NCBI RefSeq assembly: GCF_015291705.1
Contig: NZ_CP030050.1
Coordinates: forward strand, 3,162,001-3,226,000
Direction: 5' to 3'
Origin: Bradyrhizobium arachidis
GTDB taxonomy: Bacteria; Pseudomonadota; Alphaproteobacteria; Rhizobiales; Xanthobacteraceae
Length of the DNA: 64,000 nt
Shown here: piece by piece, positions 1 through 64,000 of the stretch
Layout: each line of letters starts with the position of its first letter
How positions within the stretch are numbered: position 1 is the first letter of the stretch
Made by a program: the position numbers and the translations under genes
The notes under the pieces: model-generated
What the model was told of the DNA's origin: nothing
The model's database searches: none
Seen by the model: the letters and a program-made list of their open reading frames with translations, nothing else

Positions 1-394
1 AGGTGTCGAACACCGGCTGATGCTCCGGCAGGTCGAGCCGGCCGTGCAGCGTGGTCACAAACGGTGTCGGCTGCCGGTAGAACAGCGACCAGGGATAATA
101 GTCGAGATGAAAGTGGAGGAAGTCGAACTCCTCGTCGTCACATTTCTGCCGCACCCGCTCCAGCAGCACCATGTGCAACGCGTTGGGATCGCGCACGGAA
201 CCGTCGAGGCGCAGCGCTCGCGGCCATAGGGCATCCAGCTTCGCCGACGTCTTCGAGTCGCCGCTGGCGAACAGTGTGACGTCGTGTCCAAGGGCAACCA
301 GCTCTTCCGTCAACCAATGCACCACCCGCTCGGTGCCGCCATACAGCTTGGGTGGAACAGCCTCCGTCAACGGAGCTACCTGCGCGATGCGCAT
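1..394 (-). CDS. Glycosyltransferase family 4, N-terminal part (cut by window edge)
   Basis: The first 131 residues of a glycosyltransferase are visible; the rest lies beyond base 1. The protein starts MRIAQVAPLTEAVPPKLYGG and continues with TERVVHWLTEELVALGHDV, the donor/acceptor-site N-terminus typical of GT4-type (GT-B fold) sugar transferases. It probably transfers a sugar from a nucleotide-sugar donor in the cytoplasm; the substrate cannot be read. The start at 394 is preceded by an AGGAGA ribosome site. It is transcribed divergently from the ABC exporter at 672, with 277 bp between them. Family is clear, specific role unknown. Confidence 0.85.
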   Translation of the reverse strand, partial: MRIAQVAPLTEAVPPKLYGGTERVVHWLTEELVALGHDVTLFASGDSKTSAKLDALWPRALRLDGSVRDPNALHMVLLERVRQKCDDEEFDFLHFHLDYYPWSLFYRQPTPFVTTLHGRLDLPEHQPVFDT

Positions 395-671
395 CTCACC
401 TTCTCCTCTGCGATCATGAATATTGAAAACCCCCAGCGCGTACGGCACCGGCAATGCCAGCTAAGGGAACGTTCCCGCAGTTGCGAAGTTCCTCTCAACA
501 AACGTTACTTATTGGACACATCTCGCACCTGTCTCGATGCTGCCATCTCGTCTTCGCAGATCGTCCGCATCCGCATGTCGTGATCAGCCTGCCCGGGAAC
601 CGAGGCGAGCTGGTCGATGTTCTGTCGGTCAGCCACAAAACTGGAAATCATCACACGGGGTCGAGTGCCAT

Positions 672-2435
672 ATGGATCAGCTTTCTGGATACGCGCGCAG
701 GCCATTTGCCTTTGTCTTGCGCTATCTTCGGCGTCGTCTCGCGTCGCATCTCGTGATCCTGACTGCTGTCGTCGCAGCCGTTGCCTGCTCCGTGGGCACG
801 CAGTACGGCGTCAAATCACTCGTCGACAGTCTGTCGGCGGGAACATCGCATGGTGGTAGCGTATGGCTGGCATTCATTCTGCTCATGTCGCTGATCGCTG
901 CCGACAACTTCCTGTGGCGGATCGCGAGCTGGACGGCGAGCTTCACCTTCGTTCGTGTCACGGGCGATTTGCGCCGTGACATATTTCGTCACCTGACGGG
1001 ACATGCGCCGAGCTACTTCTCCGACCGCATGCCAGGCATGCTGACGAGCCGCATCACGGCGACCTCGAATGCGGTGTTCACCGTCGAGAACATGTTCGTC
1101 TGGAATGTGCTGCCGCCATGCATTGCCACAGTTGCGGCAATCATGCTGATCGGAACCGTCAGTCCTTATATGGCGCTCGGCCTGATCGTGATCGCCGGCG
1201 GGATGGTGATCGCGATGTTCCATCTGGCCGCGGCGGGCAAGCCCCTGCATGACGATTTCGCCGACAAGGCGGCCGTGGTCGACGGCGAGATGATCGACGT
1301 CATCAGCAATATGCCGCTGGTCCGCGCCTTCTGCGGCATCAGCCACGAGCACGAGCGGTTCGACGCTACCGTCAACCGCGAGCTTACCGCGCGCGGCCGC
1401 AGCCTGCGCTATCTGGAGAAGCTGCGGCTCACCCATGCCGGTGTGACAGTCGTCCTGACCGTTGCGCTGATGGCCTGGGCGATCACGCTCTGGCAGCAGG
1501 GTGAGGCGACCACCGGCGACGTCGTGCTGGTCTGCACCCTCGGCCTGTCCATCCTCAACGCCACGCGCGATCTCGCGGTGGCGCTGGTCGACGTCACCCA
1601 GCATGTCGCACGGCTGACCGAGGCCATCGCGACCCTCCTGGTGCCGCATGAGCTACGCGATCACCCCGAGGCGGAGCCGCTGGTGAAGAGCGGCGCGGCG
1701 ATTGCGTTCAACAACGTCACCTTCGGCTATCCCGGCGGCGAGAAGATCTTCGAGCGGTTCAGCCTGCGGCTGCAGCCCGGCCAGCGCGTCGGCCTGGTCG
1801 GCCAGTCCGGCGGCGGCAAGTCGACCCTGTTCACGCTGCTTCAGCGCTTCTACGACGTCGACGAGGGCAGCATCACCGTCGACGGCCAGGACGTCTCGAT
1901 GGTGACCCAGCTCAGCCTGCGCGAGGCGATCTCGGTCGTGCCGCAGGATATTTCGCTGTTCCACCGTTCCATCCGCGAGAACATCCGCTACGGCCGCCCC
2001 AACGCGACGGACGACGAGGTGCTGCGCGCGGCCATTGCCGCCCGCTGCGATTTCGTGGAAACTCTGCCTGAGGGTCTCGACACCATGGTCGGCGACCGCG
2101 GTGTGAAGATGTCCGGCGGCCAGCGCCAACGCATCGCGATCGCGCGCGCCTTCCTGAAGGATGCGCCGATCCTGCTGCTGGACGAGGCGACGGCGGCGCT
2201 GGACAGCGAGTCGGAGGAAGCGATCCGCGAGGCGCTGTCACGCCTGATGCGCGGCCGCACCGTGATCGCGATCGCGCATCGGCTCGCGACGCTGCGCAAT
2301 TTCGACCGTGTGATCGTGCTCAGGAATGGCAAGATCATCGAGGACGGCGCGCCCGACCGCCTGATGCAGGGTCACGGTCCCTACCGTGAGCTGGTGACGC
2401 AGGAAATGAGCCGGCTCGCGAAGTTCGCCGCGTAA
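672..2435 (+). CDS. ABC exporter, fused permease and ATPase (MsbA/MDR type)
   Basis: A 587-residue half-transporter. Residues about 20-300 form the six-helix ABC type-1 membrane domain. Residues about 340-575 form the ATPase, with Walker A GQSGGGKST, signature MSGGQRQRIAIARA, Walker B ILLLDEATAALD and H-loop IAIAHRLAT, so it should be catalytically active as a homodimer in the inner membrane. The cargo is not evident. Reading extends upstream to 537, but the leading residues are Arg-rich and unlike the family; the ATG at 672 begins a normal cytoplasmic lead-in (MDQLSGYARRPF). It may act with the neighbouring glycosyltransferase and glucosidase on a saccharide or lipid, which is inference. Confidence 0.9.
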   Translation: MDQLSGYARRPFAFVLRYLRRRLASHLVILTAVVAAVACSVGTQYGVKSLVDSLSAGTSHGGSVWLAFILLMSLIAADNFLWRIASWTASFTFVRVTGDLRRDIFRHLTGHAPSYFSDRMPGMLTSRITATSNAVFTVENMFVWNVLPPCIATVAAIMLIGTVSPYMALGLIVIAGGMVIAMFHLAAAGKPLHDDFADKAAVVDGEMIDVISNMPLVRAFCGISHEHERFDATVNRELTARGRSLRYLEKLRLTHAGVTVVLTVALMAWAITLWQQGEATTGDVVLVCTLGLSILNATRDLAVALVDVTQHVARLTEAIATLLVPHELRDHPEAEPLVKSGAAIAFNNVTFGYPGGEKIFERFSLRLQPGQRVGLVGQSGGGKSTLFTLLQRFYDVDEGSITVDGQDVSMVTQLSLREAISVVPQDISLFHRSIRENIRYGRPNATDDEVLRAAIAARCDFVETLPEGLDTMVGDRGVKMSGGQRQRIAIARAFLKDAPILLLDEATAALDSESEEAIREALSRLMRGRTVIAIAHRLATLRNFDRVIVLRNGKIIEDGAPDRLMQGHGPYRELVTQEMSRLAKFAA

Positions 2436-2491
2436 ACCCAACAGTTGCGTCTGCGTTGGTTGCGTTTCGAAACAAGGCAGGGGAGCAGCTC

Positions 2492-4696
2492 ATGGCAGCC
2501 GAAGTCGTCACCAAATTCGTCTCCGTGACGCGGACCGTGGAGCAGGTCGCGGAGCAGCCGTTCTACATCCCGATGACGGGGCCGTCGGCGCGGCCGCGGC
2601 GTTCGCTCAAGCACGACGACACCTTCATCGTGCTCGACAGCCACGGCGACATCGGCGCCTCGGCAGGCGGGCCGGACGGCCTGTTCCACCATGACACGCG
2701 CTACCTGGCGCGGCTGGAGCTCGTGCTCAACGACCTCCAGCCGCTGCTGCTCGGCTCCAACTTACGCGACGACAATTCGGCGCTGACGGTCGATCTCACC
2801 AATCCCGACATCTACCGCGAGGGCGCCCTCGTGCTGCAGAAGGATCTGCTGCACATCGTGCGCACGATCTTCCTGTGGCACGGCTCGGCCTATCAACGCA
2901 TCGGCGTGCAGAACCATGGCGAGCGGCCGGCGAGCTTCGAGCTGACGCTGCTGTTCGACAACGATTTTGCCGACCTGTTCGAGGTCCGCGGCGAACAGCG
3001 GCCGCGCCGGGGCACCGGCACGAGCAAGCTGCTCGGGCCGACCGACGTGCTGTTCGACTATCGCGGCCTCGACGATGCCGAGCGCACGACCGGTTTGCAT
3101 TTCGACCCGCGTCCGACACGGCTGTCGGTGAACGCCGCGACCTGGCAGGTCGAGCTCGATCCGCATCAATCGAAATCGCTGTTCGTCGCCGTGTCCTGCA
3201 ACCGGCCGGTCACGGAAAAGCCCGCGCGTTTCTTCAGGGGCTTGCTCGCCCATCGCCGCGAGATGCGGCAGTCGACGATGGGCGCGGCCAGCATCGAAAC
3301 CTCGAACAACATCTTCAACGAGGTGCTGTGCCAGGCCATGGCCGACCTCAACATGCTGATGACGGAGACGCCGCAGGGGCGTTATCCCTATGCCGGCATT
3401 CCCTGGTATTCGACGACCTTCGGTCGCGACGGGCTGATCACCGCGCTGCAGATGCTGTGGGTCGACCCGCGCGTCGCCAAGGGCGTCCTCAGGCGGCTCG
3501 CCCATTTCCAGGCCAAGACGGTCGATCCGCTTGCCGACGCGGCGCCCGGAAAGATCCTGCACGAGATGCGCGGCGGCGAGATGGCGGCGCTGCGCGAGGT
3601 GCCGTTCTCGCAATATTACGGCAGCGTCGATTCCACCGCCTTGTTCATCCTGCTCGCCGGCAGCTATTTCGAGCGCACCGGCGATGCAGCGACGCTGATC
3701 GAGCTGTGGCCGGCGATCGAGGCGGGCCTCGCCTGGATCGACGGTCCGGGCGATCCCGATCAGGACGGCTTCGTCGAATACCAGCGCGCGACGGAAAAGG
3801 GACTGGCCAACCAGGGCTGGAAGGATTCCTACGACGCGATCTTCCACGCCGACGGCCAGCTCGCGGAAGGCAATATCGCGCTCGCCGAAGTCCAGGGCTA
3901 CGTCTACGCGGCCAAGCAGCTTGCCGCGCGTTGCGCGCTGCGGCTCGGCAAGCCGGACCGAGTGCGCAAGCTTGAGGCCGAAGCCAACGCGCTGGCCGAG
4001 CGCTTCGAAAAGGCGTTCTGGTGCGAGGAGCTCGGCACCTATGCGCTCGCGCTCGACGGCAAGAAGCGGCCGTGCAAGGTGCGCACCTCGAATGCCGGGC
4101 AGGTGCTGTTCAGCGGCATGATCCGCGAGGATCGCGCGCGCCTCGTCGCCGCCGATCTGATGCGGCCGCACTTCTTCTCCGGCTGGGGCATCCGCACCGT
4201 CGCGCAAGGCGAGGTGCGCTACAACCCGATGTCCTATCATGACGGCTCGGTCTGGCCGCACGACAACGCGCTGATCGCGCTCGGGCTCGCGCGCTACGGC
4301 CTCAAGCATTCGGTCGCGCATGTCTTCAAGGGCCTGTTCGACGCTGCGACCTACATGGATCTGCGCCGGCTGCCCGAGCTGTTCTGTGGCTTCCGGCGCG
4401 AGAAGCGGCGCGGCCCGACGCTCTATCCGGTCGCCTGTGCGCCGCAGGCCTGGGCCAGCGCGACGCCGTTCACGCTGCTGGAGGCGGCGCTCGGCATCGA
4501 GTTCGATGTGGCGCGCGGCGAGATCCGCCTGCGCAATCCGCATCTGCCGGCATTCCTGAACGAGGTGATCCTGCGCGATCTGCGCCTCGGCGAGTCCAGC
4601 GTCGATCTGCGCGTCAGCCGCCACGGCGACGACGTCGCGCTGGAGGTGTTGCGCACGCGCGGCCAGATCCAGGTCTCGATCGTGCTGGCGCGCTAG
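2492..4696 (+). CDS. Amylo-alpha-1,6-glucosidase (glycogen debranching type)
   Basis: A 734-residue protein. An N-terminal beta-sandwich (GDE_N_bis type, about residues 35-230) contains GGPDGLFHHDTRYLARLE, and a C-terminal (alpha/alpha)6 barrel contains YAGIPWYSTTFGRDGLI, the usual signature of bacterial amylo-alpha-1,6-glucosidases. It is expected to hydrolyse alpha-1,6 branch points of glucan stores. The start at 2492 follows a GGGGAG ribosome site; an in-frame start 36 bases upstream lacks one. It lies 56 bp after the ABC exporter and 18 bp before the PRC-barrel gene, so the three may be co-transcribed. A glycogen synthase gene lies about 22 kb away in this window. Confidence 0.88.
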   Translation: MAAEVVTKFVSVTRTVEQVAEQPFYIPMTGPSARPRRSLKHDDTFIVLDSHGDIGASAGGPDGLFHHDTRYLARLELVLNDLQPLLLGSNLRDDNSALTVDLTNPDIYREGALVLQKDLLHIVRTIFLWHGSAYQRIGVQNHGERPASFELTLLFDNDFADLFEVRGEQRPRRGTGTSKLLGPTDVLFDYRGLDDAERTTGLHFDPRPTRLSVNAATWQVELDPHQSKSLFVAVSCNRPVTEKPARFFRGLLAHRREMRQSTMGAASIETSNNIFNEVLCQAMADLNMLMTETPQGRYPYAGIPWYSTTFGRDGLITALQMLWVDPRVAKGVLRRLAHFQAKTVDPLADAAPGKILHEMRGGEMAALREVPFSQYYGSVDSTALFILLAGSYFERTGDAATLIELWPAIEAGLAWIDGPGDPDQDGFVEYQRATEKGLANQGWKDSYDAIFHADGQLAEGNIALAEVQGYVYAAKQLAARCALRLGKPDRVRKLEAEANALAERFEKAFWCEELGTYALALDGKKRPCKVRTSNAGQVLFSGMIREDRARLVAADLMRPHFFSGWGIRTVAQGEVRYNPMSYHDGSVWPHDNALIALGLARYGLKHSVAHVFKGLFDAATYMDLRRLPELFCGFRREKRRGPTLYPVACAPQAWASATPFTLLEAALGIEFDVARGEIRLRNPHLPAFLNEVILRDLRLGESSVDLRVSRHGDDVALEVLRTRGQIQVSIVLAR

Positions 4697-4714
4697 GCGC
4701 GCGAGGAGGGTCCC

Positions 4715-5251
4715 ATGCGTGCTGTCCGATGGCTGGTCTTGAGCGTGGCGATCGTCGCCGGCCTGACGGTCGCAATGTCGCGTGCCGCGGAGGAGCCGCC
4801 TGCGGTGGCCCCAACCTCGCCGCCAAGTGAAGCGAATGCGCCGGCGGCTGCGCAGCCGCCGGCCTCGACCGTGCCTGTGACGCCGAAGGACGCTGCGCCG
4901 CCGCCCTCGGTGACCATCATCGGCGCGAGCGATGCGCACGGCGTGCTCGGCCGCGACGTGCGCAGCGCCGCCGACGAGGGCATGGGCCGCATCGTCGACA
5001 TCATCGTCGACCGCACCGGCCATGTGCGCGCCGCCGTGATCGATTTTGGCGGCTTCCTGGGCGTCGGCAGCCGCAAGATCGTGGTGGACTGGAACGCGCT
5101 TCATTTCGGCAAGATCACCAACAAGAAGGACAGCATCACGCTGGAGCTGACCAAGGCTCAGGTCGCTGCCGCGCCGGAATACAAGGAAGACACGCCGATG
5201 GTCGTGCTCGGCGCGTCCGGCAGTCTTCAACCGCTGCAAGCCATCCAGTGA
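4715..5251 (+). CDS. Exported PRC-barrel domain protein
   Basis: A 178-residue protein. Residues 1-25 form a signal peptide (MRAVRWLVLSVAIVAGLTVA, then MSRAAE). A Pro/Ala-rich linker of about 40 residues follows, then a PRC-barrel domain from about residue 68 (VTIIGASDAHGVLGRDV to KIVVDWNALHF). PRC-barrels are small beta folds found in photosynthetic reaction-centre H subunits, RimM and many alphaproteobacterial periplasmic proteins of unknown task. A strong GGAGG site precedes the start. It probably resides in the periplasm; its molecular role is not known. Confidence 0.8.
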   Translation: MRAVRWLVLSVAIVAGLTVAMSRAAEEPPAVAPTSPPSEANAPAAAQPPASTVPVTPKDAAPPPSVTIIGASDAHGVLGRDVRSAADEGMGRIVDIIVDRTGHVRAAVIDFGGFLGVGSRKIVVDWNALHFGKITNKKDSITLELTKAQVAAAPEYKEDTPMVVLGASGSLQPLQAIQ

Positions 5252-5274
5252 GACGCGGGGAGGGCTGACTGCCT

Positions 5275-6579
5275 GTGCTGTTGTCGAGGAAGCCGAACCA
5301 TGCGGATCGCGGCGGCCACGTTGAACAGAACAACGCCGCAGCGCTGCGGCTTGCGCCCATTCCGGCGCCGTCGCGCCAGAGCCTGCGCGGTCTCGACTGG
5401 TTCATCTTCTTCCTTGCCGACGTGCAGACCGGGTTCGGTCCCTTCATCGCGGTGTACCTGACGACGCAGAAATGGACCCAGGTCGAGATCGGCCTCGTGC
5501 TCTCGATCGGCGGCATCGTCGCCCTGATCGGGCAGATGCCGGGCGGCGCCATCATCGATGCCGCGAAATCCGAGCGGCTGGTCGCGGCCCTTGCGATCGT
5601 GACCATCGGCTTCTGCGCGCTCGCTTATGCGGCGATGCCGATCTTCCCCGTGGTGGTGACGGCGGCGACACTGCATGCGGCGGCGAGCTGCGTGCTGGGA
5701 CCTGCAATCGCGGCGATCAGCCTCGGCCTCGTCGGGCCACTCGCGATCGGCGAGCGGCTCGGGCGCAATGCGCGCTTCGCCTCGCTCGGCAACGGCGTCG
5801 CGGCCGCCGTGATGGGCACCGCCGGTTATCTGTTGTCGAGCCGCTCGGTGTTCCTGGTCACTTTCTTGCTGGCGATCCCGACCCTGATCGCGCTGTCGCG
5901 GATCCGGGAGGAGGAGGTCGACATCGCGCGCTGCCACGGCGAGATGCCGCGCGAGGCGCCGGTGCCGGGCGACACCAATATCTGGCACTTGATCAGGCAG
6001 CGGCCGCTGATCGTGTTTGCGCTGAGCGTGCTGCTGTTACAGCTCGCGAACGCCTCGATGATGCCGCTGATGGCGAGCGCAGTGACGGCCAGGTCGAGCC
6101 AGTGGGCAACGGTGCTCGTTGCCTTTTGCATCGTCGTGCCCCAGGCGATCGTGGCGCTGCTGTCGCCGACGGTCGGGCGCAAGGCGCAACTCTGGGGCCG
6201 CCGGCCGCTGCTGCTGATCGGGTTCGGCGCGCTGACGATCCGCGGTCTGTTGTTCGCCACGGTGCGTGATCCCTATCTGCTGGTCGCGGTGCAGGTGTTC
6301 GACGGCATCACGGCGGCGGTGTTCGCGGTGATGATTCCGCTGATCGTGGCCGACGTCGCCTTCGGCAGCGGACACTTCAATCTGGCACAGGGAATCGTCG
6401 GCACCGCGACCGGCATCGGCGCGTCGCTGAGCACTGCGCTGGGCGGCTATGTCAGCGACAAGTTCGGCAACGCCACCGCGTTCATCGGGCTGTCCGGCAT
6501 CGCCGCGACGGGGCTGTTGCTGATCCTGCTGGTGATGCCGGAGACCCGGCGGCTTGCGCCAAAAGAAATGGCCGGCTGA
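5275..6579 (+). CDS. MFS transporter
   Basis: A 434-residue protein with about 12 hydrophobic helices, beginning around residue 45 (DWFIFFLADVQTGFGPFIAV). It has the major-facilitator loop between helices 2 and 3 (GQMPGGAIIDAAKSER) and a second related loop, GRRPLLLIG. It should be an inner-membrane secondary transporter; the substrate is not evident. The start is GTG with a GGGGAGGG site 10 bases upstream. It is convergent with fixK2, and a strong hairpin lies between the two genes. In B. diazoefficiens an MFS gene sits near this point of the fix locus, as I recall. Confidence 0.85.
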   Translation: MLLSRKPNHADRGGHVEQNNAAALRLAPIPAPSRQSLRGLDWFIFFLADVQTGFGPFIAVYLTTQKWTQVEIGLVLSIGGIVALIGQMPGGAIIDAAKSERLVAALAIVTIGFCALAYAAMPIFPVVVTAATLHAAASCVLGPAIAAISLGLVGPLAIGERLGRNARFASLGNGVAAAVMGTAGYLLSSRSVFLVTFLLAIPTLIALSRIREEEVDIARCHGEMPREAPVPGDTNIWHLIRQRPLIVFALSVLLLQLANASMMPLMASAVTARSSQWATVLVAFCIVVPQAIVALLSPTVGRKAQLWGRRPLLLIGFGALTIRGLLFATVRDPYLLVAVQVFDGITAAVFAVMIPLIVADVAFGSGHFNLAQGIVGTATGIGASLSTALGGYVSDKFGNATAFIGLSGIAATGLLLILLVMPETRRLAPKEMAG

Positions 6580-6595
6580 ACGACATCAGCCGGCC
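6570..6595. terminator. Bidirectional terminator between the MFS gene and fixK2
   Basis: A perfect 10-bp inverted repeat (GGCCGGCTGA / TCAGCCGGCC) with a 6-base loop. Its left arm overlaps the stop of the MFS gene. Read on the minus strand, the stem is followed by ATTTCTTTT, so it looks like a Rho-independent terminator for fixK2. On the plus strand the T-run is missing. Confidence 0.75.
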
Positions 6596-6615
6596 AAGTC
6601 AGTGGGGAGGAAAAG

Positions 6616-7314
6616 TCAGGCGTCGAGATTGTGCAGGCGCGCCCTGTTGCGCAGCACGATCTGGCGGGCGCCGGAGAAACCGAGAATGCCTTGGGCGTGG
6701 AGCTGGGACAGCGCGCGCGACACGGTCTCAAGGGTGAGGCCAAGATAGTCGCCGATATCGCGGCGGCACATCGGCAGCGCCATCATGCCGGCGACCGCGA
6801 GGCGGCGGTCCATTTCGAGCAGGAAGGTCGCGACACGCTCCATCGCGGTCTTGCGGCCGAGCAGCAGCATGTGGTCTTCGGCGTGGCGCAGCTCGCCGGC
6901 GGTCATGGCCCAGAGCTTGCGGGCGACCTGCACGTCCGAGCCGGCGGCCTTCTCCAGGCTGGCGCGCTTCACGAGGCGGACATTGGTGTCGATGATGGCT
7001 TCGGCGGCGAGACGGTGGGTCGGGCCGGATTCGAGGCCGAACACGTCGCCGGGAAGATGGAAGGCACCGATCTGGCGGCGGCCGTCGGAGAGGAGCTTGT
7101 AGCTGCGCACGGCGCCCGACACGACCTGGTAGACATATTCGGACGGCTCGTCCTCGCCGTAGATCTCTTCGTCCTTGCGGTAGGAGAACTCGGTGGCGAC
7201 GAGGCCGACATGGCCGGTGATCGCGCCGAACTGGTCGGAGACAGGATGGGCAGGGGCAATCTTGCCACGAAGTTGCGTGTTGATCGCCTGGGTGTCGAGC
7301 GTCTGGGTCAGCAT
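6616..7314 (-). CDS. fixK2: FixK2, CRP/FNR-type regulator of the low-oxygen response
   Basis: A 232-residue regulator with a cyclic-nucleotide-binding-like domain (about 35-150) and a C-terminal winged helix whose recognition segment is DYLGLTLETVSRALSQL. It lacks the N-terminal cysteines of FNR, so it does not carry an Fe-S oxygen sensor. Start choice: the ATG at 7314 has GGAG nine bases upstream, while the ATG at 7323 directly abuts that GGAG. The shorter form gives 232 residues and places the single PMCRRD cysteine at position 183, matching the redox-sensitive Cys183 described for B. japonicum FixK2. FixJ is known to activate this gene; FixK2 activates fixNOQP and fixGHIS through TTGA-N6-TCAA boxes. 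Confidence 0.95.
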   Translation of the reverse strand: MLTQTLDTQAINTQLRGKIAPAHPVSDQFGAITGHVGLVATEFSYRKDEEIYGEDEPSEYVYQVVSGAVRSYKLLSDGRRQIGAFHLPGDVFGLESGPTHRLAAEAIIDTNVRLVKRASLEKAAGSDVQVARKLWAMTAGELRHAEDHMLLLGRKTAMERVATFLLEMDRRLAVAGMMALPMCRRDIGDYLGLTLETVSRALSQLHAQGILGFSGARQIVLRNRARLHNLDA

Positions 7315-7385
7315 CTGCGCCATCTCCGTTGTGATGGAGCATTGCTACGCGGGTTTGCGCAATCCGGAAATTTCGCGCGTTATCT

Positions 7386-7402
7386 TAAGGAGGTTTACCT
7401 AC
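7386..7402 (-). promoter_or_regulatory. Candidate FixJ-binding site upstream of fixK2
   Basis: On the minus strand the sequence is GTAGGTAAACCTCCTTA, 72-88 bases before the fixK2 start. It resembles the GTAA...TCC.TTA pattern I recall for FixJ-phosphate sites in rhizobial fixK promoters. The position is sensible for a FixJ-activated promoter. The match is by eye only. Confidence 0.45.
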
Positions 7403-7418
7403 GTAGAATCCCGTAAGG

Positions 7419-7805
7419 TCAATTCCGGCGCCGTTCCTGGATCGCACCACGGATGCGCTTGACCAGGTTTTCGTCGAGAAGCGGCTTCAAGATCACGTCC
7501 TTGACGCCCGCGGCGGCCGCGCGGGCCGAGATATTTCCGTCGGGATAGCCGGTGATGAGTATCACCGGCGTGCCTTCGTCGAACTGGCGGAGGCGGCCGG
7601 CGAGCTCGATGCCGTTGATGTCCGGCATCTTGTAGTCGATCACGTAGCAGTCGGCGCCGGGCTCGCTGGCGGCATTCAGCAGCGCCGTGGCGTTCCTGAA
7701 GGTCCGCACGTCGAAGCCGTCGGTTTCGAGCAGGAATCGCAGCGATCCCAGCACGGCGGCATCGTCGTCGACGACATAGACGACGGGTTTTGCCGAGGGC
7801 GCCAT
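7419..7805 (-). CDS. Receiver-only response regulator between fixK2 and fixJ
   Basis: A 128-residue single receiver domain: acidic pocket VVDDD near residues 10-15, phospho-acceptor Asp in CYVIDYKMPD, Thr in LITGYP and Lys in ILKPLL. There is no output domain, so it should act by protein contact or as a phosphate sink. An in-frame start at 7841 also exists. The start at 7805 is preferred because the FixK box at 7875-7888 would put the transcript start near 7841, leaving a 36-base leader; starting at 7841 would leave none. Its position matches the receiver gene in the B. diazoefficiens fix locus, reported as a FixK2 target. Partner unknown. Confidence 0.85.
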   Translation of the reverse strand: MAPSAKPVVYVVDDDAAVLGSLRFLLETDGFDVRTFRNATALLNAASEPGADCYVIDYKMPDINGIELAGRLRQFDEGTPVILITGYPDGNISARAAAAGVKDVILKPLLDENLVKRIRGAIQERRRN

Positions 7806-7874
7806 GGGAAGCCGCTGGGGGTGCGAGCCGATCTCGATCATCGCATCTGGCTAGCACAGCCTGAGCCGCGCAGA

Positions 7875-7888
7875 TTGACTTGCCTCAA
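7875..7888 (-). promoter_or_regulatory. FixK box of the receiver gene
   Basis: TTGACTTGCCTCAA on the plus strand fits TTGA-N6-TCAA exactly. Its centre is 76.5 bases before the chosen receiver-gene start. It sits inside a pair of 12-base direct repeats (GGATTGAGGCAA on the minus strand), only one of which completes a box. FixK2 is the expected activator. Confidence 0.8.
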
Positions 7889-7899
7889 TCCGGTTTGCC

Positions 7900-8517
7900 T
7901 CAATCCTTCAGCATGCCGGCGCGCATCGCCAGCCGGACCAGTTCCGACAGGCTGCCCGCCTGCATCTTGGTCATGACATTGGCGCGGTAGACCTCGATGG
8001 TGCGCGGGCTGATGTCGTATTCCCTGGCGATCAGCTTGTTGGAGAGGCCGGCGATCAGGCCCTCCATGACCTGGCGCTCGCGCGGGCTCAAGGAAGCGAC
8101 GCGGGCGGCGATGTCCTGCGCGACCGCCTCGTTCTTGGCCGCCGGCTCGGCCTGGCGGATCGCAGTCTCGATCATCGTGGTGAGGCGATCGTCCTCGAAG
8201 GGTTTTTCAAGAAAGTCGACGGCTCCGAGCTTCATCGCCTCGACCGCGAGCGGCACGTCGCCATGGCCGGTCATGATCAGGATCGGGAACGGGCTGGCCT
8301 GCGCCTTCATCCGCTTGAGAAGCTCGATGCCGTCGAGGCCCGGCATGCGCACGTCGGACACGACGCAGCCGAAGGCAAGGCCGGGCAGGGCGTCGAGGAA
8401 GCTCTGCGCGTCCTCGAACAGCGTGACGCCGAAGCCGGAGGAGTCCAGCAGGAAGTTCAGCGAGTCCCGCATCGCGGCGTCATCGTCGATGACGTAGACA
8501 TGTCCCTTGGTCGTCAT
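7900..8517 (-). CDS. fixJ: FixJ, response regulator
   Basis: A 205-residue regulator. The receiver domain (1-122) has acidic residues in VIDDD and the phospho-acceptor Asp55 in VVSDVRMPG. After a linker comes a LuxR-type helix-turn-helix (about 140-205, LSPRERQVMEGLIAGLSNKLIA up to SLSELVRLA). FixL phosphorylates it under low oxygen, and FixJ-phosphate then activates fixK2. The start lies 3 bases after the fixL stop, so fixLJ is one operon on the minus strand. Length and motifs match the B. japonicum protein. Confidence 0.97.
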   Translation of the reverse strand: MTTKGHVYVIDDDAAMRDSLNFLLDSSGFGVTLFEDAQSFLDALPGLAFGCVVSDVRMPGLDGIELLKRMKAQASPFPILIMTGHGDVPLAVEAMKLGAVDFLEKPFEDDRLTTMIETAIRQAEPAAKNEAVAQDIAARVASLSPRERQVMEGLIAGLSNKLIAREYDISPRTIEVYRANVMTKMQAGSLSELVRLAMRAGMLKD

Positions 8518-8520
8518 TGC

Positions 8521-10038
8521 TCAGGTCTCGTCGGCTGCAGGCAGGGTGAAGCGGAATGTCGCGCCGCTCGATGCGTTGCTCTCGGCCCACATGCGCCCGC
8601 CGTGAGCCTCGATGATCGAGCGGCTGATGGACAGTCCGACGCCCATGCCGGTGTCTTTGGTGGTGAAGAAGGTCTGGAACAGGTTTGGAATGACGTCGTC
8701 CTGGAAGCCGGAGCCGGTGTCGGAGACTTCCACTCCGATCATGTCGTCGGCGACGCGCTTGTTGGCGACGACGAGCTCGCGCCGCCCGGATTGCGCCATC
8801 GCCTCCAGCGCATTGCGGAACAGATTGACCAGCACCTGCTGGATCTGCACGCGGTCGGCGAGGACGAGATCGGCATCGGGATCGAGGCTGAAGCGGAGCT
8901 GCACGTTCTGCTCGCGCGCGCCGGCGAGCCCGAGCGCGCCGGCCTCCTCGATCAGCTTGGACAGGCTCTCGACCCGCTTCTCGGATTCGCCGCGGGAGAC
9001 GAAGTCGCGCAGGCGGCGGATGATCTGGCCGGCACGCAAGGCCTGCTCCGAGGCGCGGTCCAGCGCGCTCTCGATCTTCGGCGTGTTGGGATCCGTGCTG
9101 CCGGCGAGCAGCCGGCGCGATCCCTTCATGTAATTGCTGATCGCCGCCAGCGGCTGGTTGATCTCGTGCGCGAGGGCGGAGGCCATCTCGCCCATCGCGG
9201 TGAGCCGCGAGACGTGGACGAGCTCGGACTGCAACTCCTGCAGCCGCGCCTGGGTCTTCTGGTGCTCGGTGAGGTCGCGGACGAAGCCGGTGAAATAGGG
9301 CTCGCCGCCGGACTGCATCTCGCCGATCGACAGATGCATCGGGAACGTCGTGCCGTCGCGGCGCTTGCCCGTGACGATGCGGCCGATGCCGATGATGTGC
9401 GGATCATTGGTCGAGCGATAGCGCGCGATGTAGCTGTCGTGACGGGTGCGGTCCGGCTCCGGCATCAGGATGCTGACGTTCTGGCCGATCGCCTCCTGCT
9501 CCGACCAGCCAAACAGCCGCTCCGCGGCCGTACTGAACAGCTGGATGATGCCGTGGCCGTCGATGACGATCATGGCATCGGGAATGGTGTGAAGGATGGA
9601 GCGGAGGTGAGTCTCTCGCGTGCGCAGCGCTTCCTCGACCTGCTTCTCCTCGTCGATGTCGAGCAGGATGCCGCTGAGATGGCGGGCGACGCCGGCATCG
9701 TCGCGGATCAGGCCGGCGCGGGCCCTGAGCCATTTGCCGCGGTCGGCATTGCGGGAAATTTTGAAGGAGACGTCGAAGCCGCCGCCATGCTCGATGACCT
9801 GCCTGATCGCGTCCTCGACGCGGGCGCGGTCCTCGGGCTCGAGGCGAGAGAGCAAGAGGTCGTAGCTGGCCGGCTGGCCGCGCCCGATACCGAGCAGCAT
9901 CCGCGCGGTCTCGGACCACTCCAGCTCCCGCGTCGTGAGGTCGAGATCCCAGGTGCCGACGCCGAACCCCTCGATCCGGACCCGGAAATGCTCGCCCCGA
10001 CTGTCGTCTGACGGATGCGTTACGCGGGTCGGCGACAA
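8521..10038 (-). CDS. fixL: FixL, heme-based oxygen-sensor histidine kinase
   Basis: A 505-residue soluble kinase: a first PAS domain (about 15-135), the heme PAS domain (about 140-257) with axial ligand His200 in RHDSYIARYR, the phospho-acceptor His291 in ALAHEINQPL, and an ATPase domain with VEVSDTGSGF and GMGVGLSISRSI. Oxygen on the heme inhibits autophosphorylation. The start is read as TTG at 10038 because GGGAG lies 7 bases upstream and because only this start gives 505 residues and the published numbering of His200 and His291. A further in-frame TTG at 10116 would add 26 residues unlike the family. No membrane segment, as in B. japonicum and unlike Sinorhizobium FixL. Confidence 0.96.
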   Translation of the reverse strand: MSPTRVTHPSDDSRGEHFRVRIEGFGVGTWDLDLTTRELEWSETARMLLGIGRGQPASYDLLLSRLEPEDRARVEDAIRQVIEHGGGFDVSFKISRNADRGKWLRARAGLIRDDAGVARHLSGILLDIDEEKQVEEALRTRETHLRSILHTIPDAMIVIDGHGIIQLFSTAAERLFGWSEQEAIGQNVSILMPEPDRTRHDSYIARYRSTNDPHIIGIGRIVTGKRRDGTTFPMHLSIGEMQSGGEPYFTGFVRDLTEHQKTQARLQELQSELVHVSRLTAMGEMASALAHEINQPLAAISNYMKGSRRLLAGSTDPNTPKIESALDRASEQALRAGQIIRRLRDFVSRGESEKRVESLSKLIEEAGALGLAGAREQNVQLRFSLDPDADLVLADRVQIQQVLVNLFRNALEAMAQSGRRELVVANKRVADDMIGVEVSDTGSGFQDDVIPNLFQTFFTTKDTGMGVGLSISRSIIEAHGGRMWAESNASSGATFRFTLPAADET

Positions 10039-10169
10039 TCGATGGCTCCCATTCTGGCGCGGCGGACTATGCCGCGAACATGGCCGCAATTTCGCCCATG
10101 GGCGGGCGAGAGGCAAGTTCGGATGTCTGATTCCATTGGCGGATTTGCCGCAAGCCGGTGCCCGGCAGT

Positions 10170-10183
10170 TTGATCTACCTCAT
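10170..10183 (+). promoter_or_regulatory. Near-consensus FixK box before the stress-protein gene
   Basis: TTGATCTACCTCAT differs from the palindromic box only at the end (CAT for CAA). Its centre is 66.5 bases before the ATG at 10243, almost the same as the boxes of fixN (65.5) and fixG (64.5), which supports function. Confidence 0.55.
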
Positions 10184-10242
10184 CATGCCGCGCGCTGGCG
10201 CGGCTAGATTCCGCGGCAGTTCCTTCTGTGCGGAGACACCCC

Positions 10243-11076
10243 ATGACATACGCGACCGTGATGGTCAGCCTGGCGCTCGATCAGTCCAACGAGGCGCGTC
10301 TTCAGGTCGCGGGCGAGCTCGCCGAGCGATTCGAGGCGGCCATCATCGGCGTCGCCGCGGGGCAGTATGCGCCGCCGCTCTATTTCACCGACGGCGCTGA
10401 GGCCCAGAGCCTGATCGATCAGGAGCAAGCCTCCATCAGGAAGCGCCTTGCCGATCTGGAAGCCCAGTTCCGCAGCGCCACGAAAGCGCGCGGCGGCCGG
10501 GCGGAGTGGCGCAGCGCCCTGGATTTTCCGGCGCGATTCGTGCTGGCGCAGGCGCGCTGCGCCGACATCATCGTCAGCGGCGGGTACGGCCCGGCCTTCC
10601 CCGACGCGTTCGCGCTAGCTCGCCCCAAGGATCTGGTGATGCAGGCCGGCCGCCCGCTCCTCGTCGTCCCCGACAAGGTCAACTGGCTCGATCTGCGCAG
10701 CGTGCTGGTGGCCTGGAAGGACACGCCGGAGTCGCGCCGTGCAGTGGCCAACGCGCTGCCGATGCTGCGCAAGGCGAGTGACGTCACCGTTGTCGAGATT
10801 CCGGAGCGCGACGACGACCGCTCGGCGGTGATGGCCGGCGTCACCGATGTCGCCGCTTGGCTCGCCCGTCACGGCATCACCGCGAGCGCGCGCATCACAG
10901 AGGCGGTGCGGAACGATTCTGCCGCCGCGCAATTGGAGCAGGTCGCCGGCGATGTCGGCGCCGGCCTGATCGTCGCGGGCGCCTATGGTCATTCGCGCTT
11001 TCGCGAGCTGATCCTCGGCGGCGTCACGGAGCATCTGGTCACGCAATCGGCGCGCTGCGTACTGCTGTCGCACTGA
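10243..11076 (+). CDS. Tandem universal stress protein (UspA family)
   Basis: A 277-residue protein with two Usp domains, about 1-145 and 150-277. The second ends with IVAGAYGHSRFRELILGG, the ATP-binding G-x-x-G-x9-G(S/T)-like loop of the family. Such proteins bind nucleotide or small ligands in the cytoplasm and support survival under energy limitation. The start at 10243 has GGAG 8 bases upstream; an in-frame start 15 bases earlier does not. It is divergent from fixL, likely FixK2-controlled, and followed after 25 bp by the CBS gene, so the two are probably one operon. The same pair occurs here in B. diazoefficiens as far as I recall. Confidence 0.85.
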   Translation: MTYATVMVSLALDQSNEARLQVAGELAERFEAAIIGVAAGQYAPPLYFTDGAEAQSLIDQEQASIRKRLADLEAQFRSATKARGGRAEWRSALDFPARFVLAQARCADIIVSGGYGPAFPDAFALARPKDLVMQAGRPLLVVPDKVNWLDLRSVLVAWKDTPESRRAVANALPMLRKASDVTVVEIPERDDDRSAVMAGVTDVAAWLARHGITASARITEAVRNDSAAAQLEQVAGDVGAGLIVAGAYGHSRFRELILGGVTEHLVTQSARCVLLSH

Positions 11077-11101
11077 CTGAACCATTCGAGGAGGACGCGC
11101 C

Positions 11102-11527
11102 GTGTACAAGTTTCTCGAAGAGACCGCCAGTGGCTACATGACGCGCAAGGTCAAGACGGTGCAGCGCGACCAGGATCTGCTCGCGCTCAGCGAGATGTTC
11201 GAGCGTGATGACTTCAACTCCTATCCGGTCGAGGACGACGGGCAGGTGGTCGGCATCGTCACCAAGTTCGACATCCTGAAATGCTTTGCGTTCACTCCGA
11301 ACCAGATGCTGCCGCGCTATCACGACCTGATGAGCCGCAGGATCGGCGACGTCATGACGCCGGAGTTCATCTATGTCAGCCCCGACACGCGGCTGACGCG
11401 CGTGCTCCAGATCATGGTCGAACACCGCATCCGGAGCATCATCGTGCTCGACGGCGCGCAGAAGCTCGCCGGAATCATCGCCCGCGAGGATGTCATCGCC
11501 GCGCTGAAGGCGACGGCGAGGGAGTGA
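11102..11527 (+). CDS. CBS-domain pair protein
   Basis: A 141-residue protein made of two CBS motifs (about 8-65 and 78-140): YMTRKVKTVQRDQDLLALSE and VMTPEFIYVSPDTRLTRVLQ are the two start segments, each followed by a regulatory beta-strand (VVGIVTKFD; LAGIIAREDV). CBS pairs bind adenosine nucleotides and act as energy sensors, either alone or on partners. The start is GTG with GGAGG 8 bases upstream. Its position between the stress protein and fixNOQP suggests a role in microoxic energy sensing, which is inference. Confidence 0.85.
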   Translation: MYKFLEETASGYMTRKVKTVQRDQDLLALSEMFERDDFNSYPVEDDGQVVGIVTKFDILKCFAFTPNQMLPRYHDLMSRRIGDVMTPEFIYVSPDTRLTRVLQIMVEHRIRSIIVLDGAQKLAGIIAREDVIAALKATARE

Positions 11528-11574
11528 GTCCTTCCGCGAAGCACCGGATGAGGGGTATCTATCCGCGATCACAG

Positions 11575-11673
11575 ATATCGTAGGGTGGGCAAAGCGAAGC
11601 GTGCCCACCATCCTGTCGCGTGTTCGACAAATCGTGGGCACGGCGCAAGTGCGCCTTTGCCCACCCTACGATA
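11575..11673. repeat. Interspersed palindromic repeat before fixN
   Basis: The outer arms (TATCGTAGGGTGGGCAAAG on the left, CTTTGCCCACCCTACGATA on the right) are inverted copies about 99 bases end to end, with internal GTGGGCAC/GTGCCCAC-type arms. It has the form of the REP-like elements scattered through Bradyrhizobium genomes. It lies between the CBS gene and the fixN promoter and may end the upstream transcript. Confidence 0.7.
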
Positions 11674-11858
11674 CTGGATTCGCGGAGCCAGACTCCTCAC
11701 CCAAGTGAGTCTGCCGCACCGTGATCGCTGCCTCTCCCGAATCCGCCGCAAAGGCTTCGACGGACATGAAAGGAGAGGGCACTTCAACCGGCGGCTCCGC
11801 AGAAATACGGGAGCTCCCCAAAAATGTTTGCCACCTACGACGAACCAAAACGCCCGTC

Positions 11859-11872
11859 TTGATTTCAATCAA
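11859..11872 (+). promoter_or_regulatory. FixK box (anaerobox) of fixNOQP
   Basis: TTGATTTCAATCAA is a perfect FNR/FixK palindrome. Its centre is 65.5 bases before the fixN ATG, so a class II promoter (box at about -40) would start near 11906 and give a leader of about 25 bases. FixK2 control of fixNOQP is established in B. japonicum. Confidence 0.92.
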
Positions 11873-11930
11873 TTCCCCGCGAGGGTGAATGTGGTTTCTG
11901 GCTCCGTGTTCTTTCGAAAGAGAATCCGCG

Positions 11931-13580
11931 ATGAGCCAGCCCTCCATCTCAAAATCCATGACATCAGGTGAAAGCGGACTGGCTGTCGCGTTCGCAGTCA
12001 CCGCCTTCCTCTGCGTGATCGCCTCGGCCAAGGCGCTCGATGCGCCCTTCGCTTTTCATGCCGCGCTGAGCGCGGCGGCGAGCCTCGCCGCGGTGTTCGT
12101 GATCATCAACCGCTACTTCGATCGCCCGGCGGAGCTGCCGCCGGCGGAGATCAACGGGCGCCCCAACTACAACATGGGCCCGATCAAGTTCACCGCCGTC
12201 ATGGCGATGTTCTGGGGCATCGCGGGCTTCCTCGTCGGTCTCATCATCGCCTCGCAGCTGGCCTGGCCGGCGCTGAATTTCGACCTGCCCTGGACCAGCT
12301 TCGGCCGCCTGCGGCCGCTGCACACCTCGGCGGTCATTTTCGCCTTCGGCGGCAACGTGCTGATCGGCACGTCGTTCTACGTCGTGCAGAAGTCCTGCCG
12401 CGCGCGCCTTGCCGGCGATCTCGCGCCCTGGTTCGTCGTGCTCGGCTACAACTATTTCATCCTGGTCGCCGGCACCGGCTATCTGCTCGGCGTCACCCAG
12501 TCGAAGGAATATGCCGAGCCGGAATGGTATGCCGATCTCTGGCTGACCATCGTCTGGGTGGTCTACCTGCTGGTGTTCCTTGTCACCATCATCAAGCGCA
12601 AGGAGCCGCACATCTTCGTCGCGAACTGGTTCTATCTCGCCTTCATCGTGACGATCGCCGTGCTGCATCTCGGCAACAATCCGGCCCTTCCGGTCTCTGT
12701 GTTCGGCTCGAAGTCGTACGTTGCGTGGGGCGGCATCCAGGATGCGATGTTCCAGTGGTGGTACGGCCATAACGCGGTCGGCTTCTTCCTGACCGCCGGC
12801 TTCCTCGCCATCATGTACTACTTCATTCCCAAGCGCGCCGAGCGGCCGATCTATTCCTATCGGCTCTCGATCATCCACTTCTGGGCGCTGATCTTCCTCT
12901 ACATCTGGGCGGGTCCCCACCATCTGCACTACACGGCGCTGCCGGACTGGACGCAGACGCTCGGCATGACCTTCTCGATCATGCTGTGGATGCCGTCCTG
13001 GGGCGGCATGATCAACGGCCTGATGACGCTGTCGGGCGCCTGGGACAAGCTGCGCACCGATCCCGTGCTGCGCATGCTGGTCGTCTCCGTCGCCTTCTAC
13101 GGCATGTCGACCTTCGAAGGCCCGATGATGTCGATCAAGGTGGTGAACTCGCTCAGCCACTACACCGACTGGACCATCGGCCATGTGCATTCCGGCGCGC
13201 TCGGCTGGGTCGGCTTCGTCTCCTTCGGCGCGCTCTATTGCCTGGTGCCGTGGGCCTGGAATCGCAAGGGCCTCTACAGCCTCAAGCTCGTCAACTGGCA
13301 CTTCTGGATCGCGACGCTCGGCATCGTGCTCTACATCTCGGCGATGTGGGTCTCCGGCATCCTCCAGGGCCTGATGTGGCGCGCCTACACCTCGCTCGGC
13401 TTCCTCGAATATTCCTTCATCGAGACCGTCGAGGCGATGCATCCCTTCTACATCATCCGCGCTGCCGGCGGCGGGCTGTTCCTGATCGGCGCGCTGATCA
13501 TGGCCTACAATCTCTGGATGACCGTTCGCGCAGGCGAGCAGCAAGTCCAGATGCCCGTCGCGCTCCAGCCGGCGGAATGA
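11931..13580 (+). CDS. fixN: FixN, catalytic subunit I of cbb3 cytochrome oxidase
   Basis: A 549-residue polytopic protein with about 12 helices. Conserved segments include [17 protein letters not shown] (low-spin heme ligand region), [11 protein letters not shown] (copper B and cross-linked Tyr region), [13 protein letters not shown] and [12 protein letters not shown] (heme ligands). It reduces oxygen to water with very high affinity, letting rhizobia respire in nodules. The start at 11931 gives the 549-residue length of the B. japonicum protein; an in-frame start 42 bases earlier lies next to the predicted transcript start and is less likely. First gene of fixNOQP. Confidence 0.97.
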
Positions 13581-13594
13581 GGAGCCTTCCTTCC

Positions 13595-14329
13595 ATGTCG
13601 TTCTGGACACGCCACCAAATCTTCGAAAAGAACTCGATCGTCCTGATCGTCGGCATCTTGCTGGTGATCGCGATCGGCGGGCTCGTCGAGATCACGCCGC
13701 TGTTCTACCTCAAGAGCACGATCGAGGCGGTCGACGGCGTCAGGCCGTACACGCCGCTGGAGCTCGCGGGCCGCAACGTCTATGTCCGCGAGGGCTGCTA
13801 TCTCTGCCATTCGCAGATGATCCGTCCCTTGCGCGACGAGGTCGAGCGCTACGGCCACTTCTCGCTCGCCGCCGAAAGCATGTACGACCACCCGTTCCAG
13901 TGGGGCTCGAAGCGCACCGGTCCCGATCTTGCCCGCGTCGGCGCCAAATATTCCGACGACTGGCACGTCACCCATCTGACCAATCCGCGCGCGATCGTGC
14001 CGCAATCGGTGATGCCGGGCTATCCCTTCCTCAGTCAGACCGAAGTCGACCCTGATACGATCGCCGACCACATGAAGACGCTCAAGGCCGTCGGAACGCC
14101 CTACACCGACGACCAGATCGTGAACGCTGGCGCCGACCTGAAGGCGCAAGCCGATCCTGACAATGCCGGCACCGACGCCTTCACCAAGCGCTACGCCAAG
14201 GCCGCGGTGCGCAATTTCGACGGCAAGTCGGGCACGCCGACCGAGATGGACGCGCTGATCGCGTACTTGCAGATGCTCGGCACGCTGGTCGACTTCCAGC
14301 TCTACAACGAGAAAGCCAATCTTCGCTGA
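13595..14329 (+). CDS. fixO: FixO, mono-heme cytochrome c subunit II of cbb3 oxidase
   Basis: A 244-residue membrane-anchored cytochrome c. An N-terminal helix (about 15-38, [20 protein letters not shown]) anchors the periplasmic domain, which carries one heme site CYLCH and a distal Met in QSVMPGYPF. It passes electrons from FixP to FixN. GGAG lies about 10 bases before the start. It begins 14 bp after fixN and is followed by fixQ after 13 bp. Confidence 0.96.
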
Positions 14330-14342
14330 GAAGGCATCACCG

Positions 14343-14507
14343 ATGAAAGCCATCCTGACACTCGACAATCTCGCGTCTGGTCTCGTCACGACGATCTGGA
14401 CGCCGGTGTTCGTCGCGATCTTTCTCGCGATTATCGCCTACGCATTCTGGCCCCGCAACAAGGCCGCGTTCGACGAAGCGGCACGCCTGCCGTTGCGGGA
14501 GGAGTAA
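14343..14507 (+). CDS. fixQ: FixQ, small membrane subunit of cbb3 oxidase
   Basis: A 54-residue protein, MKAILTLDNLASGLVTTIWT followed by a single helix (PVFVAIFLAIIAYAFWP) and a short charged tail ending LPLREE. Family members (CcoQ/FixQ) stabilise the oxidase assembly. It is nested between fixO and fixP with 13 and 6 bp spacing, in the canonical order. Confidence 0.93.
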   Translation: MKAILTLDNLASGLVTTIWTPVFVAIFLAIIAYAFWPRNKAAFDEAARLPLREE

Positions 14508-14513
14508 GAGATC

Positions 14514-15389
14514 ATGACCGATCATCATGGCGATATCGATTCCGTCACGGGCAAGTCCACGACCGGACATGAGTGGGACGGCATCAAGGAGCTCAACACG
14601 CCGCTGCCGCGCTGGTGGGTGATCTCCTTCTACCTCACCATCATCTGGGCGATCGGCTACTGGATCGTCTATCCGGCCTGGCCGCTGATCTCCAGCAACA
14701 CCACCGGGCTGCTCGGCTACTCGACGCGCGCCAGCCTCGCGGTGGAGCTCGCCAATCTCGAGGCGCTGCGCGGCGAGAAGATGGCGGCGTTGGCGGCGGC
14801 GCCGCTCGCCGACATCCAGAAGGATCCGGCTCTGCTGGCGCTCGCCCGTGCCAAGGGCAGGACCGTGTTCGGCGACAATTGTGCACCGTGCCACGGCTCG
14901 GGCGGCGCCGGCGCCAAGGGCTTCCCGAACCTGAACGACGACGACTGGCTGTGGGGTGGTACGCTCGAGCAGATCATGCAGACCATCCAGTTCGGCGCGC
15001 GCTCCGGCCATGCCAAGACGCATGAGGGCCAGATGCTCGCCTTCGGCAAGGACGGCGTGCTCAAGCCGGACGAGATCGTCACGGTCGCCAACTACGTACG
15101 CTCGCTGTCGGGCCTGTCGACCGGCAAGGGTTTTGACGCCGCCAAGGGCGAGAAGATCTTTGCGGAGAATTGCGTCGCCTGCCATGGCGACGGCGGCAAG
15201 GGCAACCCGGAGATGGGCGCACCGAACCTGACCGACAAGATCTGGCTCTACGGCTCGGACGAGGCGACCCTGATCGAGACCATCAGCCAGGGACGCGCCG
15301 GCGTCATGCCGGCCTGGGAAGGACGGCTCGACTCCGCCACCCTCAAGGCGATGGCGGTCTACGTCCACTCGCTGGGCGGCGGAAAGTAG
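14514..15389 (+). CDS. fixP: FixP, di-heme cytochrome c subunit III of cbb3 oxidase
   Basis: A 291-residue protein with an N-terminal membrane helix (about 38-60, WVISFYLTIIWAIGYWIVYP) and two cytochrome c domains. Heme sites are CAPCH (near residue 123) and CVACH (near residue 222). It receives electrons from the cytochrome bc1/c pool and passes them to FixO. GGAG precedes the start. Last gene of fixNOQP; a perfect hairpin repeat follows before the fixG promoter. Confidence 0.96.
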   Translation: MTDHHGDIDSVTGKSTTGHEWDGIKELNTPLPRWWVISFYLTIIWAIGYWIVYPAWPLISSNTTGLLGYSTRASLAVELANLEALRGEKMAALAAAPLADIQKDPALLALARAKGRTVFGDNCAPCHGSGGAGAKGFPNLNDDDWLWGGTLEQIMQTIQFGARSGHAKTHEGQMLAFGKDGVLKPDEIVTVANYVRSLSGLSTGKGFDAAKGEKIFAENCVACHGDGGKGNPEMGAPNLTDKIWLYGSDEATLIETISQGRAGVMPAWEGRLDSATLKAMAVYVHSLGGGK

Positions 15390-15442
15390 AAGCAGTGACG
15401 GGTGAGGTCGAATGGAGCTCGACCACCAGCACCGGTCTCTCC

Positions 15443-15470
15443 GTTCCCTCCCCCGCGAGGGGGAGGGAAC
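15443..15470. repeat. Perfect hairpin repeat downstream of fixP
   Basis: A 12-bp arm GTTCCCTCCCCC and its exact inverse surround a GCGA loop. The same kind of C-run/G-run hairpin is a common interspersed repeat in Bradyrhizobium. There is no T-run, but it could still slow transcription leaving fixNOQP. Confidence 0.7.
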
Positions 15471-15542
15471 GCACCTTCGGCGGGGCGCTCGTCGAGTCTC
15501 AAGCCTTAGTCGCGCAAGCAGAGTGAACAAAAGTGCCCCCGC

Positions 15543-15556
15543 TTGAGCTGGATCAA
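15543..15556 (+). promoter_or_regulatory. FixK box of fixGHIS
   Basis: TTGAGCTGGATCAA fits TTGA-N6-TCAA exactly. The centre is 64.5 bases before the fixG ATG, giving a predicted leader of about 24 bases, as for fixN. Confidence 0.9.
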
Positions 15557-15613
15557 CCGACGCGGCGGCGTCGGGTCTAGGTTTGATCGCACCTTTTCGA
15601 GACGCCATTAGCG

Positions 15614-17080
15614 ATGAACAAGACCGTGAACCCGAACGAGCTCACATCGGACGACGATTACGGGCCGCTCTACGCGGCCCGCAAGAAGGTCTATCCCCAG
15701 AGCGTCCATGGCACCTTCCGCCGGATCAAGTGGGGCCTGATGGCGTTCTGCCTCGGCGTCTACTACTTCCTGCCCTTCGTGCGCTGGAATCGCGGTCTCG
15801 GTGCGCCTAGCCAGGCGGTGCTGATCGATCTGCCCAACAGCCGCTTCTATTTCTTCTTCATCGAGCTGTGGCCGCAGGAGGTCTATTACTTTACCGGCCT
15901 CCTGATCGTCGCTGCGGTGGCGCTGTTCCTGATGAACTCGGTCGGCGGCCGCATCTGGTGCGGCTATCTCTGTCCACAAACCGTGTGGACCGATCTGTTC
16001 TACGCGGTCGAGCGCCTCGTCGAGGGCGATCGGCGCGAGCGGATGAAAAAGGACAAGTCGTCCGATCCGATGAAGCTGGAGCGCATCTCCGAGATCGTGC
16101 TCAAGCATTCGATCTGGCTGATGATCGCCTGGTGGACCGGCGGCGCCTGGGTGCTCTATTTCAACGACGCGCCGACGCTGGTGAAGGAGCTCGTCACCTT
16201 CCAGGCGCCGATGATCGCCTATATCTGGATCGCCATCCTGACCGCGACGACCTACGTGCTCGCCGGATTCATGCGCGAGCAGGTCTGCACCTATATGTGC
16301 CCTTGGCCGCGCATCCAGGCCGCGCTCACCGACGAATGGGCGCTCAACGTCACCTATCGCTACGATCGCGGCGAAAAGCGCACCTCGGTGAAGAAGGCGG
16401 CCGAGCTGCGCGCGCTCGGCGAGCATGTCGGCGACTGCGTCGACTGCTATCAATGCGTTGCGGTCTGCCCGACCGGCATCGACATCCGCAACGGACCGCA
16501 GATGGAATGCATCCAGTGCGGGCTCTGCATCGACGCCTGCGACAACGTGATGACCAAGATCGGCCGGCCGAAGCGGCTGATCGGCTATGACAACGACATC
16601 AATATCCAGCGCCGCCAGGAAGGCAAGGCGCCGGTCTACCGCATCATCCGGCCCCGTACCGTCGTCTACAGCGCGATCATCGCGGTCATCGGCGGTTTCA
16701 TGATCTATACGCTGGCGACCCGCAGCCTGCTCGACGTCAACGTGCTGCACGATCGCAACCCCGTCGCGGTCAAGCTCAGCGACGGCTCGATCCGCAACGC
16801 CTATACGGTGCGGCTGCTGAACAAGAGCGGTTACGACCGCCTCGTCGCGATCGATGCGGACGGACCGGCCAATCTGACCACGCATGTCGTCGGCATCGAT
16901 TCGGTGACGCCTGATCGGCCGATGATCGTGATCCCGCGCGACTCCACCAGCGAGCTGCGCCTGCTGGTCACCGCGCCGGCCGAGAGCAATCCGGAGAAGT
17001 CGATCCCCGTGCGTTTCCACGTCACCGATATCGGTCTCGGCGAGGTCGCCACCACCACCGACAATTTCGTCGCGCCGTAA
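15614..17080 (+). CDS. fixG: FixG, membrane-bound ferredoxin-like protein for cbb3 assembly
   Basis: A 488-residue protein with several membrane helices in the first half, then two [4Fe-4S] motifs (CVDCYQCVAVCPTG and CIQCGLCIDACDNV), another helix (about residue 355-372) and a C-terminal periplasmic immunoglobulin-like domain. FixG/CcoG acts as a copper reductase in cbb3 oxidase maturation in studied relatives. It heads fixGHIS; fixH begins 15 bp after its stop. Confidence 0.95.
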   Translation: MNKTVNPNELTSDDDYGPLYAARKKVYPQSVHGTFRRIKWGLMAFCLGVYYFLPFVRWNRGLGAPSQAVLIDLPNSRFYFFFIELWPQEVYYFTGLLIVAAVALFLMNSVGGRIWCGYLCPQTVWTDLFYAVERLVEGDRRERMKKDKSSDPMKLERISEIVLKHSIWLMIAWWTGGAWVLYFNDAPTLVKELVTFQAPMIAYIWIAILTATTYVLAGFMREQVCTYMCPWPRIQAALTDEWALNVTYRYDRGEKRTSVKKAAELRALGEHVGDCVDCYQCVAVCPTGIDIRNGPQMECIQCGLCIDACDNVMTKIGRPKRLIGYDNDINIQRRQEGKAPVYRIIRPRTVVYSAIIAVIGGFMIYTLATRSLLDVNVLHDRNPVAVKLSDGSIRNAYTVRLLNKSGYDRLVAIDADGPANLTTHVVGIDSVTPDRPMIVIPRDSTSELRLLVTAPAESNPEKSIPVRFHVTDIGLGEVATTTDNFVAP

Positions 17081-17095
17081 GTTCAGGAGACTGCC

Positions 17096-17581
17096 ATGGC
17101 CGCCAAGCCGCTGACCGGAACGAAGGTGTTCCTGATGCTGGTCGCCTTCTTCGGCCTCGTGATCGGCGTCAACGTCACCATGATGAAGCTCGCGATCGCG
17201 ACCCTGCCGGGCACTGATGTCAACAGCCCCTATGCGGCGGGCCTCACCTACGACCGCGAGATCTCGGCAGCTCATGACCAGGCCGCGCGCAAATGGAAGG
17301 TCAGCGCTCACATCGAGCGCCGCGCAGATGGCGGTGCCACGCTTCAGGTCGAGGCGCGCGATGCGAATGGCCAGCCGGTGAGCGGCCTGAAATTTGGCGG
17401 ACGCCTGGAGCGGCCGACCGACAAGCGCGCCGATCTCGCCGTCGAGCTTCCTGAAGCCGGCATCGGCGTCTATCGCGGCAATGCCGCCGCCGTCGCGCCC
17501 GGCCAGTGGGATCTCGTGATCGAGGGCAAGGCGCGCGGCACGCGCGTGTTCATGTCGCGCAATCGCGTGATCCTGAACTGA
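17096..17581 (+). CDS. fixH: FixH, cbb3 oxidase assembly protein
   Basis: A 161-residue protein with one N-terminal membrane helix (VFLMLVAFFGLVIGVNVTMM) and a periplasmic beta-rich domain ending RVFMSRNRVILN. Members of the FixH/CcoH family are needed to assemble or stabilise the oxidase. It is preceded by CAGGAG and followed by fixI after 11 bp. Confidence 0.94.
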   Translation: MAAKPLTGTKVFLMLVAFFGLVIGVNVTMMKLAIATLPGTDVNSPYAAGLTYDREISAAHDQAARKWKVSAHIERRADGGATLQVEARDANGQPVSGLKFGGRLERPTDKRADLAVELPEAGIGVYRGNAAAVAPGQWDLVIEGKARGTRVFMSRNRVILN

Positions 17582-17592
17582 GGGACATGGTC

Positions 17593-19785
17593 ATGCAGGT
17601 CACGCGGGATTTTTCGCACTATGTCCGCATCGCGGGCGAGGGGATCAAGCACATCGATCTCGCCGTCGAGGGCGTTCACTGCGCCGGCTGCATGGCCAAG
17701 ATCGAGCGCGGACTGTCGGCCATCCCCGACGTCACATTGGCGCGCGTGAACCTCACCGACCGCCGCGTCGCGCTGGAGTGGAAGCAGGGCACGCTCGATC
17801 CCGCCCGCTTCATCGATCGCCTGGAGGAGCTTGGCTACAAGGCTTATCCTTTCGAGACCGAAAGCGCGGAAGAGGCCGAGGTTGCCGAATCCCGCTTCCT
17901 GCTGCGCTGCCTCGGCGTCGCAGCCTTCGCCACCATGAACGTGATGATGCTGTCGATCCCGGTGTGGTCGGGCAACGTCTCGGACATGCTGCCGGAGCAG
18001 CGCGACTTCTTTCACTGGCTGTCGGCGCTGATCGCGCTGCCGGCGGCGGCCTATGCCGGCCAGCCGTTCTTCCGCTCGGCCTGGCGCGCGCTGTCGAACA
18101 AGACCACCAACATGGACGTGCCGATCTCGATCGGCGTGTGCCTTGCGCTCGGCATGTCCGTGGTCGAGACCATCCACCACGCCGAGCATGCCTATTTCGA
18201 CGCGGCGATCATGCTGCTGACCTTCCTCTTGGTCGGCCGCTTCCTCGACCAGAACATGCGGCGGCGTACCCGTGCGGTCGCCGGCAATCTCGCTGCGCTG
18301 AAGGCCGAGACCGCGGCGAAGTTCATCGGGCCCGATGAGATCTCCCAGGTGCCGATCGCCGCGATCCATCCCGGCGACATCGTGCTGCTGCGGCCCGGCG
18401 AGCGCTGCGCGGTCGACGGCACGGTGATCGAGGGACGGTCCGAGATCGACCAGAGCCTGATCACCGGCGAGACGCTCTACGTCACGGCGGAGCAGGACAC
18501 GCCGGTCTATGCGGGATCGATGAACATCTCCGGCACGCTGCGGGTGCGGGTCTCGGCGGCGTCGGAAGCGACGCTGCTCGCCGAGATCACGCGGCTGCTC
18601 GACAACGCGCTGGCCGCGCGCTCGCGCTACATGCGGCTCGCCGACCGCGCCTCGCGGCTCTACGCGCCGGTGGTGCATGCGACCGCGCTGGTCACGATCC
18701 TCGGCTGGGTTGTCGCCGGCGCGTCGTGGCACGATGCGATCGTGACCGGCGTTGCGGTGCTGATCATCACCTGCCCCTGTGCGCTCGGTCTTGCGATCCC
18801 CACTGTGCAGACGGTGGCCGCGGGCACGATGTTCAAGTCCGGCGTGCTGCTCAACGCGGGTGATGCGATCGAGCGCCTCGCCGAGGCCGACCACATCATC
18901 TTCGACAAGACCGGTACGCTGACGCTGCCTGATCTCGAAGTGACCAACGTGGCCGACATCCCCGCCGACATCTTCGAGCTCGCTGGGCGGCTCGCGCTGT
19001 CGAGCCATCATCCGGTAGCGGCCGCAGTCGCGCAGGCAGCCGGCGCGAGGTCGCCGATCGTCGGTGCCGTTGAAGAGGCCGGGCAGGGCGTGCGCGCCAC
19101 CGTGGACGGTGTCGAGCTGCGTCTCGGCCGTCCGTCCTTCTGCGGCGCCGAGGGACTTGTCGGCTTGACCGACGATCTCGATCCCGAGGCCTCCATCGTC
19201 GCATTCAGCAAAGGGAGCGAAAAATTCATCCTCTCGGTGCGCCAAGGGCTGCGCCCAGATGCCCAGGCCGTGATCGCGGCGCTGAAGGCGCGCAACATCG
19301 GCATCGAGATCCTCTCCGGGGATCGTGAGCCGGCGGTGGTCGCAGCAGCGCATGCGCTCGGCATTCCCGAGTGGCGCGCGGGCGTGACGCCGGCCGATAA
19401 GATCGCACGGATCGAGGAATTGAAGCGGCGCGGCACAAAGGTGCTGATGGTCGGTGACGGCATGAACGATGCGCCGTCGCTCGCGGCAGCCCATGTCTCG
19501 ATGTCGCCGATCTCGGCCGCACATCTCAGCCAGGCCACCGCCGATCTCGTCTTCCTCGGCCGGCCGCTGGCGCCTGTGGTGGCCGCCATCGACGCGTCGC
19601 GCAAGGCGCTGCATCTGATGCGAGAAAACCTCTGGCTTGCGATCGGTTACAATGTGCTGGCCGTACCGGTCGCGATCAGCGGCATCGTCACGCCGCTCAT
19701 CGCGGCGGCGGCCATGAGCGGATCGTCGATCCTGGTGATGCTGAACTCGCTGCGCGCCCGGAACACCTCGCGGGAGCTTGGGTAA
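17593..19785 (+). CDS. fixI: FixI, copper-transporting P1B-type ATPase
   Basis: A 730-residue cation pump. An N-terminal heavy-metal domain has CAGC (GVHCAGCMAKIE). The membrane part carries the CPC metal motif (CPCALG). The cytoplasmic part has DKTGT (phosphorylated Asp), HP in SSHHPVA and GDGMND. It exports Cu(I) for the cbb3 oxidase copper centre. Two ATGs lie at 17587 and 17593; the second is 9 bases from GAGG and gives 730 residues, the length I recall for B. japonicum FixI, while the first is only 3 bases away. Confidence 0.96.
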   Translation: MQVTRDFSHYVRIAGEGIKHIDLAVEGVHCAGCMAKIERGLSAIPDVTLARVNLTDRRVALEWKQGTLDPARFIDRLEELGYKAYPFETESAEEAEVAESRFLLRCLGVAAFATMNVMMLSIPVWSGNVSDMLPEQRDFFHWLSALIALPAAAYAGQPFFRSAWRALSNKTTNMDVPISIGVCLALGMSVVETIHHAEHAYFDAAIMLLTFLLVGRFLDQNMRRRTRAVAGNLAALKAETAAKFIGPDEISQVPIAAIHPGDIVLLRPGERCAVDGTVIEGRSEIDQSLITGETLYVTAEQDTPVYAGSMNISGTLRVRVSAASEATLLAEITRLLDNALAARSRYMRLADRASRLYAPVVHATALVTILGWVVAGASWHDAIVTGVAVLIITCPCALGLAIPTVQTVAAGTMFKSGVLLNAGDAIERLAEADHIIFDKTGTLTLPDLEVTNVADIPADIFELAGRLALSSHHPVAAAVAQAAGARSPIVGAVEEAGQGVRATVDGVELRLGRPSFCGAEGLVGLTDDLDPEASIVAFSKGSEKFILSVRQGLRPDAQAVIAALKARNIGIEILSGDREPAVVAAAHALGIPEWRAGVTPADKIARIEELKRRGTKVLMVGDGMNDAPSLAAAHVSMSPISAAHLSQATADLVFLGRPLAPVVAAIDASRKALHLMRENLWLAIGYNVLAVPVAISGIVTPLIAAAAMSGSSILVMLNSLRARNTSRELG

Positions 19786-19952
19786 TGGAGATCCTGGTCA
19801 TCTTGGTCCCGTTGGCCCTGATGCTTGGAGGAGCCGGTCTGGTCGCCTTCCTCTGGTCGCTGAAAAGCGGCCAGTACGATGATCTCGACGGCGCCGCCTG
19901 GCGCGCCATCGCAGACGACGAGCCGCCGCCGGAAATGCCGGCCAAGCGCTAG
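19785..19952 (+). CDS. fixS: FixS, small cbb3 oxidase maturation protein
   Basis: A 55-residue protein, MEILVILVPLALMLGGAGLV continuing into AFLWSLKSGQYDDLDG. The single helix followed by a Trp-x-x-(K)SGQ(Y/F)DDL motif is diagnostic of FixS/CcoS. Its ATG overlaps the fixI TAA by one base (TAATG), indicating coupled translation. It is required for inserting cofactors into cbb3 oxidase in relatives. Its stop overlaps the convergent MFS gene by four bases. Confidence 0.94.
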   Translation: MEILVILVPLALMLGGAGLVAFLWSLKSGQYDDLDGAAWRAIADDEPPPEMPAKR

Positions 19953-21151
19953 CGCTTCAAGGCAAGGGTGAGCAGGGCCGCCAGCGCGAGGGCCGCGCCG
20001 ACGCCCGCGACGCAGGCGTGCCAGCCGAAACTGTCGAACAATCGCCCGAGCACGGCCGTACCGACCAGCCCGCCGCAGAAGTAGCACGCAAGATAGGTCC
20101 CGCTGGCGATGCCGCGGTTGTCGGTCGCGGCCTGTCCGACGAAGCCCGTCGCTGCGGCCTGCGCGAAGAATGTGCCGACGCCGACGAGAACCATGCCGGC
20201 GAGCACTTCGGCCAAATGCGACGTCAACATCAGCGGCAGGCCAAGCCCGGCGACAGCGAGCGCGCCCCAGATCGTGGGCCGCGTTCCCAGCCGTGCGGCC
20301 ACCTTGCCGGCCAGAAGCGTCGTGACGACGGACGGCAGGAAGACGAAATAGACGAGGCCGAGGTCCATCATGCCCAGCGACAGCGGGGGCCGCACCAGCA
20401 CGAAATTGACGAATGTGAAGGTACCGATGAACGCGAACAGGATGCAGAAGCCGATGCCGAAGGCGGCGCGAAGCCGCGGGTTGCGCCAATGCGCGATGAT
20501 GGCGGCGAGCGGCGAAGCCGCCGGCATCATCGCATGCATCGGCCGCACGCGTCCGATGGTGCAATAGACCAGTACTGCGCCGGCCAGATTGAGCGCTGCG
20601 AAGACATAGAAATTCCAGGCAAGGCCGAAGCCGTCGGCGAGCGCCGCCGAGATCAACCGTCCAAAGAGGTTGCTGGCGACATTGCCGGTGATGTAGGCGG
20701 CAAACGCGCCGCCGGCGTCCATGGCGCTGCATTGCTCGCCGAGATAGGCGAGGGTGAGTGCAAAGGCAGACGCCATGCACAGGCCCTGCGCGACCCGCAA
20801 GGCCGTGAAGACGGCAAGATTGGGTGCGGACGCCAGCAGGCTGGTGGGGATTGCCAGTAGCAGGAGGCTGACCAGGATGCCGGCCCGACGGTTGATGTGC
20901 GGGCTGAAGAAGCCGACGACGAGGCTCGCGATGGCCATGCCGAAGGTGCTGGCATTGACGGCGAAGCCCATTGCTGCAGGGGTGACGCCGTAGTGGCGCG
21001 TCAGCGAGGGCAGGATCGCCTGCGTCGCGAAGAGGTCGACGACGGTCAGGAATGCGGTGAGGCCGATCACGAGCGAGCGAAGGGCAATACCCGGCGAATG
21101 CGCATCCATCGTCATCGCGGCCGGTTTGATCGGAGCGGAAAGATCGGTCAT
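19949..21151 (-). CDS. MFS transporter (YnfM-like drug/sugar efflux type)
   Basis: A 400-residue protein with about 12 helices. It contains TVVDLFATQAILPSLTRHYG and GFAVNASTFGMAIASLVVGF, typical of the YnfM/arabinose-efflux branch of the major facilitators. Inner-membrane exporter; substrate unknown. An in-frame GTG at 21163 is possible, but the ATG at 21151 begins a normal N-terminus (MTDLSAPIKPA). Convergent with fixS, with a 4-base overlap of stops, so it is not part of the fix operon. Confidence 0.85.
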   Translation of the reverse strand: MTDLSAPIKPAAMTMDAHSPGIALRSLVIGLTAFLTVVDLFATQAILPSLTRHYGVTPAAMGFAVNASTFGMAIASLVVGFFSPHINRRAGILVSLLLLAIPTSLLASAPNLAVFTALRVAQGLCMASAFALTLAYLGEQCSAMDAGGAFAAYITGNVASNLFGRLISAALADGFGLAWNFYVFAALNLAGAVLVYCTIGRVRPMHAMMPAASPLAAIIAHWRNPRLRAAFGIGFCILFAFIGTFTFVNFVLVRPPLSLGMMDLGLVYFVFLPSVVTTLLAGKVAARLGTRPTIWGALAVAGLGLPLMLTSHLAEVLAGMVLVGVGTFFAQAAATGFVGQAATDNRGIASGTYLACYFCGGLVGTAVLGRLFDSFGWHACVAGVGAALALAALLTLALKR

Positions 21152-21172
21152 GGCATGGCTCACTTTTGATCT

Positions 21173-21274
21173 GTCATTCCGGGCTGGTGCGCCAGCACCA
21201 GACCCGGAATCTCGAGATTCTCAGGTGCGCAATTGCGCACCATAGTTCGATGCTGCGCATCGCCCCGGAATGAC
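21173..21274. repeat. Interspersed palindromic repeat (GTCATTCCGG type)
   Basis: About 102 bases bounded by GTCATTCCGG and CCGGAATGAC, with inner paired segments such as GGTGCGCAATTGCGCACC-like arms. A related element lies at 30702-30804. REP-like and non-coding. Confidence 0.7.
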
Positions 21275-21292
21275 GGGGCCGGAATGCACCCA

Positions 21293-21772
21293 TCACATGT
21301 GATGGTCGTTGGGATCCTTGCGGATGTCGCCGACATAGAGAATGACGGTCTCCTTGCCGAGGTTCTTCCACCAATGCGAGGTGCCGTAGATCTCGGGACG
21401 AATGTCGCCGGCCTTGTGCACGATCGGGTCGATGCAGTTGGAGGCGTGTTCGACGATCTCGCCCTGCTGCACGAAGATCAGGGCGGGGCGGTCGTCATGG
21501 CTGTGCCACGGCACGATGCCGCCGGGCTCGATGGTCAGCTTGCGGAAGCGCAGCTCGCGGCCCTCGATATGGGCCGGCTGCTTGCCGAGATCGATTGCGC
21601 CGAGCGTGACGTCGGTGACGCCGACGGGCTTGTAGTCGACCATCTGCTGCGCATTCGGCTTGATCTTGTCGGCCGGGCATTCGCCGGCGAGGACCGGCTG
21701 CGCAAGTGTGAGCGATCCGAGAACGGCGAGGCCTGTCCAAACCGTGCGCGACATTACGTGATGCCTAGACAT
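21293..21772 (-). CDS. Exported cupin-domain protein
   Basis: A 159-residue protein with a signal peptide (MSRHHVMSRTVWTGLAVLGS, then LTLAQPVLAGE). A single cupin barrel has first motif PGGIVPWHSHDDRPALIFV and a second around GTSHWWKNLGKETVILYVG. The histidines suggest metal binding. Function is unknown; relatives are periplasmic cupins of rhizobia. The start at 21772 has GGAG 7 bases upstream; longer frames lack one. Divergent from the small secreted protein at 22010. Confidence 0.8.
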   Translation of the reverse strand: MSRHHVMSRTVWTGLAVLGSLTLAQPVLAGECPADKIKPNAQQMVDYKPVGVTDVTLGAIDLGKQPAHIEGRELRFRKLTIEPGGIVPWHSHDDRPALIFVQQGEIVEHASNCIDPIVHKAGDIRPEIYGTSHWWKNLGKETVILYVGDIRKDPNDHHM

Positions 21773-22009
21773 GGGAAGTCTCCTGTGTTGGCCGCAACCT
21801 CGCTGGTTGCCGGCTATGGCAGGAGCTTCGTCGAAGCCGCGTCGATGTTGAAATACCGGCTTGCTCTCGATGCGATAGCTGGGCGCTATGTTGATGCACA
21901 TCGGCTATCGAACCGATTGGGCATCGGCATTTCCGCTTCTCCTGTGTCTGGCGTCCGATGGCAGTGCGCCCGATTGGCGGGCGTTCACGTCAATCCGGAG
22001 GAGCATCTC

Positions 22010-22294
22010 ATGACGAAAGTGTCAAAGACCCTGATCTTTACCGCCGCCTTCGCGGTGATCGCTACATCGGCCTTCTCGGAGGCGACCTGGGGTTTCAAGG
22101 CCGGCATGGCCTATGTCTATGGCGGCCCCGGCAAGATGTCGGCGATGGCCATGGCCCCGGCCGAGAAGAACCACGAGGCCATGATGAAGAACGCGAAGAA
22201 AGTGCCGGAGAACACCGTCTTCTTCATGGACAACGGCACGCTGTACTCGACCTCGGGGCGGCTCGATCCGACCGGCAATTTCTACGTGAACTGA
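22010..22294 (+). CDS. Small exported protein of unknown function
   Basis: A 94-residue protein with a signal peptide (MTKVSKTLIFTAAFAVIATS, cleavage near AFSEA). The mature part is rich in Met and Lys (KMSAMAMAPAEKNHEAMMKN). No domain is recognised. A strong GGAGGAG precedes the ATG, and the codon use matches the neighbours, so it looks real. A strong hairpin follows. Methionine-rich periplasmic proteins sometimes bind copper, but nothing here proves that. Confidence 0.75.
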   Translation: MTKVSKTLIFTAAFAVIATSAFSEATWGFKAGMAYVYGGPGKMSAMAMAPAEKNHEAMMKNAKKVPENTVFFMDNGTLYSTSGRLDPTGNFYVN

Positions 22295-22310
22295 ACCGGT
22301 CCCGGCGTTG

Positions 22311-22334
22311 CGGCCGCCCCCTTGCGGGCGGCCG
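22311..22334. terminator. Hairpin after the small exported protein
   Basis: Arms CGGCCGCCC and GGGCGGCCG (9 bp, perfect) flank CCTTGC. There is no T-run, so termination is possible but not certain. Confidence 0.5.
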
Positions 22335-22377
22335 AACCAGGGAACTAATATTCACCTCACGAATGCCGGAGCGGAAG

Positions 22378-23088
22378 ATGACGTCTCTCTCGCCAACCGA
22401 CGCCGAGCGGCTCAAGTCTGCCTTCCTGCGCTGCCGCGATATGGACGGCACACTGAACGAACAGCTCCGCGCCTATGCCGATGCCAGCCGCGAGGTCTTC
22501 CCGGCCTATGGCGAGGCGGTCGATCGCCTGGTGACGCGATTGGGCGGAAACGGCGGTGGCGAGACCGCGCCGCGCCCGGGCGATGCGATGCCGCCATTCA
22601 TGCTGCCGGACGACAGCGGACGTCTCGTCACCCTGACTGCGCTGCTGAAGACTGGCCCGGTCGCGGTGATGTTTTTCCGTGGGCATTGGTGCCCCTATTG
22701 CCGGCTCAACGTCCGCGCGGTCGTCCAGGCGCTCGACCGCATCGAGGCCATGGGCGCGCGCGTCGTCGCGATCATGCCGGAGACGCAGGAATATGCGCGG
22801 CAGCTCAAGGCCGAGTCCGGCGCGCCATTTCCGGTCCTGACCGATCTCGACAACGGCTATGCGCTGTCGCTCAATCTCGCGATCTGGCTCGGTACCGAAA
22901 TCCAGGACCTGCTGTCTTATCAGGACATGGCGAAATTTCACGGCAATGACGGCTGGATGCTGCCGATCCCGGCCGTGTTCGTGGTCGGTCGCGATGGGAT
23001 TGTCAAAGCGCGTTTCGTTGATCCGGATTTCCGCAAGCGCATGGAGATCGACGATCTGCTAGCAGCGCTGGAGCGCGCGAGAGGCTAG
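22378..23088 (+). CDS. AhpC/TSA-type peroxiredoxin-like protein
   Basis: A 236-residue protein. Residues about 1-60 are a helical lead; a thioredoxin fold then carries MFFRGHWCPYCRLN, with a CPYC pair rather than the single peroxidatic Cys of AhpC. This places it with the redoxin/peroxiredoxin-like thiol enzymes that reduce peroxides or disulfides in the cytoplasm. No signal peptide. The start at 22378 has GGAG 6 bases upstream; an in-frame ATG 15 bases earlier is possible. Confidence 0.82.
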   Translation: MTSLSPTDAERLKSAFLRCRDMDGTLNEQLRAYADASREVFPAYGEAVDRLVTRLGGNGGGETAPRPGDAMPPFMLPDDSGRLVTLTALLKTGPVAVMFFRGHWCPYCRLNVRAVVQALDRIEAMGARVVAIMPETQEYARQLKAESGAPFPVLTDLDNGYALSLNLAIWLGTEIQDLLSYQDMAKFHGNDGWMLPIPAVFVVGRDGIVKARFVDPDFRKRMEIDDLLAALERARG

Positions 23089-23110
23089 ATCTCGCGCTAT
23101 CATTCTGACC

Positions 23111-23992
23111 CTACCCCGCGATTTCCCGCCAGTCCGCACCGCGCAGCATCCGCATCACGGCGTTGGCGACCGCTGTGCGCTGACGGCCGGCCACTCCGTA
23201 AAGGCTGACGGTGCGGCGGGCGTCCAGCCCCGTGACCGCAGTGCGCGTCAGCTTCTCCGGCACGGTTGACGTGTGCGGCACCATGGCGACACCGACGTCG
23301 GCTTCGACCAGCTCGATCAGATCGCGCTCGCTCGAAATCTCGTGTCCATGCTCGATGCCGTGCTCGCGCAGGCTTGCAGCGATCCGGCTGGAGTGCTCGC
23401 AGAACGTCCGGCCCAGCAACTGCTCGGCGCGCAGATCGTCGAGTTCGACGTTGCAGCGGCCGGCGAGCCGGTGTCCGCTGCTGACGACGAGCTCGAAACC
23501 CTCCGTGAACAGCGGCCAGACGTCGAGCCGCTCCCAGGACTCGTCGATCTCGGCGGCGATGCCAAGCTCGGCTTCGCCTTTCTTCAGGAACTCGGCGACC
23601 TCGCGGCTCGAGCCGCGCAGGAAGCGAAGCTCAAGCCGGTTGAACTGCCGTTTGATCTCGCTGAGATGCGGAATCAGAAGCGCGAGGTCGATCGAATGCG
23701 TGAGCGCGATACGGAGCGCGCCAATTTCTCCGCTCTTGAATGAAGAGGCGAGTGAGCGTGCGCCGGCCGCGGCGTCGTAGCACTGCTTCAGCAGCGGATG
23801 CATGCGCTGGCCGAGCTCGGTCAATTGCGCCGCGGGCCTTTCGCGCCGGAACAGGTCGCCGCCGAGCTCGGCCTCGAGCTGCTTGATCGCGCGCGTCAAT
23901 GAGGGCTGCGTCACGTTGCACTCCTCTGCGGCGCGCGTGAAATTCAACAGTTGCGCAACCGCGAGGAAATAGCGGACCTGATGCATTTCCAT
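23111..23992 (-). CDS. LysR-type transcriptional regulator
   Basis: A 293-residue regulator with a winged helix-turn-helix at 1-60 (QVRYFLAVAQLLNFTRAAEE, then VTQPSLTRAIKQLE) and a periplasmic-binding-like effector domain (about 90-290). The start at 23992 has GGGAG 7 bases upstream; longer in-frame readings run through antisense of the patatin gene and are rejected. Divergent from the patatin gene at 24191, its most likely target apart from itself. Effector unknown. Confidence 0.9.
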   Translation of the reverse strand: MEMHQVRYFLAVAQLLNFTRAAEECNVTQPSLTRAIKQLEAELGGDLFRRERPAAQLTELGQRMHPLLKQCYDAAAGARSLASSFKSGEIGALRIALTHSIDLALLIPHLSEIKRQFNRLELRFLRGSSREVAEFLKKGEAELGIAAEIDESWERLDVWPLFTEGFELVVSSGHRLAGRCNVELDDLRAEQLLGRTFCEHSSRIAASLREHGIEHGHEISSERDLIELVEADVGVAMVPHTSTVPEKLTRTAVTGLDARRTVSLYGVAGRQRTAVANAVMRMLRGADWREIAG

Positions 23993-24190
23993 GGATCGGC
24001 TCCCGGCGAGATCGGCCGGAAATCTAACCGATCGGGGCGGGAAATGATATGCTGGCGGCAATAGCACGCGCGTATGGTTTCGGAAGCCAGCCGGCATTTC
24101 CAAAAGGCCCGACAATCGCGGACAACGGCAAGACGTAACAATGGCCTTACGCCGGACGAATGATAACCATAGGCTCGACAGGAGCGAGAC

Positions 24191-25339
24191 ATGAACGGCA
24201 TGCAGGACAACCCGCAACGAAAGAGTATGGACCTGCCGGGTCAGGTCGTTCTCGTGCTTCAGGGTGGCGGCGCGCTCGGCTCGTACCAAGCCGGGGTCTA
24301 CCAGGCGCTGCACGAGGCAGGCATCGAGCCGGACTGGATCATCGGCACCTCGATCGGTGCGATCAACGCCAGCCTCATTGCGGGCAACGCGCCGCAGAAC
24401 CGGCTCGCGCGTCTCAGGGAATTCTGGAAGCGGATGGAGCAGCAGCCGGTCTGGGACTGGCGCGCCGCGTTTCCCGGTTTCAATGAGAAGCTGGCCTATT
24501 GGTCGACCGTGACCCACGGCATCGCGGGTTTCTTTCGTCCCAATCCGCTGGCGCATGCCGGGGATTCCTATCCGCTGGGCGCCGATCACGCCGGCTATTA
24601 TTCGAGCGCGCCGCTGGAGACGACGCTGAGCGAGCTGGTCGATTTCGATCTGGCCAATCGCTGCGCGCCGCGCCTGACGGTCGGTGCGGCCCATGTCGGC
24701 ACCAGCGAGATGCGCTATTTCGACAGCCGCGACGGCGAGCTGACGGTGCAGCACGTGATGGCCTCGGGCGCGCTGCCGCCGGCTTTCCCGGCCGTGCGCA
24801 TCGATGGCGAACTCTATTGGGACGGCGGCATCCTGTCGAACACGCCGACGGAAGCCGTGTTCGACGACAACCCGCGCAGGGATTCGCTGATCTTCTCCGT
24901 GCATCTGTGGAATCCCGTCGGCCCCGAGCCGACCACGATGGCGGAGGTGCTGAACCGGCACAAGGACGTGCAATATTCCAGCCGCATCGCCAGCCAAATC
25001 GTGCGCCAGCAGCAGGCCCATCGCCTGCGCCACGTCATCAATCAGCTTGCCGCGCGGCTGCCCGAAGGCGAGCGCAACGATCCCGCGGTGATGGAGCTGA
25101 TGAGCTACGGCTGTCCGACCCGCATGCATGTGGTGCGGCTGCTGGCGCCGCAGCTCGAGCGCGAGACCCACACCAAGGACATCGACTTCAGCCCGTCCGG
25201 CATCACGCGGCGCTGGCACGCCGGCTATGCCCACACGAAGTCGGTGCTGGCGCGCAGGCCGTGGATCGGCGAATTCGATCCGCTCGCCGGCGTGGTGCTG
25301 CACGAGCATACGGACGAGATGCCGATGGCTGCGGAATAG
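24191..25339 (+). CDS. Patatin-like phospholipase
   Basis: A 382-residue protein. It has the oxyanion motif GGGALG (residues 25-30), nucleophile Ser54 in GTSIG and catalytic Asp211 in DGG, so the Ser-Asp dyad is intact. A C-terminal region (about 260-380) of the type often found on alphaproteobacterial patatins follows. It probably hydrolyses acyl esters of phospholipids or storage lipids; substrate not known. GGAG lies 6 bases before the ATG. Divergent from the LysR regulator. Confidence 0.88.
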   Translation: MNGMQDNPQRKSMDLPGQVVLVLQGGGALGSYQAGVYQALHEAGIEPDWIIGTSIGAINASLIAGNAPQNRLARLREFWKRMEQQPVWDWRAAFPGFNEKLAYWSTVTHGIAGFFRPNPLAHAGDSYPLGADHAGYYSSAPLETTLSELVDFDLANRCAPRLTVGAAHVGTSEMRYFDSRDGELTVQHVMASGALPPAFPAVRIDGELYWDGGILSNTPTEAVFDDNPRRDSLIFSVHLWNPVGPEPTTMAEVLNRHKDVQYSSRIASQIVRQQQAHRLRHVINQLAARLPEGERNDPAVMELMSYGCPTRMHVVRLLAPQLERETHTKDIDFSPSGITRRWHAGYAHTKSVLARRPWIGEFDPLAGVVLHEHTDEMPMAAE

Positions 25340-25396
25340 GGCCATAAGCGATCGCGCGCTTCATCGAATTGCCACAGGCCGCGCGGATCGTCGGCC

Positions 25397-26374
25397 TTGG
25401 TTCGACCTCGAAAGGTCCTGCAATTGGTGTCCGCGAACGATCTGGAATTCGCTCTCGACAAGGTCCGTGCTGATGCGGCGGGGCCGGTTGCGGGCGTGTT
25501 CGGTCCTGACACGCTGACCTGGCGGATCGACCGCGAGGCCGCCGTCTTTCTCGGCGCCGGCCGCGCGCTGCTGCTGCAACTGGCGCATCCCTGGGTCGCG
25601 GCCGCCATCGCCGAGCACTCGACCACGCTTGCCGATCCGATCGGTCGCTTCCATCGCACCTTCGACGTCGTCTTCGCCATGGTGTTCGGCTCGCTCGACC
25701 GTGCCTTGCTGTCGGCCCGGCAACTGCATCGGCGCCACACCATGATCGTCGGCGAGATGCCCGAGACCGTCGGCCCTTTCGCGGCCGGCTCGCGTTACTG
25801 CGCCAACGACATCCCGTCGCTGCGCTGGGTTCATGCCACGCTGACCGAGTCTGCGCTGATGGCACACGATTTGGTTCTGCCGCCGCTCTCGATCGAGGAA
25901 CGCGAGCGCTACTGGACGGAGAGCCGGACCTTTGGCGCGCTGTTCGGGCTGACGGGCGATGATCTGCCGCCGGACTGGGCTGGCTTTGCGGCCTACACCG
26001 CGGCAATGGCGCAGTCGGAGACGCTGACGGTCAGCCCGGCCGCGCGCGAGATCGCCGCGCAGATCCTTGACGGCGCACGTCCGTGGCTGCGGCCGCCGCG
26101 CTGGTATCGTGCGCAGACGGCGAGGATGCTGCCGGAGCGCCTGCGCGCCGGCTTCGATCTTACGCTCGACGAGCGGGACGTCAGGTCTGCCGACCGCGCG
26201 CTGCGATGGATCCGGCGCGTCTATCCGAAACTGCCCGACAGGCTGCGCTATGCCAGCCCCTATCAGGAAGCGCAGGCGCGCTTGCGGGGCGAGGTTCAGC
26301 CCGACTGGATGACCCGCTGCCTCAACCGCGCCTGGATCGGTCGGCCGCAGATGGATCAGCGCGGGAAGGGGTGA
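25397..26374 (+). CDS. DUF2236 protein (MpaB/latex-clearing oxygenase fold)
   Basis: A 325-residue all-helical protein with LAHPWVAAAIAEHS and RLHRRH-like segments (RQLHRRHTMIVGEMP) typical of the DUF2236 family, which includes heme oxygenases such as latex-clearing protein and MpaB. The conserved His and Arg residues could hold heme. Substrate unknown. The start is uncertain: TTG at 25397, or GTG at 25427 (VSANDLEF), and neither has a clear ribosome site. It lies 57 bp after the patatin gene in the same direction. Confidence 0.78.
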   Translation: MVRPRKVLQLVSANDLEFALDKVRADAAGPVAGVFGPDTLTWRIDREAAVFLGAGRALLLQLAHPWVAAAIAEHSTTLADPIGRFHRTFDVVFAMVFGSLDRALLSARQLHRRHTMIVGEMPETVGPFAAGSRYCANDIPSLRWVHATLTESALMAHDLVLPPLSIEERERYWTESRTFGALFGLTGDDLPPDWAGFAAYTAAMAQSETLTVSPAAREIAAQILDGARPWLRPPRWYRAQTARMLPERLRAGFDLTLDERDVRSADRALRWIRRVYPKLPDRLRYASPYQEAQARLRGEVQPDWMTRCLNRAWIGRPQMDQRGKG

Positions 26375-26387
26375 GGCCCAATCTCTT

Positions 26388-26440
26388 GTGTCCCGGACAA
26401 GCCGCAACGCGGGAGCGTTGCGGCGCAGAGCCGGGACCCA
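26388..26440. repeat. Palindromic repeat with GCCGCAACGC arms
   Basis: GCCGCAACGC is followed closely by its inverse GCGTTGCGGC, with outer CCCGG and CCGGG arms, in the pattern of Bradyrhizobium REP-like elements. The 289-bp gap between the DUF2236 gene and glgA holds this and a second repeat at 26563-26640, and no gene that I can support. Confidence 0.6.
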
Positions 26441-26562
26441 GGGCCACGAACTTCGCGAGAGATGGGCCTCGGCTCAGCAGCGCACCACGTCGCAAAGGGC
26501 GACGCGCTGCGCTGCGTCTGGGGCACGAGAGAGGAGTTTGAGGCGGACACTCTCTCCACGTG

Positions 26563-26640
26563 GTCATTGCGAGCGCAGCGAAGCAATCCAGAGTCCTCCC
26601 ACGGAGGCGGTCTGGATTGCTTCGCTCCGCTCGCAATGAC
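26563..26640. repeat. Palindromic repeat GTCATTGCGAGCG family, copy 1
   Basis: The left arm GTCATTGCGAGCGCAGCGAA and the right arm TTCGCTCCGCTCGCAATGAC are inverted, as are AGCAATCCAGA and TCTGGATTGCT. A second copy lies at 32364-32447. It sits downstream of glgA on the minus strand. Confidence 0.8.
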
Positions 26641-26663
26641 GGAGTATGTGTAGCGCCCCGGCC

Positions 26664-28079
26664 TCACACCGACGCCAGCTTCCGATAAAGCGCGCTGTAG
26701 CTGCCCGCCGAGATGCTCCACGAAAACGAGCGGCCCATGGCGCTGCGGCGCATGGTGTCGAGCTGGTCATGGGCCATGAAGGCCTCGAAGGCGCGGCGGA
26801 CGCCGCCAAGGAAGGATTCGTGCGAAGGTCTTGAGAACAGGAATCCTGTTTCACCATCGGTGATGGTCTCGGCAAGGCCGCCGGTCTGGTGGCCGATCGG
26901 CAGCGAGCCGAAGCGCTGGGCGTACATCTGGCTGAGGCCGCAGGGCTCGAACCGCGACGGCATCAAGGTGAAATCACTGCCCGCAAAAATGCGCCGCGCC
27001 TGGGCGTCGTTGAAGCCGATGGTGACGCCGATGGCGTCGGGGCGGCGGCGATGCGCGTTGATCAGGGCCTGCTCGAGCGCCGGCTCGCCGGAGCCAGTGA
27101 CTACGATCTGGCCGCCGGCATCGACGATCTCGTCGGCGGCCGAGAGCACGAGGTCGATGCCCTTCTGGTGCACGAGGCGGGCGACGATCGCGAACATCGG
27201 CCCGCGCGAGACCGCAAGGCCGAACTGCTTGCGCACGTAATCCGCATTGGCCCTCTTACCGACCCAGTCGCCGGCGCCGAACTGTTGGGCGAGCTGGGCG
27301 CAATAGCGCGGGTCCCAGCTCTCGTCGATGCCGTTGAGGATGCCGGTGAGCTCGGAGGCGTCCGAGCGGACGCGGAGCAGGCCTTCGAGGCCGCAGCCGA
27401 ATTCCTCCGTCGTGATCTCGCGCGCATAGGTGCCGCTGACGGTGGTGAGGTGCGAGGCGTAGACCAGGCCCGCTTTCAGGAAGGAGAGTTGGTCGTAGAA
27501 CTCGACGCCGTCGATATGGAAGGAGCTTTCCGGTGCGCCGATCCGCCGCAGCGAGTCCTTCGGGAAGAGGCCCTGATAGGCGAGGTTATGGATGGTCAGG
27601 ATCGACGGTAGCTTGGCGCCGCGCCAGGCGAGATAGGCGGGCACCAGTGAGGCCTGCCAGTCATTGGCGTGGATCAGGTCTGCTGCCCAATTCTTGTCCA
27701 GCTTGCCCATGGCCAGCTCAGCTGCGGCCGAGGCAAAGCGCGCGAAGCGGATGTCGTTGTCAGGCCAATCGTGCCCGGACTCGTCGCCATAGGGGTTGCC
27801 GGGCCGGTCGTAGAGTTGTGAGCACAACAGCACATAGACCGGCAGGCCGTCCTTGGTCGCGGCCCGGCCGAGCGAACAGGCCGGCATCTCGGCGAAGGCG
27901 GGACAGCGGCCAACGATCTGAATATGCGTGAGTTGTTCGATGATGTCGCGGTAGCCGGGCAGCATCACCCGGATATCGGCAAAGGGTCGGAGCGCGCGGG
28001 GCAGGGCGGCGGAAACGGCGCCGAGCCCGCCGACGCGGACGAAGTCGTCCATCTCTGTCGTAACGAACAAGACCCTCAA
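26664..28079 (-). CDS. glgA: Glycogen synthase GlgA (GT5)
   Basis: A 471-residue GT-B enzyme that extends alpha-1,4-glucan from ADP-glucose. The N-terminal segment is MRVLFVTTEMDDFVRVGGLG; the C-terminal domain has FTLMPSRFEPCGLSQMYA and TGGLAETITDGETGFLF, with the catalytic Glu region E-P-C-G-L. The usual K-(T/V)-G-G-L donor motif reads R-V-G-G-L here. The start is TTG with GAGGG nine bases upstream and no better ATG. It stands alone; the debranching-type glucosidase at 2492 could act on its product. Confidence 0.88.
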   Translation of the reverse strand: MRVLFVTTEMDDFVRVGGLGAVSAALPRALRPFADIRVMLPGYRDIIEQLTHIQIVGRCPAFAEMPACSLGRAATKDGLPVYVLLCSQLYDRPGNPYGDESGHDWPDNDIRFARFASAAAELAMGKLDKNWAADLIHANDWQASLVPAYLAWRGAKLPSILTIHNLAYQGLFPKDSLRRIGAPESSFHIDGVEFYDQLSFLKAGLVYASHLTTVSGTYAREITTEEFGCGLEGLLRVRSDASELTGILNGIDESWDPRYCAQLAQQFGAGDWVGKRANADYVRKQFGLAVSRGPMFAIVARLVHQKGIDLVLSAADEIVDAGGQIVVTGSGEPALEQALINAHRRRPDAIGVTIGFNDAQARRIFAGSDFTLMPSRFEPCGLSQMYAQRFGSLPIGHQTGGLAETITDGETGFLFSRPSHESFLGGVRRAFEAFMAHDQLDTMRRSAMGRSFSWSISAGSYSALYRKLASV

Positions 28080-28230
28080 GAACAGCTGCCCTCTTCCGAT
28101 CCCGTTTGCTGCTATGCAAGAACGGGTCCAGTTGTCCTGGAATTCCCAAGCCCGCCTACACGTCGCGTCCGTTCGGTAAAGACTTTCCTACTCAGCCGCC
28201 GCCCTCTAGGGTCGACGCACCAACAATAGA

Positions 28231-28246
28231 GAACAATTGATTGTTC
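28231..28246. promoter_or_regulatory. Palindrome upstream of the CoA-transferase gene
   Basis: GAACAAT-TG-ATTGTTC has perfect 7-base arms. Another ACAAT lies just upstream. The centre is 46 bases before the chosen start at 28285, a likely operator position. It would overlap the alternative TTG start at 28237, which argues for the later start. Confidence 0.45.
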
Positions 28247-28284
28247 CTAAGCGACTCAAGGACACAGGCGAGGACGCGGCAGGC

Positions 28285-29478
28285 ATGCAGCTAGCAGATA
28301 AGCATGAGGGGACGACGACAAAGGCCTTCGCCGGCCTCAGGGTCCTGGATTTTTCGACCACCATCGCCGGCCCCCACTGCGCGCGCATGCTTGCCGACAT
28401 GGGGGCGGAGGTCATCAAGATCGAGACCGACGGCGGCGAGACGATGCGGACCCGGCCGCCGCTGCGCAAGGGCTGCAGCACCGTGTTCGGTCAGCTCAAC
28501 GTCGGCAAGAAGAGCGTGGTGCTCGACCTCAAGTCGGAGGACGGCAGGGAGGCGGTCCGCCGGCTGGCCGCGACCGCGGACATCCTGGTCGAGAACTTCC
28601 GCCCCGGCGTGATGCGCCGGCTGCGGCTCGACTACGACAGCCTGCGTCCGGTCAACGAGAGGCTGATCTACTGCTCGATCTCCGGCTACGGCCAGACCGG
28701 GCCGTCCGCCGAGCTTCCGGCCTATGCGCCGGTGATCCACGCGGCCTCCGGCTACGACATGGCGCATCTCGCCTACCAGCCCGGCCGCAACCGCCCTGAT
28801 TATTGCGGCATCTATCATGCCGACGTCGTCACCGGCACCTACGGCTTCGGCGCGATTGCCTCCGCGCTCTATCAGCGCACCGTGACGGGGCAGGGCCAGC
28901 ACATCGACGTCTCCATGCTGGAGTCGATGCTGAGCCTGACGGTGATCGAATTGCAGAGCTCGCAATTTGCGGTCAAGCCGCCGCCGCGGCCGATGTTCGG
29001 GCCGACCGAGACCGCGAACGGCTATGTCATGATCACGATCGCGAGCGAGAAGACGTTCCAGTTGTTGATGGAGGTGATCGGCCGCCCCGAATGGATCACT
29101 GACGCACGCTTCGCCACCTATGGCGCGCGCCGCGACAATTGGGCTGAGCTGATGGACGGCGTCGAAGCCTGGTCGCGGCAGCTATCGACCGAGGCCTGTC
29201 TCGCTGCGCTTGCCGCGGCCGGCGTGCCGGCGTCGGCCTATCGCACCGTGGCCGAGGCGCTGGCCGATCCGCAGCTCGCGCATCGCCGGGCGCTCTCGCC
29301 GGTCGAGGACGAAGGCGGCTCGTTCCAGGTGCTCAATCTGCCGTTCCGGATGTCGGGCGCCGACACCACGCCGGGCAGGACGATGGCCGTGCTCGGCGAG
29401 CACACGCGCGAATTGCGCGACGAGGTCGGACTCACCGACGCGTCTATTCCGCCCGGCAAGACCGCCGCGCAGGGCTGA
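28285..29478 (+). CDS. Family III CoA-transferase (CaiB/BaiF)
   Basis: A 397-residue enzyme. LRVLDFSTTIAGPHCARMLA is the N-terminal signature of family III CoA-transferases, and the catalytic Asp lies in the segment before YCGIYHADVVTG. GQGQHIDVSMLESMLSL is also typical. It moves CoA between carboxylic acids in the cytoplasm; substrates cannot be read. An in-frame TTG at 28237 is an alternative start, but it falls inside a palindrome. Divergent from glgA. Confidence 0.87.
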   Translation: MQLADKHEGTTTKAFAGLRVLDFSTTIAGPHCARMLADMGAEVIKIETDGGETMRTRPPLRKGCSTVFGQLNVGKKSVVLDLKSEDGREAVRRLAATADILVENFRPGVMRRLRLDYDSLRPVNERLIYCSISGYGQTGPSAELPAYAPVIHAASGYDMAHLAYQPGRNRPDYCGIYHADVVTGTYGFGAIASALYQRTVTGQGQHIDVSMLESMLSLTVIELQSSQFAVKPPPRPMFGPTETANGYVMITIASEKTFQLLMEVIGRPEWITDARFATYGARRDNWAELMDGVEAWSRQLSTEACLAALAAAGVPASAYRTVAEALADPQLAHRRALSPVEDEGGSFQVLNLPFRMSGADTTPGRTMAVLGEHTRELRDEVGLTDASIPPGKTAAQG

Positions 29479-29626
29479 CGAATATCGTTCTGCGGCAAGC
29501 AATCCGGCCCTGCAGGCGTGCGGCTTGCCACGGTCCACCGGTGTCAACTAGACAGGTCCAGGTTTGTCTCGCCCGGCCTGCCATGGCATGCTGGCGCGAC
29601 AACAAGAAGCATGCGGGAGGACGCCG

Positions 29627-30694
29627 ATGAAGAGTTTCAAGGTTGCCGATTTCAAGGCGCCGCTGCGGGAGTTCGACGAAGCCACGCCGCAGCCGTCGGG
29701 CACGCAGGTGCTGATCAAGGTGAAGGCCGCCGGTGTCTGCCACAGCGACCTCCACATCTGGGAAGGCGGCTACGATCTCGGCCACGGCCGCAAGCCGCTG
29801 TCGCTGAAGGACCGCGGCATCAATTTGCCGCTGACCATGGGCCACGAGACCGTCGGCGAAGTCCTCGCCTTCGGTCCCGACGTCAAGCCGACCGACCAGG
29901 GCGACCTCAAGCTCGGCGATGTCGGCCTCGTCTATCCCTGGATCGGCTGCGGCAAGTGCGCCACGTGCCTCGCCGGCGACGAGAACATGTGCCTGACGCC
30001 GCGCTCGCTCGGCGTTTATTGCGACGGCGGTTATGCCGATCACATGCTGGTGCCGCATCCGCGCTATCTGCTCAATCTGAAGGGACTCGATCCCGCGACG
30101 ACCGCGCCCTATGCCTGCTCGGGCGTGACCACCTACAGCGCGCTGAAGAAGGTCGAGCAGCATTTCGACACGCCGATCGTGATGTTCGGCGCCGGCGGGC
30201 TCGGCCTGATGGCGCTGTCGCTCTTGAAGGCGATGGGCGGCAAGGGCGCGATCATGGTCGACATCGACGCCAGGAAGCGCGAGGCGGCGGAGAAGGCCGG
30301 CGCGCTCGCCACCGTCGATCCGAAGGCGCCGGATGCGCTGGAGCAGCTTGCGAAGAAAGCGGGCGGCCCGATCCGCGCCGTGATCGATCTCGTCGGCAAT
30401 GCCGCCACCACGCAGCTCGGCTTCGACTGCCTCACCAAGGGCGGCAAGCTCATCATCGTCGGCCTGTTCGGCGGTGGCGCGACCTGGGCGCTGCCGCTGA
30501 TTCCGATCAAGGCGGTGACGATCCAGGGTAGCTATGTCGGAAACTTGCGCGAGACGCAGGAGCTGCTCGACCTCGTCCGCACCAAGAAGGTGCCGCCGAT
30601 CCCGGTGACGACGGCCCCGCTTGCCAAGGCCAACGACGCGCTGCTGCAATTGCAGCAGGGCGCGGTGGTCGGCCGCACGGTGCTGACGCCGTAG
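29627..30694 (+). CDS. Zinc-dependent alcohol dehydrogenase (MDR)
   Basis: A 355-residue enzyme. Catalytic zinc ligands lie in AGVCHSDLHIWEGG and MGHETVGEV. Structural zinc cysteines are in CGKCATCLAGDENMC. The nucleotide fold has FGAGGLGLMALSL. It should oxidise an alcohol with NAD(P); substrate unknown. The start at 29627 follows GGGAGG. A REP-like repeat lies just after the stop. Confidence 0.88.
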   Translation: MKSFKVADFKAPLREFDEATPQPSGTQVLIKVKAAGVCHSDLHIWEGGYDLGHGRKPLSLKDRGINLPLTMGHETVGEVLAFGPDVKPTDQGDLKLGDVGLVYPWIGCGKCATCLAGDENMCLTPRSLGVYCDGGYADHMLVPHPRYLLNLKGLDPATTAPYACSGVTTYSALKKVEQHFDTPIVMFGAGGLGLMALSLLKAMGGKGAIMVDIDARKREAAEKAGALATVDPKAPDALEQLAKKAGGPIRAVIDLVGNAATTQLGFDCLTKGGKLIIVGLFGGGATWALPLIPIKAVTIQGSYVGNLRETQELLDLVRTKKVPPIPVTTAPLAKANDALLQLQQGAVVGRTVLTP

Positions 30695-30701
30695 TGTGTC
30701 T

Positions 30702-30804
30702 GTCGTTCCGGGGCGATGCAACGGGACCGCGAAGCGCGGCCCGGAGCATCGAACCCGGAACCTCGAGATTCCGGGTTCGGTCCTGTGGACCGCCCCGGAA
30801 TGAC
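30702..30804. repeat. Palindromic repeat, second GTC(A/G)TTCCGG element
   Basis: Bounded by GTCGTTCCGGGGCGATGC and by GCCCCGGAATGAC, with inner GAACCCGGAA/TTCCGGGTTC arms. Related to the element at 21173-21274. It lies between two same-direction genes. Confidence 0.7.
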
Positions 30805-30825
30805 GACTCTCTCTCAGGAACCCCC

Positions 30826-31905
30826 ATGTCCGCAAACAACGCCTTCCACATTGCCGTGCTCGCCGGTGACGGCATCGGTCCCGAAGTCATGGCGCCGGCC
30901 ATCGAGGTGCTGCGCAAGATCGAGCAGAAATCGGACTTGCGCTTCCGCTTCACCGAGGCGCCGGCCGGCGCCAACAATTATCTCGCGACCGGTAAGTCGA
31001 TGCCCGACTCCACCATCAAGCTCTGCGAGGAGGCAGACGCGATCCTGCTCGGCGCCTGCGGCCTGCCGTCGGTGCGCTATCCGGACAACACCGAGATCGC
31101 GCCGCAGATCGAGCTGCGCTTCATCTTCGACCTCTATGCCGGGGTGCGTCCGGCGCGTCTCATTCCCGGCGTTCCGAGTCCGATCGTCGGCGCTGACCAG
31201 CGCGGCATCGATCTCGTCGTCATCCGCGAGTCGACCGAAGGCCTGTTTGCCTCGATGGGCAAGGGCGTCGTCACCCACGAGGACGCGCGCGAGACCATGG
31301 TGATCACGCGCAAGACCTCCGAGCGCCTGTTCGAGTTCTCGTTCCGCCTCGCCGAGCGGCGCAAGGCGCGCGGCAAGCCGGGTGCGCTGACCTGCGTCGA
31401 CAAGGCGAACGTGTTCAAGGCCTTTGCGTTCTTCCGCAGCATCTTCGACGAGATCGAGAAGAAGCATCCTGGTGTGAAGACCGATCGCCTCTATGTCGAT
31501 GCCTGCTCGGCGATGCTGGTGAAGCGGCCCTGGGATTTCGACGTGATGGTGATGGAGAACATGTTCGGCGACATCGTCTCCGACATCACCGCGAGCCTGA
31601 TCGGCGGCCTCGGCATGGCGCCGTCGGCCGACATCGGCGACAAATACGCCGTGTTCCAGCCGTGCCACGGCACTGCGCCCGATATCATGGGGCAGGGCAA
31701 GGCCAATCCCACCGGCATGATCTTGTCGGCGGCGATGATGCTGGACTGGCTCGCCGACAAGCACGGCGTCGAAAGCGCAGCGGAAGCCGGCGAGACCATC
31801 GAGCGCGCCATCGACCAGGTCTATGCCGGCGGCATCAAGCCGATGGAGTTCGGCGGCAGCAACGGCACGGCGGATATCACGAAAGCGGTGCTGGGAGCGC
31901 TGTAG
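30826..31905 (+). CDS. Isocitrate/isopropylmalate dehydrogenase family enzyme
   Basis: A 359-residue beta-decarboxylating dehydrogenase. LAGDGIGPEVM is the N-terminal signature; substrate arginines lie in the DLYAGVRPAR region; ENMFGDIVSDITASLIGGLG is the family pattern; and CHGTAPDIMGQGKANPTGM is the cofactor loop. It could act on isopropylmalate, tartrate/malate or a homologue. The neighbours give no amino-acid context, so the substrate is left open. AGGAA lies before the ATG. A hairpin terminator follows. Confidence 0.85.
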   Translation: MSANNAFHIAVLAGDGIGPEVMAPAIEVLRKIEQKSDLRFRFTEAPAGANNYLATGKSMPDSTIKLCEEADAILLGACGLPSVRYPDNTEIAPQIELRFIFDLYAGVRPARLIPGVPSPIVGADQRGIDLVVIRESTEGLFASMGKGVVTHEDARETMVITRKTSERLFEFSFRLAERRKARGKPGALTCVDKANVFKAFAFFRSIFDEIEKKHPGVKTDRLYVDACSAMLVKRPWDFDVMVMENMFGDIVSDITASLIGGLGMAPSADIGDKYAVFQPCHGTAPDIMGQGKANPTGMILSAAMMLDWLADKHGVESAAEAGETIERAIDQVYAGGIKPMEFGGSNGTADITKAVLGAL

Positions 31906-31921
31906 ACAGTCGCGAAAAGAA

Positions 31922-31941
31922 AAGGGGCCTTGCGGCCCCTT
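31922..31941. terminator. Bidirectional terminator between convergent genes
   Basis: AAGGGGCC-TTGC-GGCCCCTT is a perfect 8-bp stem. On the minus strand it is followed by TTTTCTTTT, making a classic Rho-independent terminator for the small secreted-protein gene. It also closes the dehydrogenase gene on the plus strand, less strongly. Confidence 0.85.
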
Positions 31942-31947
31942 CGTTGC

Positions 31948-32229
31948 TCACCAGCGGCGCCAGTGGCGATGGCCGTAGCCCCACGGGCGTGCACCGTAGA
32001 AGCGTCGCGGGCCGCCATAGTAACCATAGGCGCCATAGTAGTTCGGACGCCACCAGCAGCGGCCCCAGGCATTGCAGACCATGCGCACCTGGTCGACATT
32101 CGCCGCCGGGCCGCTTGCGACCTTGTCGGCCTGCGGAATGCCGTTCGGCATCGCCGCGAGCGCTTGTCCCGACGCCAGCGCAGCTCCGCCCAGGGCAGCC
32201 AGACCGAGAACAGCAAATTTCAGTTTCAT
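31948..32229 (-). CDS. Small exported Tyr/Gly/Trp/Arg-rich protein
   Basis: A 93-residue protein with a signal peptide (MKLKFAVLGLAALGGAALAS, cleavage near QALA-AM). The tail is very rich in Tyr, Gly, Trp, Arg and His (NYYGAYGYYGGPRRFYG). Proteins of this build recur in Bradyrhizobium, with no known function; they may sit in the periplasm or envelope. GGGAG precedes the ATG and a strong terminator follows the stop. A loose FixK-like sequence upstream was considered and set aside. Confidence 0.75.
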   Translation of the reverse strand: MKLKFAVLGLAALGGAALASGQALAAMPNGIPQADKVASGPAANVDQVRMVCNAWGRCWWRPNYYGAYGYYGGPRRFYGARPWGYGHRHWRRW

Positions 32230-32363
32230 CGCAATCTCCCTCGTTGGTGGCGAGAGAACTTGCGGCGGATCAAGTAGTTGCTATCGCGATGCGGGAAGGA
32301 GAGGAATTTAATCTTCCTGAATAACGGTTCAGCTTCGTCGGAAGTTCCGCGATCTCTCCGCGC

Positions 32364-32447
32364 GTCATTGCGAGCGTAGCGAAGCAATCCAGAGTCTTTC
32401 CACGGCGAGAGTCTGGATTGCTTCGTCGCTGCGCTCCTCGCAATGAC
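32364..32447. repeat. Palindromic repeat GTCATTGCGAGCG family, copy 2
   Basis: GTCATTGCGAGCGTAGCGAA and the inverse ending CTCGCAATGAC flank AGCAATCCAGA / TCTGGATTGCT. It is nearly identical in its arms to copy 1 at 26563-26640. Confidence 0.8.
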
Positions 32448-32483
32448 GATGGGGAGAGGGCTGCGCCCGCAGCAACGACGGTG

Positions 32484-33305
32484 TTATTTCCCCGAAAATT
32501 TCGGCTTGCGCTTCTCCATGAAGGCCTGACGGCCCTCGCGAAAATCTGCCGAGTCCATGCAGGCGTTGCCGATCGCCTTGATCGCGTTCATGTCGCGCTG
32601 GCTTTCGTCCTTCAATACCTGCGCGATGGTGAGCTTCGCGGCCTTGATCGCGAGCGGGGCGTTGTGCGCGATCGTTTCGGCCACCGCCATGGTCTCGCCC
32701 CAGAGCTGATCATCGGGGAACACGCGCTCGACGAGGCCGATGCGCAGCGCCTCGGCGGAATCGATCCGCATGCCGGTGTACATCAGAAGCCGCGCCCAGG
32801 ACGGGCCGACGAGCGAGACCAGGTGCTTCAAGCCGTCAAAGCCATAGGCGATGCCGAGCTTCGCGGCGGGAATACCGAACTGGCTGTCATGCGCGGCGAT
32901 GCGGATGTCGGCGAGCATCGCGACCTGCATGCCGCCGCCGAGGCAGAAGCCCTGGATGCAGGCGATGGTCGGCTTGGGATAGTCGGCGAGCAGCGCGCGC
33001 TGGGCGGCGCTGCGCTTGCTGTATTCCTCCGACGCCGCAGCATTGTGGCGCGTCTTCTCGAACTGGCTGATGTCGGCGCCCGACACGAAGGCCTTGCCGC
33101 CGGCGCCGCGCAGGATCACGACGCGGACCGCATCGTCGTCGCGCAAGGCCGTCAGCGCCTCGCCAAATCCCTCCCACATCTCCAGCGACATCGCATTGCG
33201 CTTGTCGGGATTGTTGAAGATGATGACGCCGACGCCGTCGGTGACCTGCTTGAGGATCTTGCCGTCGGCGTAAGGTGTTTCGGTCGGGCTGGAAGTGTCA
33301 GGCAT
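32484..33305 (-). CDS. Enoyl-CoA hydratase/isomerase family protein
   Basis: A 273-residue crotonase-fold enzyme. AFVSGADISQFEKTR gives the first oxyanion loop, and IQGFCLGGGMQVAMLADIRI the second, with the Gly-Gly-Gly typical of the family. It acts on acyl-CoA thioesters in the cytoplasm, perhaps in fatty-acid or aromatic breakdown. Alternative in-frame starts at 33323 and 33335 exist; none has a strong ribosome site. It stands alone, not in a beta-oxidation operon. Confidence 0.85.
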   Translation of the reverse strand: MPDTSSPTETPYADGKILKQVTDGVGVIIFNNPDKRNAMSLEMWEGFGEALTALRDDDAVRVVILRGAGGKAFVSGADISQFEKTRHNAAASEEYSKRSAAQRALLADYPKPTIACIQGFCLGGGMQVAMLADIRIAAHDSQFGIPAAKLGIAYGFDGLKHLVSLVGPSWARLLMYTGMRIDSAEALRIGLVERVFPDDQLWGETMAVAETIAHNAPLAIKAAKLTIAQVLKDESQRDMNAIKAIGNACMDSADFREGRQAFMEKRKPKFSGK

Positions 33306-33424
33306 CGCGCGCTCGCTCGTCATTGCGAAGCGCAATGTGCGGCCCCGACAGGGCCCAGGTCAACCGCGGCAAGGCATGCGGCTTTGCACCCGCCTGTGCC
33401 GCGATTGCATGGCGCGAGAGGCGC

Positions 33425-34777
33425 TTATTGGGTCACGTGCATGTGCGCGGTCAGCGGATGGCTGCCGGCATTGCTGAAGAACGCCGCCTCCTCGGCGGTG
33501 GCCTCCAGCAGCTGCTCGTCCTGGTTATAGACGTCGTTGCGGAACTGGACGGTCTGGTCCTTGGTCATCCACGCCGTTAGATAGATCCAGGCCACCGGCA
33601 CCTTCTTCGCCATGGCGACGTCGAGATGCTGTCCGCTGGCGATCTCCGCGTCGATCGCGGCGCGGCTCCATTTCGGCTGGTCCTTGAGCAGCCAGGCCGC
33701 GAGATCGCGCACATTGTCGACGCGCGAGCAGCCGTGGGAATCGAAGCGATAGTCGTCGCTGAACAGATTGCGCTGATTGGTGTCGTGCATGTAGACCGAA
33801 TAGGAATTCGGCATGTCGATCTTCACCGCACCGAGCGCGTTGAAGCTGCCGTTGTGCTGGCGCACGGTGAAGTTCGGCGTGTGCGTGCCCGACCAGTCGA
33901 CCGAATGCGGATCGATCGGATTGTCGTGGGCATCGAGCACCTCCATGTGCATGCGCGACAGATAAGTCGGGTCCTTGCGCATATGCGCGGAGATCTCGGT
34001 CTTGGCGATCGAGGCCGGCACCGTCCAGGTCGGGTTGAGCACGACGCTGGTGATTTGCGCTGTCAGCGTCGGCGAGGGCTTTTCGGTCTTGCCGACGATG
34101 ACGCGATAGCGCCGCACCACGACGTCGTTCTCGACCGCTTCGGCAAAGGCGGCGGGGATGTTGACCACGACATAGCGCTGGCCAAAGCCGAAATTCATGT
34201 TCTCGAGCCGCTGCAGCGAAGCCTCGAGCTGCCGAATGCGCTTCTGCACCGGCACGTTCATCGCCGCGATCGTGCGCGGCGTCATCATGCCGGTCGGGGC
34301 GAGGCCATGACGGGCCTGAAAACGCTTCACGGCGTCCGCGAGATCCTGGTCGAAGGCGCCGGTCGCCTTCTCGGCCGAGAGATCGCCGGAGACGATCAGC
34401 CGCTTGCGCAACAGATCATCGTTGGCGCCCTGGACGCCGACAGCGAATTTGGCGTCTGCCGGGATCGTCGGCCAGCCGCCGCGCACGGCGAGGTCCGAAT
34501 AGCTCAGCGCCGCATCCTTGATGCGCTGGGCAGAGCCCTCGTCATAGGTTGGCTCATGCGTCATCGCGAGGGCTGCAGCCGAGCGGCTCTCCGCCGTCGA
34601 GGCGGGCGTCGACGCGGCCGCTTTCGGCGCAGCCGCATGGGCCGGGTTCGCCGCGGCCGGCACCGTGGCTGATGTCGCCGGCTTGGGCCCGGCCTGTCCA
34701 ATGGTCTCCGTCTGCGCCAGCGCGGAGGCGCTCGTGAGCACGCCGAGGGCAATGATCATCGCAACGCGTTTCGACAT
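33425..34777 (-). CDS. L,D-transpeptidase (YcbB type) with peptidoglycan-binding domain
   Basis: A 450-residue envelope enzyme. Residues 1-22 are a signal peptide (MSKRVAMIIALGVLTSASAL). A low-complexity Ala/Pro/Thr linker follows, then a peptidoglycan-binding domain (AVKRFQARHGLAPTGMMTP, about 150-190), then the YkuD catalytic domain with the Cys in FDSHGCSRVDNVRDLA. It makes 3-3 cross-links or attaches proteins to peptidoglycan in the periplasm. The start at 34777 follows GGGGGAAG. Confidence 0.88.
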   Translation of the reverse strand: MSKRVAMIIALGVLTSASALAQTETIGQAGPKPATSATVPAAANPAHAAAPKAAASTPASTAESRSAAALAMTHEPTYDEGSAQRIKDAALSYSDLAVRGGWPTIPADAKFAVGVQGANDDLLRKRLIVSGDLSAEKATGAFDQDLADAVKRFQARHGLAPTGMMTPRTIAAMNVPVQKRIRQLEASLQRLENMNFGFGQRYVVVNIPAAFAEAVENDVVVRRYRVIVGKTEKPSPTLTAQITSVVLNPTWTVPASIAKTEISAHMRKDPTYLSRMHMEVLDAHDNPIDPHSVDWSGTHTPNFTVRQHNGSFNALGAVKIDMPNSYSVYMHDTNQRNLFSDDYRFDSHGCSRVDNVRDLAAWLLKDQPKWSRAAIDAEIASGQHLDVAMAKKVPVAWIYLTAWMTKDQTVQFRNDVYNQDEQLLEATAEEAAFFSNAGSHPLTAHMHVTQ

Positions 34778-34921
34778 GTGTCCCGTCTTCCCCCTGAGAA
34801 CGAGGCCCGCAACGGGCCCTCGCATTGGCAATTCCAAGGCCCGCCGCGCCGCTTGCGCCGATTGGTCAAACCGGCGGGAAATTACGGCACCTGAGTTGAC
34901 GTCCCATTCGGCAGGCGAAAA

Positions 34922-34942
34922 CCCCGCGCGTCCGATGCGGGG
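34922..34942 (-). terminator. Second Rho-independent terminator downstream of the XRE gene
   Basis: On the minus strand GCCCCGC and GCGGGG arms are followed by TTTTCGCC. No gene ends directly in front of it, since the XRE transcript should already stop at 35022. Confidence 0.6.
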
Positions 34943-35021
34943 CTTCTCGATTGGGTCGCGCCAGGGGTGGGATGGGTTCGCGATATCCGCGACGAATGGC
35001 GGCTCAATAGCCAAGAAAAAA

Positions 35022-35038
35022 GGGCGGCCAAGCCGCCC
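35022..35038 (-). terminator. Rho-independent terminator of the LysR-XRE pair
   Basis: On the minus strand GGGCGGC-TTG-GCCGCCC is followed by TTTTTTCTT. It is 119 bases after the XRE stop. Confidence 0.85.
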
Positions 35039-35090
35039 CGAGAAAGGCCGCGCGCACGCGCGCGAGCCCAAATCTGATGCCGTCGGTCTC

Positions 35091-35130
35091 GTTCAATCCA
35101 GCCACGTCCCCGCGACGCGGCGGATTGAAC
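35091..35130 (-). other. Long hairpin in the 3' untranslated region of the XRE gene
   Basis: GTTCAATCC and GGATTGAAC form a perfect 9-bp outer stem around a 22-base GC-rich interior that can also fold (CGTC / GACG). It lies between the XRE stop and its terminator. Confidence 0.5.
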
Positions 35131-35156
35131 ATCGGCCGTAGCAGCCAGACCCGATC

Positions 35157-35561
35157 TCAGCCCTCGTTCGCTGCGATCGATTCCATCAGCGAGACGAGCT
35201 GACGCTGCACCGTCTGGTCCTTGATCTTGCTGTAGGCGCGCAGCAGGCGGAGGCTGAAAGCGGAGTCCAGGAACAGGAGGCTTTCGACTTCGCGAGCCTT
35301 GTTGTCGCCGTCATAGAAGAAGGTCACGGGCACATCGAGCGCGGAGGCGATCTGCTGAAGCCGAGCTGCGCCGACACGATTGACGCCCTTCTCGTATTTC
35401 TGGACCTGCTGGAAGCTGACGCCGAGCTTCTCGCCCAGCTCGGCCTGCGAGATCTTCATCTCGACACGCCGCAGACGGATCCGTTTGCCAAGCTCAATGT
35501 CCGGCTTGCCGGCACTGCGCTGCTTCATCCTTTTCGCCGCTGCTTTCATTTTAGTTTTCAC
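35157..35561 (-). CDS. XRE-family (cI-like) transcriptional regulator
   Basis: A 134-residue protein with a basic N-terminus (MKTKMKAAAKRMKQRSAGKP) and a helix-turn-helix at about 23-80 (ISQAELGEKLGVSFQQVQKYE). It resembles the small XRE regulators common in rhizobia. The GTG at 35561 overlaps the stop of the LysR gene (GTGA), suggesting coupled translation; an ATG at 35549 is the alternative, with AAGG nine bases upstream. Targets unknown. Confidence 0.88.
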   Translation of the reverse strand: MKTKMKAAAKRMKQRSAGKPDIELGKRIRLRRVEMKISQAELGEKLGVSFQQVQKYEKGVNRVGAARLQQIASALDVPVTFFYDGDNKAREVESLLFLDSAFSLRLLRAYSKIKDQTVQRQLVSLMESIAANEG

Positions 35562-36607
35562 CTTTGTTCTTCGGTTGAAAATCCCCCGAAGAGCTGGGTC
35601 AGGGGTTCGCCCATATACGAGTCCTTGAATTCATGCGGATGCACGAACTCTTCCTTAAACCACGGGAAGCGAGCCGGATTGAAAGCCTCGATCAGCCAGT
35701 CAATCATGTGCCGCACGCGTGGAATCCGGCCGCTACCGGGATGGTAGGACAACCAGATATCCAGCGGTCGGTTCAATTCGACCTCCAGTGGAATCAACTT
35801 CCCGCCAAGCGCAATGGCGTAGCTCGGGAATACGCCGATTCCGGCGCCGTTCGCGACCGCCCAGTAGTTGGCGCTCGAGACGTTGGTCTTCATGACCAGG
35901 AGGTCACGTTCCTGAACGCCCGGGAAGAAGCTCTCGAATGTTTCCTTGGCAGCGAGCTGGTCGGCGAATTGCAGCACCAAACGGTGCTTGATCAATTCCG
36001 CCGCCGAGCGCGGCGTGCCGTATTTCTCAAGGTATTTTTCCGACGCCCAGAACATCAGATGCATGCGGCCGAGCCGCACCAGCTTGATGTCGAGCGCCGA
36101 AGGACGCGACAGGTGGATGGCGACGTCGGCCTCGTGGCGGGAGACGTCGGCCGAGCGCATCGCGCAATGCAAATCGACCAGGATCTTGGGATAGGCCTGC
36201 TGGAATTCGACGAGGCGCGGAGCGAGCCAGAATGTGCCGAGCCCTTCGGTGACGGCGACCCGGACCTCGCCGGACAGGACGTTGGCCATCGAATCGCTGG
36301 CGCGCAGCACGTCGAAGGTGGCCGCCTCCATCCGCTCCACGGCGGACACCACAAGCGAGCCTTCGTCGGTCAGATGAGTGCCGTGGACGTCGCGGGTGAA
36401 GAGGGTGGCGCCGGTCTGGCGTTCGAAATCATCGATCCGGCGGCGCACTGCGTTGATCGACAGCGACAAGCGTTCGGCCGCCGAACGGAAACTGCCGCAA
36501 CGGACGACTTCGAGAAATATGCGGGCCGCATCCCAATCCGAGAGGCCGCTGAGATTTGTCTTCGGGCGTTCCCCCAGAGGAACGCCCCTTTCCGCCAAGG
36601 AGTGCAT
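35558..36607 (-). CDS. LysR-type transcriptional regulator
   Basis: A 349-residue regulator. The winged helix lies at about 25-85 (DWDAARIFLEVVRCGSFRSA, then LSINAVRRRIDDFE), later than usual because of a 20-residue lead. The effector domain runs to about 320 and ends with a longer tail than most LysR proteins (HPHEFKDSYMGEPLTQLFGG). GAAGGG precedes the ATG. It overlaps the XRE gene by 4 bases, so the two regulators form one operon. Effector unknown. Confidence 0.88.
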   Translation of the reverse strand: MHSLAERGVPLGERPKTNLSGLSDWDAARIFLEVVRCGSFRSAAERLSLSINAVRRRIDDFERQTGATLFTRDVHGTHLTDEGSLVVSAVERMEAATFDVLRASDSMANVLSGEVRVAVTEGLGTFWLAPRLVEFQQAYPKILVDLHCAMRSADVSRHEADVAIHLSRPSALDIKLVRLGRMHLMFWASEKYLEKYGTPRSAAELIKHRLVLQFADQLAAKETFESFFPGVQERDLLVMKTNVSSANYWAVANGAGIGVFPSYAIALGGKLIPLEVELNRPLDIWLSYHPGSGRIPRVRHMIDWLIEAFNPARFPWFKEEFVHPHEFKDSYMGEPLTQLFGGFSTEEQR

Positions 36608-37101
36608 ACAAGTCCCTTCGGTCCGCTAAACTGGCAGAATCTGGCGCGAACCACAACCACGACGGGTTGGGGAATGACGAGTTTTGAACGTCATCCTTAC
36701 TACCTACCGGGAGGTATTGGAGTGCTGCCGGGAGCTGGGACAAAGGCTGGGAATCGGGCGGACAATTGCCCGGGTGAGGGGTGTAGCGTGAGTTCCGTTG
36801 CGAGCCGAGACATGGCTGCGGGATTGTCGGCGCTGCCCCCGATGGTGGTCCTTGCGCAAGGATTGGCGCGGCCCTTCGGGATGGATCAATCACGGCGCGC
36901 CGGGCGTTTGACCACGGGCCGCCTCGGCAGCGGCCGGCAGCGTAGCCGGGCGATATTCGCCGAAACCGCGGTTTCAAGGCAGAAACACACTGAAATCATG
37001 TTCGGAGGCGCCACGGCCTCATGCTATCTTCGGCGACCCATGGGGGCCGAAGGGGTGGTCGCAAACACGTCTCACCGGCCGAATTAACGGAAAGAACGCA
37101 A
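36608..37101. other. Gene-free interval between LysR and a small gene
   Basis: I see no supportable gene in these 494 bases. Frames crossing it lack ribosome sites and domain-like sequence. A small inverted repeat, TACCT-ACCGGG-AGGTA, at 36701-36716 lies about 100 bases upstream of the LysR start and could be part of its operator. Confidence 0.5.
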
Positions 37102-37368
37102 GTGTCGCATTCAGACGAACAGTTGCAGTCGGTGCTGGAAACCCTCGAGGGGTGCCGCAAGGTCCTCAACGAGATCAACAGCCGTGAGTCGGCCGAACTG
37201 CTGTCCATCGTCATTCTCGACGTGCGGATGAAGCTCAAAGGAATTGACAGTGCCGATCTCAAGGCGCTGTGCGACGAAATGCTGCGGAACGCCGGAAGCG
37301 AACCGCCGCCCCCGTCCAAGCAGACGCAGGACCAGCCCCGGCGTCCGCTGCTCCGCGTGGTGAAGTAG
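37102..37368 (+). CDS. Small cytoplasmic protein of unknown function
   Basis: An 88-residue protein (VSHSDEQLQSVLETLEGCRK onward), mostly alpha-helical, ending in a Pro/Gln/Arg-rich tail. The chosen GTG has GGAAAG upstream. A longer frame from 37021 has an Arg/Gly-rich lead that looks non-coding. No family recognised; it is probably conserved among close relatives. It lies 206 bp before ccdA. Confidence 0.6.
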   Translation: MSHSDEQLQSVLETLEGCRKVLNEINSRESAELLSIVILDVRMKLKGIDSADLKALCDEMLRNAGSEPPPPSKQTQDQPRRPLLRVVK

Positions 37369-37574
37369 CCGCGCCGCCGAATCTCGCTTTTTGGCGAGGT
37401 TTGTGCGCGTCCCGATGCCGTATCTGTGATCGCAGACGGCATCGGGAGGAGCCCTGGTTTGATCGCGCCTCTGTTGCGCATTGTGCCGCATCGGCTACAC
37501 CAGAGCCGTTCGGCTCCGGTGCGCGCGCATCCCCCGCGCGCGGCCCAAGAGCCTGAGATGGCTCCGACTGCATC

Positions 37575-38306
37575 ATGCAAAATGTTTCGATCCCGGCGGC
37601 GCTGATTGCCGGCCTCGTCAGCTTCCTCTCCCCTTGCGTCTTGCCCCTGGTTCCGCCCTATCTGATCTATCTGACGGGCGCCACGATCGAGCATGTCGAG
37701 AGCGAGGAACCGGCCTCGACCTCCAAGCGCGCGATCATGATGGCGGCGCTGCTGTTCGTGCTCGGCTTCTCCACCGTGTTCGTGGCGCTCGGCGCCAGCG
37801 CCTCGCTGATCGGCTCCCTGATCCGCGCCTGGTCGGCCGAGCTGTCGATCCTCGCTGGCGTCGTGATCATCGTCATGGGCCTGCACTTCCTGGGGCTGAC
37901 GCGCATCGGCCTGCTGATGCGCGAGGGACGCCTGACTGCGCCAAAACCCGTCGGCCTCTGGGGCGCCTATGTCATGGGCCTGGCCTTTGCCTTCGGCTGG
38001 ACGCCCTGCATCGGTCCGATCCTCGCCGCGATCCTCTCGATCGCCGCGGCGGAAGCGACCGTGACCAAGGGCGCAGGCCTGCTCGCGGTCTATTCCGCGG
38101 GCCTCGGCATTCCCTTCCTGATCGCCGCGCTGATGATCGAGCAGTTCTCGAAATTGTTCGCACGTATGAAGGGTCAGCTCGTCAATGTCGAGCGCGCCAT
38201 GGGCGTGCTGATGGTGATCACCGGCATCGGCTTCCTCACCGGCGCGGTCTCGAATGTGAGCATCTGGCTGCTGGAGACGTTCCCGGCGCTCCAGACGATC
38301 GGGTAG
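37575..38306 (+). CDS. ccdA: CcdA-type membrane thiol-disulfide carrier (cytochrome c biogenesis)
   Basis: A 243-residue protein with six helices. The two redox cysteines are in FLSPCVLPLVPPYL (helix 1) and FGWTPCIGPILAA (helix 4), the pattern of CcdA/DsbD-beta. It carries electrons from thioredoxin across the inner membrane to keep apocytochrome c or other periplasmic thiols reduced. It should support c-type cytochromes such as FixO and FixP, though it is not linked to the fix operons. No clear ribosome site. Confidence 0.88.
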   Translation: MQNVSIPAALIAGLVSFLSPCVLPLVPPYLIYLTGATIEHVESEEPASTSKRAIMMAALLFVLGFSTVFVALGASASLIGSLIRAWSAELSILAGVVIIVMGLHFLGLTRIGLLMREGRLTAPKPVGLWGAYVMGLAFAFGWTPCIGPILAAILSIAAAEATVTKGAGLLAVYSAGLGIPFLIAALMIEQFSKLFARMKGQLVNVERAMGVLMVITGIGFLTGAVSNVSIWLLETFPALQTIG

Positions 38307-38312
38307 CACCAA

Positions 38313-39509
38313 TCAGGCGGCCGCCGGTCGTTCGGAGAACGGGTCCTGGTAGAGCCAGGCGAGGTTTTCGCAGAAGCGCTCCAGGCTGGTCTCGCGCATG
38401 AGCTGATTGCGCAGCAGCGCATGGACGCCTGAGGGATGATAGACGTGGTCGCCGAGCTCGCGCGCGCCAAGCTGGACGCGCGCGGTGCGCAGCATCCGGG
38501 CATTTCTGTATCGCTCCAGCGCGTGGGCGATGTCGCCTTCGGTCTCCGCGAGCCGTTCGGCGAGGCACACCGCATCCTCCAGCGCCATGCAGGCGCCTTG
38601 CGCAAAATATTGCAGCATCGGATGCGCGGCGTCGCCGAGCAGGACGACGCGGCCGTCGATCCAACGATCGGTCGGATCGCGGTCGCAGGTCACCCACGCC
38701 TTCCAGTCGCGGCCGTGATGAATGATCGCCTTGGCGCGCGGATGCACGTCGCGAAAACCCTCGAGGACCTCCTCGTGGGTCACCGGCCTTGCGGCGAAAG
38801 CTTCTGTGGGATCGTTGTGACAGGTGATCGCGAGATTGAACACCTTCCAGCCCGACAGGGGGTAATGCACGAGATGGCATTTGGCACCGGCCCACAGCGT
38901 CGCCGCATTCCAGCGCAGATCCTCCGGCATCTGCTCGGTCGGGATCACCGAGCGATAGGTGGTATGGCCGGCGATCCGCGGTGCGCCGTCGCCGACCATC
39001 TGCTGGCGAATGCGGGATCTGAGTCCGTCCGCGCCGATCAGCAGGCACCCCGTGATGCGCTCGCCGGATTTCAACAGCGCCGTGGCCCGCGCGCCGTTCT
39101 GTTCGTAGCCGACGATGTCGCAGTCGGTTCTCAAGCTGACGTTGGGATGCGCTTCGCAGGCGCGGACGAAGATGCCGTGCAGATCGCCGCGATGGACCAC
39201 CGCATAGGGGTTGCCGAAGCGCCGGCGGAAATAGCTGGTCAGATCGATGCTGGTGATCTCTTCCGCGGAGATCGCATCCATCAGCCGGAGCTGGTCGATG
39301 AAGACGGCGATGGCGCGCGCGGCATCGCCGAGCCCCAGGCGATCGAACGCGTGGAATGCGTTGGGTCCAAGCTGGATGCCGGCGCCGATCTCCTGGTAGC
39401 GCGATGCGCGCTCGAGGACCGTGACAGGGAAGCCCTTCCGCGCCAGTGCGATTGCGGCTGCAAGTCCGCCGATGCCGCCGCCGGCAATGATGATGGGATC
39501 CTGTCGCAT
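38313..39509 (-). CDS. FAD-dependent aromatic monooxygenase (salicylate/3-hydroxybenzoate 6-hydroxylase type)
   Basis: A 398-residue flavoprotein hydroxylase. It has the FAD fingerprint IIAGGGIGGLAAAIALARKG at the N-terminus, an internal DG motif (IGADGLRSRIR) and GD in VVLLGDAAHPMLQYFAQGA. It uses NAD(P)H and oxygen to hydroxylate an aromatic ring. Sequence style is closest to 3-hydroxybenzoate 6-hydroxylases and salicylate hydroxylases. Next to MarR and the decarboxylase, it might instead hydroxylate resorcinol to hydroxyquinol, which is inference. Confidence 0.82.
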   Translation of the reverse strand: MRQDPIIIAGGGIGGLAAAIALARKGFPVTVLERASRYQEIGAGIQLGPNAFHAFDRLGLGDAARAIAVFIDQLRLMDAISAEEITSIDLTSYFRRRFGNPYAVVHRGDLHGIFVRACEAHPNVSLRTDCDIVGYEQNGARATALLKSGERITGCLLIGADGLRSRIRQQMVGDGAPRIAGHTTYRSVIPTEQMPEDLRWNAATLWAGAKCHLVHYPLSGWKVFNLAITCHNDPTEAFAARPVTHEEVLEGFRDVHPRAKAIIHHGRDWKAWVTCDRDPTDRWIDGRVVLLGDAAHPMLQYFAQGACMALEDAVCLAERLAETEGDIAHALERYRNARMLRTARVQLGARELGDHVYHPSGVHALLRNQLMRETSLERFCENLAWLYQDPFSERPAAA

Positions 39510-39525
39510 GTCCTCTCCTGTCTCG

Positions 39526-40080
39526 CTATTTTCTTGATGTCTTTCCGCGCGGCGGGCTCGCCTTGGCGCGTATCTCGGCTCGTTCGTCGCGGACGTCCTT
39601 TGACCGGACCGGCGGCGCGACGGTGATCAGGCCGGCCTCGACTTCCTGCTCGAGCCGATCAATGTTGTGGTAGAGCTCGACCAGCACGCGCTTGAGCTCG
39701 GCCGCTTCTTTCGCGGACATGCTGCCGGTGACGACCTCTTCATAATAGGCGGCGAGCGGCATCAGCCGTCCCGCGAGCTCCGCGCCCTTGGACGTCAGGG
39801 CGACCTGGAGGCTGCGCTGGTCGTTCTCGGGCCGGTCGCGCGTCAGCAGGCCCGCGCGACTCATCTCGGCAACGATGCGCGACAGGGTGGAGACCTCGGC
39901 CGACGTCAGCTCGGCGATCTCTCCGAGGCGGAGCGGATGGCCTTGCTCCGAGAGCGCGGCCAGCACGCGATACATCGGCAGCGTCAACTTCTCGTGACGG
40001 ATCACGCGCGTGAACAAGTCGCCCATGCGCACGCCGAGGCGGGCGAGCAGATAGGGAAGCGAATTCGAAAATCGATACAT
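39526..40080 (-). CDS. MarR-family regulator
   Basis: A 184-residue regulator with a winged helix (LRLGEIAELTSAEVSTLSRI, then VAEMSRAGLLTRDRPENDQR) and a basic C-terminal tail. MarR proteins usually repress divergent catabolic genes and release DNA on binding aromatic acids. It is divergent from the gamma-resorcylate decarboxylase gene, with a palindrome between them. A longer in-frame start at 40146 is possible; neither start has a good ribosome site. It is 16 bp upstream of the monooxygenase gene and likely shares its transcript. Confidence 0.87.
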   Translation of the reverse strand: MYRFSNSLPYLLARLGVRMGDLFTRVIRHEKLTLPMYRVLAALSEQGHPLRLGEIAELTSAEVSTLSRIVAEMSRAGLLTRDRPENDQRSLQVALTSKGAELAGRLMPLAAYYEEVVTGSMSAKEAAELKRVLVELYHNIDRLEQEVEAGLITVAPPVRSKDVRDERAEIRAKASPPRGKTSRK

Positions 40081-40168
40081 GAGTTTAGGTCCGGGCTTGT
40101 GTCCTGGCAGGAGAGCTCCGCCCGGAATAAGCGCCGACCTTCGCATGGGCAATATTTGCATCTCAATT

Positions 40169-40178
40169 ATTTGCAAAT
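40169..40178. promoter_or_regulatory. Candidate MarR operator
   Basis: ATTTGCAAAT is a perfect palindrome in the 177-bp divergent region. ATATTTGC and TATTTGC repeats stand on either side (40153 and 40199). A TTGACA at 40191-40196 could be the -35 box of the decarboxylase promoter, which the palindrome would block. Confidence 0.5.
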
Positions 40179-40257
40179 GCAACTTTCTCATTGACAAGTA
40201 TTTGCGCCCGATGCTTTGCTTTGTCAACGCCGAAAGCAAAGCCGAAGGAACGACGCC

Positions 40258-41325
40258 ATGCAGGGCAAGATTGCGCTCGAGGAGCATTTCGCGATGGACG
40301 ACACCGTCCAGGACAGCGCCGGCTTCGCGCCGGCCGACGACTGGCGCGAGCTCAAGGCGCGGCTGCTCGACATTCATGAACGCCGGCTTGCCGAGATGGA
40401 CGCCCACGGCATCGAGATGATGCTGCTGTCGCTGAACGCGCCGGCGGTGCAGGCCATTGCCGATCGCGAGCGCGCGATCGATCTGTCGCGCCGCGCCAAC
40501 GACTCTCTCGCCGAGCAGGTCGCAAGGCGCCCCGACCGTTTCCAGGGCCTCGCGGCGTTGCCGATGCAGGATCCCGACGCGGCCGCGCGCGAGCTCGATC
40601 GCTGCGTCAGCGCGCTCGGCTTTCGTGGCGCGCTCGTCAATGGCTTCAGTGAGCTCGCCGGCACCGATCACGCCATCTATTACGATCGCAAGGAGTTCTG
40701 GCCGTTCTGGTCGGAGGTCGAGCGCCTCGGCGTCCCCTTCTATCTGCATCCGCGCAATCCGCTCGCGAAGGACGCGGCGATCTACGAGGGCCATCGCTGG
40801 CTGCTGGGGCCGACCTGGGCGTTCGGACAGGAAACCGCGGTGCACGCCTTGCGCCTGATGGGCTCGGGCCTGTTCGACGCCCATCCGCGGCTCCAGATCA
40901 TCATCGGTCACATGGGGGAGGGGCTGCCCTATTCGATGTGGCGTGTCGACAATCACAACAAGTGGATGCGGACCCAGAATGCCTATCCGGCGAAGCGAAA
41001 GATCGCCGACTACTTCCGGGAAAACTTCTACATCACGACGTCAGGCAATTTCCGCACCCAGACGCTGATCGACGCCATGCTCGAGATCGGCGCCGATCGC
41101 ATCCTCTTCTCCGCCGACTGGCCGTTCGAGAACATCGACCACGCCGCCGACTGGTTCGACACGGCTGCGATCTCCGAAGGCGACCGCATCAAGATCGGCC
41201 GCGACAACGCACGCGCCCTGTTCGGGCTCGGCGAGCCATCAATCCAATCTGCCGCAGAGCAGAACAGATCATCAATTTCCATGGAGGAATCCCGTGAGCA
41301 TCTCGTCCGAAATCGACGTGCATGA
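40258..41325 (+). CDS. Gamma-resorcylate (2,6-dihydroxybenzoate) decarboxylase
   Basis: A 355-residue amidohydrolase-superfamily decarboxylase. Metal and catalytic residues fall at the same numbers as in the characterised rhizobial gamma-resorcylate decarboxylase: Glu8 and His10 in ALEEHFA, His164 in FYLHPRNP, His218 in IIGHMGEGLPY and Asp287 in LFSADWPFENIDHA. It converts gamma-resorcylate to resorcinol, possibly reversibly. The family is usually about 327 residues; here a polar tail of about 28 residues runs on and overlaps the next gene by 32 bases. A related substrate such as 2,3-dihydroxybenzoate is possible. Confidence 0.85.
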   Translation: MQGKIALEEHFAMDDTVQDSAGFAPADDWRELKARLLDIHERRLAEMDAHGIEMMLLSLNAPAVQAIADRERAIDLSRRANDSLAEQVARRPDRFQGLAALPMQDPDAAARELDRCVSALGFRGALVNGFSELAGTDHAIYYDRKEFWPFWSEVERLGVPFYLHPRNPLAKDAAIYEGHRWLLGPTWAFGQETAVHALRLMGSGLFDAHPRLQIIIGHMGEGLPYSMWRVDNHNKWMRTQNAYPAKRKIADYFRENFYITTSGNFRTQTLIDAMLEIGADRILFSADWPFENIDHAADWFDTAAISEGDRIKIGRDNARALFGLGEPSIQSAAEQNRSSISMEESREHLVRNRRA

Positions 41326-42652
41326 GGAACTGTCCGGCGCTCCGATCGGGCCGTTCCACAAGCTGCTCGGCATCCTGATCACGCTCATCACCCTGTTCGA
41401 CGGCTATGACACCTTCAATCCGGCCTATGTCATCCACTATGTGGCCCAGCCCTGGGGCCTTGCACCGAGCCAGGCGGGATTTCTGGTGAGCTCGGGCCTG
41501 GTCGGCTTCCTGTTCGGCGCGATCGGCCACGGCAGCGTGGCGGATCGCTTCGGCCGGCGCGGCACGCTGCTCGCGGGCTTGTGGATCGTCAACGTCTTCA
41601 CGTTGCTCACGGCCGTGCTCGCAAGCGATTTCTGGAGCTATTGCGCGCTTCGCTTCGTCACCGGGCTCGGCCTCGGCGTGCTGCTCCCGCTGGGGACGAC
41701 CTTCATCAACGAGCTCGCGCCGAAGCGCGTCAGCAACACGTTCTCGCTCTGGGGTGTGACGCTCGGCTGGTCGCTCGGAGGTGTTGCCGCCGGTCTCGTC
41801 GGGGTGTTCCTGACGCCGCACTATGGCTGGCAGATCCTCTATTACATCGGCGCGCTGTCGATCCCGCTGACCTTCGTGGCGCATGCGCTTCTCCCCGAAA
41901 GCCCGCGCTTTCTGGCGAGCCGGTCGCGGATCCCGGAGCTGCGTGCGCTGCTCGCGCGGCTGCGGCCTGAGCGGGCGCCGGTCTACCGGACCGCGACGTT
42001 CACGTCGGCCGAGAGCAAGCCGCCACAGAGCACGATCGGAGCGCTGCTGAGCCCGCGCTATCGCCGCGTCTCGCTGACGATCTGGGTCACGGCGTTCCTC
42101 AGCCTGTTTGCCATCTTCGGCCTCACGGGGTGGATTCCGACGGTCATGCTCAAGCGCGGGGAGACCTTTGCGGCCTCGTTCGGCTTCGGCGCGCTGATGC
42201 AGGCGATGTCGTTCATCGGCGGCCTCACGCTCGCGATGCTGGCCGATCGCAACTTTTCGCTGACGCCGCGCTATCTCGCGACCTGGTGGCTCACCGGCGG
42301 CATTGCCGTGCTGGCGCTCGTCTTCGTCAGCGGTCACGGCGTCAATCTGGCCATCGTGGCCGTTGCGGGCTTCTGCATCATCGGCGCGCAGCACGTCCTC
42401 AACAACTTCACCGCCGGCTCGTACGAGACCTGCTTCCGCGCCAGCGGTGTCGGGATGGAGCTGGGCATCGGCCGGGTCGGCGCGATCCTCGGGCCCTATG
42501 TCATCGGCCTCTTGCAGCAGATCACCGGCGGCCCCGACGCGGTGTTCTGGGCGATCGGCGGCGCGTCCATCGTCGGCGCGCTGGCGATCGGATCGCTTGG
42601 CGCTGTCGCTGCAAGGCGTCTCCCGAGCGCTGACGCGGCGCCCGCGGAATGA
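41294..42652 (+). CDS. MFS aromatic-acid:H+ symporter (AAHS family)
   Basis: A 452-residue transporter. LITLFDGYDTFNPAYVI carries the D-G-Y/F-D motif of helix 1, and GSVADRFGRRGTLLAG is the loop 2-3 signature, both typical of PcaK/BenK-type aromatic acid importers. It probably imports the substrate of the decarboxylase. The start is GTG with GGAGGA 6 bases upstream, inside the end of the decarboxylase gene, so the two are translated together. Confidence 0.87.
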   Translation: MSISSEIDVHEELSGAPIGPFHKLLGILITLITLFDGYDTFNPAYVIHYVAQPWGLAPSQAGFLVSSGLVGFLFGAIGHGSVADRFGRRGTLLAGLWIVNVFTLLTAVLASDFWSYCALRFVTGLGLGVLLPLGTTFINELAPKRVSNTFSLWGVTLGWSLGGVAAGLVGVFLTPHYGWQILYYIGALSIPLTFVAHALLPESPRFLASRSRIPELRALLARLRPERAPVYRTATFTSAESKPPQSTIGALLSPRYRRVSLTIWVTAFLSLFAIFGLTGWIPTVMLKRGETFAASFGFGALMQAMSFIGGLTLAMLADRNFSLTPRYLATWWLTGGIAVLALVFVSGHGVNLAIVAVAGFCIIGAQHVLNNFTAGSYETCFRASGVGMELGIGRVGAILGPYVIGLLQQITGGPDAVFWAIGGASIVGALAIGSLGAVAARRLPSADAAPAE

Positions 42653-42725
42653 TGCGGGCGCGCCGATCGGGCTCGGGACCAGAACGACACTTTGACTGAC
42701 TAGGCTTTATCAGAGGAGATCCGAA

Positions 42726-43190
42726 ATGCCGACATCCGCTCGTTCCGCCGAGGCCACGGGCTTGCCCGATGCCTTCGTGCTTCTGTTCGCGCGTGTCGCG
42801 ATCGCGCCGCTATTTCTCTACAGCGGCATCGGGAAGGTGATGGCATTCGCCGTGACGGCCGGCCGTCTGCCCGGAGGCGCGGACGGATTCGGGATGCTCC
42901 TCGCCGCCGGCGCCGTTGCGGTCGAGCTTGGATGCGGGACGGCCCTGCTGCTCGGCCTGTTCGCGCGCCAGGCGGCGCTCGTGTTGTTCCTGTTCACGAT
43001 CGCGGCGACGCTGATGTTCCACAATTTCTGGGCTGCGCCGGAGGCGCAGGTCGTCGTGCAGACCATCAACTTCCTGAAGAATCTCGGTCTGCTTGGCGCT
43101 CTTGCGCTCATTGCCTCTTTTGGGCCGGGTGCCTATGCCGTGCAGGCCGCCATCAAGCCCGGCTCCAAAGGTGCTCCCGAGCTGACCTGA
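42726..43190 (+). CDS. DoxX-family membrane protein
   Basis: A 154-residue protein with four helices. ARVAIAPLFLYSGIGKVMAF and the later FLFTIAATLMFHNFW are typical of DoxX/YphA proteins. Their role is not settled; some act in redox stress or with quinones. It follows the aromatic-acid symporter by 73 bp on the same strand, with GGAG upstream of the ATG, and may be the third gene of that operon. Confidence 0.83.
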   Translation: MPTSARSAEATGLPDAFVLLFARVAIAPLFLYSGIGKVMAFAVTAGRLPGGADGFGMLLAAGAVAVELGCGTALLLGLFARQAALVLFLFTIAATLMFHNFWAAPEAQVVVQTINFLKNLGLLGALALIASFGPGAYAVQAAIKPGSKGAPELT

Positions 43191-43203
43191 TCCCCCGCTA
43201 CGC

Positions 43204-44340
43204 CTAAGCGCCGACTGTAAAGCGCGCAAGCGCCTCGCGGTCGACCTCGATGCCGAGGCCCGGCCCATCCGGCACGCGCACGACCCCGTTCGCGTGCTCG
43301 ATCGGCGTCTTCAAGATCGCCTGCCGGATCGGATGTTCCGTGCGGTCGAATTCGAGCAGCGGCTCGAGCGGCGTCAGTGACGTCGGCGTGTGCGAGGGCA
43401 GCACGGCGAGGAGCTGGAGCGAGGCCGCGATCGCGATGCCGGTGCCCCAGACATGCGGATTGTAGCGGATGCCGAACGCCTCGCTCATGTCGGCGATCTT
43501 CTTGCATTCGGTGAGGCCACCGGCCGCGCAGGTGTCGGGCTGGGCGATGTCGAGCGCATGCGAGGCAAACAGGTCGCGGAAGCCGAAGCGCGTGAATTCG
43601 CACTCGCCGCCGGCGACGGGAATGGAGAGCGCGGATCGCACCGCGCGGTAGCCCGCGACGTCCTCCGGCGGCACCGGCTCCTCGAACCACCCGATGTCGC
43701 AGGGCTCGATCATGCGGCCGAGCCGGATCGCAGCAACCGCGTCATAGGCGTGGTTCGCGTCGACCATCAGCGCGACATCGCCACCGATCGCTTCCCGCAC
43801 GGCGCGCGTCACCGCGGCGTCCTCGGCGATGCCGAAGCCGACCTTCAGCTTCACAGCGCGAAAACCTTCGGCGGCATAACCGGCGGCTTCCTCCGGGAGA
43901 TATTTCAGCGGGTCGCCCGCTTTGCGCCGATAGAGCCCGGTCGCGTAGGCCTGCACCTCCTTGCGCGCCGCGCCGCCGAGAAGCACGTAGGCGGGCACGC
44001 CAAAATGCCTGCCCTTGATGTCCCACAGCGCGATGTCGATGCCGCTCAGTCCCTGGATCACGACGCCTTTCTGGCCGTGGTCGCGCAGGCGCGCGTAGAC
44101 CATCTGCCACAGCACGTCGGTGCGCAGCGGATCCTTGCCGATCAGCCACGGCGCGATGTTCTGTACCACCGCCGCCGTCATCCGCTCAGGGCCGTAGCAC
44201 TCGCCCCAGCCGGTCAGGCCCGCGTCGGTCTCGATCTCCACCAGCATCGCGGTACGCGTGTCGTACCAGGCGCGTGAATAGGCGAAGGGCTGCGAGAGTT
44301 TTGCTTCGAGGATGTGTGCCCGAACTTTCGTGATCTTCAT
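43204..44340 (-). CDS. Mandelate racemase/muconate lactonizing enzyme family (enolase superfamily)
   Basis: A 378-residue enzyme with an N-terminal capping domain and a (beta/alpha)7 barrel. The K-x-K motif is in AVKLKVGFG; metal ligands are in LMVDANHAYD, WFEEPVPPED and PVAGGECEFTR; the general-base His is in NPHVWGTGIA, as in the mandelate racemase subgroup. It abstracts an alpha proton from a carboxylate, so it is a sugar-acid dehydratase or racemase; the substrate is unknown. It ends convergently with the DoxX gene. Confidence 0.86.
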   Translation of the reverse strand: MKITKVRAHILEAKLSQPFAYSRAWYDTRTAMLVEIETDAGLTGWGECYGPERMTAAVVQNIAPWLIGKDPLRTDVLWQMVYARLRDHGQKGVVIQGLSGIDIALWDIKGRHFGVPAYVLLGGAARKEVQAYATGLYRRKAGDPLKYLPEEAAGYAAEGFRAVKLKVGFGIAEDAAVTRAVREAIGGDVALMVDANHAYDAVAAIRLGRMIEPCDIGWFEEPVPPEDVAGYRAVRSALSIPVAGGECEFTRFGFRDLFASHALDIAQPDTCAAGGLTECKKIADMSEAFGIRYNPHVWGTGIAIAASLQLLAVLPSHTPTSLTPLEPLLEFDRTEHPIRQAILKTPIEHANGVVRVPDGPGLGIEVDREALARFTVGA

Positions 44341-44356
44341 CGCCGATCCTCCTCGT

Positions 44357-45949
44357 TCATCGCGTCTCGTCCAGCGCGCAGGTGATCGTGCAGACCACGC
44401 CGCGCGGCAGGAAGTCGACGGTGGCCTCGCCGCCGAGCTGGTCGCGGGCGCTGCGCTCGATCAGGCGCGAGCCGAAGCCGCGCCGCACCGGCTCCGTCAC
44501 CGGCGGCCCGCCGATCTCGGTCCAGATCAGCCTTAGCCGCGGCTTCGGTGTATCGGCGATGACCTCCCAGTCCAGCGTCACCCGGCCGGTCTCGTTCGAC
44601 AGCGCGCCGTATTTCGCGGCGTTGGTGGCGATCTCGTGCACGATCATCGACAGCACCACGGCAAGCCGCGGCGACAGCGGCACGTCGGGTCCGGCCATGC
44701 GGATGCGGTCGGGATTGCTGAGCAGGAACGGCTGGAGCGCGCGGGCGATCACCTCGCGCAGCTCCGAGCCCGCCCATTTCTCCTGGCTGAGCAGATTGTG
44801 CGCCTCGGCGAGCGCGCCGAGCCGTCCCTCGAACTTGGTCCGCTCGTCGCGGCTGGCGCTGCGGAAGGTCTGCACCGCGATCGCCTGCATCAAGGCCAGC
44901 GTGTTCTTGACGCGATGATTGAGCTCCTCGATCAGCAGATTGTGCAGCATCTCGCCGCGCGCGATCGTGGTCGCCATCCGCACCGCGAAGGTGAGGCCGA
45001 TCAATAGCAGCACGCCGCCGATCAGGCTGGAGATCGCAATATTGCGCCACAGCGGCGCGATCAACGAGCTTTCCGGCACGCCCGCGGCGATCGTCCATCC
45101 GGTCAGTCGCGATCGCGTGTAGGCGGACGCGAGCGCAACGCCGTCGAGCGAGATCGAGGAGAGGCTCGCCTCGGGCGTGCGAAACATTTCCGCAAACAGC
45201 GAGGGCGAGGCGCGCTTGCCGAAGGTCTCACCGGGATTGGGCACGCGGGCGAACACCGTGCCGGTGGTGTCGAGCAGTGATACCGTCCACTGCTGGTCGG
45301 GCCGCTGCTTCTCGACCAGCTCCTGGAAGATGCTGACCGGCGGAGAGAAGCAGAGATCGTAGATTACCTCGCCGTCGCGGAAGACCGGTACCTCGACGGT
45401 CAACACCTGTCGCCCGTTGATCGCGCCGGTGAACAGGTCGGAATATTGCGGCGCCTTGGTCGCAAACACCTTCTCGACGGTCTCCAGATGGCTGCGCCGC
45501 GGCAGGCTTGCGGTGTCCTCCGTCGCCGAGGAGAACAGCACGCGGCCCTTGCGGTCGGAGATCAGCAGCAGGCCACCCTTGCCGTACTGATCGAGGAAAC
45601 CGAGCGCGATGCGGCGGAAGTTCGGGAAATCGTCGTCGCGCAGCGCGTTCGTCAGCGCGAGCACCTGCAAGCCGCCGGTCATCCGCTGCACCTCGGAATC
45701 GAGCACGAGGCGCATGCTTCGCACCGTCTCCACGACGCGCTGCGTCGCGTCACTGCGGTCCTGGCGGTAGTTGGAATAGGCAAGGCCGACCGCGAAGACG
45801 ATCAGCGGCAACATCGTTCCCGTGACCAGAAGGGCAAGCCGGACCGGCAGGGTGAGCTTTGACAAAACGCGGGCGTCCCGGTTCCGGCGCAACGGCACCG
45901 GATTATGATTTTGAACAGGACCATACGGGCGGGCTTTGCGCGGCGCCAC
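44357..45949 (-). CDS. Membrane sensor kinase of the HWE/HisKA_2 type
   Basis: A 530-residue kinase. A helix at about 34-58 (LPVRLALLVTGTMLPLIVFA) and another near 310-330 (SSLIGGVLLLIGLTFAVRMA) enclose a periplasmic sensor of Cache type. The phospho-acceptor His is in EELNHRVKNTLAL; the ATPase has HEIATNAAKYGAL and the W-x-E motif in RLIWTEIGGPP, defining the HWE group. The ligand and partner regulator are not evident. The start is GTG at 45949; TTG at 45865, closer to the first helix, is possible. It lies 16 bp upstream of the enolase-family gene. Confidence 0.85.
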   Translation of the reverse strand: MAPRKARPYGPVQNHNPVPLRRNRDARVLSKLTLPVRLALLVTGTMLPLIVFAVGLAYSNYRQDRSDATQRVVETVRSMRLVLDSEVQRMTGGLQVLALTNALRDDDFPNFRRIALGFLDQYGKGGLLLISDRKGRVLFSSATEDTASLPRRSHLETVEKVFATKAPQYSDLFTGAINGRQVLTVEVPVFRDGEVIYDLCFSPPVSIFQELVEKQRPDQQWTVSLLDTTGTVFARVPNPGETFGKRASPSLFAEMFRTPEASLSSISLDGVALASAYTRSRLTGWTIAAGVPESSLIAPLWRNIAISSLIGGVLLLIGLTFAVRMATTIARGEMLHNLLIEELNHRVKNTLALMQAIAVQTFRSASRDERTKFEGRLGALAEAHNLLSQEKWAGSELREVIARALQPFLLSNPDRIRMAGPDVPLSPRLAVVLSMIVHEIATNAAKYGALSNETGRVTLDWEVIADTPKPRLRLIWTEIGGPPVTEPVRRGFGSRLIERSARDQLGGEATVDFLPRGVVCTITCALDETR

Positions 45950-46127
45950 GATTTTCGCATGCGGCGAGCGGTCTTGGAGAGCGATATTGCAGCGCAGTTG
46001 CGGGACGCCCTGCGCTTCAGGTCATGCTGATTGCGGTCAATAGTAGACACATGGCGTAAACAGCCGCCAGGCTGAGCCCGGCGATCCGGGCTTCTCGATG
46101 CGATCTCATGCGCTGAACTCCGGAAAG

Positions 46128-46149
46128 GGCGGCTGCCGTTGGGGCCGCC
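46128..46149 (-). terminator. Hairpin after the DUF1236 gene
   Basis: On the minus strand GGCGGC and GCCGCC arms are followed by CTTTCC. It is weak and lies 17 bases past the stop. Confidence 0.45.
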
Positions 46150-46165
46150 ACCCGTCCGTTACGCC

Positions 46166-46510
46166 TTAATCGATTTCCTGAACGACGGTGCGCGAGCCGG
46201 GATCGACCAGCATCACGCGATCGCCAGAACAGACGTAGCGATATTTCGTCAGCGACGGACCCCAGTCCGCCGGAACGGCTTCGAGCTCGACCTCGCTCGG
46301 AACTGTCGCGCCGACGATGATCTTTTCCTTCGTCGTCACCGGGCGGATGCGATGCTCGGTGACGTAGGATTTGATCTTGGTGCGATATTGCGGCTCGATC
46401 TGCACGGCGGCCGCATGGCCGGTTCCGGTGGTGGTCACCACGGTGGATTGCGCGAACGCGCCGGTCGAGATCATCACCACTGCCGCGGATAGCAGGAACA
46501 GCTTCTTCAT
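46166..46510 (-). CDS. Small exported DUF1236-like protein
   Basis: A 114-residue protein with a signal peptide (MKKLFLLSAAVVMISTGAFA cut before QS). The mature part has PQYRTKIKSYVTEHRIRPVT and GATVPSEVELEAVPADWGPS, the pattern of DUF1236 proteins found repeatedly in rhizobia. Function unknown, probably periplasmic. GAGGAGG precedes the ATG. Divergent from the small secreted protein at 46649. Confidence 0.82.
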   Translation of the reverse strand: MKKLFLLSAAVVMISTGAFAQSTVVTTTGTGHAAAVQIEPQYRTKIKSYVTEHRIRPVTTKEKIIVGATVPSEVELEAVPADWGPSLTKYRYVCSGDRVMLVDPGSRTVVQEID

Positions 46511-46648
46511 CTTGTCCTCCTCATGGGAATAAGCGCCGCAACAACATCCCACCGTGCATGGCGTTCCCGCCTCCAGGAACAAACTACCGCTTTTTCCCGT
46601 TTGTGACTCGACCGGGCCGAATGCCCGGAACTGGAGGAGGAGAGAAAG

Positions 46649-46882
46649 ATGAAGCTGAAAATCGCAACTGCGGCACTGATGGTTGCTGCAATGTCCCTGC
46701 CGGCGTTCGCTGCCGACGAGTTCTATGTCGTGCAGGACGTCAAGACCAAGAAGTGCACCATCGTCGACAAGAAGCCGATGGACTCGTCCATGACCGTCGT
46801 CAGCCCCTCGGGCACGATCTACAAGTCGCGCACCGAAGCCGAAAGCGGCATGAAGACCGTCAAGGTCTGCACGTCGAACTGA
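46649..46882 (+). CDS. Small exported protein with two cysteines
   Basis: A 77-residue protein. The signal peptide is MKLKIATAALMVAAMSLPAF (cleavage near AFA-AD). The mature domain, EFYVVQDVKTKKCTIVDKKP to KVCTSN, has two cysteines that could pair in the periplasm. Proteins with this YVVQD...KKC pattern are common in Bradyrhizobium and have no known role. GGAGGAGGAG precedes the start. A tiny membrane-protein gene follows after 12 bp. Confidence 0.8.
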   Translation: MKLKIATAALMVAAMSLPAFAADEFYVVQDVKTKKCTIVDKKPMDSSMTVVSPSGTIYKSRTEAESGMKTVKVCTSN

Positions 46883-46894
46883 GGAGGATGACAC

Positions 46895-46975
46895 ATGCCA
46901 GTTCTGATCTTGTGGGCCGTGCCAACTGTGCTGGTGATCGGTGGCGGCATTTATCTGATTGGCCACATGCACTAG
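46895..46975 (+). CDS. 26-residue single-helix membrane protein
   Basis: The reading frame is MPVLILWAVPTVLVIGGGIY followed by LIGHMH and a stop. Almost the whole protein is one hydrophobic helix. GAGGAGG lies 7 bases upstream, overlapping the stop of the preceding secreted-protein gene, so translation should be coupled. No family recognised; tiny membrane proteins often modify a larger membrane partner. Confidence 0.6.
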   Translation: MPVLILWAVPTVLVIGGGIYLIGHMH

Positions 46976-47269
46976 GGGCCTGTCGCGGAAGACGCGCGGG
47001 TCACTTGCGTGCAGCGCACTGGTCCGCACGTCTTCCGGTATCCCGCGCGAGCGGGGAGGTTGCCCATGCGACCCGCTGCGCGCCGGCAGCAGCGCGAGTT
47101 GCAGTGCAACAGGTCGTCCAGGAGCAGTCCTGCGACGAAGAGTACCTCCGGCGCGTGCGAAATGACTTTCGTCCCGCCGGGGTTTTTCATACGCTTCCCC
47201 TCGCAAGCCGCATACCGGCTGCGCGCACGGCCCGGCAACAGGGCCAGAGCATCAAAGGGAGGGGAGACG

Positions 47270-48268
47270 ATGAAGCGACGATCATTCCTCGCTGGTATCG
47301 GTGCAACCACTGCGGCGGCCACGATCGGCATGCCGTCGATCCTCAGGGCGCAGGCACCGATCACGCTGAACGGCGCGGTCCAGTTCAACGACGACCATGC
47401 CTTCAACCGGGCACTGATCCGGTTCGAGGAGCTAGTGAAGAAATATTACGGCAAGCCCGTCAATTTCACCCTACACAAGAACTCCTCGCTCGGTCTCGAG
47501 AAGCAGTATTTCGAGTACATGTCGCAGGGCAAGGCGGTCGATTACGGCATCGTCTCGCCGGCCCACATGTCGACCTTCGCCAAGGCGGCTCCGTTCATCG
47601 ATGCGCCCTTCGTGTTCAAGGGCATCGAGCACATGAACAAGGTCGTCGAAGCCAGTATCCTGGCGCCGATCGCCGACGAGGTCGCGGCGAAAGCCGAGGT
47701 GGTTCTGATCGGTTATTCCGGCGGCGGCATCCGCAATATCTTCGCCAACAAGCCGCTCAAGAATCTCGCCGACCTCAAGGGCCTCAAGGTTCGCGTGCAG
47801 GGCGCGCCGATCTGGTCGAAGACCTTTGCGGCCGTCGGCATGAGCCCGACGGTGATCGCCTATAACGAAATCTACAATGCGATCCAGAACGGCGTGATAT
47901 CGGCCGGCGAAAACGAGGCGGCCGGCGTCGAGGCGATGAAGTTCTACGAAGTGGCCCCGCATCTCAGCCTCACTCAGCATGCCGTTTCGATCCGGCCGAT
48001 CTGCTTCTCGGTGAAGACGCTGAAGACGTTGCCGAAGGACTTGCAGGACGCGATCATGAAGGCCGGCAAGGAAGCCGGCGACTACGGCCGTCAGCTGGAA
48101 TCGAGCGAAGAGGTCATCAAGCTCGACACGCTCGAGAAGGCCGGCAAGCTCAAGCGCGTTCCCTTCGAGGAGCGGGACGCCATGAAGAAACTCGCCGACC
48201 CCGTGATGGCCACCTACGCCAAGGAGATTGGCGCAGAGGGCATCTTCGAGAAGATCAACGTCGCCTGA
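47270..48268 (+). CDS. TRAP transporter solute-binding protein (DctP family)
   Basis: A 332-residue periplasmic binding protein. The N-terminus MKRRSFLAGIGATTAAATIG has a twin-arginine-like signal. The body has the DctP pattern, including LADLKGLKVRVQGAPIWSKT, where the conserved Arg that grips a carboxylate lies in KVRVQ, and GVISAGENE. It captures a carboxylic acid for the DctQM permease encoded next. GGAGGGGAG precedes the ATG. Specificity cannot be read. Confidence 0.88.
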   Translation: MKRRSFLAGIGATTAAATIGMPSILRAQAPITLNGAVQFNDDHAFNRALIRFEELVKKYYGKPVNFTLHKNSSLGLEKQYFEYMSQGKAVDYGIVSPAHMSTFAKAAPFIDAPFVFKGIEHMNKVVEASILAPIADEVAAKAEVVLIGYSGGGIRNIFANKPLKNLADLKGLKVRVQGAPIWSKTFAAVGMSPTVIAYNEIYNAIQNGVISAGENEAAGVEAMKFYEVAPHLSLTQHAVSIRPICFSVKTLKTLPKDLQDAIMKAGKEAGDYGRQLESSEEVIKLDTLEKAGKLKRVPFEERDAMKKLADPVMATYAKEIGAEGIFEKINVA

Positions 48269-48351
48269 GCGCGTCGCATCTGCCGACGCATGTCCGGGCA
48301 AGCCCCGCTTCTTGCCCGGCCGTGGCGCATGAGTTGCCGCACGGAGTCCCG

Positions 48352-48867
48352 ATGTCCGACATGCCCGTCCCGTCCCCACCGTCGCTGTGGCGTCGCGTCA
48401 CGGCGGCATATGCGAAACTGCTGGAAATCCTGCTTGCGGCCTGCGTCGGCATTCTCGTCGTCCCCGTGACGCTGCAGATCATCTCGCGCTACACGCCCTT
48501 CATTCCTTCCTATATCTGGACCGAGGAGATGGCGCGGTTCCTGTTCGTCTGGACGATCATGATCGGCGCCATGGTCGGTGTGCGGGAAGCGCAACATTTC
48601 GAGGTCGACGTGTGGCCCGATCTGGCACGGCGGTCGGAGGCTGCGGTGCGGATCCTCGCGCGGCTCGGGGTGCTGGCGCTGGCGCTGGTGTTCGTGTCGG
48701 CCGGTCTCGAGTTCACCCGCTTTGCCTGGAACAGGACTTCGGAGCTGGCCGATCTGCCGCTTTGGCTAATTCACGTCGCCTGGCCCCTGACCGGCGCGAC
48801 GTGGATCGTCTTTGCGGGCGAACAGATCGTCGATGAAATGCGCGTTCTGGTCGGGGCACCGCGATGA
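48352..48867 (+). CDS. TRAP transporter small permease (DctQ)
   Basis: A 171-residue protein with four helices. YIWTEEMARFLFVWTIMIG is the conserved W-x-E-E segment of DctQ subunits. The start at 48352 has GGAG 5 bases upstream; an in-frame start 30 bases earlier lacks one. Its stop overlaps the DctM start by 4 bases (ATGA). Confidence 0.88.
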   Translation: MSDMPVPSPPSLWRRVTAAYAKLLEILLAACVGILVVPVTLQIISRYTPFIPSYIWTEEMARFLFVWTIMIGAMVGVREAQHFEVDVWPDLARRSEAAVRILARLGVLALALVFVSAGLEFTRFAWNRTSELADLPLWLIHVAWPLTGATWIVFAGEQIVDEMRVLVGAPR

Positions 48868-50183
48868 GCGGCAATGTACTCTCAGCCGGACAGGCTGCGG
48901 TGGTGCTGTTCGGCGTCTTCATCGGCTTGCTCATCGTGCGCGTGCCGGTCGCCTTCGCGCTCGGGCTTGCCTGCGTGCCGATCCTGCTGGTCGAGCCGCG
49001 TCTGTCTTTGATGACGCTCGCGCAGGAGACCGTCAATGCCTACAATTCATTCATCCTGCTGGCGGTGCCTTTCTTCCTGTTGACGGCGAACCTGATGAGC
49101 ATCGGCGGCATCACCGACCGCCTGGTGGCGTTGTCGCGCTCGATGGTCGGGCATTGGCCGGGGTCCCTGGCGCAGATCAACGTCGTGCTGTCGGTCTTCT
49201 TTGCCGGCATTTCGGGTTCGTCGACGGCTGACGCGGCGAGCCAGTCAAAAATCTTCATCGATGCGCAGACCAAGGAAGGCTACGACCTTTCGTTTTCCAT
49301 CGCCATCACGGCGGTGTCGGCGGTTCTGGCGGTCATCATCCCGCCGTCGATCCTCATGATCGTGTGGGGCGGGCTGATCTCGACCTCGATTGCGGCGATG
49401 TATCTGGCCGGCATCGTGCCGGGTCTGCTGATCGCAGGCGCGCAGATGGCCACGGTGCACATCTATGCGGTGCGCCGCGGCTACCCGACCTATCCGAAGG
49501 CGACCTGGGTCGAGATGCGATGCGCCATTTGGCAGTCGATACCGGCCATGATGACGCCGTTCATCATCGTCGGCGGCATTCTGCTCGGGTGGTTCACCGC
49601 GACCGAGTCCGCTTGTGTCGCGGTGCTTTATTCCATAGCGCTCTCGGCGTTCTTCTACCGCGAGACGGGGCCGCGCGAATTGTACAAGGCCCTGCTCGAC
49701 ACCGGGCGCCTAGCCGGTGTCGCGCTGTTTTGCGTCGGCACCGCAAGCGCGTTTGGCTGGCTGCTCGCCTACTACAGGATCCCGCAGGAGCTGCTGGCCA
49801 ACGTCTCGACATGGGGCATGGACGCTGTCACCGCCGGCTTCTTCATCTCCTTCTGCTTTCTGGTGGTGGGCTGCTTCCTCGACGCCATTCCGGCCATCAT
49901 CATCGTCGGCACCGTGCTGGAGCCGCTGGCCAAGGCCGTCGACCTTCATCCGGTCCAGTTCGCGATCATTTCGATCGTGTCGCTGGCCTTCGGACTGGTG
50001 ACGCCTCCTTACGGCTTATGTCTCATGATCGCCTGTTCGGTCGCAGGCGTGAGGCTGCGCTATGCGTTGAAGGACACGGTGATCATGCTGGTTCCGATGC
50101 TGCTCGTGCTGGCGGCAGTCATCGTCTGGCCGAGCGTGTCGCTGTTCCTGCCGCGCCTGATCGTGCCGGAGATGCTCAAATGA
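48864..50183 (+). CDS. TRAP transporter large permease (DctM)
   Basis: A 439-residue protein with about 12 helices. AVPFFLLTANLMSIGGITDR and FFAGISGSSTADAASQSKIF are typical of DctM, and ITAVSAVLAVIIPPSILMIV is the characteristic middle helix. It uses a Na+ or H+ gradient to import the solute delivered by DctP. Last gene of the dctPQM set. A hairpin follows, and the next gene is convergent. Confidence 0.9.
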   Translation: MSGNVLSAGQAAVVLFGVFIGLLIVRVPVAFALGLACVPILLVEPRLSLMTLAQETVNAYNSFILLAVPFFLLTANLMSIGGITDRLVALSRSMVGHWPGSLAQINVVLSVFFAGISGSSTADAASQSKIFIDAQTKEGYDLSFSIAITAVSAVLAVIIPPSILMIVWGGLISTSIAAMYLAGIVPGLLIAGAQMATVHIYAVRRGYPTYPKATWVEMRCAIWQSIPAMMTPFIIVGGILLGWFTATESACVAVLYSIALSAFFYRETGPRELYKALLDTGRLAGVALFCVGTASAFGWLLAYYRIPQELLANVSTWGMDAVTAGFFISFCFLVVGCFLDAIPAIIIVGTVLEPLAKAVDLHPVQFAIISIVSLAFGLVTPPYGLCLMIACSVAGVRLRYALKDTVIMLVPMLLVLAAVIVWPSVSLFLPRLIVPEMLK

Positions 50184-50195
50184 GCTCTGATCGTG

Positions 50196-50224
50196 CGATC
50201 CCGCGTCCGTCGGCCGCGGGATCG
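50196..50224. terminator. Hairpin between DctM and the convergent hydrolase gene
   Basis: CGATCCCGCG and CGCGGGATCG form a perfect 10-bp stem with a 9-base loop. The T-run is short on both strands. Confidence 0.5.
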
Positions 50225-50235
50225 ATTCCACTGGT

Positions 50236-51510
50236 CTACAGATTGCTCTCGGTGATCGCGGCATAGACCATGCTGCGCAGCTCGCGCCGGAGCGGATAGG
50301 CGCTGGACGGCAGCACCTGCGTCATGAAGATGGTGATCAGTTCCTCGGCCGGGTCGATCCAGAACGAGGTGGTGGCCGCGCCGCCCCAATTGTACTCGCC
50401 CGGGCTGCCGGCGATCAGCGTCTCGGCCGGGCGCATGGTGACGGCAAAGCCGAGGCCGAAGCCGATGCCGTTGTAGGTGGCCTCCGAGAACAGCGAGCGC
50501 GAGACCTCGGGCAGCGCGCGGCCGCCCGGAATGTGGTTGGTCGTCATCAGCGCCAGCGTCTTCGGCCCGATCAGCCTGACACCGCCGAGCTCGCCGCCAT
50601 TGAGCAGCGCGCGGCAGAAGGTGAGATAGTCGGCAACCGTCGAGCACAGTCCGCCGCCGCCGGAGATGAAGGAGGGCGGGGTGAGGAACGAGCTCGTCGC
50701 CGGGTCGTCCTGGAGCGTCAGCCCTTCGCGGCGCTGACCGGCATGGAAGGTCATGCCACCGCCGGGATCGGCCGAGTAGCAGGCCGCAAAACGATGCGCC
50801 TTCGAGGCCGGCACGTGGAAATCGGTGTCCGTCATCCCGAGCGGGTCGAGGATGCGCTGCTTCAGGAACTGCTCGAACGGAATCCCCGAGATCTTGCCGA
50901 TGAGATAGCCGATCACGTCGGTTGCGACCGAGTAATTCCAGGACTCGCCCGGCGAGAACTCCAGCGGGATTTTTGCGAGGCCCTCGATCATGGTCTGGAG
51001 CGTGCCTGATTTCTCGACCTCGCCGATCTTCTCGGTGCGATAGGCTGCATCGACATTGGAGCGCTGCTGGAAGCCGTAGGTGAGACCGGCGGTGTGGCGC
51101 AACAGGTCGACGATCAGCATCGGCCGGGACGGCGGCCGGGTCAGGAACGCCGGCGCGGTGCCGGCGACGAACACTCCGAGGTCCTTCCATTCCGGAATGT
51201 ATTTTGCGACGGGCTCGTCGATCGCGACGAGGCCTTCCTCGACCAGCATCATGAACGCGATGCTGGTGAGAGGCTTGGTCATGGAATAGATGCGGTAGAT
51301 GGTGTCGTCCTTGACCGGCAGCTTGCGCTCGAGATCGGCAAAGCCCTGAACCGAGGAGTGCGCGACCTTGCCGCGGCGGTAGACCAACAGATGCGTGCCA
51401 GGGAAGCGGCCGGCATCGATGTAGCGGCGCTTCAGATGCGCATCGACGCGGTCGAGCGCGGCCTTGGACATGCCGACGGATTCGGGCGAGGCGGGGGTGG
51501 GCGCGAGCAT
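50236..51510 (-). CDS. Serine hydrolase, class C beta-lactamase/esterase family
   Basis: A 424-residue hydrolase. The nucleophile Ser and Lys lie in YRIYSMTKPLTS (S-x-x-K) and the Tyr in SWNYSVATDV (Y-x-x). A C-terminal GEYNWGGAATT replaces the K-T-G-like motif. There is no signal peptide, so it is more likely a cytoplasmic esterase or amidase than an antibiotic-degrading enzyme. The ATG at 51510 is 6 bases from GGAGG; a TTG codon directly in front is not needed. Divergent from the dioxygenase gene. Confidence 0.85.
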   Translation of the reverse strand: MLAPTPASPESVGMSKAALDRVDAHLKRRYIDAGRFPGTHLLVYRRGKVAHSSVQGFADLERKLPVKDDTIYRIYSMTKPLTSIAFMMLVEEGLVAIDEPVAKYIPEWKDLGVFVAGTAPAFLTRPPSRPMLIVDLLRHTAGLTYGFQQRSNVDAAYRTEKIGEVEKSGTLQTMIEGLAKIPLEFSPGESWNYSVATDVIGYLIGKISGIPFEQFLKQRILDPLGMTDTDFHVPASKAHRFAACYSADPGGGMTFHAGQRREGLTLQDDPATSSFLTPPSFISGGGGLCSTVADYLTFCRALLNGGELGGVRLIGPKTLALMTTNHIPGGRALPEVSRSLFSEATYNGIGFGLGFAVTMRPAETLIAGSPGEYNWGGAATTSFWIDPAEELITIFMTQVLPSSAYPLRRELRSMVYAAITESNL

Positions 51511-51673
51511 CAAGTTCCTCCGGGCAGTTTTGTCGGATGTTGATAGCCAAATGGCGCCCCCATTCCAAGCCGGTTGCGCTTAACGCGGCCCCGCCGATTG
51601 GTGTAGGCTCCGCCCTGGAACGCCTCCAACGAGCCCACCCGGGCCAACGAGAAAAACGCGAGGGCAAACGCTT

Positions 51674-52591
51674 ATGACCCAGTTCAACGAGACCGAACTC
51701 ACTGAAGCCGTCGTCAAGAGCTTCGACAGCACACCGAATCCGCGGGCGAAATTCCTGCTCCAGGAATTGGTGAAGTCGCTGCACGATTACGTGAGCAAGA
51801 CCGGTCTCACCTTCGAGGAATGGGAATACGCCATCGATTTCCTGACCCGGACGGGGCAGAAATGCACCGACACCCGCCAGGAGTTCATCCTGCTGTCCGA
51901 CGTGCTCGGCGTCTCCATGCTGGTCGATGCGGTCAACCACAGGGATCGCGACGGCGCCACCCAGACCACTGTGCTCGGCCCGTTCTATGTCGGCGAGCAC
52001 AAGGTGACTGCGCACGGCACCGATATCTCGCCGAACAACCAGACCGGCGAGCGGATGTTCGTGCAGAGCCGCGTCACGGATCTGAAGGGCCAGCCGCTCG
52101 CGGGCGTCCCCGTCGACGTCTGGCACGCCGATGACGACGGCTTCTACGATTCACAGAAGGCGAACTACGACGAGGTCGGCGCCTCCGCTCGGGCGCGCTT
52201 CATCACCGATGGCGACGGCCGCTTCTTCTTCCGCACCATCTTGCCGTGCAGCTACCCGATCCCGACCGATGGCCCGGTCGGCGAGATGATCATGCAGACC
52301 AAGCGCCATCCGATGCGTCCCGCCCATGTGCACTTCCTGGTCAACGCCAAGGGCTATGAACCGCTGATCACCCACGTCTTCATGGACGGCGACAAATATC
52401 TCGATTCCGACGTGGTGTTCGGCGTCAAGGACGACCTCGTCGCCAAGGTCGAGCCGCGCAACGAGCCTGAGATGCCCGACGGCACCAAGGCGAACGGGCG
52501 GTGGCACCTGATGACTTACGAATTCCACCTCAAGCCCGGCGGCGGCATGGCGCCGAAGCCGCTCGGGGTGAAGGCGGCGGAGCCGGCGTGA
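51674..52591 (+). CDS. Intradiol ring-cleavage dioxygenase (probably hydroxyquinol 1,2-dioxygenase)
   Basis: A 305-residue non-heme iron dioxygenase. An N-terminal helical dimerisation domain (about 1-95) precedes the beta-sandwich. Fe(III) ligands are Tyr158 (DGFYDS), Tyr194 (CSYPIP), and His218 and His220 (RPAHVHF). It opens catechol-type rings between the hydroxyls. Sequence style, for example LGPFYVGEHK and DVWHADDDGFYD, favours hydroxyquinol over catechol. It could complete a gamma-resorcylate, resorcinol, hydroxyquinol, maleylacetate route with genes at 38-42 kb. Confidence 0.85.
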   Translation: MTQFNETELTEAVVKSFDSTPNPRAKFLLQELVKSLHDYVSKTGLTFEEWEYAIDFLTRTGQKCTDTRQEFILLSDVLGVSMLVDAVNHRDRDGATQTTVLGPFYVGEHKVTAHGTDISPNNQTGERMFVQSRVTDLKGQPLAGVPVDVWHADDDGFYDSQKANYDEVGASARARFITDGDGRFFFRTILPCSYPIPTDGPVGEMIMQTKRHPMRPAHVHFLVNAKGYEPLITHVFMDGDKYLDSDVVFGVKDDLVAKVEPRNEPEMPDGTKANGRWHLMTYEFHLKPGGGMAPKPLGVKAAEPA

Positions 52592-52670
52592 GGGCTCAGC
52601 GCTCCCGAGGCGCGCGATCTGCGCTATTGGCGTGCCGGCGTGGTTCGGCCGCCTTGGAGGATTGTCCAAA

Positions 52671-53363
52671 ATGTCCCGGTCCGAGAGGCTCCTCGAACTC
52701 ATCCAGTTCCTTCGAACCCGGCGACGTCCGGTTGCGGGAGCGCAACTCGCCGATGAGTTCGGCGTCTCGCTGCGAACTATCTATCGCGACATACAGACGC
52801 TGACCGCCAGAGGCGCGCCAATCGAGGGCGAGGCCGGCGTCGGGTACGTGCTTCGACCCGGCTTCACGGTGCCGCCGCTGATGTTCTCGCGTGACGAAAT
52901 CGAGGCGCTGGCGCTCGGCTCGCAGATGGTGGAGCGGAGCGCGGACGCTGCGCTTACGAAGGCCGCGCGCAACGCATTGGCGAAGATAGCAGCGGTCTTG
53001 CCTGCGGAGAGAAGCAATGAGGCCAACGCCTCCGGCGTTGTTGCAGGTCCCGTCAAATGGATCGGAGCCGAGAGCGTCGACATGGCACTCGTTCGGGACG
53101 CCATCCGGCTGGAGCGCAAGCTGTGGATCCATTACCGCGACGAAGTGGGCGTGCTGACCGAACGCAGGATATGGCCGATCCTTCTTACCTTTTGCGCGAC
53201 GGTGCGACTGCTTGCGGCGTGGTGCGAACTGCGCGAGGGCTATCGGCAATTCCGTACCGACCGGATCGTGGCGTTCATCGAGACCGGAGAGGCCTATCCG
53301 AGACGCCGCCACGCACTCGTGAAGGAATGGCGGGAAATCGAGGGATTGCCCGAACTCGCCTGA
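52671..53363 (+). CDS. YafY-type HTH/WYL transcriptional regulator
   Basis: A 230-residue regulator with an N-terminal HTH_11 domain (ERLLELIQFLRTRRRPVAGA, then VSLRTIYRDIQTL) and a WYL domain in the second half. The typical W-Y-L trio is seen as LWIHYRDEVG and RLLAAWCELREGYRQFRTDR. WYL domains bind nucleotides or small ligands. The start at 52671 has GGAGG ten bases upstream. A small inverted repeat, CTGAC-N7-GTCAG, just after the stop (53371-53387) may be an operator for the next gene. Confidence 0.86.
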   Translation: MSRSERLLELIQFLRTRRRPVAGAQLADEFGVSLRTIYRDIQTLTARGAPIEGEAGVGYVLRPGFTVPPLMFSRDEIEALALGSQMVERSADAALTKAARNALAKIAAVLPAERSNEANASGVVAGPVKWIGAESVDMALVRDAIRLERKLWIHYRDEVGVLTERRIWPILLTFCATVRLLAAWCELREGYRQFRTDRIVAFIETGEAYPRRRHALVKEWREIEGLPELA

Positions 53364-53448
53364 TCTGCTGCTGACGGAATCTGTCAGTTCGAGTCCGCTA
53401 GGATTGCGCTGCCATCCGGCCGCATCAGCCGGGCTACGAGGAGCGCCT

Positions 53449-53868
53449 ATGCCGACAGAATCTCAAAACAGCCAGCTTACCCTCCAGGACGCTGAGGCAG
53501 TGCTCGATCGTGCCCAGCAATTGATGAGTGCGGGCGATATCGCCGGCGTGATGAAGACCTTTGCCGCGGATGTCGTGGTCAGGTTTGCGGACTTTCGCGA
53601 AACACGTGGCAGGCCGCCGCTCGAGAAGTTTCTGCTCGCGCGTTTTGCGCGTCAGAAGAATTACCGGCTGAAGAAACGACTGCGCGCGGTATCGGGCAAT
53701 GTAATTGCGTGCTCCTGGGTGGGGGAATGGGATGACGGGCGAGACGGCCGCAAGATGCAGGGGCGTGGAATTGAGCTCCTCACCATGCGCGGCGGCGAAA
53801 TAGCCGAATGGGAAGCGACGTTCAACGTCTGGGCAAAAGACAGCTCGTCGTCGCTGCCCATCGTCTAG
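53449..53868 (+). CDS. NTF2-like (SnoaL/DUF1348-like) protein
   Basis: A 139-residue protein of the cone-shaped NTF2 fold. VMKTFAADVVVRFADFRETR and RGIELLTMRGGEIAEWEATF are typical of DUF1348-like members. It may bind or isomerise a small ligand; no catalytic residues stand out. GAGGAG precedes the ATG. It follows the WYL regulator by 85 bp and may be controlled by it. Confidence 0.78.
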   Translation: MPTESQNSQLTLQDAEAVLDRAQQLMSAGDIAGVMKTFAADVVVRFADFRETRGRPPLEKFLLARFARQKNYRLKKRLRAVSGNVIACSWVGEWDDGRDGRKMQGRGIELLTMRGGEIAEWEATFNVWAKDSSSSLPIV

Positions 53869-53907
53869 CCAGCTGGAAGCTGACGTCAGCGGCTTGATCA
53901 GTCTGAG

Positions 53908-54027
53908 CCCTACCGGGCGTGCAGCAGCGCCAGCAGCACGATGACCGCGCAGGCAAGCGCCGCCGAGGTCAGCTTCCAGAACATCAGCGGGCTGCGCTCC
54001 GGAAAGCGCGCAGGCCCGCGGCGATCT
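53908..54027 (-). pseudogene. Broken copy of the 3' end of the kinase-phosphatase gene
   Basis: Bases 53908-54000 match 55702-55794, the last 30 codons and stop of the neighbouring kinase-phosphatase gene, with five differences in 93. Bases 54001-54027 then match 56276-56302, a part of the same gene almost 500 bases further in, with one difference in 27. The copy is thus a 3' end joined to an inner piece by a deletion. Stop and reading frame of the terminal helix (SPLMFWKLTSAVLA...) are still readable, but there is no start. Confidence 0.85.
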
Positions 54028-54075
54028 CACGCGATATCCGCGTTGGACCAACGCTCGACATCGGCCGCGCAGCAA

Positions 54076-54097
54076 GAGACCGCCCGAGGGCGGTCTC
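54076..54097. terminator. Hairpin terminator after the NIPSNAP-like gene
   Basis: GAGACCGCC and GGCGGTCTC form a perfect 9-bp stem with a 4-base loop, 24 bases past the minus-strand stop. TTGCTGC follows on the minus strand, so the T-run is weak. Confidence 0.55.
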
Positions 54098-54121
54098 GCA
54101 TTTGAGAGAGAAGGCGCTCTG

Positions 54122-54433
54122 TCAAAGATCGACTTGGATGGCAACGTTGGAGCGTACCCAATCCGATTGCCCGGCCTTGAGCCGCTTGGCTTGAAATTCA
54201 ACAAAAGCCGGATCGGCACCCAGTGATGCTAAGGTGCGCCCATAAGCTTCTACACTATCGAAGCGAGCGACGAAGGCATAGTTTCCGATCTCGCCGCCGA
54301 TCACCGACCAATAGCTGACATCGGCCCCGTGTTTCTTCCAAAGTGACGCGGCCTCCTTTGCCAGCTGCAAGACGGTCGCAAGATCACTACCGGGTCTTGG
54401 ATGCGAAACGAACTGCATTATGACTGCAGGCAT
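54122..54433 (-). CDS. Small alpha/beta-barrel (NIPSNAP/EthD-like) protein
   Basis: A 103-residue protein, MPAVIMQFVSHPRPGSDLAT onward. The alternation, with KHGADVSYWSVIGGEIGNYA and the C-terminal strand SDWVRSNVAIQVDL, suggests a dimeric ferredoxin-like barrel of the NIPSNAP type; enzymatic role unknown. The start at 54433 has GGAGGGG three bases before AAATG. It is divergent from the oxidoreductase gene, with a FixK box between them. Confidence 0.68.
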   Translation of the reverse strand: MPAVIMQFVSHPRPGSDLATVLQLAKEAASLWKKHGADVSYWSVIGGEIGNYAFVARFDSVEAYGRTLASLGADPAFVEFQAKRLKAGQSDWVRSNVAIQVDL

Positions 54434-54520
54434 TTTCCCCTCCAATGAGCAAATGATGACGCCAAACAACCGGGTTGGTCATTTGGCTAGAGGAGAATTC
54501 CAAAGAGTGCAGCCGCAAGC

Positions 54521-54534
54521 TTGATCTGGATCAA
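54521..54534 (+). promoter_or_regulatory. Perfect FixK/FNR box before the quinone-oxidoreductase gene
   Basis: TTGATCTGGATCAA is a perfect TTGAT-N4-ATCAA palindrome. Its centre is 77.5 bases before the ATG at 54605, leaving about 37 bases of leader for a class II promoter, the same geometry as the box of the receiver gene (76.5). Confidence 0.8.
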
Positions 54535-54604
54535 TTCCATTTCTCCGGCCCGGCGGCATTCTGACCGTCCTTGCGCTGAATGGCGGCACTGCATGGAGAG
54601 GGCC

Positions 54605-55648
54605 ATGATCGAGCAGCGCAATCGAGTTGTTCAGGTCAGCCGCTTCGGTGATCCCGAGAGACTGGAGGTTATCGACGCTCCCCTGCCGACCGCTGGCTCG
54701 GGCGAGGTGCGCGTTCGCGTACTCGCGTCGAGCCTCAACTACACCGAGGTGTTGATCAGGCGCCATCTATATCCGCAAACGATGCGCCTCCGGCCGCCGT
54801 TCGTGATGGGTTACGACGTGGTGGGGACAATTGATCAGCTCGGCGAAGGCGTGCACGATTTTCGGATTGGCGATCGCGTGGCCGACATGACCGTGGTCGG
54901 GTCCAACGCCGATTATCGGACGCTTCAGGCGAACGACGTGGCCCGCGTGCCGGCGGACGTCGACCCGGCTGAAGCGGCTGCGCTCATTTTGAGCTGGACG
55001 ACCGCGCACCAGCTTCTGCACCGCGCGGCCAAGGTCCGGCGCGGCCAACGTGTGCTCGTGCACGGCGCCGCCGGCGCAGTCGGCCAGGCGTTGCTCGTGC
55101 TCGGGAGATTGGCCGGTCTCGAGCTGTGGGGCACTGTACGCCGCGAGCACATGGCGCTCGTCCATGACCTCGGGGCAACGCCGATCGACTACCAGCATGA
55201 GGACTTCACGCGGATTGTGCCGGGTGGGTTCGACGTCATCGTCGACGGCGTTGGCGAAGACGGCTATCGCCGCTCATACGCGGCGCTCAAGCCAGGTGGC
55301 CTGCTCTGTGCCATCGGCTTTTCGGCGAGCGTGCAGGCGCAGCGTCGAATGCTTCCTATCTTGATGGAGATCGCGCGCCTTTACCTGTGGAGACTGTTGC
55401 CCGGCGGCAAGCGAGCCCGCTTTTACTCGGTAAATGCCATGCGGGCGCGGCATCCCACCTGGTTCAAGGAGGACCTGGAGCAACTGTTCGTGCTTCTGGC
55501 AAGCGGCGCCATCCGGCCGCGCATTGCCGAGCGAATCGCCTTCGAGGAGGTCGCCGATGCGCACCGTCGCCTCGAGGCTGGCGGTCTTGAGGGCAAGCTC
55601 GTGCTCTGCCCGGATCTCTCCTCGCGACGCAGCCAGCGCGCCGCCTGA
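54605..55648 (+). CDS. MDR-family quinone oxidoreductase-like protein
   Basis: A 347-residue medium-chain dehydrogenase without zinc motifs. SGEVRVRVLASSLNYTEVLI and PFVMGYDVVGTIDQLGEGVH are the N-terminal quinone-reductase pattern; the nucleotide fold has VLVHGAAGAVGQALLVLGRL. It probably reduces a quinone or enone with NADPH. The start at 54605 has GGAGAGG three bases upstream; ATG at 54593 is possible. A perfect FixK box lies upstream, so expression should rise at low oxygen. Confidence 0.85.
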   Translation: MIEQRNRVVQVSRFGDPERLEVIDAPLPTAGSGEVRVRVLASSLNYTEVLIRRHLYPQTMRLRPPFVMGYDVVGTIDQLGEGVHDFRIGDRVADMTVVGSNADYRTLQANDVARVPADVDPAEAAALILSWTTAHQLLHRAAKVRRGQRVLVHGAAGAVGQALLVLGRLAGLELWGTVRREHMALVHDLGATPIDYQHEDFTRIVPGGFDVIVDGVGEDGYRRSYAALKPGGLLCAIGFSASVQAQRRMLPILMEIARLYLWRLLPGGKRARFYSVNAMRARHPTWFKEDLEQLFVLLASGAIRPRIAERIAFEEVADAHRRLEAGGLEGKLVLCPDLSSRRSQRAA

Positions 55649-55683
55649 CGCAGCGCGCCGGCACGATACACCCCCGACGTCTC

Positions 55684-55703
55684 GGCCGCGGTGGACCGCG
55701 GCC
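55684..55703 (-). terminator. Hairpin at the end of the kinase-phosphatase gene
   Basis: GGCCGCGG-TGGA-CCGCGGCC is a perfect 8-bp stem immediately after the minus-strand stop, with no T-run. Confidence 0.5.
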
Positions 55704-57434
55704 CTAGCGCGCGTGCAGCAGCGCCAGCAGCACGACCACCGCGCAGGCAAGCACCGCCGAGGTCAGCTTCCAGAACATCAGCGGGCTGCGCTCCAGGAGC
55801 GGCGTGATCCGCGTGTCGAGATAGGCCGGATTGGGCGTGCGCAGCTCGTAGACGAATTCGGACAGGTCCTCGTGGCGCTTGTAGGGATCGGGATGCAGCG
55901 CGCGGCGCAGCGCGCCGTCGACCCAGGCGGGCACGTTGCGGTCGTCATCGGCCGGGCGGTATTTCAGCCGCCGCACGTCCGCCTTGCGCCGGATCCTGGC
56001 GACCTGGGTGCCGTAGGGGAGCTTGCCCGTCAGCATCTGGTAGCAGATCACGGCGAGCGAAAACATGTCGGAGCGCGGCGAGCCGCCTTGCCTGAGAAAA
56101 TACTCCGGCGCGGTGTACTGGACCGTTCCCAGGATATCGTCGGTCTCGTCTGGCGGCGCGGCCTCGGCGACGCCTGCGACCCTGACCGAGCCGAAGTCGA
56201 TGATCTTCGCGGTGCCGGTCTTGTCGATCAGGATGTTGTCTGGCCTGAGATCCTGATGCAGCATCTCCATGCGGTGGAAGGCGCGCAGGCCCGCGGCGAT
56301 CTGCTCGACGAGGCCGCGGACGGTCTCGAGATCGGGACGTGGATTGTCGGTCATCCACTGCCGCAAGGTTTGGCCTTCGACGAATTCGGTCGCGACATAG
56401 AGATAGCTGCGCCGCCGCGATTGTGAGAGCGGTTTGAGCACATGCGGGCTGTCGATCCGGCGCGCGATCCACTCCTCCATCAGGAAGCGCTTCAGATAGG
56501 CGGCGTTGTCGCGCAGGTCGATCGACGGCAGTTTGAGCGCGACCGGCTGCTCGGTCTCGGCGTCGACGGCAAGATAGATGTGGCTGCGGCTGCTGCCGTG
56601 GATCTCCCGGACAATCCTGTAGCCGTCGAACATCGCCCGCGGTTCCGGCAACGGCGGCAGCGGCAGCTCCGAGGTCTGATTGAAGATGCCGGAGGGCTCG
56701 CGCTGCGGCACCGCGTCGATGCGCAGGATCTGCACGGTGATGTTGTCGTCGCTGCCGCGCCGGTAGGCTTCCTCGACGATTGCCTTCGCCGCGGCGTCGA
56801 GCTCGCCTGCATGCTCGTTGATGGCGCTCGTGACGAAGCGCGGGTCGACGAATTCATAGGCGCCGTCGGTCGCGAGAAGGAAAGTGTCGCCGGCCTCGAT
56901 CTCCAGCGCCTGGTAGTCGATCTCGAGCTGCGGGTTGATGCCAAGCGCGCGGCCGAGATAGGTCTGCTCGGATGAGACGATGATGCGGTGATCGTCGGTC
57001 AGCTGCTCGAGCGCCTTGCCGGCGAGGCGGTAGATGCGGCAGTCGCCGACATGGAAGATGTGCGCGGTGGTCGCCTTGATGACCATGGCGCTCAGCGTGC
57101 AGACATAGCCCTTGTCGCGGTCATAGGCATATTGGCTCTTGCGCGTCTGCGCGTGCAGCCAGGAATTGGTCGCGTCCAGCACGCGGCGGGCGGAGGTCTT
57201 CACCGTCCAGGATTCCGACGTGCAGTAATAGTCCATCAGGAAGCTCTTGACCGCCGACTCGCTGGCGATCTGGCTCACCGTGCTGCTGGAGATGCCGTCG
57301 GCGAGGACGGCTGAAATGCCCTTCAGACTGAGCAGCGGCTCGTCCGGAATCAGGACACCGTGAAAATCCTGGTTGACGGGCTTGCGACCCTTGTCCGAGT
57401 GCTGGCCGATCGAAATCAGGAGTCCGCGCGTCAT
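55704..57434 (-). CDS. PP2C phosphatase fused to a Ser/Thr kinase, with C-terminal membrane anchor
   Basis: A 576-residue fusion. Residues about 1-245 are a PP2C phosphatase with metal Asp in NQDFHGV, AVLADGISSS, LATDGAYEFVD and SDDNITV. Residues about 268-535 are a protein kinase: Lys in PVALKLP, catalytic loop HQDLRPDNILID (HQD where most kinases have HRD), DFGS and APEYF. A single helix near the C-terminus (FWKLTSAVLACAVVVLLALL) tethers it to the membrane. Such fusions sit beside nitrate/nitrite transport genes in several proteobacteria. It may phosphorylate or dephosphorylate a transport component. The alternative start at 57446 is possible. Confidence 0.88.
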   Translation of the reverse strand: MTRGLLISIGQHSDKGRKPVNQDFHGVLIPDEPLLSLKGISAVLADGISSSTVSQIASESAVKSFLMDYYCTSESWTVKTSARRVLDATNSWLHAQTRKSQYAYDRDKGYVCTLSAMVIKATTAHIFHVGDCRIYRLAGKALEQLTDDHRIIVSSEQTYLGRALGINPQLEIDYQALEIEAGDTFLLATDGAYEFVDPRFVTSAINEHAGELDAAAKAIVEEAYRRGSDDNITVQILRIDAVPQREPSGIFNQTSELPLPPLPEPRAMFDGYRIVREIHGSSRSHIYLAVDAETEQPVALKLPSIDLRDNAAYLKRFLMEEWIARRIDSPHVLKPLSQSRRRSYLYVATEFVEGQTLRQWMTDNPRPDLETVRGLVEQIAAGLRAFHRMEMLHQDLRPDNILIDKTGTAKIIDFGSVRVAGVAEAAPPDETDDILGTVQYTAPEYFLRQGGSPRSDMFSLAVICYQMLTGKLPYGTQVARIRRKADVRRLKYRPADDDRNVPAWVDGALRRALHPDPYKRHEDLSEFVYELRTPNPAYLDTRITPLLERSPLMFWKLTSAVLACAVVVLLALLHAR

Positions 57435-57501
57435 CGTCGTCACCAAGGCGAAGAGAGCCTTACCCTAACCGGGCGAGGCTCTCTTGTTGAGGTGCCTGCG
57501 A

Positions 57502-58341
57502 TCAGGCCGCGACGCGGGGCGGCGTCACCTTGCCAGGCTGGCGCTTCGGCAGGGTCATGACATGCGTGGCGTAAAGGGTCATGCCGGTAAAGGCGAGGCC
57601 GCCGACGAGATTGCCGAGCACGGTCGGGATCTCGTTCCAGATCAGATAGTCCATGATCGAGAACTTCGCGTGCAGCATCAGGCCGGACGGGAACAGGAAC
57701 ATGTTCACGACCGAGTGCTCGAACACCATGTAGAAGAACACCAGGATCGGCATCCACATCGCGATGACCTTGCCGGGGACCGAGGTCGAGATCATGGCGC
57801 CGACAACGCCGGTCGAGACCATCCAGTTGCAGAGCATGCCGCGCATGAACAGCGTCGCCATGCCGGCCGCGCCATGCGCGGCATAACCCAGCGTCCGGCC
57901 TTCGCCGATATTGCCGATGGCGGTGCCGATCTTGTCGGGGTCCTGCGTGAAGCCGAAGGTGGTGACGAAGGCCATCATGAACGCGACCGTGAAGGCGCCG
58001 CCGAAATTGCCCAGGAAGACCAGGCCCCAGTTGCGCAGCACGCCACCGAACGTGACGCCGGGGCGCTTGTCGATCAGGGCGAGCGGCGAGAGCACGAACA
58101 CGCCGGTGAGGAGGTCGAAGCCCAGCAGGTACAGCATGACGAAGCCGACCGGAAACAACAGTGCGCCGACCAGCGGCTGGCCGGTGTTGACGTTGATGGT
58201 GACGGCGAACCAGGCGGCGAGGGCGAGAATGGCACCAGCCATATAGGCGCGGATGACCGTATCCCGGGTGGACATGAAGATCTTGGACTCACCCGCATCC
58301 ACCATCTTGGTGACGAATTCCGAAGGCGCGAGATACGACAT
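57502..58341 (-). CDS. Formate/nitrite transporter family (FNT) channel
   Basis: A 279-residue protein with six helices. Family features are FMMAFVTTFGFTQDP, the inner-pore segment MLCNWMVSTGVVGAM and the second-half signature VFEHSVVNMFLFPSGLML. It moves nitrite or formate across the inner membrane. Beside nrtABC and narK, nitrite is the likely cargo. The start at 58341 has AAGGA 7 bases upstream. The leader of about 220 bases carries a sigma54-type promoter and hairpins. The kinase-phosphatase follows on the same strand after 67 bp. Confidence 0.9.
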   Translation of the reverse strand: MSYLAPSEFVTKMVDAGESKIFMSTRDTVIRAYMAGAILALAAWFAVTINVNTGQPLVGALLFPVGFVMLYLLGFDLLTGVFVLSPLALIDKRPGVTFGGVLRNWGLVFLGNFGGAFTVAFMMAFVTTFGFTQDPDKIGTAIGNIGEGRTLGYAAHGAAGMATLFMRGMLCNWMVSTGVVGAMISTSVPGKVIAMWMPILVFFYMVFEHSVVNMFLFPSGLMLHAKFSIMDYLIWNEIPTVLGNLVGGLAFTGMTLYATHVMTLPKRQPGKVTPPRVAA

Positions 58342-58374
58342 CAATGGTTCCTTTTGCTTCGTAAGTGAGATCGA

Positions 58375-58392
58375 CGCTCTCGCAAGAGAGCG
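58375..58392 (-). promoter_or_regulatory. Leader hairpin before the FNT gene
   Basis: CGCTCTC and GAGAGCG arms surround a four-base loop, 34 to 51 bases upstream of the FNT start codon on its leader RNA. It may belong to an attenuator; no T-run follows. Confidence 0.4.
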
Positions 58393-58553
58393 GCTGAACG
58401 TCATTGGCCGTGCGGGTGGCCTGCCGCGCACGAGAGTTGGGAGATTTGGAAGCCCTGGGAATCGCGTCACGACGACTGAGCCGAGAAGGGCCGCGAAGCA
58501 AGTTGAGCTTCCTCTTGCGGCCGCCAGAGGCCGCAGCAATGCGGCAAGCCGCA

Positions 58554-58565
58554 GTCTTCGTTGAC
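58554..58565 (-). promoter_or_regulatory. A1xxG4 hexaloop hairpin at the 5' end of the FNT leader
   Basis: On the minus strand GTC-AACGAA-GAC. The six-base loop has A at 1 and G at 4. It begins 14 bases after the -12 element. The stem is short (3 bp, then a mismatch), so it is the weakest of the three such hairpins. Confidence 0.4.
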
Positions 58566-58575
58566 ACCTAGATAG

Positions 58576-58592
58576 AAGCAAGTTGCGTGCCG
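58576..58592 (-). promoter_or_regulatory. Sigma54 (RpoN) -24/-12 promoter of the FNT gene
   Basis: On the minus strand CGGCACGCAACTTGCTT, with GG-N10-GC spacing, differing from the consensus TGGCACG-N4-TTGCT only at the first base. The first G is 112 bases from the centre of the palindrome at 58696-58710. Confidence 0.75.
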
Positions 58593-58695
58593 AGCGCGAG
58601 AATTCTGAAAGCCGAGTGATATCAGTGCGATGGCGCGCCATTGGATCGCGCCTTTGGACGCCCGCCGGCCTCTTGCATAAGCGACTGCACAAGAC

Positions 58696-58710
58696 TTGTG
58701 CGCCGCACAA
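58696..58710. promoter_or_regulatory. Palindromic enhancer between divergent sigma54 promoters
   Basis: TTGTGCGCCGCACAA (centre 58703) is equidistant, 112 bases, from the -24 GG of the FNT and nrtA promoters. The same sequence and spacing occur before narK. An NtrC-like activator is the natural candidate, by position and pathway. Confidence 0.7.
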
Positions 58711-58812
58711 AGATTGAGCAAGCCGCAAATTCGGCGAGCGGATCTCGCCTGCGGCAGGCTGGCGCAGAGCCTATAACCCATTCAACAAGAATGGCTTTTT
58801 GCCATCGTGGGC

Positions 58813-58829
58813 TTGGCATGAAGCTTGAA
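58813..58829 (+). promoter_or_regulatory. Sigma54 -24/-12 promoter of nrtABC
   Basis: TTGGCATGAAGCTTGAA has GG-N10-GA spacing. It matches the narK promoter (TTGGCACGGAAATTGAA) at 13 of 17 positions, including all key bases. Confidence 0.7.
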
Positions 58830-58841
58830 TAGTTCCATGTC

Positions 58842-58859
58842 GACGCCATTGAAGCCGTC
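58842..58859 (+). promoter_or_regulatory. A1xxG4 hexaloop hairpin at the 5' end of the nrtA leader
   Basis: GACGCC-ATTGAA-GCCGTC. The stem pairs 4 bp, has one C.C mismatch, and closes with C-G around loop ATTGAA (A1, G4). It begins 15 bases after the -12 element. The narK leader has the same fold at 62297-62314. Confidence 0.5.
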
Positions 58860-58925
58860 CCGCGAGACTTCTCATCCGATTTGCTGACGCCACCAGACGG
58901 GGGTCTCCCCCGCCATGCGTCCGCA

Positions 58926-58943
58926 TGCGCCAAAGCCGGCGCA
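58926..58943 (+). promoter_or_regulatory. Second hexaloop hairpin in the nrtA leader
   Basis: TGCGCC-AAAGCC-GGCGCA has a perfect 6-bp stem and a six-base loop with A1 and G4. Together with 58842-58859 it gives the two-hairpin layout known for ANTAR targets. A GGGGG-TCT-CCCCC stem lies just upstream. Confidence 0.5.
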
Positions 58944-59014
58944 ATCCCACGGACGGGCTGCTCGCGCGCACTGACGCCAACAATTCTGCAACGATGCAAA
59001 GGACGACACTGCCT

Positions 59015-60325
59015 ATGACCAAGCGCACCCGCCAGCCTTCGGGCCTGAGCCGCCGTCAATTGTTGAAGGCCACCGGCTCGACCGTCGCTCTTCTCGCCGC
59101 CGCCAAGCTGAATTTCCCCGCCGGCGCCTTCGCGCAGGATGCAGGCCCCGAGGTCAAGGGCGCCAAGCTCGGCTTCATCGCTCTGACCGACGCGACCCCG
59201 CTGTTCGTTGCGAAAGAGAAGGGCATCTTCGCCAAATACGGCATGCCCGATGTCGAGGTGCAGAAGCAGGCGTCCTGGGGCACGACGCGCGACAATCTCG
59301 TGCTCGGCTCCGAAGGCAACGGCATCGACGGCGCCCATATCCTCACCCCGATGCCGTATCTGATCTCGGCCGGCAAGGTGACGCAGAACAACCAGCCGAC
59401 GCCGATGTACATCCTGGCGCGGCTGAACCTGAACGGTCAGTGCATCTCGGTCGCCAAGGAATATGCCGACCTCAAGGTCGGCATCGACACCGCGCCCTTC
59501 AAGGCGGCGCTCGAGAAGAAGAAGGCCGGCGGCAAGGCGGTGAAGGCCGCAATGACCTTCCCGGGCGGCACGCATGACCTGTGGATCCGCTACTGGCTCG
59601 CCGCTGGCGGCATCGATCCGGACAAGGACATCGAAACCATCGTGGTGCCGCCGCCGCAGATGGTCGCCAACATGAAGGTTGGCACCATGGATTGCTTCTG
59701 CGTCTGCGAGCCCTGGAATCTCCAGCTCATCCATCAGGACATCGGCTACACCGCGATCACCACCGGCGAGCTCTGGGACAAGCATCCCGAAAAGTCGTTC
59801 GGCATGCGCGCGGCCTGGGTCGACAAATATCCGAAGGCGGCGAAGGCGCTGCTGATGGCGGTGATGGAAGCCCAGCAATGGGCCGAGAAGGCGGAGAACC
59901 GCGAGGAAGCCGCGGTGATCTGCGCCAAGCGCCAGTGGATCAACTGCCCGGTCGAGGACATCACCGACCGCATGAAGGGCAAGTTCGACTACGGCACCGG
60001 CCGCGTCGTCGACAACTCGCCGCAGCAGATGCGGTTCTGGAAGGACCAGGCCTCCTATCCGTTCCAGAGCCACGATCTCTGGTTCCTCACCGAGGACATC
60101 CGCTGGGGCAAGTACGAGCCCGGCTTCGACACCAAGGCGTTGATCGCCAAGGTCAACCGCGAGGACCTCTGGAAGGATGCGGCGAAGACGCTCGGCGTGG
60201 TTAGCTCCGATATCCCGGCCTCGACCTCGCGCGGCAAGGAGACCTTCTTCGACGGCAAGGTGTTCGATCCCGAAAATCCGGCTGCCTATCTGAAGTCGCT
60301 CGCGATCAAGCGCGTCGAAGTCTGA
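59015..60325 (+). CDS. nrtA: NrtA, nitrate ABC transporter substrate-binding protein
   Basis: A 436-residue protein. The N-terminus has a twin-arginine signal (LSRRQLLKATGSTVALLAAA). The body is of the CmpA/NrtA family: AKLGFIALTDATPLFVAKEK, LVLGSEGNGIDGAHILTPMP and DCFCVCEPWNLQLI. It binds nitrate (or nitrite) in the periplasm. The start at 59015 has AAAGGA upstream; ATG at 58994 is an alternative. First gene of nrtABC. Confidence 0.93.
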   Translation: MTKRTRQPSGLSRRQLLKATGSTVALLAAAKLNFPAGAFAQDAGPEVKGAKLGFIALTDATPLFVAKEKGIFAKYGMPDVEVQKQASWGTTRDNLVLGSEGNGIDGAHILTPMPYLISAGKVTQNNQPTPMYILARLNLNGQCISVAKEYADLKVGIDTAPFKAALEKKKAGGKAVKAAMTFPGGTHDLWIRYWLAAGGIDPDKDIETIVVPPPQMVANMKVGTMDCFCVCEPWNLQLIHQDIGYTAITTGELWDKHPEKSFGMRAAWVDKYPKAAKALLMAVMEAQQWAEKAENREEAAVICAKRQWINCPVEDITDRMKGKFDYGTGRVVDNSPQQMRFWKDQASYPFQSHDLWFLTEDIRWGKYEPGFDTKALIAKVNREDLWKDAAKTLGVVSSDIPASTSRGKETFFDGKVFDPENPAAYLKSLAIKRVEV

Positions 60326-60334
60326 TGGAGCCTC

Positions 60335-60356
60335 GCGGCCGCCTTCGGGCGGCCGC
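60335..60356 (+). terminator. Hairpin between nrtA and nrtB
   Basis: GCGGCCGCC-TTCG-GGCGGCCGC is a perfect 9-bp stem with a stable TTCG loop and no T-run. It likely reduces read-through or protects the nrtA message, so the binding protein is made in excess over the permease. Confidence 0.6.
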
Positions 60357-60389
60357 ATCGTCCTTGCGGAAAGCCGGAGAGGGATTTCG

Positions 60390-61286
60390 ATGAACATGCC
60401 TGCCACGAAGATTGAGGTTGAGACCGCGACGCCTGCCGCGACCATTGCGCCAGTCGTCGCGATGACGCCAAAGCGTCCGCCGCGCGCGGAGAGCTATGCG
60501 CGCATGGCGCGGGAGCTCGCCGTGCGCGTGATCCCGCCGCTGGTCGTGATCGCGCTGCTGACGCTGGTCTGGGAGCTGGTCTGCCGCCGTGCAGGCTCTG
60601 CGCTACCGCCGCCGTCAAAGGTGTTCAAGGACACCAGGGAGTTGATCTTCGATCCGTTCTTCGACCATGGCGGCATCGACAAGGGCCTGTTCTTGCATCT
60701 GTCCGCCAGCCTCCAGCGCGTCGCGCTCGGCTATTCGCTCTCGGCGATCGCCGGCATCGCGCTCGGCGTGCTGGTCGGGCAGTCGGTCTGGGCGATGCGC
60801 GGGCTCGATCCGCTGTTCCAGGTCTTGCGCACCATTCCACCGCTGGCCTGGCTGCCGCTCTCGCTCGCCGCGTTCCGCGACGGCCAGCCGTCGGCGATCT
60901 TCGTCATCTTCATCACCTCGATCTGGCCGATCATCATCAACACCGCGGTCGGCATCCGCAACATTCCGCAGGACTATCGCAACGTTGCGGCGGTGGTGCA
61001 GCTCAATCCGCTCGAGTTCTTCGCCAAGATCATGATCCCGGCGGCGGCGCCCTACATCTTCACGGGACTTCGCATCGGCATCGGGCTGTCCTGGCTCGCC
61101 ATCATCGCGGCTGAAATGCTGATCGGCGGCGTCGGCGTCGGCTTCTTCATCTGGGATGCCTGGAATTCCTCGCATATCAGCGAGATCATCCTGGCGCTGT
61201 TCTATGTCGGCATCGTCGGCTTCGTGCTCGATCGCCTGATCGCGAGCCTCGGCAAGATCGTCACCCGCGGCACCGCGCAGAACTGA
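60390..61286 (+). CDS. nrtB: NrtB, nitrate ABC transporter permease
   Basis: A 298-residue permease with about six helices. QVLRTIPPLAWLPLSLAAFR and the EAA-type loop (NVAAVVQLNPLEFFAKIMIP, then AAAPYIFTGLRIG) are as in NrtB/SsuC permeases. It forms the channel for nitrate. GAGAGGG precedes the ATG. The ATPase gene follows after 13 bp. Confidence 0.92.
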   Translation: MNMPATKIEVETATPAATIAPVVAMTPKRPPRAESYARMARELAVRVIPPLVVIALLTLVWELVCRRAGSALPPPSKVFKDTRELIFDPFFDHGGIDKGLFLHLSASLQRVALGYSLSAIAGIALGVLVGQSVWAMRGLDPLFQVLRTIPPLAWLPLSLAAFRDGQPSAIFVIFITSIWPIIINTAVGIRNIPQDYRNVAAVVQLNPLEFFAKIMIPAAAPYIFTGLRIGIGLSWLAIIAAEMLIGGVGVGFFIWDAWNSSHISEIILALFYVGIVGFVLDRLIASLGKIVTRGTAQN

Positions 61287-61299
61287 GGGAGAAGGGCAA

Positions 61300-62094
61300 A
61301 TGACCGCCTATCTGAAGCTCGATCACATCGACAAGATCTTCACCCGCGGCGCGGCGACGACCGAGGTGCTGAAGGACATCAGTCTCACGATCGAGAAGGG
61401 CGAATACGTCTCGATCATCGGCCATTCCGGCTGTGGCAAGTCGACCCTGCTCAACATCATCGCGGGATTGACGGGTGCCACCACCGGCGGCGTGCTGCTG
61501 GAGAACCGTGAGGTCAACTCGCCCGGGCCCGATCGCGCCGTGGTGTTCCAGAACCACAGCCTGCTGCCGTGGCTCACCGTCTACGAGAACGTCAAGCTCG
61601 GCGTCGACAAGGTCTTCGCCAGGACCAAGACCAGGGCCGAGCGCGACGCCTGGGTGATGCACAATCTCAACCTGGTGCAGATGGCGCATGCCAGGGACAA
61701 GCGTCCCTCGGAAATCTCCGGCGGCATGAAGCAGCGTGTCGGCATCGCCCGCGCGCTGGCGATGGAGCCGAAGGTGCTGCTGCTCGATGAGCCGTTCGGC
61801 GCGCTCGACGCGCTGACGCGGGCGCATTTGCAGGACTCGGTGATGGCGCTGCATCAGAAGCTCGGCAACACCATTCTGATGATCACCCACGACGTCGACG
61901 AGGCCGTGCTGCTCTCCGACCGCATCGTGATGATGACGAACGGGCCGAGCGCACGGATCGGTGAGGTGCTGGACGTGCCGCTGGCGCGGCCGCGCAAGCG
62001 GCTCGAGCTTGCGACCAACGCGACGTATCTGAAGTGCCGGCAGCGCGTCCTCGAATTCCTCTACGAGCGTCATCGCTTCGTAGAGGCCGCGTAA
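61300..62094 (+). CDS. nrtC: Nitrate ABC transporter ATPase (NrtC/NrtD type)
   Basis: A 264-residue ATPase with Walker A GHSGCGKST, Q-loop VVFQNHSLLPWLTVYENV, signature ISGGMKQRVGIARALA, Walker B LLLDEPFGALD and H-loop MITHDVDEAV. It lacks the C-terminal nitrate-binding domain of cyanobacterial NrtC, so it resembles NrtD. It powers NrtAB. A 338-bp regulatory gap follows before narK. Confidence 0.92.
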   Translation: MTAYLKLDHIDKIFTRGAATTEVLKDISLTIEKGEYVSIIGHSGCGKSTLLNIIAGLTGATTGGVLLENREVNSPGPDRAVVFQNHSLLPWLTVYENVKLGVDKVFARTKTRAERDAWVMHNLNLVQMAHARDKRPSEISGGMKQRVGIARALAMEPKVLLLDEPFGALDALTRAHLQDSVMALHQKLGNTILMITHDVDEAVLLSDRIVMMTNGPSARIGEVLDVPLARPRKRLELATNATYLKCRQRVLEFLYERHRFVEAA

Positions 62095-62142
62095 ACCAAA
62101 GGTTAATGCGCGAGACGAGCGCGCCTAAATAATTGACATCAA

Positions 62143-62175
62143 GCTCAATCCTTGTGCGCCGCACAAGGATTGAGC
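62143..62175. promoter_or_regulatory. Long palindromic enhancer upstream of narK
   Basis: Arms GCTCAATCCTTGTGC and GCACAAGGATTGAGC (15 bp, perfect) flank GCC. The core TTGTGCGCCGCACAA equals the site at 58696-58710, and the similarity continues rightward (GATTGAGC, CGCAAATT, GCG). Its centre is 112 bases from the -24 GG of the narK promoter. As RNA it could also end the nrtABC transcript. Confidence 0.7.
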
Positions 62176-62268
62176 GAATCGCAAATTTAGCGTGCGGAAA
62201 AGCCCTGCGAAGATTTCGGGCAATGCGAATAACGTCCTGAAATCCCTGTGTTTCCAGCGTGCGCGCAA

Positions 62269-62285
62269 TTGGCACGGAAATTGAA
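62269..62285 (+). promoter_or_regulatory. Sigma54 -24/-12 promoter of narK
   Basis: TTGGCACGGAAATTGAA matches the consensus (C/T)TGGCACG-N4-TTGC except for A at the -12 C. GG-N10-GA spacing as at nrtA. Confidence 0.75.
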
Positions 62286-62296
62286 ACACCTTTTCC

Positions 62297-62314
62297 GACG
62301 CCAACGACGACGTC
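62297..62314 (+). promoter_or_regulatory. A1xxG4 hexaloop hairpin at the 5' end of the narK leader
   Basis: GACGCC-AACGAC-GACGTC. Four pairs, one C.A mismatch, a closing C-G and loop AACGAC (A1, G4), the same fold as at 58842-58859. It starts 14 bases after the -12 element. Confidence 0.5.
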
Positions 62315-62349
62315 CCTCAACATCATCAATCAGCATCGTGAACTCGCCA

Positions 62350-62408
62350 CCGGGGAGAAGCCCCGGAGCGTGCCTCCGTGACCGGAGGCTGAGCCTGCAA
62401 CGACGCAG
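62350..62408 (+). promoter_or_regulatory. Three consecutive hairpins in the narK leader
   Basis: CCGGGG-AGAAG-CCCCGG (62350-62366), GCCTCC-GTGACC-GGAGGC (62372-62389) and CTGC-AACGAC-GCAG (62395-62408). The last has an A1xxG4 loop and its CTGCAACGA(C/T)GCA sequence recurs at 58986-58998, just before nrtA. They probably form the terminator/antiterminator part of the leader. Confidence 0.45.
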
Positions 62409-62432
62409 CGGTGAGCCTGGAAGGGATACTCA

Positions 62433-63812
62433 ATGACGAAGAATCCTACTTGGATTTCAGACTGGCGCCCCGAAGACGAGGCGTTCTGGAATGCGACTGG
62501 CAAGACTATCGCGCGACGCAACCTGATCTGGTCGATCGTGGCCGAGCATATCGGCTTCTCGGTCTGGCTGATCTGGAGCATCGTCACCACCAAGCTGCCG
62601 CAGGCGGGCTTCCACTACACCACCGACCAGCTGTTCCAGCTCGTCGCGGTGCCGGGCCTGATCGGCGCCCTGATGCGCTTTCCCTACACTTTCGCGGTGA
62701 CGACCTTCGGCGGCCGCAACTGGACCATCTTCAGCGCGGCGATCCTGTTCATTCCGACGCTGTCGCTCGCCTACTTCGTCAGCCAGCCCGATACGCCGTT
62801 CTGGCTGATGCTGTTGGTCGCCTCGACCGCCGGTCTCGGCGGCGGCAACTTCGCCTCCAGCATGACCAACATCTCCTTCTTCTTCCCTGACCGGATGAAG
62901 GGATGGGCGCTCGGCCTCAACGCTGCAGGCGGCAATATCGGCGTTTCCAGCGTGCAGCTCCTGACCCCGATCCTGATGACGCTCGCCGTCATCAACCTGT
63001 TCCAGGCTTCCCCCGTCGACGGCATCTTCCTCCAGAACGCCGGGCTGATGTGGGTGCTGCCGATCGCGATCGCGGTGTTTGGCGCGGTGTTCTTCATGAA
63101 CAACCTCACCACGGCGAAATCGTCGATCAAGAACCAGCTCGCGGTAGTCAAGCGCAAGCACACCTGGATCATGGCGTATCTCTATATCGGCACGTTCGGA
63201 TCCTTCATCGGCTACTCCGCGGCGTTCCCGCTGTTGCTCAAGACGCTGTTTCCGTCGGTGACGATCTCGATCGCCTTCCTCGGTCCGCTGGTCGGCTCGC
63301 TGGCCCGTCCGTTCGGCGGCTGGCTTGCCGACAAGGTCGGCGGCTCCATCATCACGTTCTGGAATTTCATCGTGATGGCGGGCGCCACCGTCGGCGTGGT
63401 CTATTTCGTCGGACAGAAGGATTTCGTCGGCTTCCTCTCGATGTTCCTGATCCTGTTCGTGACCACGGGCATCGGCAACGGCTCGACCTACCGCATGATC
63501 CCCTCGATCTTCCGCGAGCAGAACCTGTTCAGGGTGCGCGGGCAGGGCGACGTCGCGCGTGCGGCTGCCTTGAAGACGGCGAGCATCGAGAGCGGTGCGG
63601 CGGTCGGGTTCATCGGCGCGGTCGGTGCCGTCGGCGGCTATCTGATCCCGAGCGGCTTCGGCAAGTCGATCGCCCTGACCGGCGGTCCGCAGCTCGCGCT
63701 CGCGATCTATCTCGGCTTCTACGCCTCGTGCCTGGCTTTGACCTGGTGGTTCTACCTGCGTCGCAGCCCGCAGGGCGAAGGCGCGCCGAGCCTTGCGGAA
63801 GCAAGGGTCTAA
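62433..63812 (+). CDS. narK: NarK, nitrate/nitrite MFS transporter
   Basis: A 459-residue transporter with 12 helices. Both nitrate signatures are present: GGGNFASSMTNISFFFP with GLNAAGGNIGVSSVQL, and GIGNGSTYRMIPSIF. It imports nitrate and/or exports nitrite. AAGGGA lies 7 bases before the ATG. In B. diazoefficiens narK heads narK-bjgb-flp-nasC, which joins nitrate assimilation to nitric-oxide detoxification; the next gene here fits that order. Confidence 0.94.
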   Translation: MTKNPTWISDWRPEDEAFWNATGKTIARRNLIWSIVAEHIGFSVWLIWSIVTTKLPQAGFHYTTDQLFQLVAVPGLIGALMRFPYTFAVTTFGGRNWTIFSAAILFIPTLSLAYFVSQPDTPFWLMLLVASTAGLGGGNFASSMTNISFFFPDRMKGWALGLNAAGGNIGVSSVQLLTPILMTLAVINLFQASPVDGIFLQNAGLMWVLPIAIAVFGAVFFMNNLTTAKSSIKNQLAVVKRKHTWIMAYLYIGTFGSFIGYSAAFPLLLKTLFPSVTISIAFLGPLVGSLARPFGGWLADKVGGSIITFWNFIVMAGATVGVVYFVGQKDFVGFLSMFLILFVTTGIGNGSTYRMIPSIFREQNLFRVRGQGDVARAAALKTASIESGAAVGFIGAVGAVGGYLIPSGFGKSIALTGGPQLALAIYLGFYASCLALTWWFYLRRSPQGEGAPSLAEARV

Positions 63813-63934
63813 TACTTGGTATGAAAATCGCTTCTCTCCGTACGCGGGGAGAAGCCGCTCTGATGACGTTTGACCCATGAACCTTGTTCGCAACGGCGCG
63901 GACAAAGGCAGACCGAAACAGACAGGAGACCATC

Positions 63935-64000
63935 ATGACGCCTCAGCAGATCGCCCTCGTGCAGCAAAGCTTTTCCAAGGTCGCACCGATTTCGGAAGCA
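63935..64000 (+). CDS. bjgb: Single-domain hemoglobin Bjgb, N-terminus (cut by window edge)
   Basis: Only 22 residues are visible. The start MTPQQIALVQQSFSKVAPIS is the helix-A pattern of bacterial flavohemoglobin-like globins. GGAG lies 7 bases upstream. Position 122 bp after narK matches bjgb in B. diazoefficiens, whose product helps detoxify nitric oxide made during nitrate assimilation. The flavoprotein and nitrate-reductase genes expected next are outside the window. Confidence 0.8.
   Translation, partial: MTPQQIALVQQSFSKVAPISEA

Follow-up and report, generated by a model that had tools for sequence, protein, structure and literature searches.

A mirror-symmetric double site, probably an NtrC enhancer, shared by divergent sigma54-type promoters of predicted nitrite and nitrate transporter genes and repeated before narK in Bradyrhizobium

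In a 64-kb stretch of the Bradyrhizobium arachidis genome (the window), the divergently oriented genes of a formate/nitrite transporter (FNT) and of a nitrate ABC transporter (nrtABC) are separated by intergenic DNA carrying a 35-bp double site of the NtrC type, and a second copy of this dyad lies upstream of narK. We consider it likely, with good confidence, that the dyad acts as a shared NtrC enhancer for FNT and nrtABC and that its copy serves narK in the same manner. The proposal of the initial annotation that a nitrite transporter (FNT) and a nitrate transporter (nrtABC) would be driven together is supported for the transporters as predicted.

FNT (57502-58341, minus strand) encodes a 279-aa protein matching Pfam PF01226 (E 6.1e-61). 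On the plus strand, nrtA (59015-60325; nitrate ABC transporter binding protein, 436 aa, PF13379) is followed by an nrtB-like ORF (60390-61286; PF00528), an nrtC-like ORF (61300-62094; PF00005) and narK (62433-63812), whose 459-aa product is an MFS nitrate/nitrite transporter (PF07690). The gene order nrtABC-narK corresponds to blr2803-06 in PMC4724949, which describes separate promoters for nrtABC and narK of B. japonicum and growth on nitrate that is unaffected by deletion of nrtABC (blr2803-05). Since this deletion is without a growth effect, the transporter role of nrtABC is only a predicted one. The names dusB, phasin, NasS and the presumed nirA used below are likewise readings of translations.

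Each of the three genes is preceded by a sigma54-type -24/-12 element: CGGCACGCAACTTGCT for FNT (58577-58592, minus strand, first -24 G at 58591), TGGCATGAAGCTTGAA for nrtA (58814-58829, plus strand, first -24 G at 58815) and TGGCACGGAAATTGAA for narK (62270-62285, plus strand, first -24 G at 62271). The arrangement first noticed, two divergent sigma54-type promoters with an enhancer-like element between them, is therefore borne out by the elements at 58577-58592 and 58814-58829. The FNT promoter has the form GG-N10-GC, and those of nrtA and narK match the -24/-12 pattern with a deviation at -12 (GG-N10-GA). The -12 region reads TTGAA at nrtA (58825-58829) and narK (62281-62285), which is kept in most relatives, and TTGC at FNT. 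An 18-base segment at the nrtA promoter has a mean pair identity of 0.97 among 60 distinct loci. Sigma54 scores were calculated with weights of our own, with no published matrix behind them, and 35 sigma54-like sites reach a score of at least 16 within the 64-kb window.

Related loci were collected in two ways. The region was matched in at least 123 of 146 genomes of the genus, and 60 relatives were chosen from the 123 matching genomes for a match covering the dyad, so that dyad prevalence among them is biased. A second set, the best 80 of 530 confirmed loci, was picked by the NrtA protein alone; one of its members (L240), with 14 bases upstream only, was left out. The two sets overlap in some genomes, and the unique sequences amount to 60 FNT loci, 64 narK leaders and 117 dyad loci.

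The minus-strand promoter is associated with the FNT gene. A -24/-12 element with a score of at least 17 was detected on the minus strand in 70/70 loci with a divergent FNT gene (within 500 bp) and in 0/70 loci where FNT was not found, so that gene and element are concordant in all 140 usable loci, with no mixed cases; in five of the 70 FNT-less loci fewer than 800 bases precede nrtA, so that FNT could not show up there, and three of the 70 have a minus-strand site of score 16 at 131-132. An ORF encoding a fused PP2C-type phosphatase and protein kinase (PF13672, PF00069; 55704-57446, minus strand) comes after FNT in the window. Its relatives show the same distribution, being present in 70/70 divergent-FNT loci and 0/70 FNT-less loci, and its product is possibly a regulator of the FNT transporter.

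The palindrome to which the initial annotation drew attention, TTGTGCGCCGCACAA, occupies 58696-58710 with its centre at 58703, and both of the distances assigned to it proved correct: the first -24 G lies 112 bases away at FNT (58591) and likewise at nrtA (58815). It is not the single shared site for which it was taken. The 15-mer instead consists of the inner half-sites of two abutting NtrC-type 17-mers, predicted site 1 (TGCACAAGACTTGTGCG, TGC-N11-GCG; 58686-58702, centre 58694) and predicted site 2 (CGCACAAAGATTGAGCA, CGC-N11-GCA; 58704-58720, centre 58712), whose centres are 18 bp apart and which together form the 35-bp dyad (58686-58720). Within site 1 lies a further perfect palindrome of 15 bp, centred at 58694. 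Among the 60 distinct FNT-nrtA loci the outer TGC of site 1 and the outer GC[A/G] of site 2 are both invariant (60/60), the inner GTGCG is present in 60/60 and the inner CGCAC in 57/60. In the consensus of relatives the half-site positions are invariant and the central base of the dyad is variable; one consensus set was built without L101 (promoter at 126). A CGC-N11-GCG stretch (CGCAAATT...) follows shortly after the dyad on the nrtA side (58724-58740) and again on the narK side (62180-62196). The stretch at 58724-58740 is well conserved, the FNT side is without a clear mirror of it, and from its sequence it is possibly a third, weaker NtrC-type site.

The copy upstream of narK (62142-62176, centre 62159) was found as the second match of the FNT-nrtA intergenic DNA in the same genome. 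It holds a 33-bp perfect palindrome, GCTCAATCCTTGTGCGCCGCACAAGGATTGAGC (62143-62175), and its centre lies 112 bases from the first -24 G of narK, as at FNT and nrtA. All 75 narK loci drawn from the same stretches as the nrtA sets, i.e. located beside nrtA, have the dyad with at most two mismatches, at 112 bases in 70 and at 113 in 5. Ten narK dyads in other genomes or settings are placed at 112 (L285, L294, L295), 114 (L291), 115 (L299) or 137 bases (L284, L287-L290); with seven of the ten at 114-137, the 112-base spacing is not universal.

Odd palindromes with 7-bp arms occur 12 times in the 64-kb window, three of them belonging to this system, so that such a palindrome alone is not rare. At up to two mismatches the 15-mer was found 32 times per strand in this genome as compared to 28 times per strand for its reversed control, i.e. 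no enrichment over that control was seen. What raises the palindrome above chance is its recurrence. The longer pattern TTGTGCGNCGCACAANNNNTNNGC was found in at least 77 of 98 genomes of the genus, at most twice per strand among the matches listed, and its reversed control in none of the 98 among the matches listed. In this genome the matches listed for TTGTGCGNCGCACAANNNNTNNGC are those at nrtA/FNT and narK only. At 16 further TTGTGCGNCGCACAANNNNTNNGC loci a narK, nrtA or FNT relative adjoins the dyad in 15; at L293, close to a contig end, no such relative was seen beside it.

Conservation in related genomes, by which the initial proposal was to be judged, holds for the palindrome as part of the dyad, which was detected with at most three mismatches in 130 of the 140 usable nrtA loci, window included; the exact spacing is not conserved across lineages. 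Three of the ten loci in which the dyad was missing at this threshold span less than 300 bases upstream of nrtA. In the less biased set chosen by NrtA, the dyad (at most three mismatches) was present in 69/79 loci and FNT in 21/79. The dyad without FNT also occurs in records labelled Afipia, Tardiphaga, Rhodoplanes and Xanthobacteraceae, and three loci labelled Rhodopseudomonas (L201, L208, L209) have it with three to four mismatches. A contig labelled Streptomyces sp. AcH 505 (L206) encodes an NrtA 89% identical to that of the window and carries the dyad with two mismatches at 113; this contig is probably mislabelled or contaminating.

Based on its sequence, the dyad has in NtrC probably its best candidate binder. 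The rhizobial NtrC motif TGC-N11-GCA was reported together with binding and footprinting evidence from Sinorhizobium meliloti (PMC10746234). Compared to this motif, the outer ends of the dyad fit (GCA or GCG) in 60/60 loci, whereas the inner ends are GCG/CGC and not GCA/TGC. The same GCG-ended form recurs in this genome about 2.3 kb ahead of ntrC, directly before an ORF read as dusB: the site there, TGCACAAGAATTGTGCG, differs from site 1 by one base. This agreement in 16/17 bases with a site before the operon read as dusB-ntrBC supports NtrC as the likely activator, as initially suggested. TGCACAAGAATTGTGCG was present in 30/30 loci, 29 of them exact, and 12 of the 30 show it as the reverse complement; these loci are the closest 30 from 83 genomes with a match, out of 98. 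The pattern TGCAC-N7-GTGC[A/G] has 44 strand-wise matches in the genome, and the form TGCACAAG-N2-TTGTGCG occurs only at the window and dusB sites. At the glnK promoter, sites of the TGC-N11-GCA type lie 114 and 153 bases from -24; among the 30 best of 98 glnK loci the distal one was present in 30 and the proximal one (at most one mismatch) in 18. An NtrC is encoded in this genome at L169, with 746.4 bits to TIGR01818 (cut-off 558.6) and the GAFTGA loop that contacts sigma54.

We propose that under nitrogen limitation phosphorylated NtrC would assemble on the dyad, one dimer on each of the abutting 17-bp sites at 58686-58702 and 58704-58720, and would loop over about 112 bp in either direction to promote open complex formation by sigma54 RNA polymerase at FNT (minus strand) and nrtABC (plus strand). 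The second copy of the dyad would drive narK over an equal distance. The transcripts would then meet a leader of the NasT antitermination type, such that full expression would require both nitrogen limitation, through NtrC, and nitrate or nitrite, through NasS-NasT.

The leader part of this proposal derives from a hairpin, P1, that opens all three leaders. It reads GACGCC[ATTGAA]GCCGTC at nrtA (58842-58859, plus strand, one C-C stem mismatch), GTC[AACGAA]GAC at FNT (58554-58565, minus strand, 3-bp stem) and GACGCC[AACGAC]GACGTC at narK (62297-62314, plus strand, one C-A stem mismatch). Its hexaloop conforms to the ANTAR rule of A at position 1 and G at position 4 (PMC3369931) in 60/60 nrtA, 64/64 narK and 60/60 FNT distinct leaders. 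The P1 stem of FNT is 3 bp long in 55/60 leaders, those of nrtA and narK carry one mismatch, and P1 with a longer stem was also found in all six FNT leaders from other arrangements. A second hairpin, P2, is formed with 4 bp in 64/64 narK leaders, occurs in 54/60 FNT leaders, with a mismatch in 52 of these, and is weak at nrtA. The genome encodes a NasT at L172 (ANTAR domain 73.3 bits, above the cut-off) adjoining an ORF read as NasS. The NasT-type hexaloop at the head of each of the three leaders implies that expression probably requires both nitrogen limitation and nitrate; because the second hairpin is clear at narK only, this NasT antitermination layer on the FNT, nrtA and narK leaders is probable but not settled. 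For the narK leader a NasT hairpin had already been predicted (PMC6759348), and a narK-lacZ fusion was reported to be undetectable in a nasT mutant under assimilation (PMC4724949). Under denitrifying conditions narK was up, not down, in a nasT mutant (PMC6759348), implying that the NasT layer is conditional. The same study reported a RegR box upstream of narK. Also at L172, a sigma54-like element, TGGCACGCAACTTGTA, follows the ORF read as nasS and precedes the presumed nirA, with an NtrC-type site, TGCCTATCTTTTGGGCA, 132 bases upstream.

The exact midpoint position, central to the initial annotation, holds for the window (112/112) and is confined to one lineage, with equal arms in just 32 of the 60 distinct FNT-nrtA loci; of the remaining loci, 21 have arms differing by 1 base, five by 2, and one each by 6 and by 11, so that the arms are within 1 base of each other in 53/60. 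Equal distance is not the key feature of the system either, as the dyad also serves narK alone, nrtA alone (at 111-138) and FNT together with other genes at unequal distances. In FNT-less loci the distance from dyad to nrtA is 111-117, 126-127 or 138 bases. Three loci (L287-L289) have FNT and narK on one dyad with FNT/narK arms of 142/137, 143/137 and 142/137, and three others (L286, L294, L295) combine FNT with a second type of nrtA (34-36% identity) with arms of 167/113, 176/113 and 135/113, indicating that enhancer and FNT were combined with varied partners. The shared enhancer recurs in three arrangements and the midpoint does not. Taken together, the distances observed (101, 106, 110-117, 126-127, 135, 137-138, 142-143, 167 and 176) do not fall on any single 10.5-bp ladder, and we therefore claim no helical phase rule.

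The length of DNA between dyad and promoter seems to be held within a lineage, though not across lineages. The spacers have diverged, with mean pair identities of 0.63 (nrtA side), 0.54 (FNT side) and 0.79 (narK), yet show few gap events per pair (0.35, 0.81 and 0.15, respectively), while the leaders are better kept (0.89, 0.86 and 0.92) and show many (4.59, 5.39 and 1.86). Concordantly, the fraction of pairs with equal length is 0.71, 0.45 and 0.85 for the nrtA, FNT and narK spacers compared to 0.18, 0.07 and 0.15 for the leaders. Gap counts were taken from MAFFT alignments of diverged spacers, whereas the equal-length fractions are independent of the alignment; the leaders are 1.5-2.5 times as long as the spacers, which accounts for part, not all, of the contrast. 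Rare length change in diverged spacers next to better-kept leaders suggests that spacer length is apparently held within a lineage.

These data can be read in two ways, both compatible with an NtrC enhancer. There is about an even chance that the exactly central position is coincidental and goes back to shared descent: an enhancer of nrtA would have been inherited, FNT with its own promoter would later have come to lie nearby, and the equal distance would have no meaning of its own. The FNT-less loci, which retain the dyad for nrtA at any of the distances given above, the unequal arms in all six loci with one dyad for FNT and either narK or the other nrtA type, and the restriction of equal arms to 32/60 loci are what such a history would leave behind. 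It fits less well with spacers that have diverged to 0.54 and 0.63 and still seldom change length, unlike the better conserved leaders, and with arms that agree to 1 base in 53/60. A more ambitious reading, which we put forward tentatively and judge somewhat improbable, is that the 35-bp double site is a portable, mirror-symmetric NtrC enhancer cassette with the same action towards either side, which different lineages have reused for FNT-nrtA, FNT-narK and FNT with the second nrtA type, and that within a lineage the DNA leading to the promoter is under selection for its length and not for its sequence.

Binders other than NtrC were weighed as well. Another sigma54 activator, e.g. NtrX or an orphan enhancer-binding protein, might occupy the dyad, given that the genome encodes several further proteins with sub-threshold matches to the NtrC model, two of which span its whole length, and that the inner half-sites depart from the usual NtrC ends; we regard this as unlikely, because the genome's closest 17-mer match is found at the operon read as that of ntrC itself and glnK has the same type of site at about the same distance. 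NifA sites have the form TGT-N10-ACA and FixK/FNR sites the form TTGAT-N4-ATCAA; neither site type fits, the first as the element here is TGT-N7-ACA, the second as its pattern is absent. It is very unlikely that the palindrome is instead a site for PhaR, the polyhydroxybutyrate regulator, which would couple nitrate uptake to carbon storage with the NtrC sites lying elsewhere. The stretch TGCGCCGCACAA fits the PhaR consensus TGCRNYGCASMA, which was obtained from phaP1 and phaP4 footprints and an alignment of further promoters (PMC6201568), and a third exact copy of TTGTGCGNCGCACAA in the genome (L035) lies upstream of a small ORF read as phasin. A 12-mer consensus does not account for the conserved bases of the dyad, as it leaves the outer half-sites unexplained although these are invariant in 60/60 distinct loci. 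Moreover, the phaP4 site overlaps the -35 region according to PMC6201568, whereas the dyad keeps a distance of 112 bases to the sigma54 element of each of three promoters, and the PhaR literature searched makes no mention of nrtA, narK or blr2803 in its main text. At L035 itself, positions 1472-1515 hold two near-copies of TTGTGCGNCGCACAA, 29 bases apart and one of them weaker, before the phasin-like ORF. The TTGTGCGNCGCACAA copies there are probably PhaR sites; the same core may serve an unrelated regulator, which would mislead motif searches. A structural or termination role, as a cruciform or bidirectional terminator, is hardly credible: a hairpin is conceivable for the 33-bp perfect palindrome of the narK copy, but the element precedes both promoters, lacks a run of T behind it, and its invariant positions are the half-sites of a protein motif with a variable base at the centre. 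An Rfam scan of 57000-63000 returned five matches to unrelated families, every one below its gathering score.

Published work on strain DOA9 bears on the shared NtrC enhancer. nrtA, nrtB and fnt were reported as repressed in rpoN mutants of this strain (PMC13207237), a paper that also gives a distance range for comparison with the 112-base spacing. In the DOA9 locus (L226) the dyad is found at 112 and 111. The RpoN site that PMC13207237 gives for nrtA, CGGGGGTTCCCCCGT at -103, is in L226 (4884-4898) a GC-rich palindromic stretch within the conserved leader, and the first G of the conserved -24/-12 element TGGCATGAAGCTTGAA is at -201, which puts it 84 bases before CGGGGGTTCCCCCGT; the printed nrtA site thus looks misplaced. 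The printed fnt site, CGGCAGGCCGCCCGC, also differs from the conserved FNT element located 111 bases from the dyad.

A single activator region between divergent sigma54 promoters is known from hyc/hyp with FhlA in Escherichia coli and from flbG/flaN in Caulobacter, and nasF of Klebsiella oxytoca is activated by NtrC and, in addition, by NasR. The former two differ from the present case in activator and genes, and here the arms are near-equal at about 112 bp and the module is repeated at a third promoter. The likeness to glnK and nasF lies in a -24/-12 element with sites of the TGC-N11-GCA type upstream, to which nasF adds an ANTAR leader, with antitermination by NasR (PMC3369931); the two sites at glnK of this genome are 39 bp apart, whereas those described here abut, are mirror-symmetric and face two divergent promoters. 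With the NasS-NasT leaders of Bradyrhizobium diazoefficiens (nosR, nirA, narK) the system shares a NasT-type hairpin and the narK gene itself; the hexaloops seen here also on the nrtA and FNT leaders are a difference, these genes not being named as NasT targets in the available text of PMC6759348 and PMC4724949. The resemblance to Bradyrhizobium PhaR sites is limited to the 12-base core, since the outer half-sites, the sigma54 context and the fixed distance are left unexplained by the consensus (PMC6201568). NtrC/sigma54 control combined with an ANTAR leader is thus known logic, and its fused two-site form here is unusual. The literature searched contained no account of this enhancer at FNT-nrtA or narK.

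Altogether, the shared NtrC enhancer offers a testable wiring of nitrate and nitrite transport in a genus of soybean symbionts, in which one enhancer would serve two transporters, the same enhancer would also serve the nitrite exporter gene narK, and a second, nitrate-sensing check would be made at the RNA level. It is also offered as an explanation for the joint fall of nrtA and fnt in rpoN mutants. If the cassette reading is true, short-range NtrC enhancers would be less tolerant of spacing changes than is usually taught. Independently of that reading, the conserved length of the diverged spacers offers a natural data set on how strictly an NtrC loop is measured.
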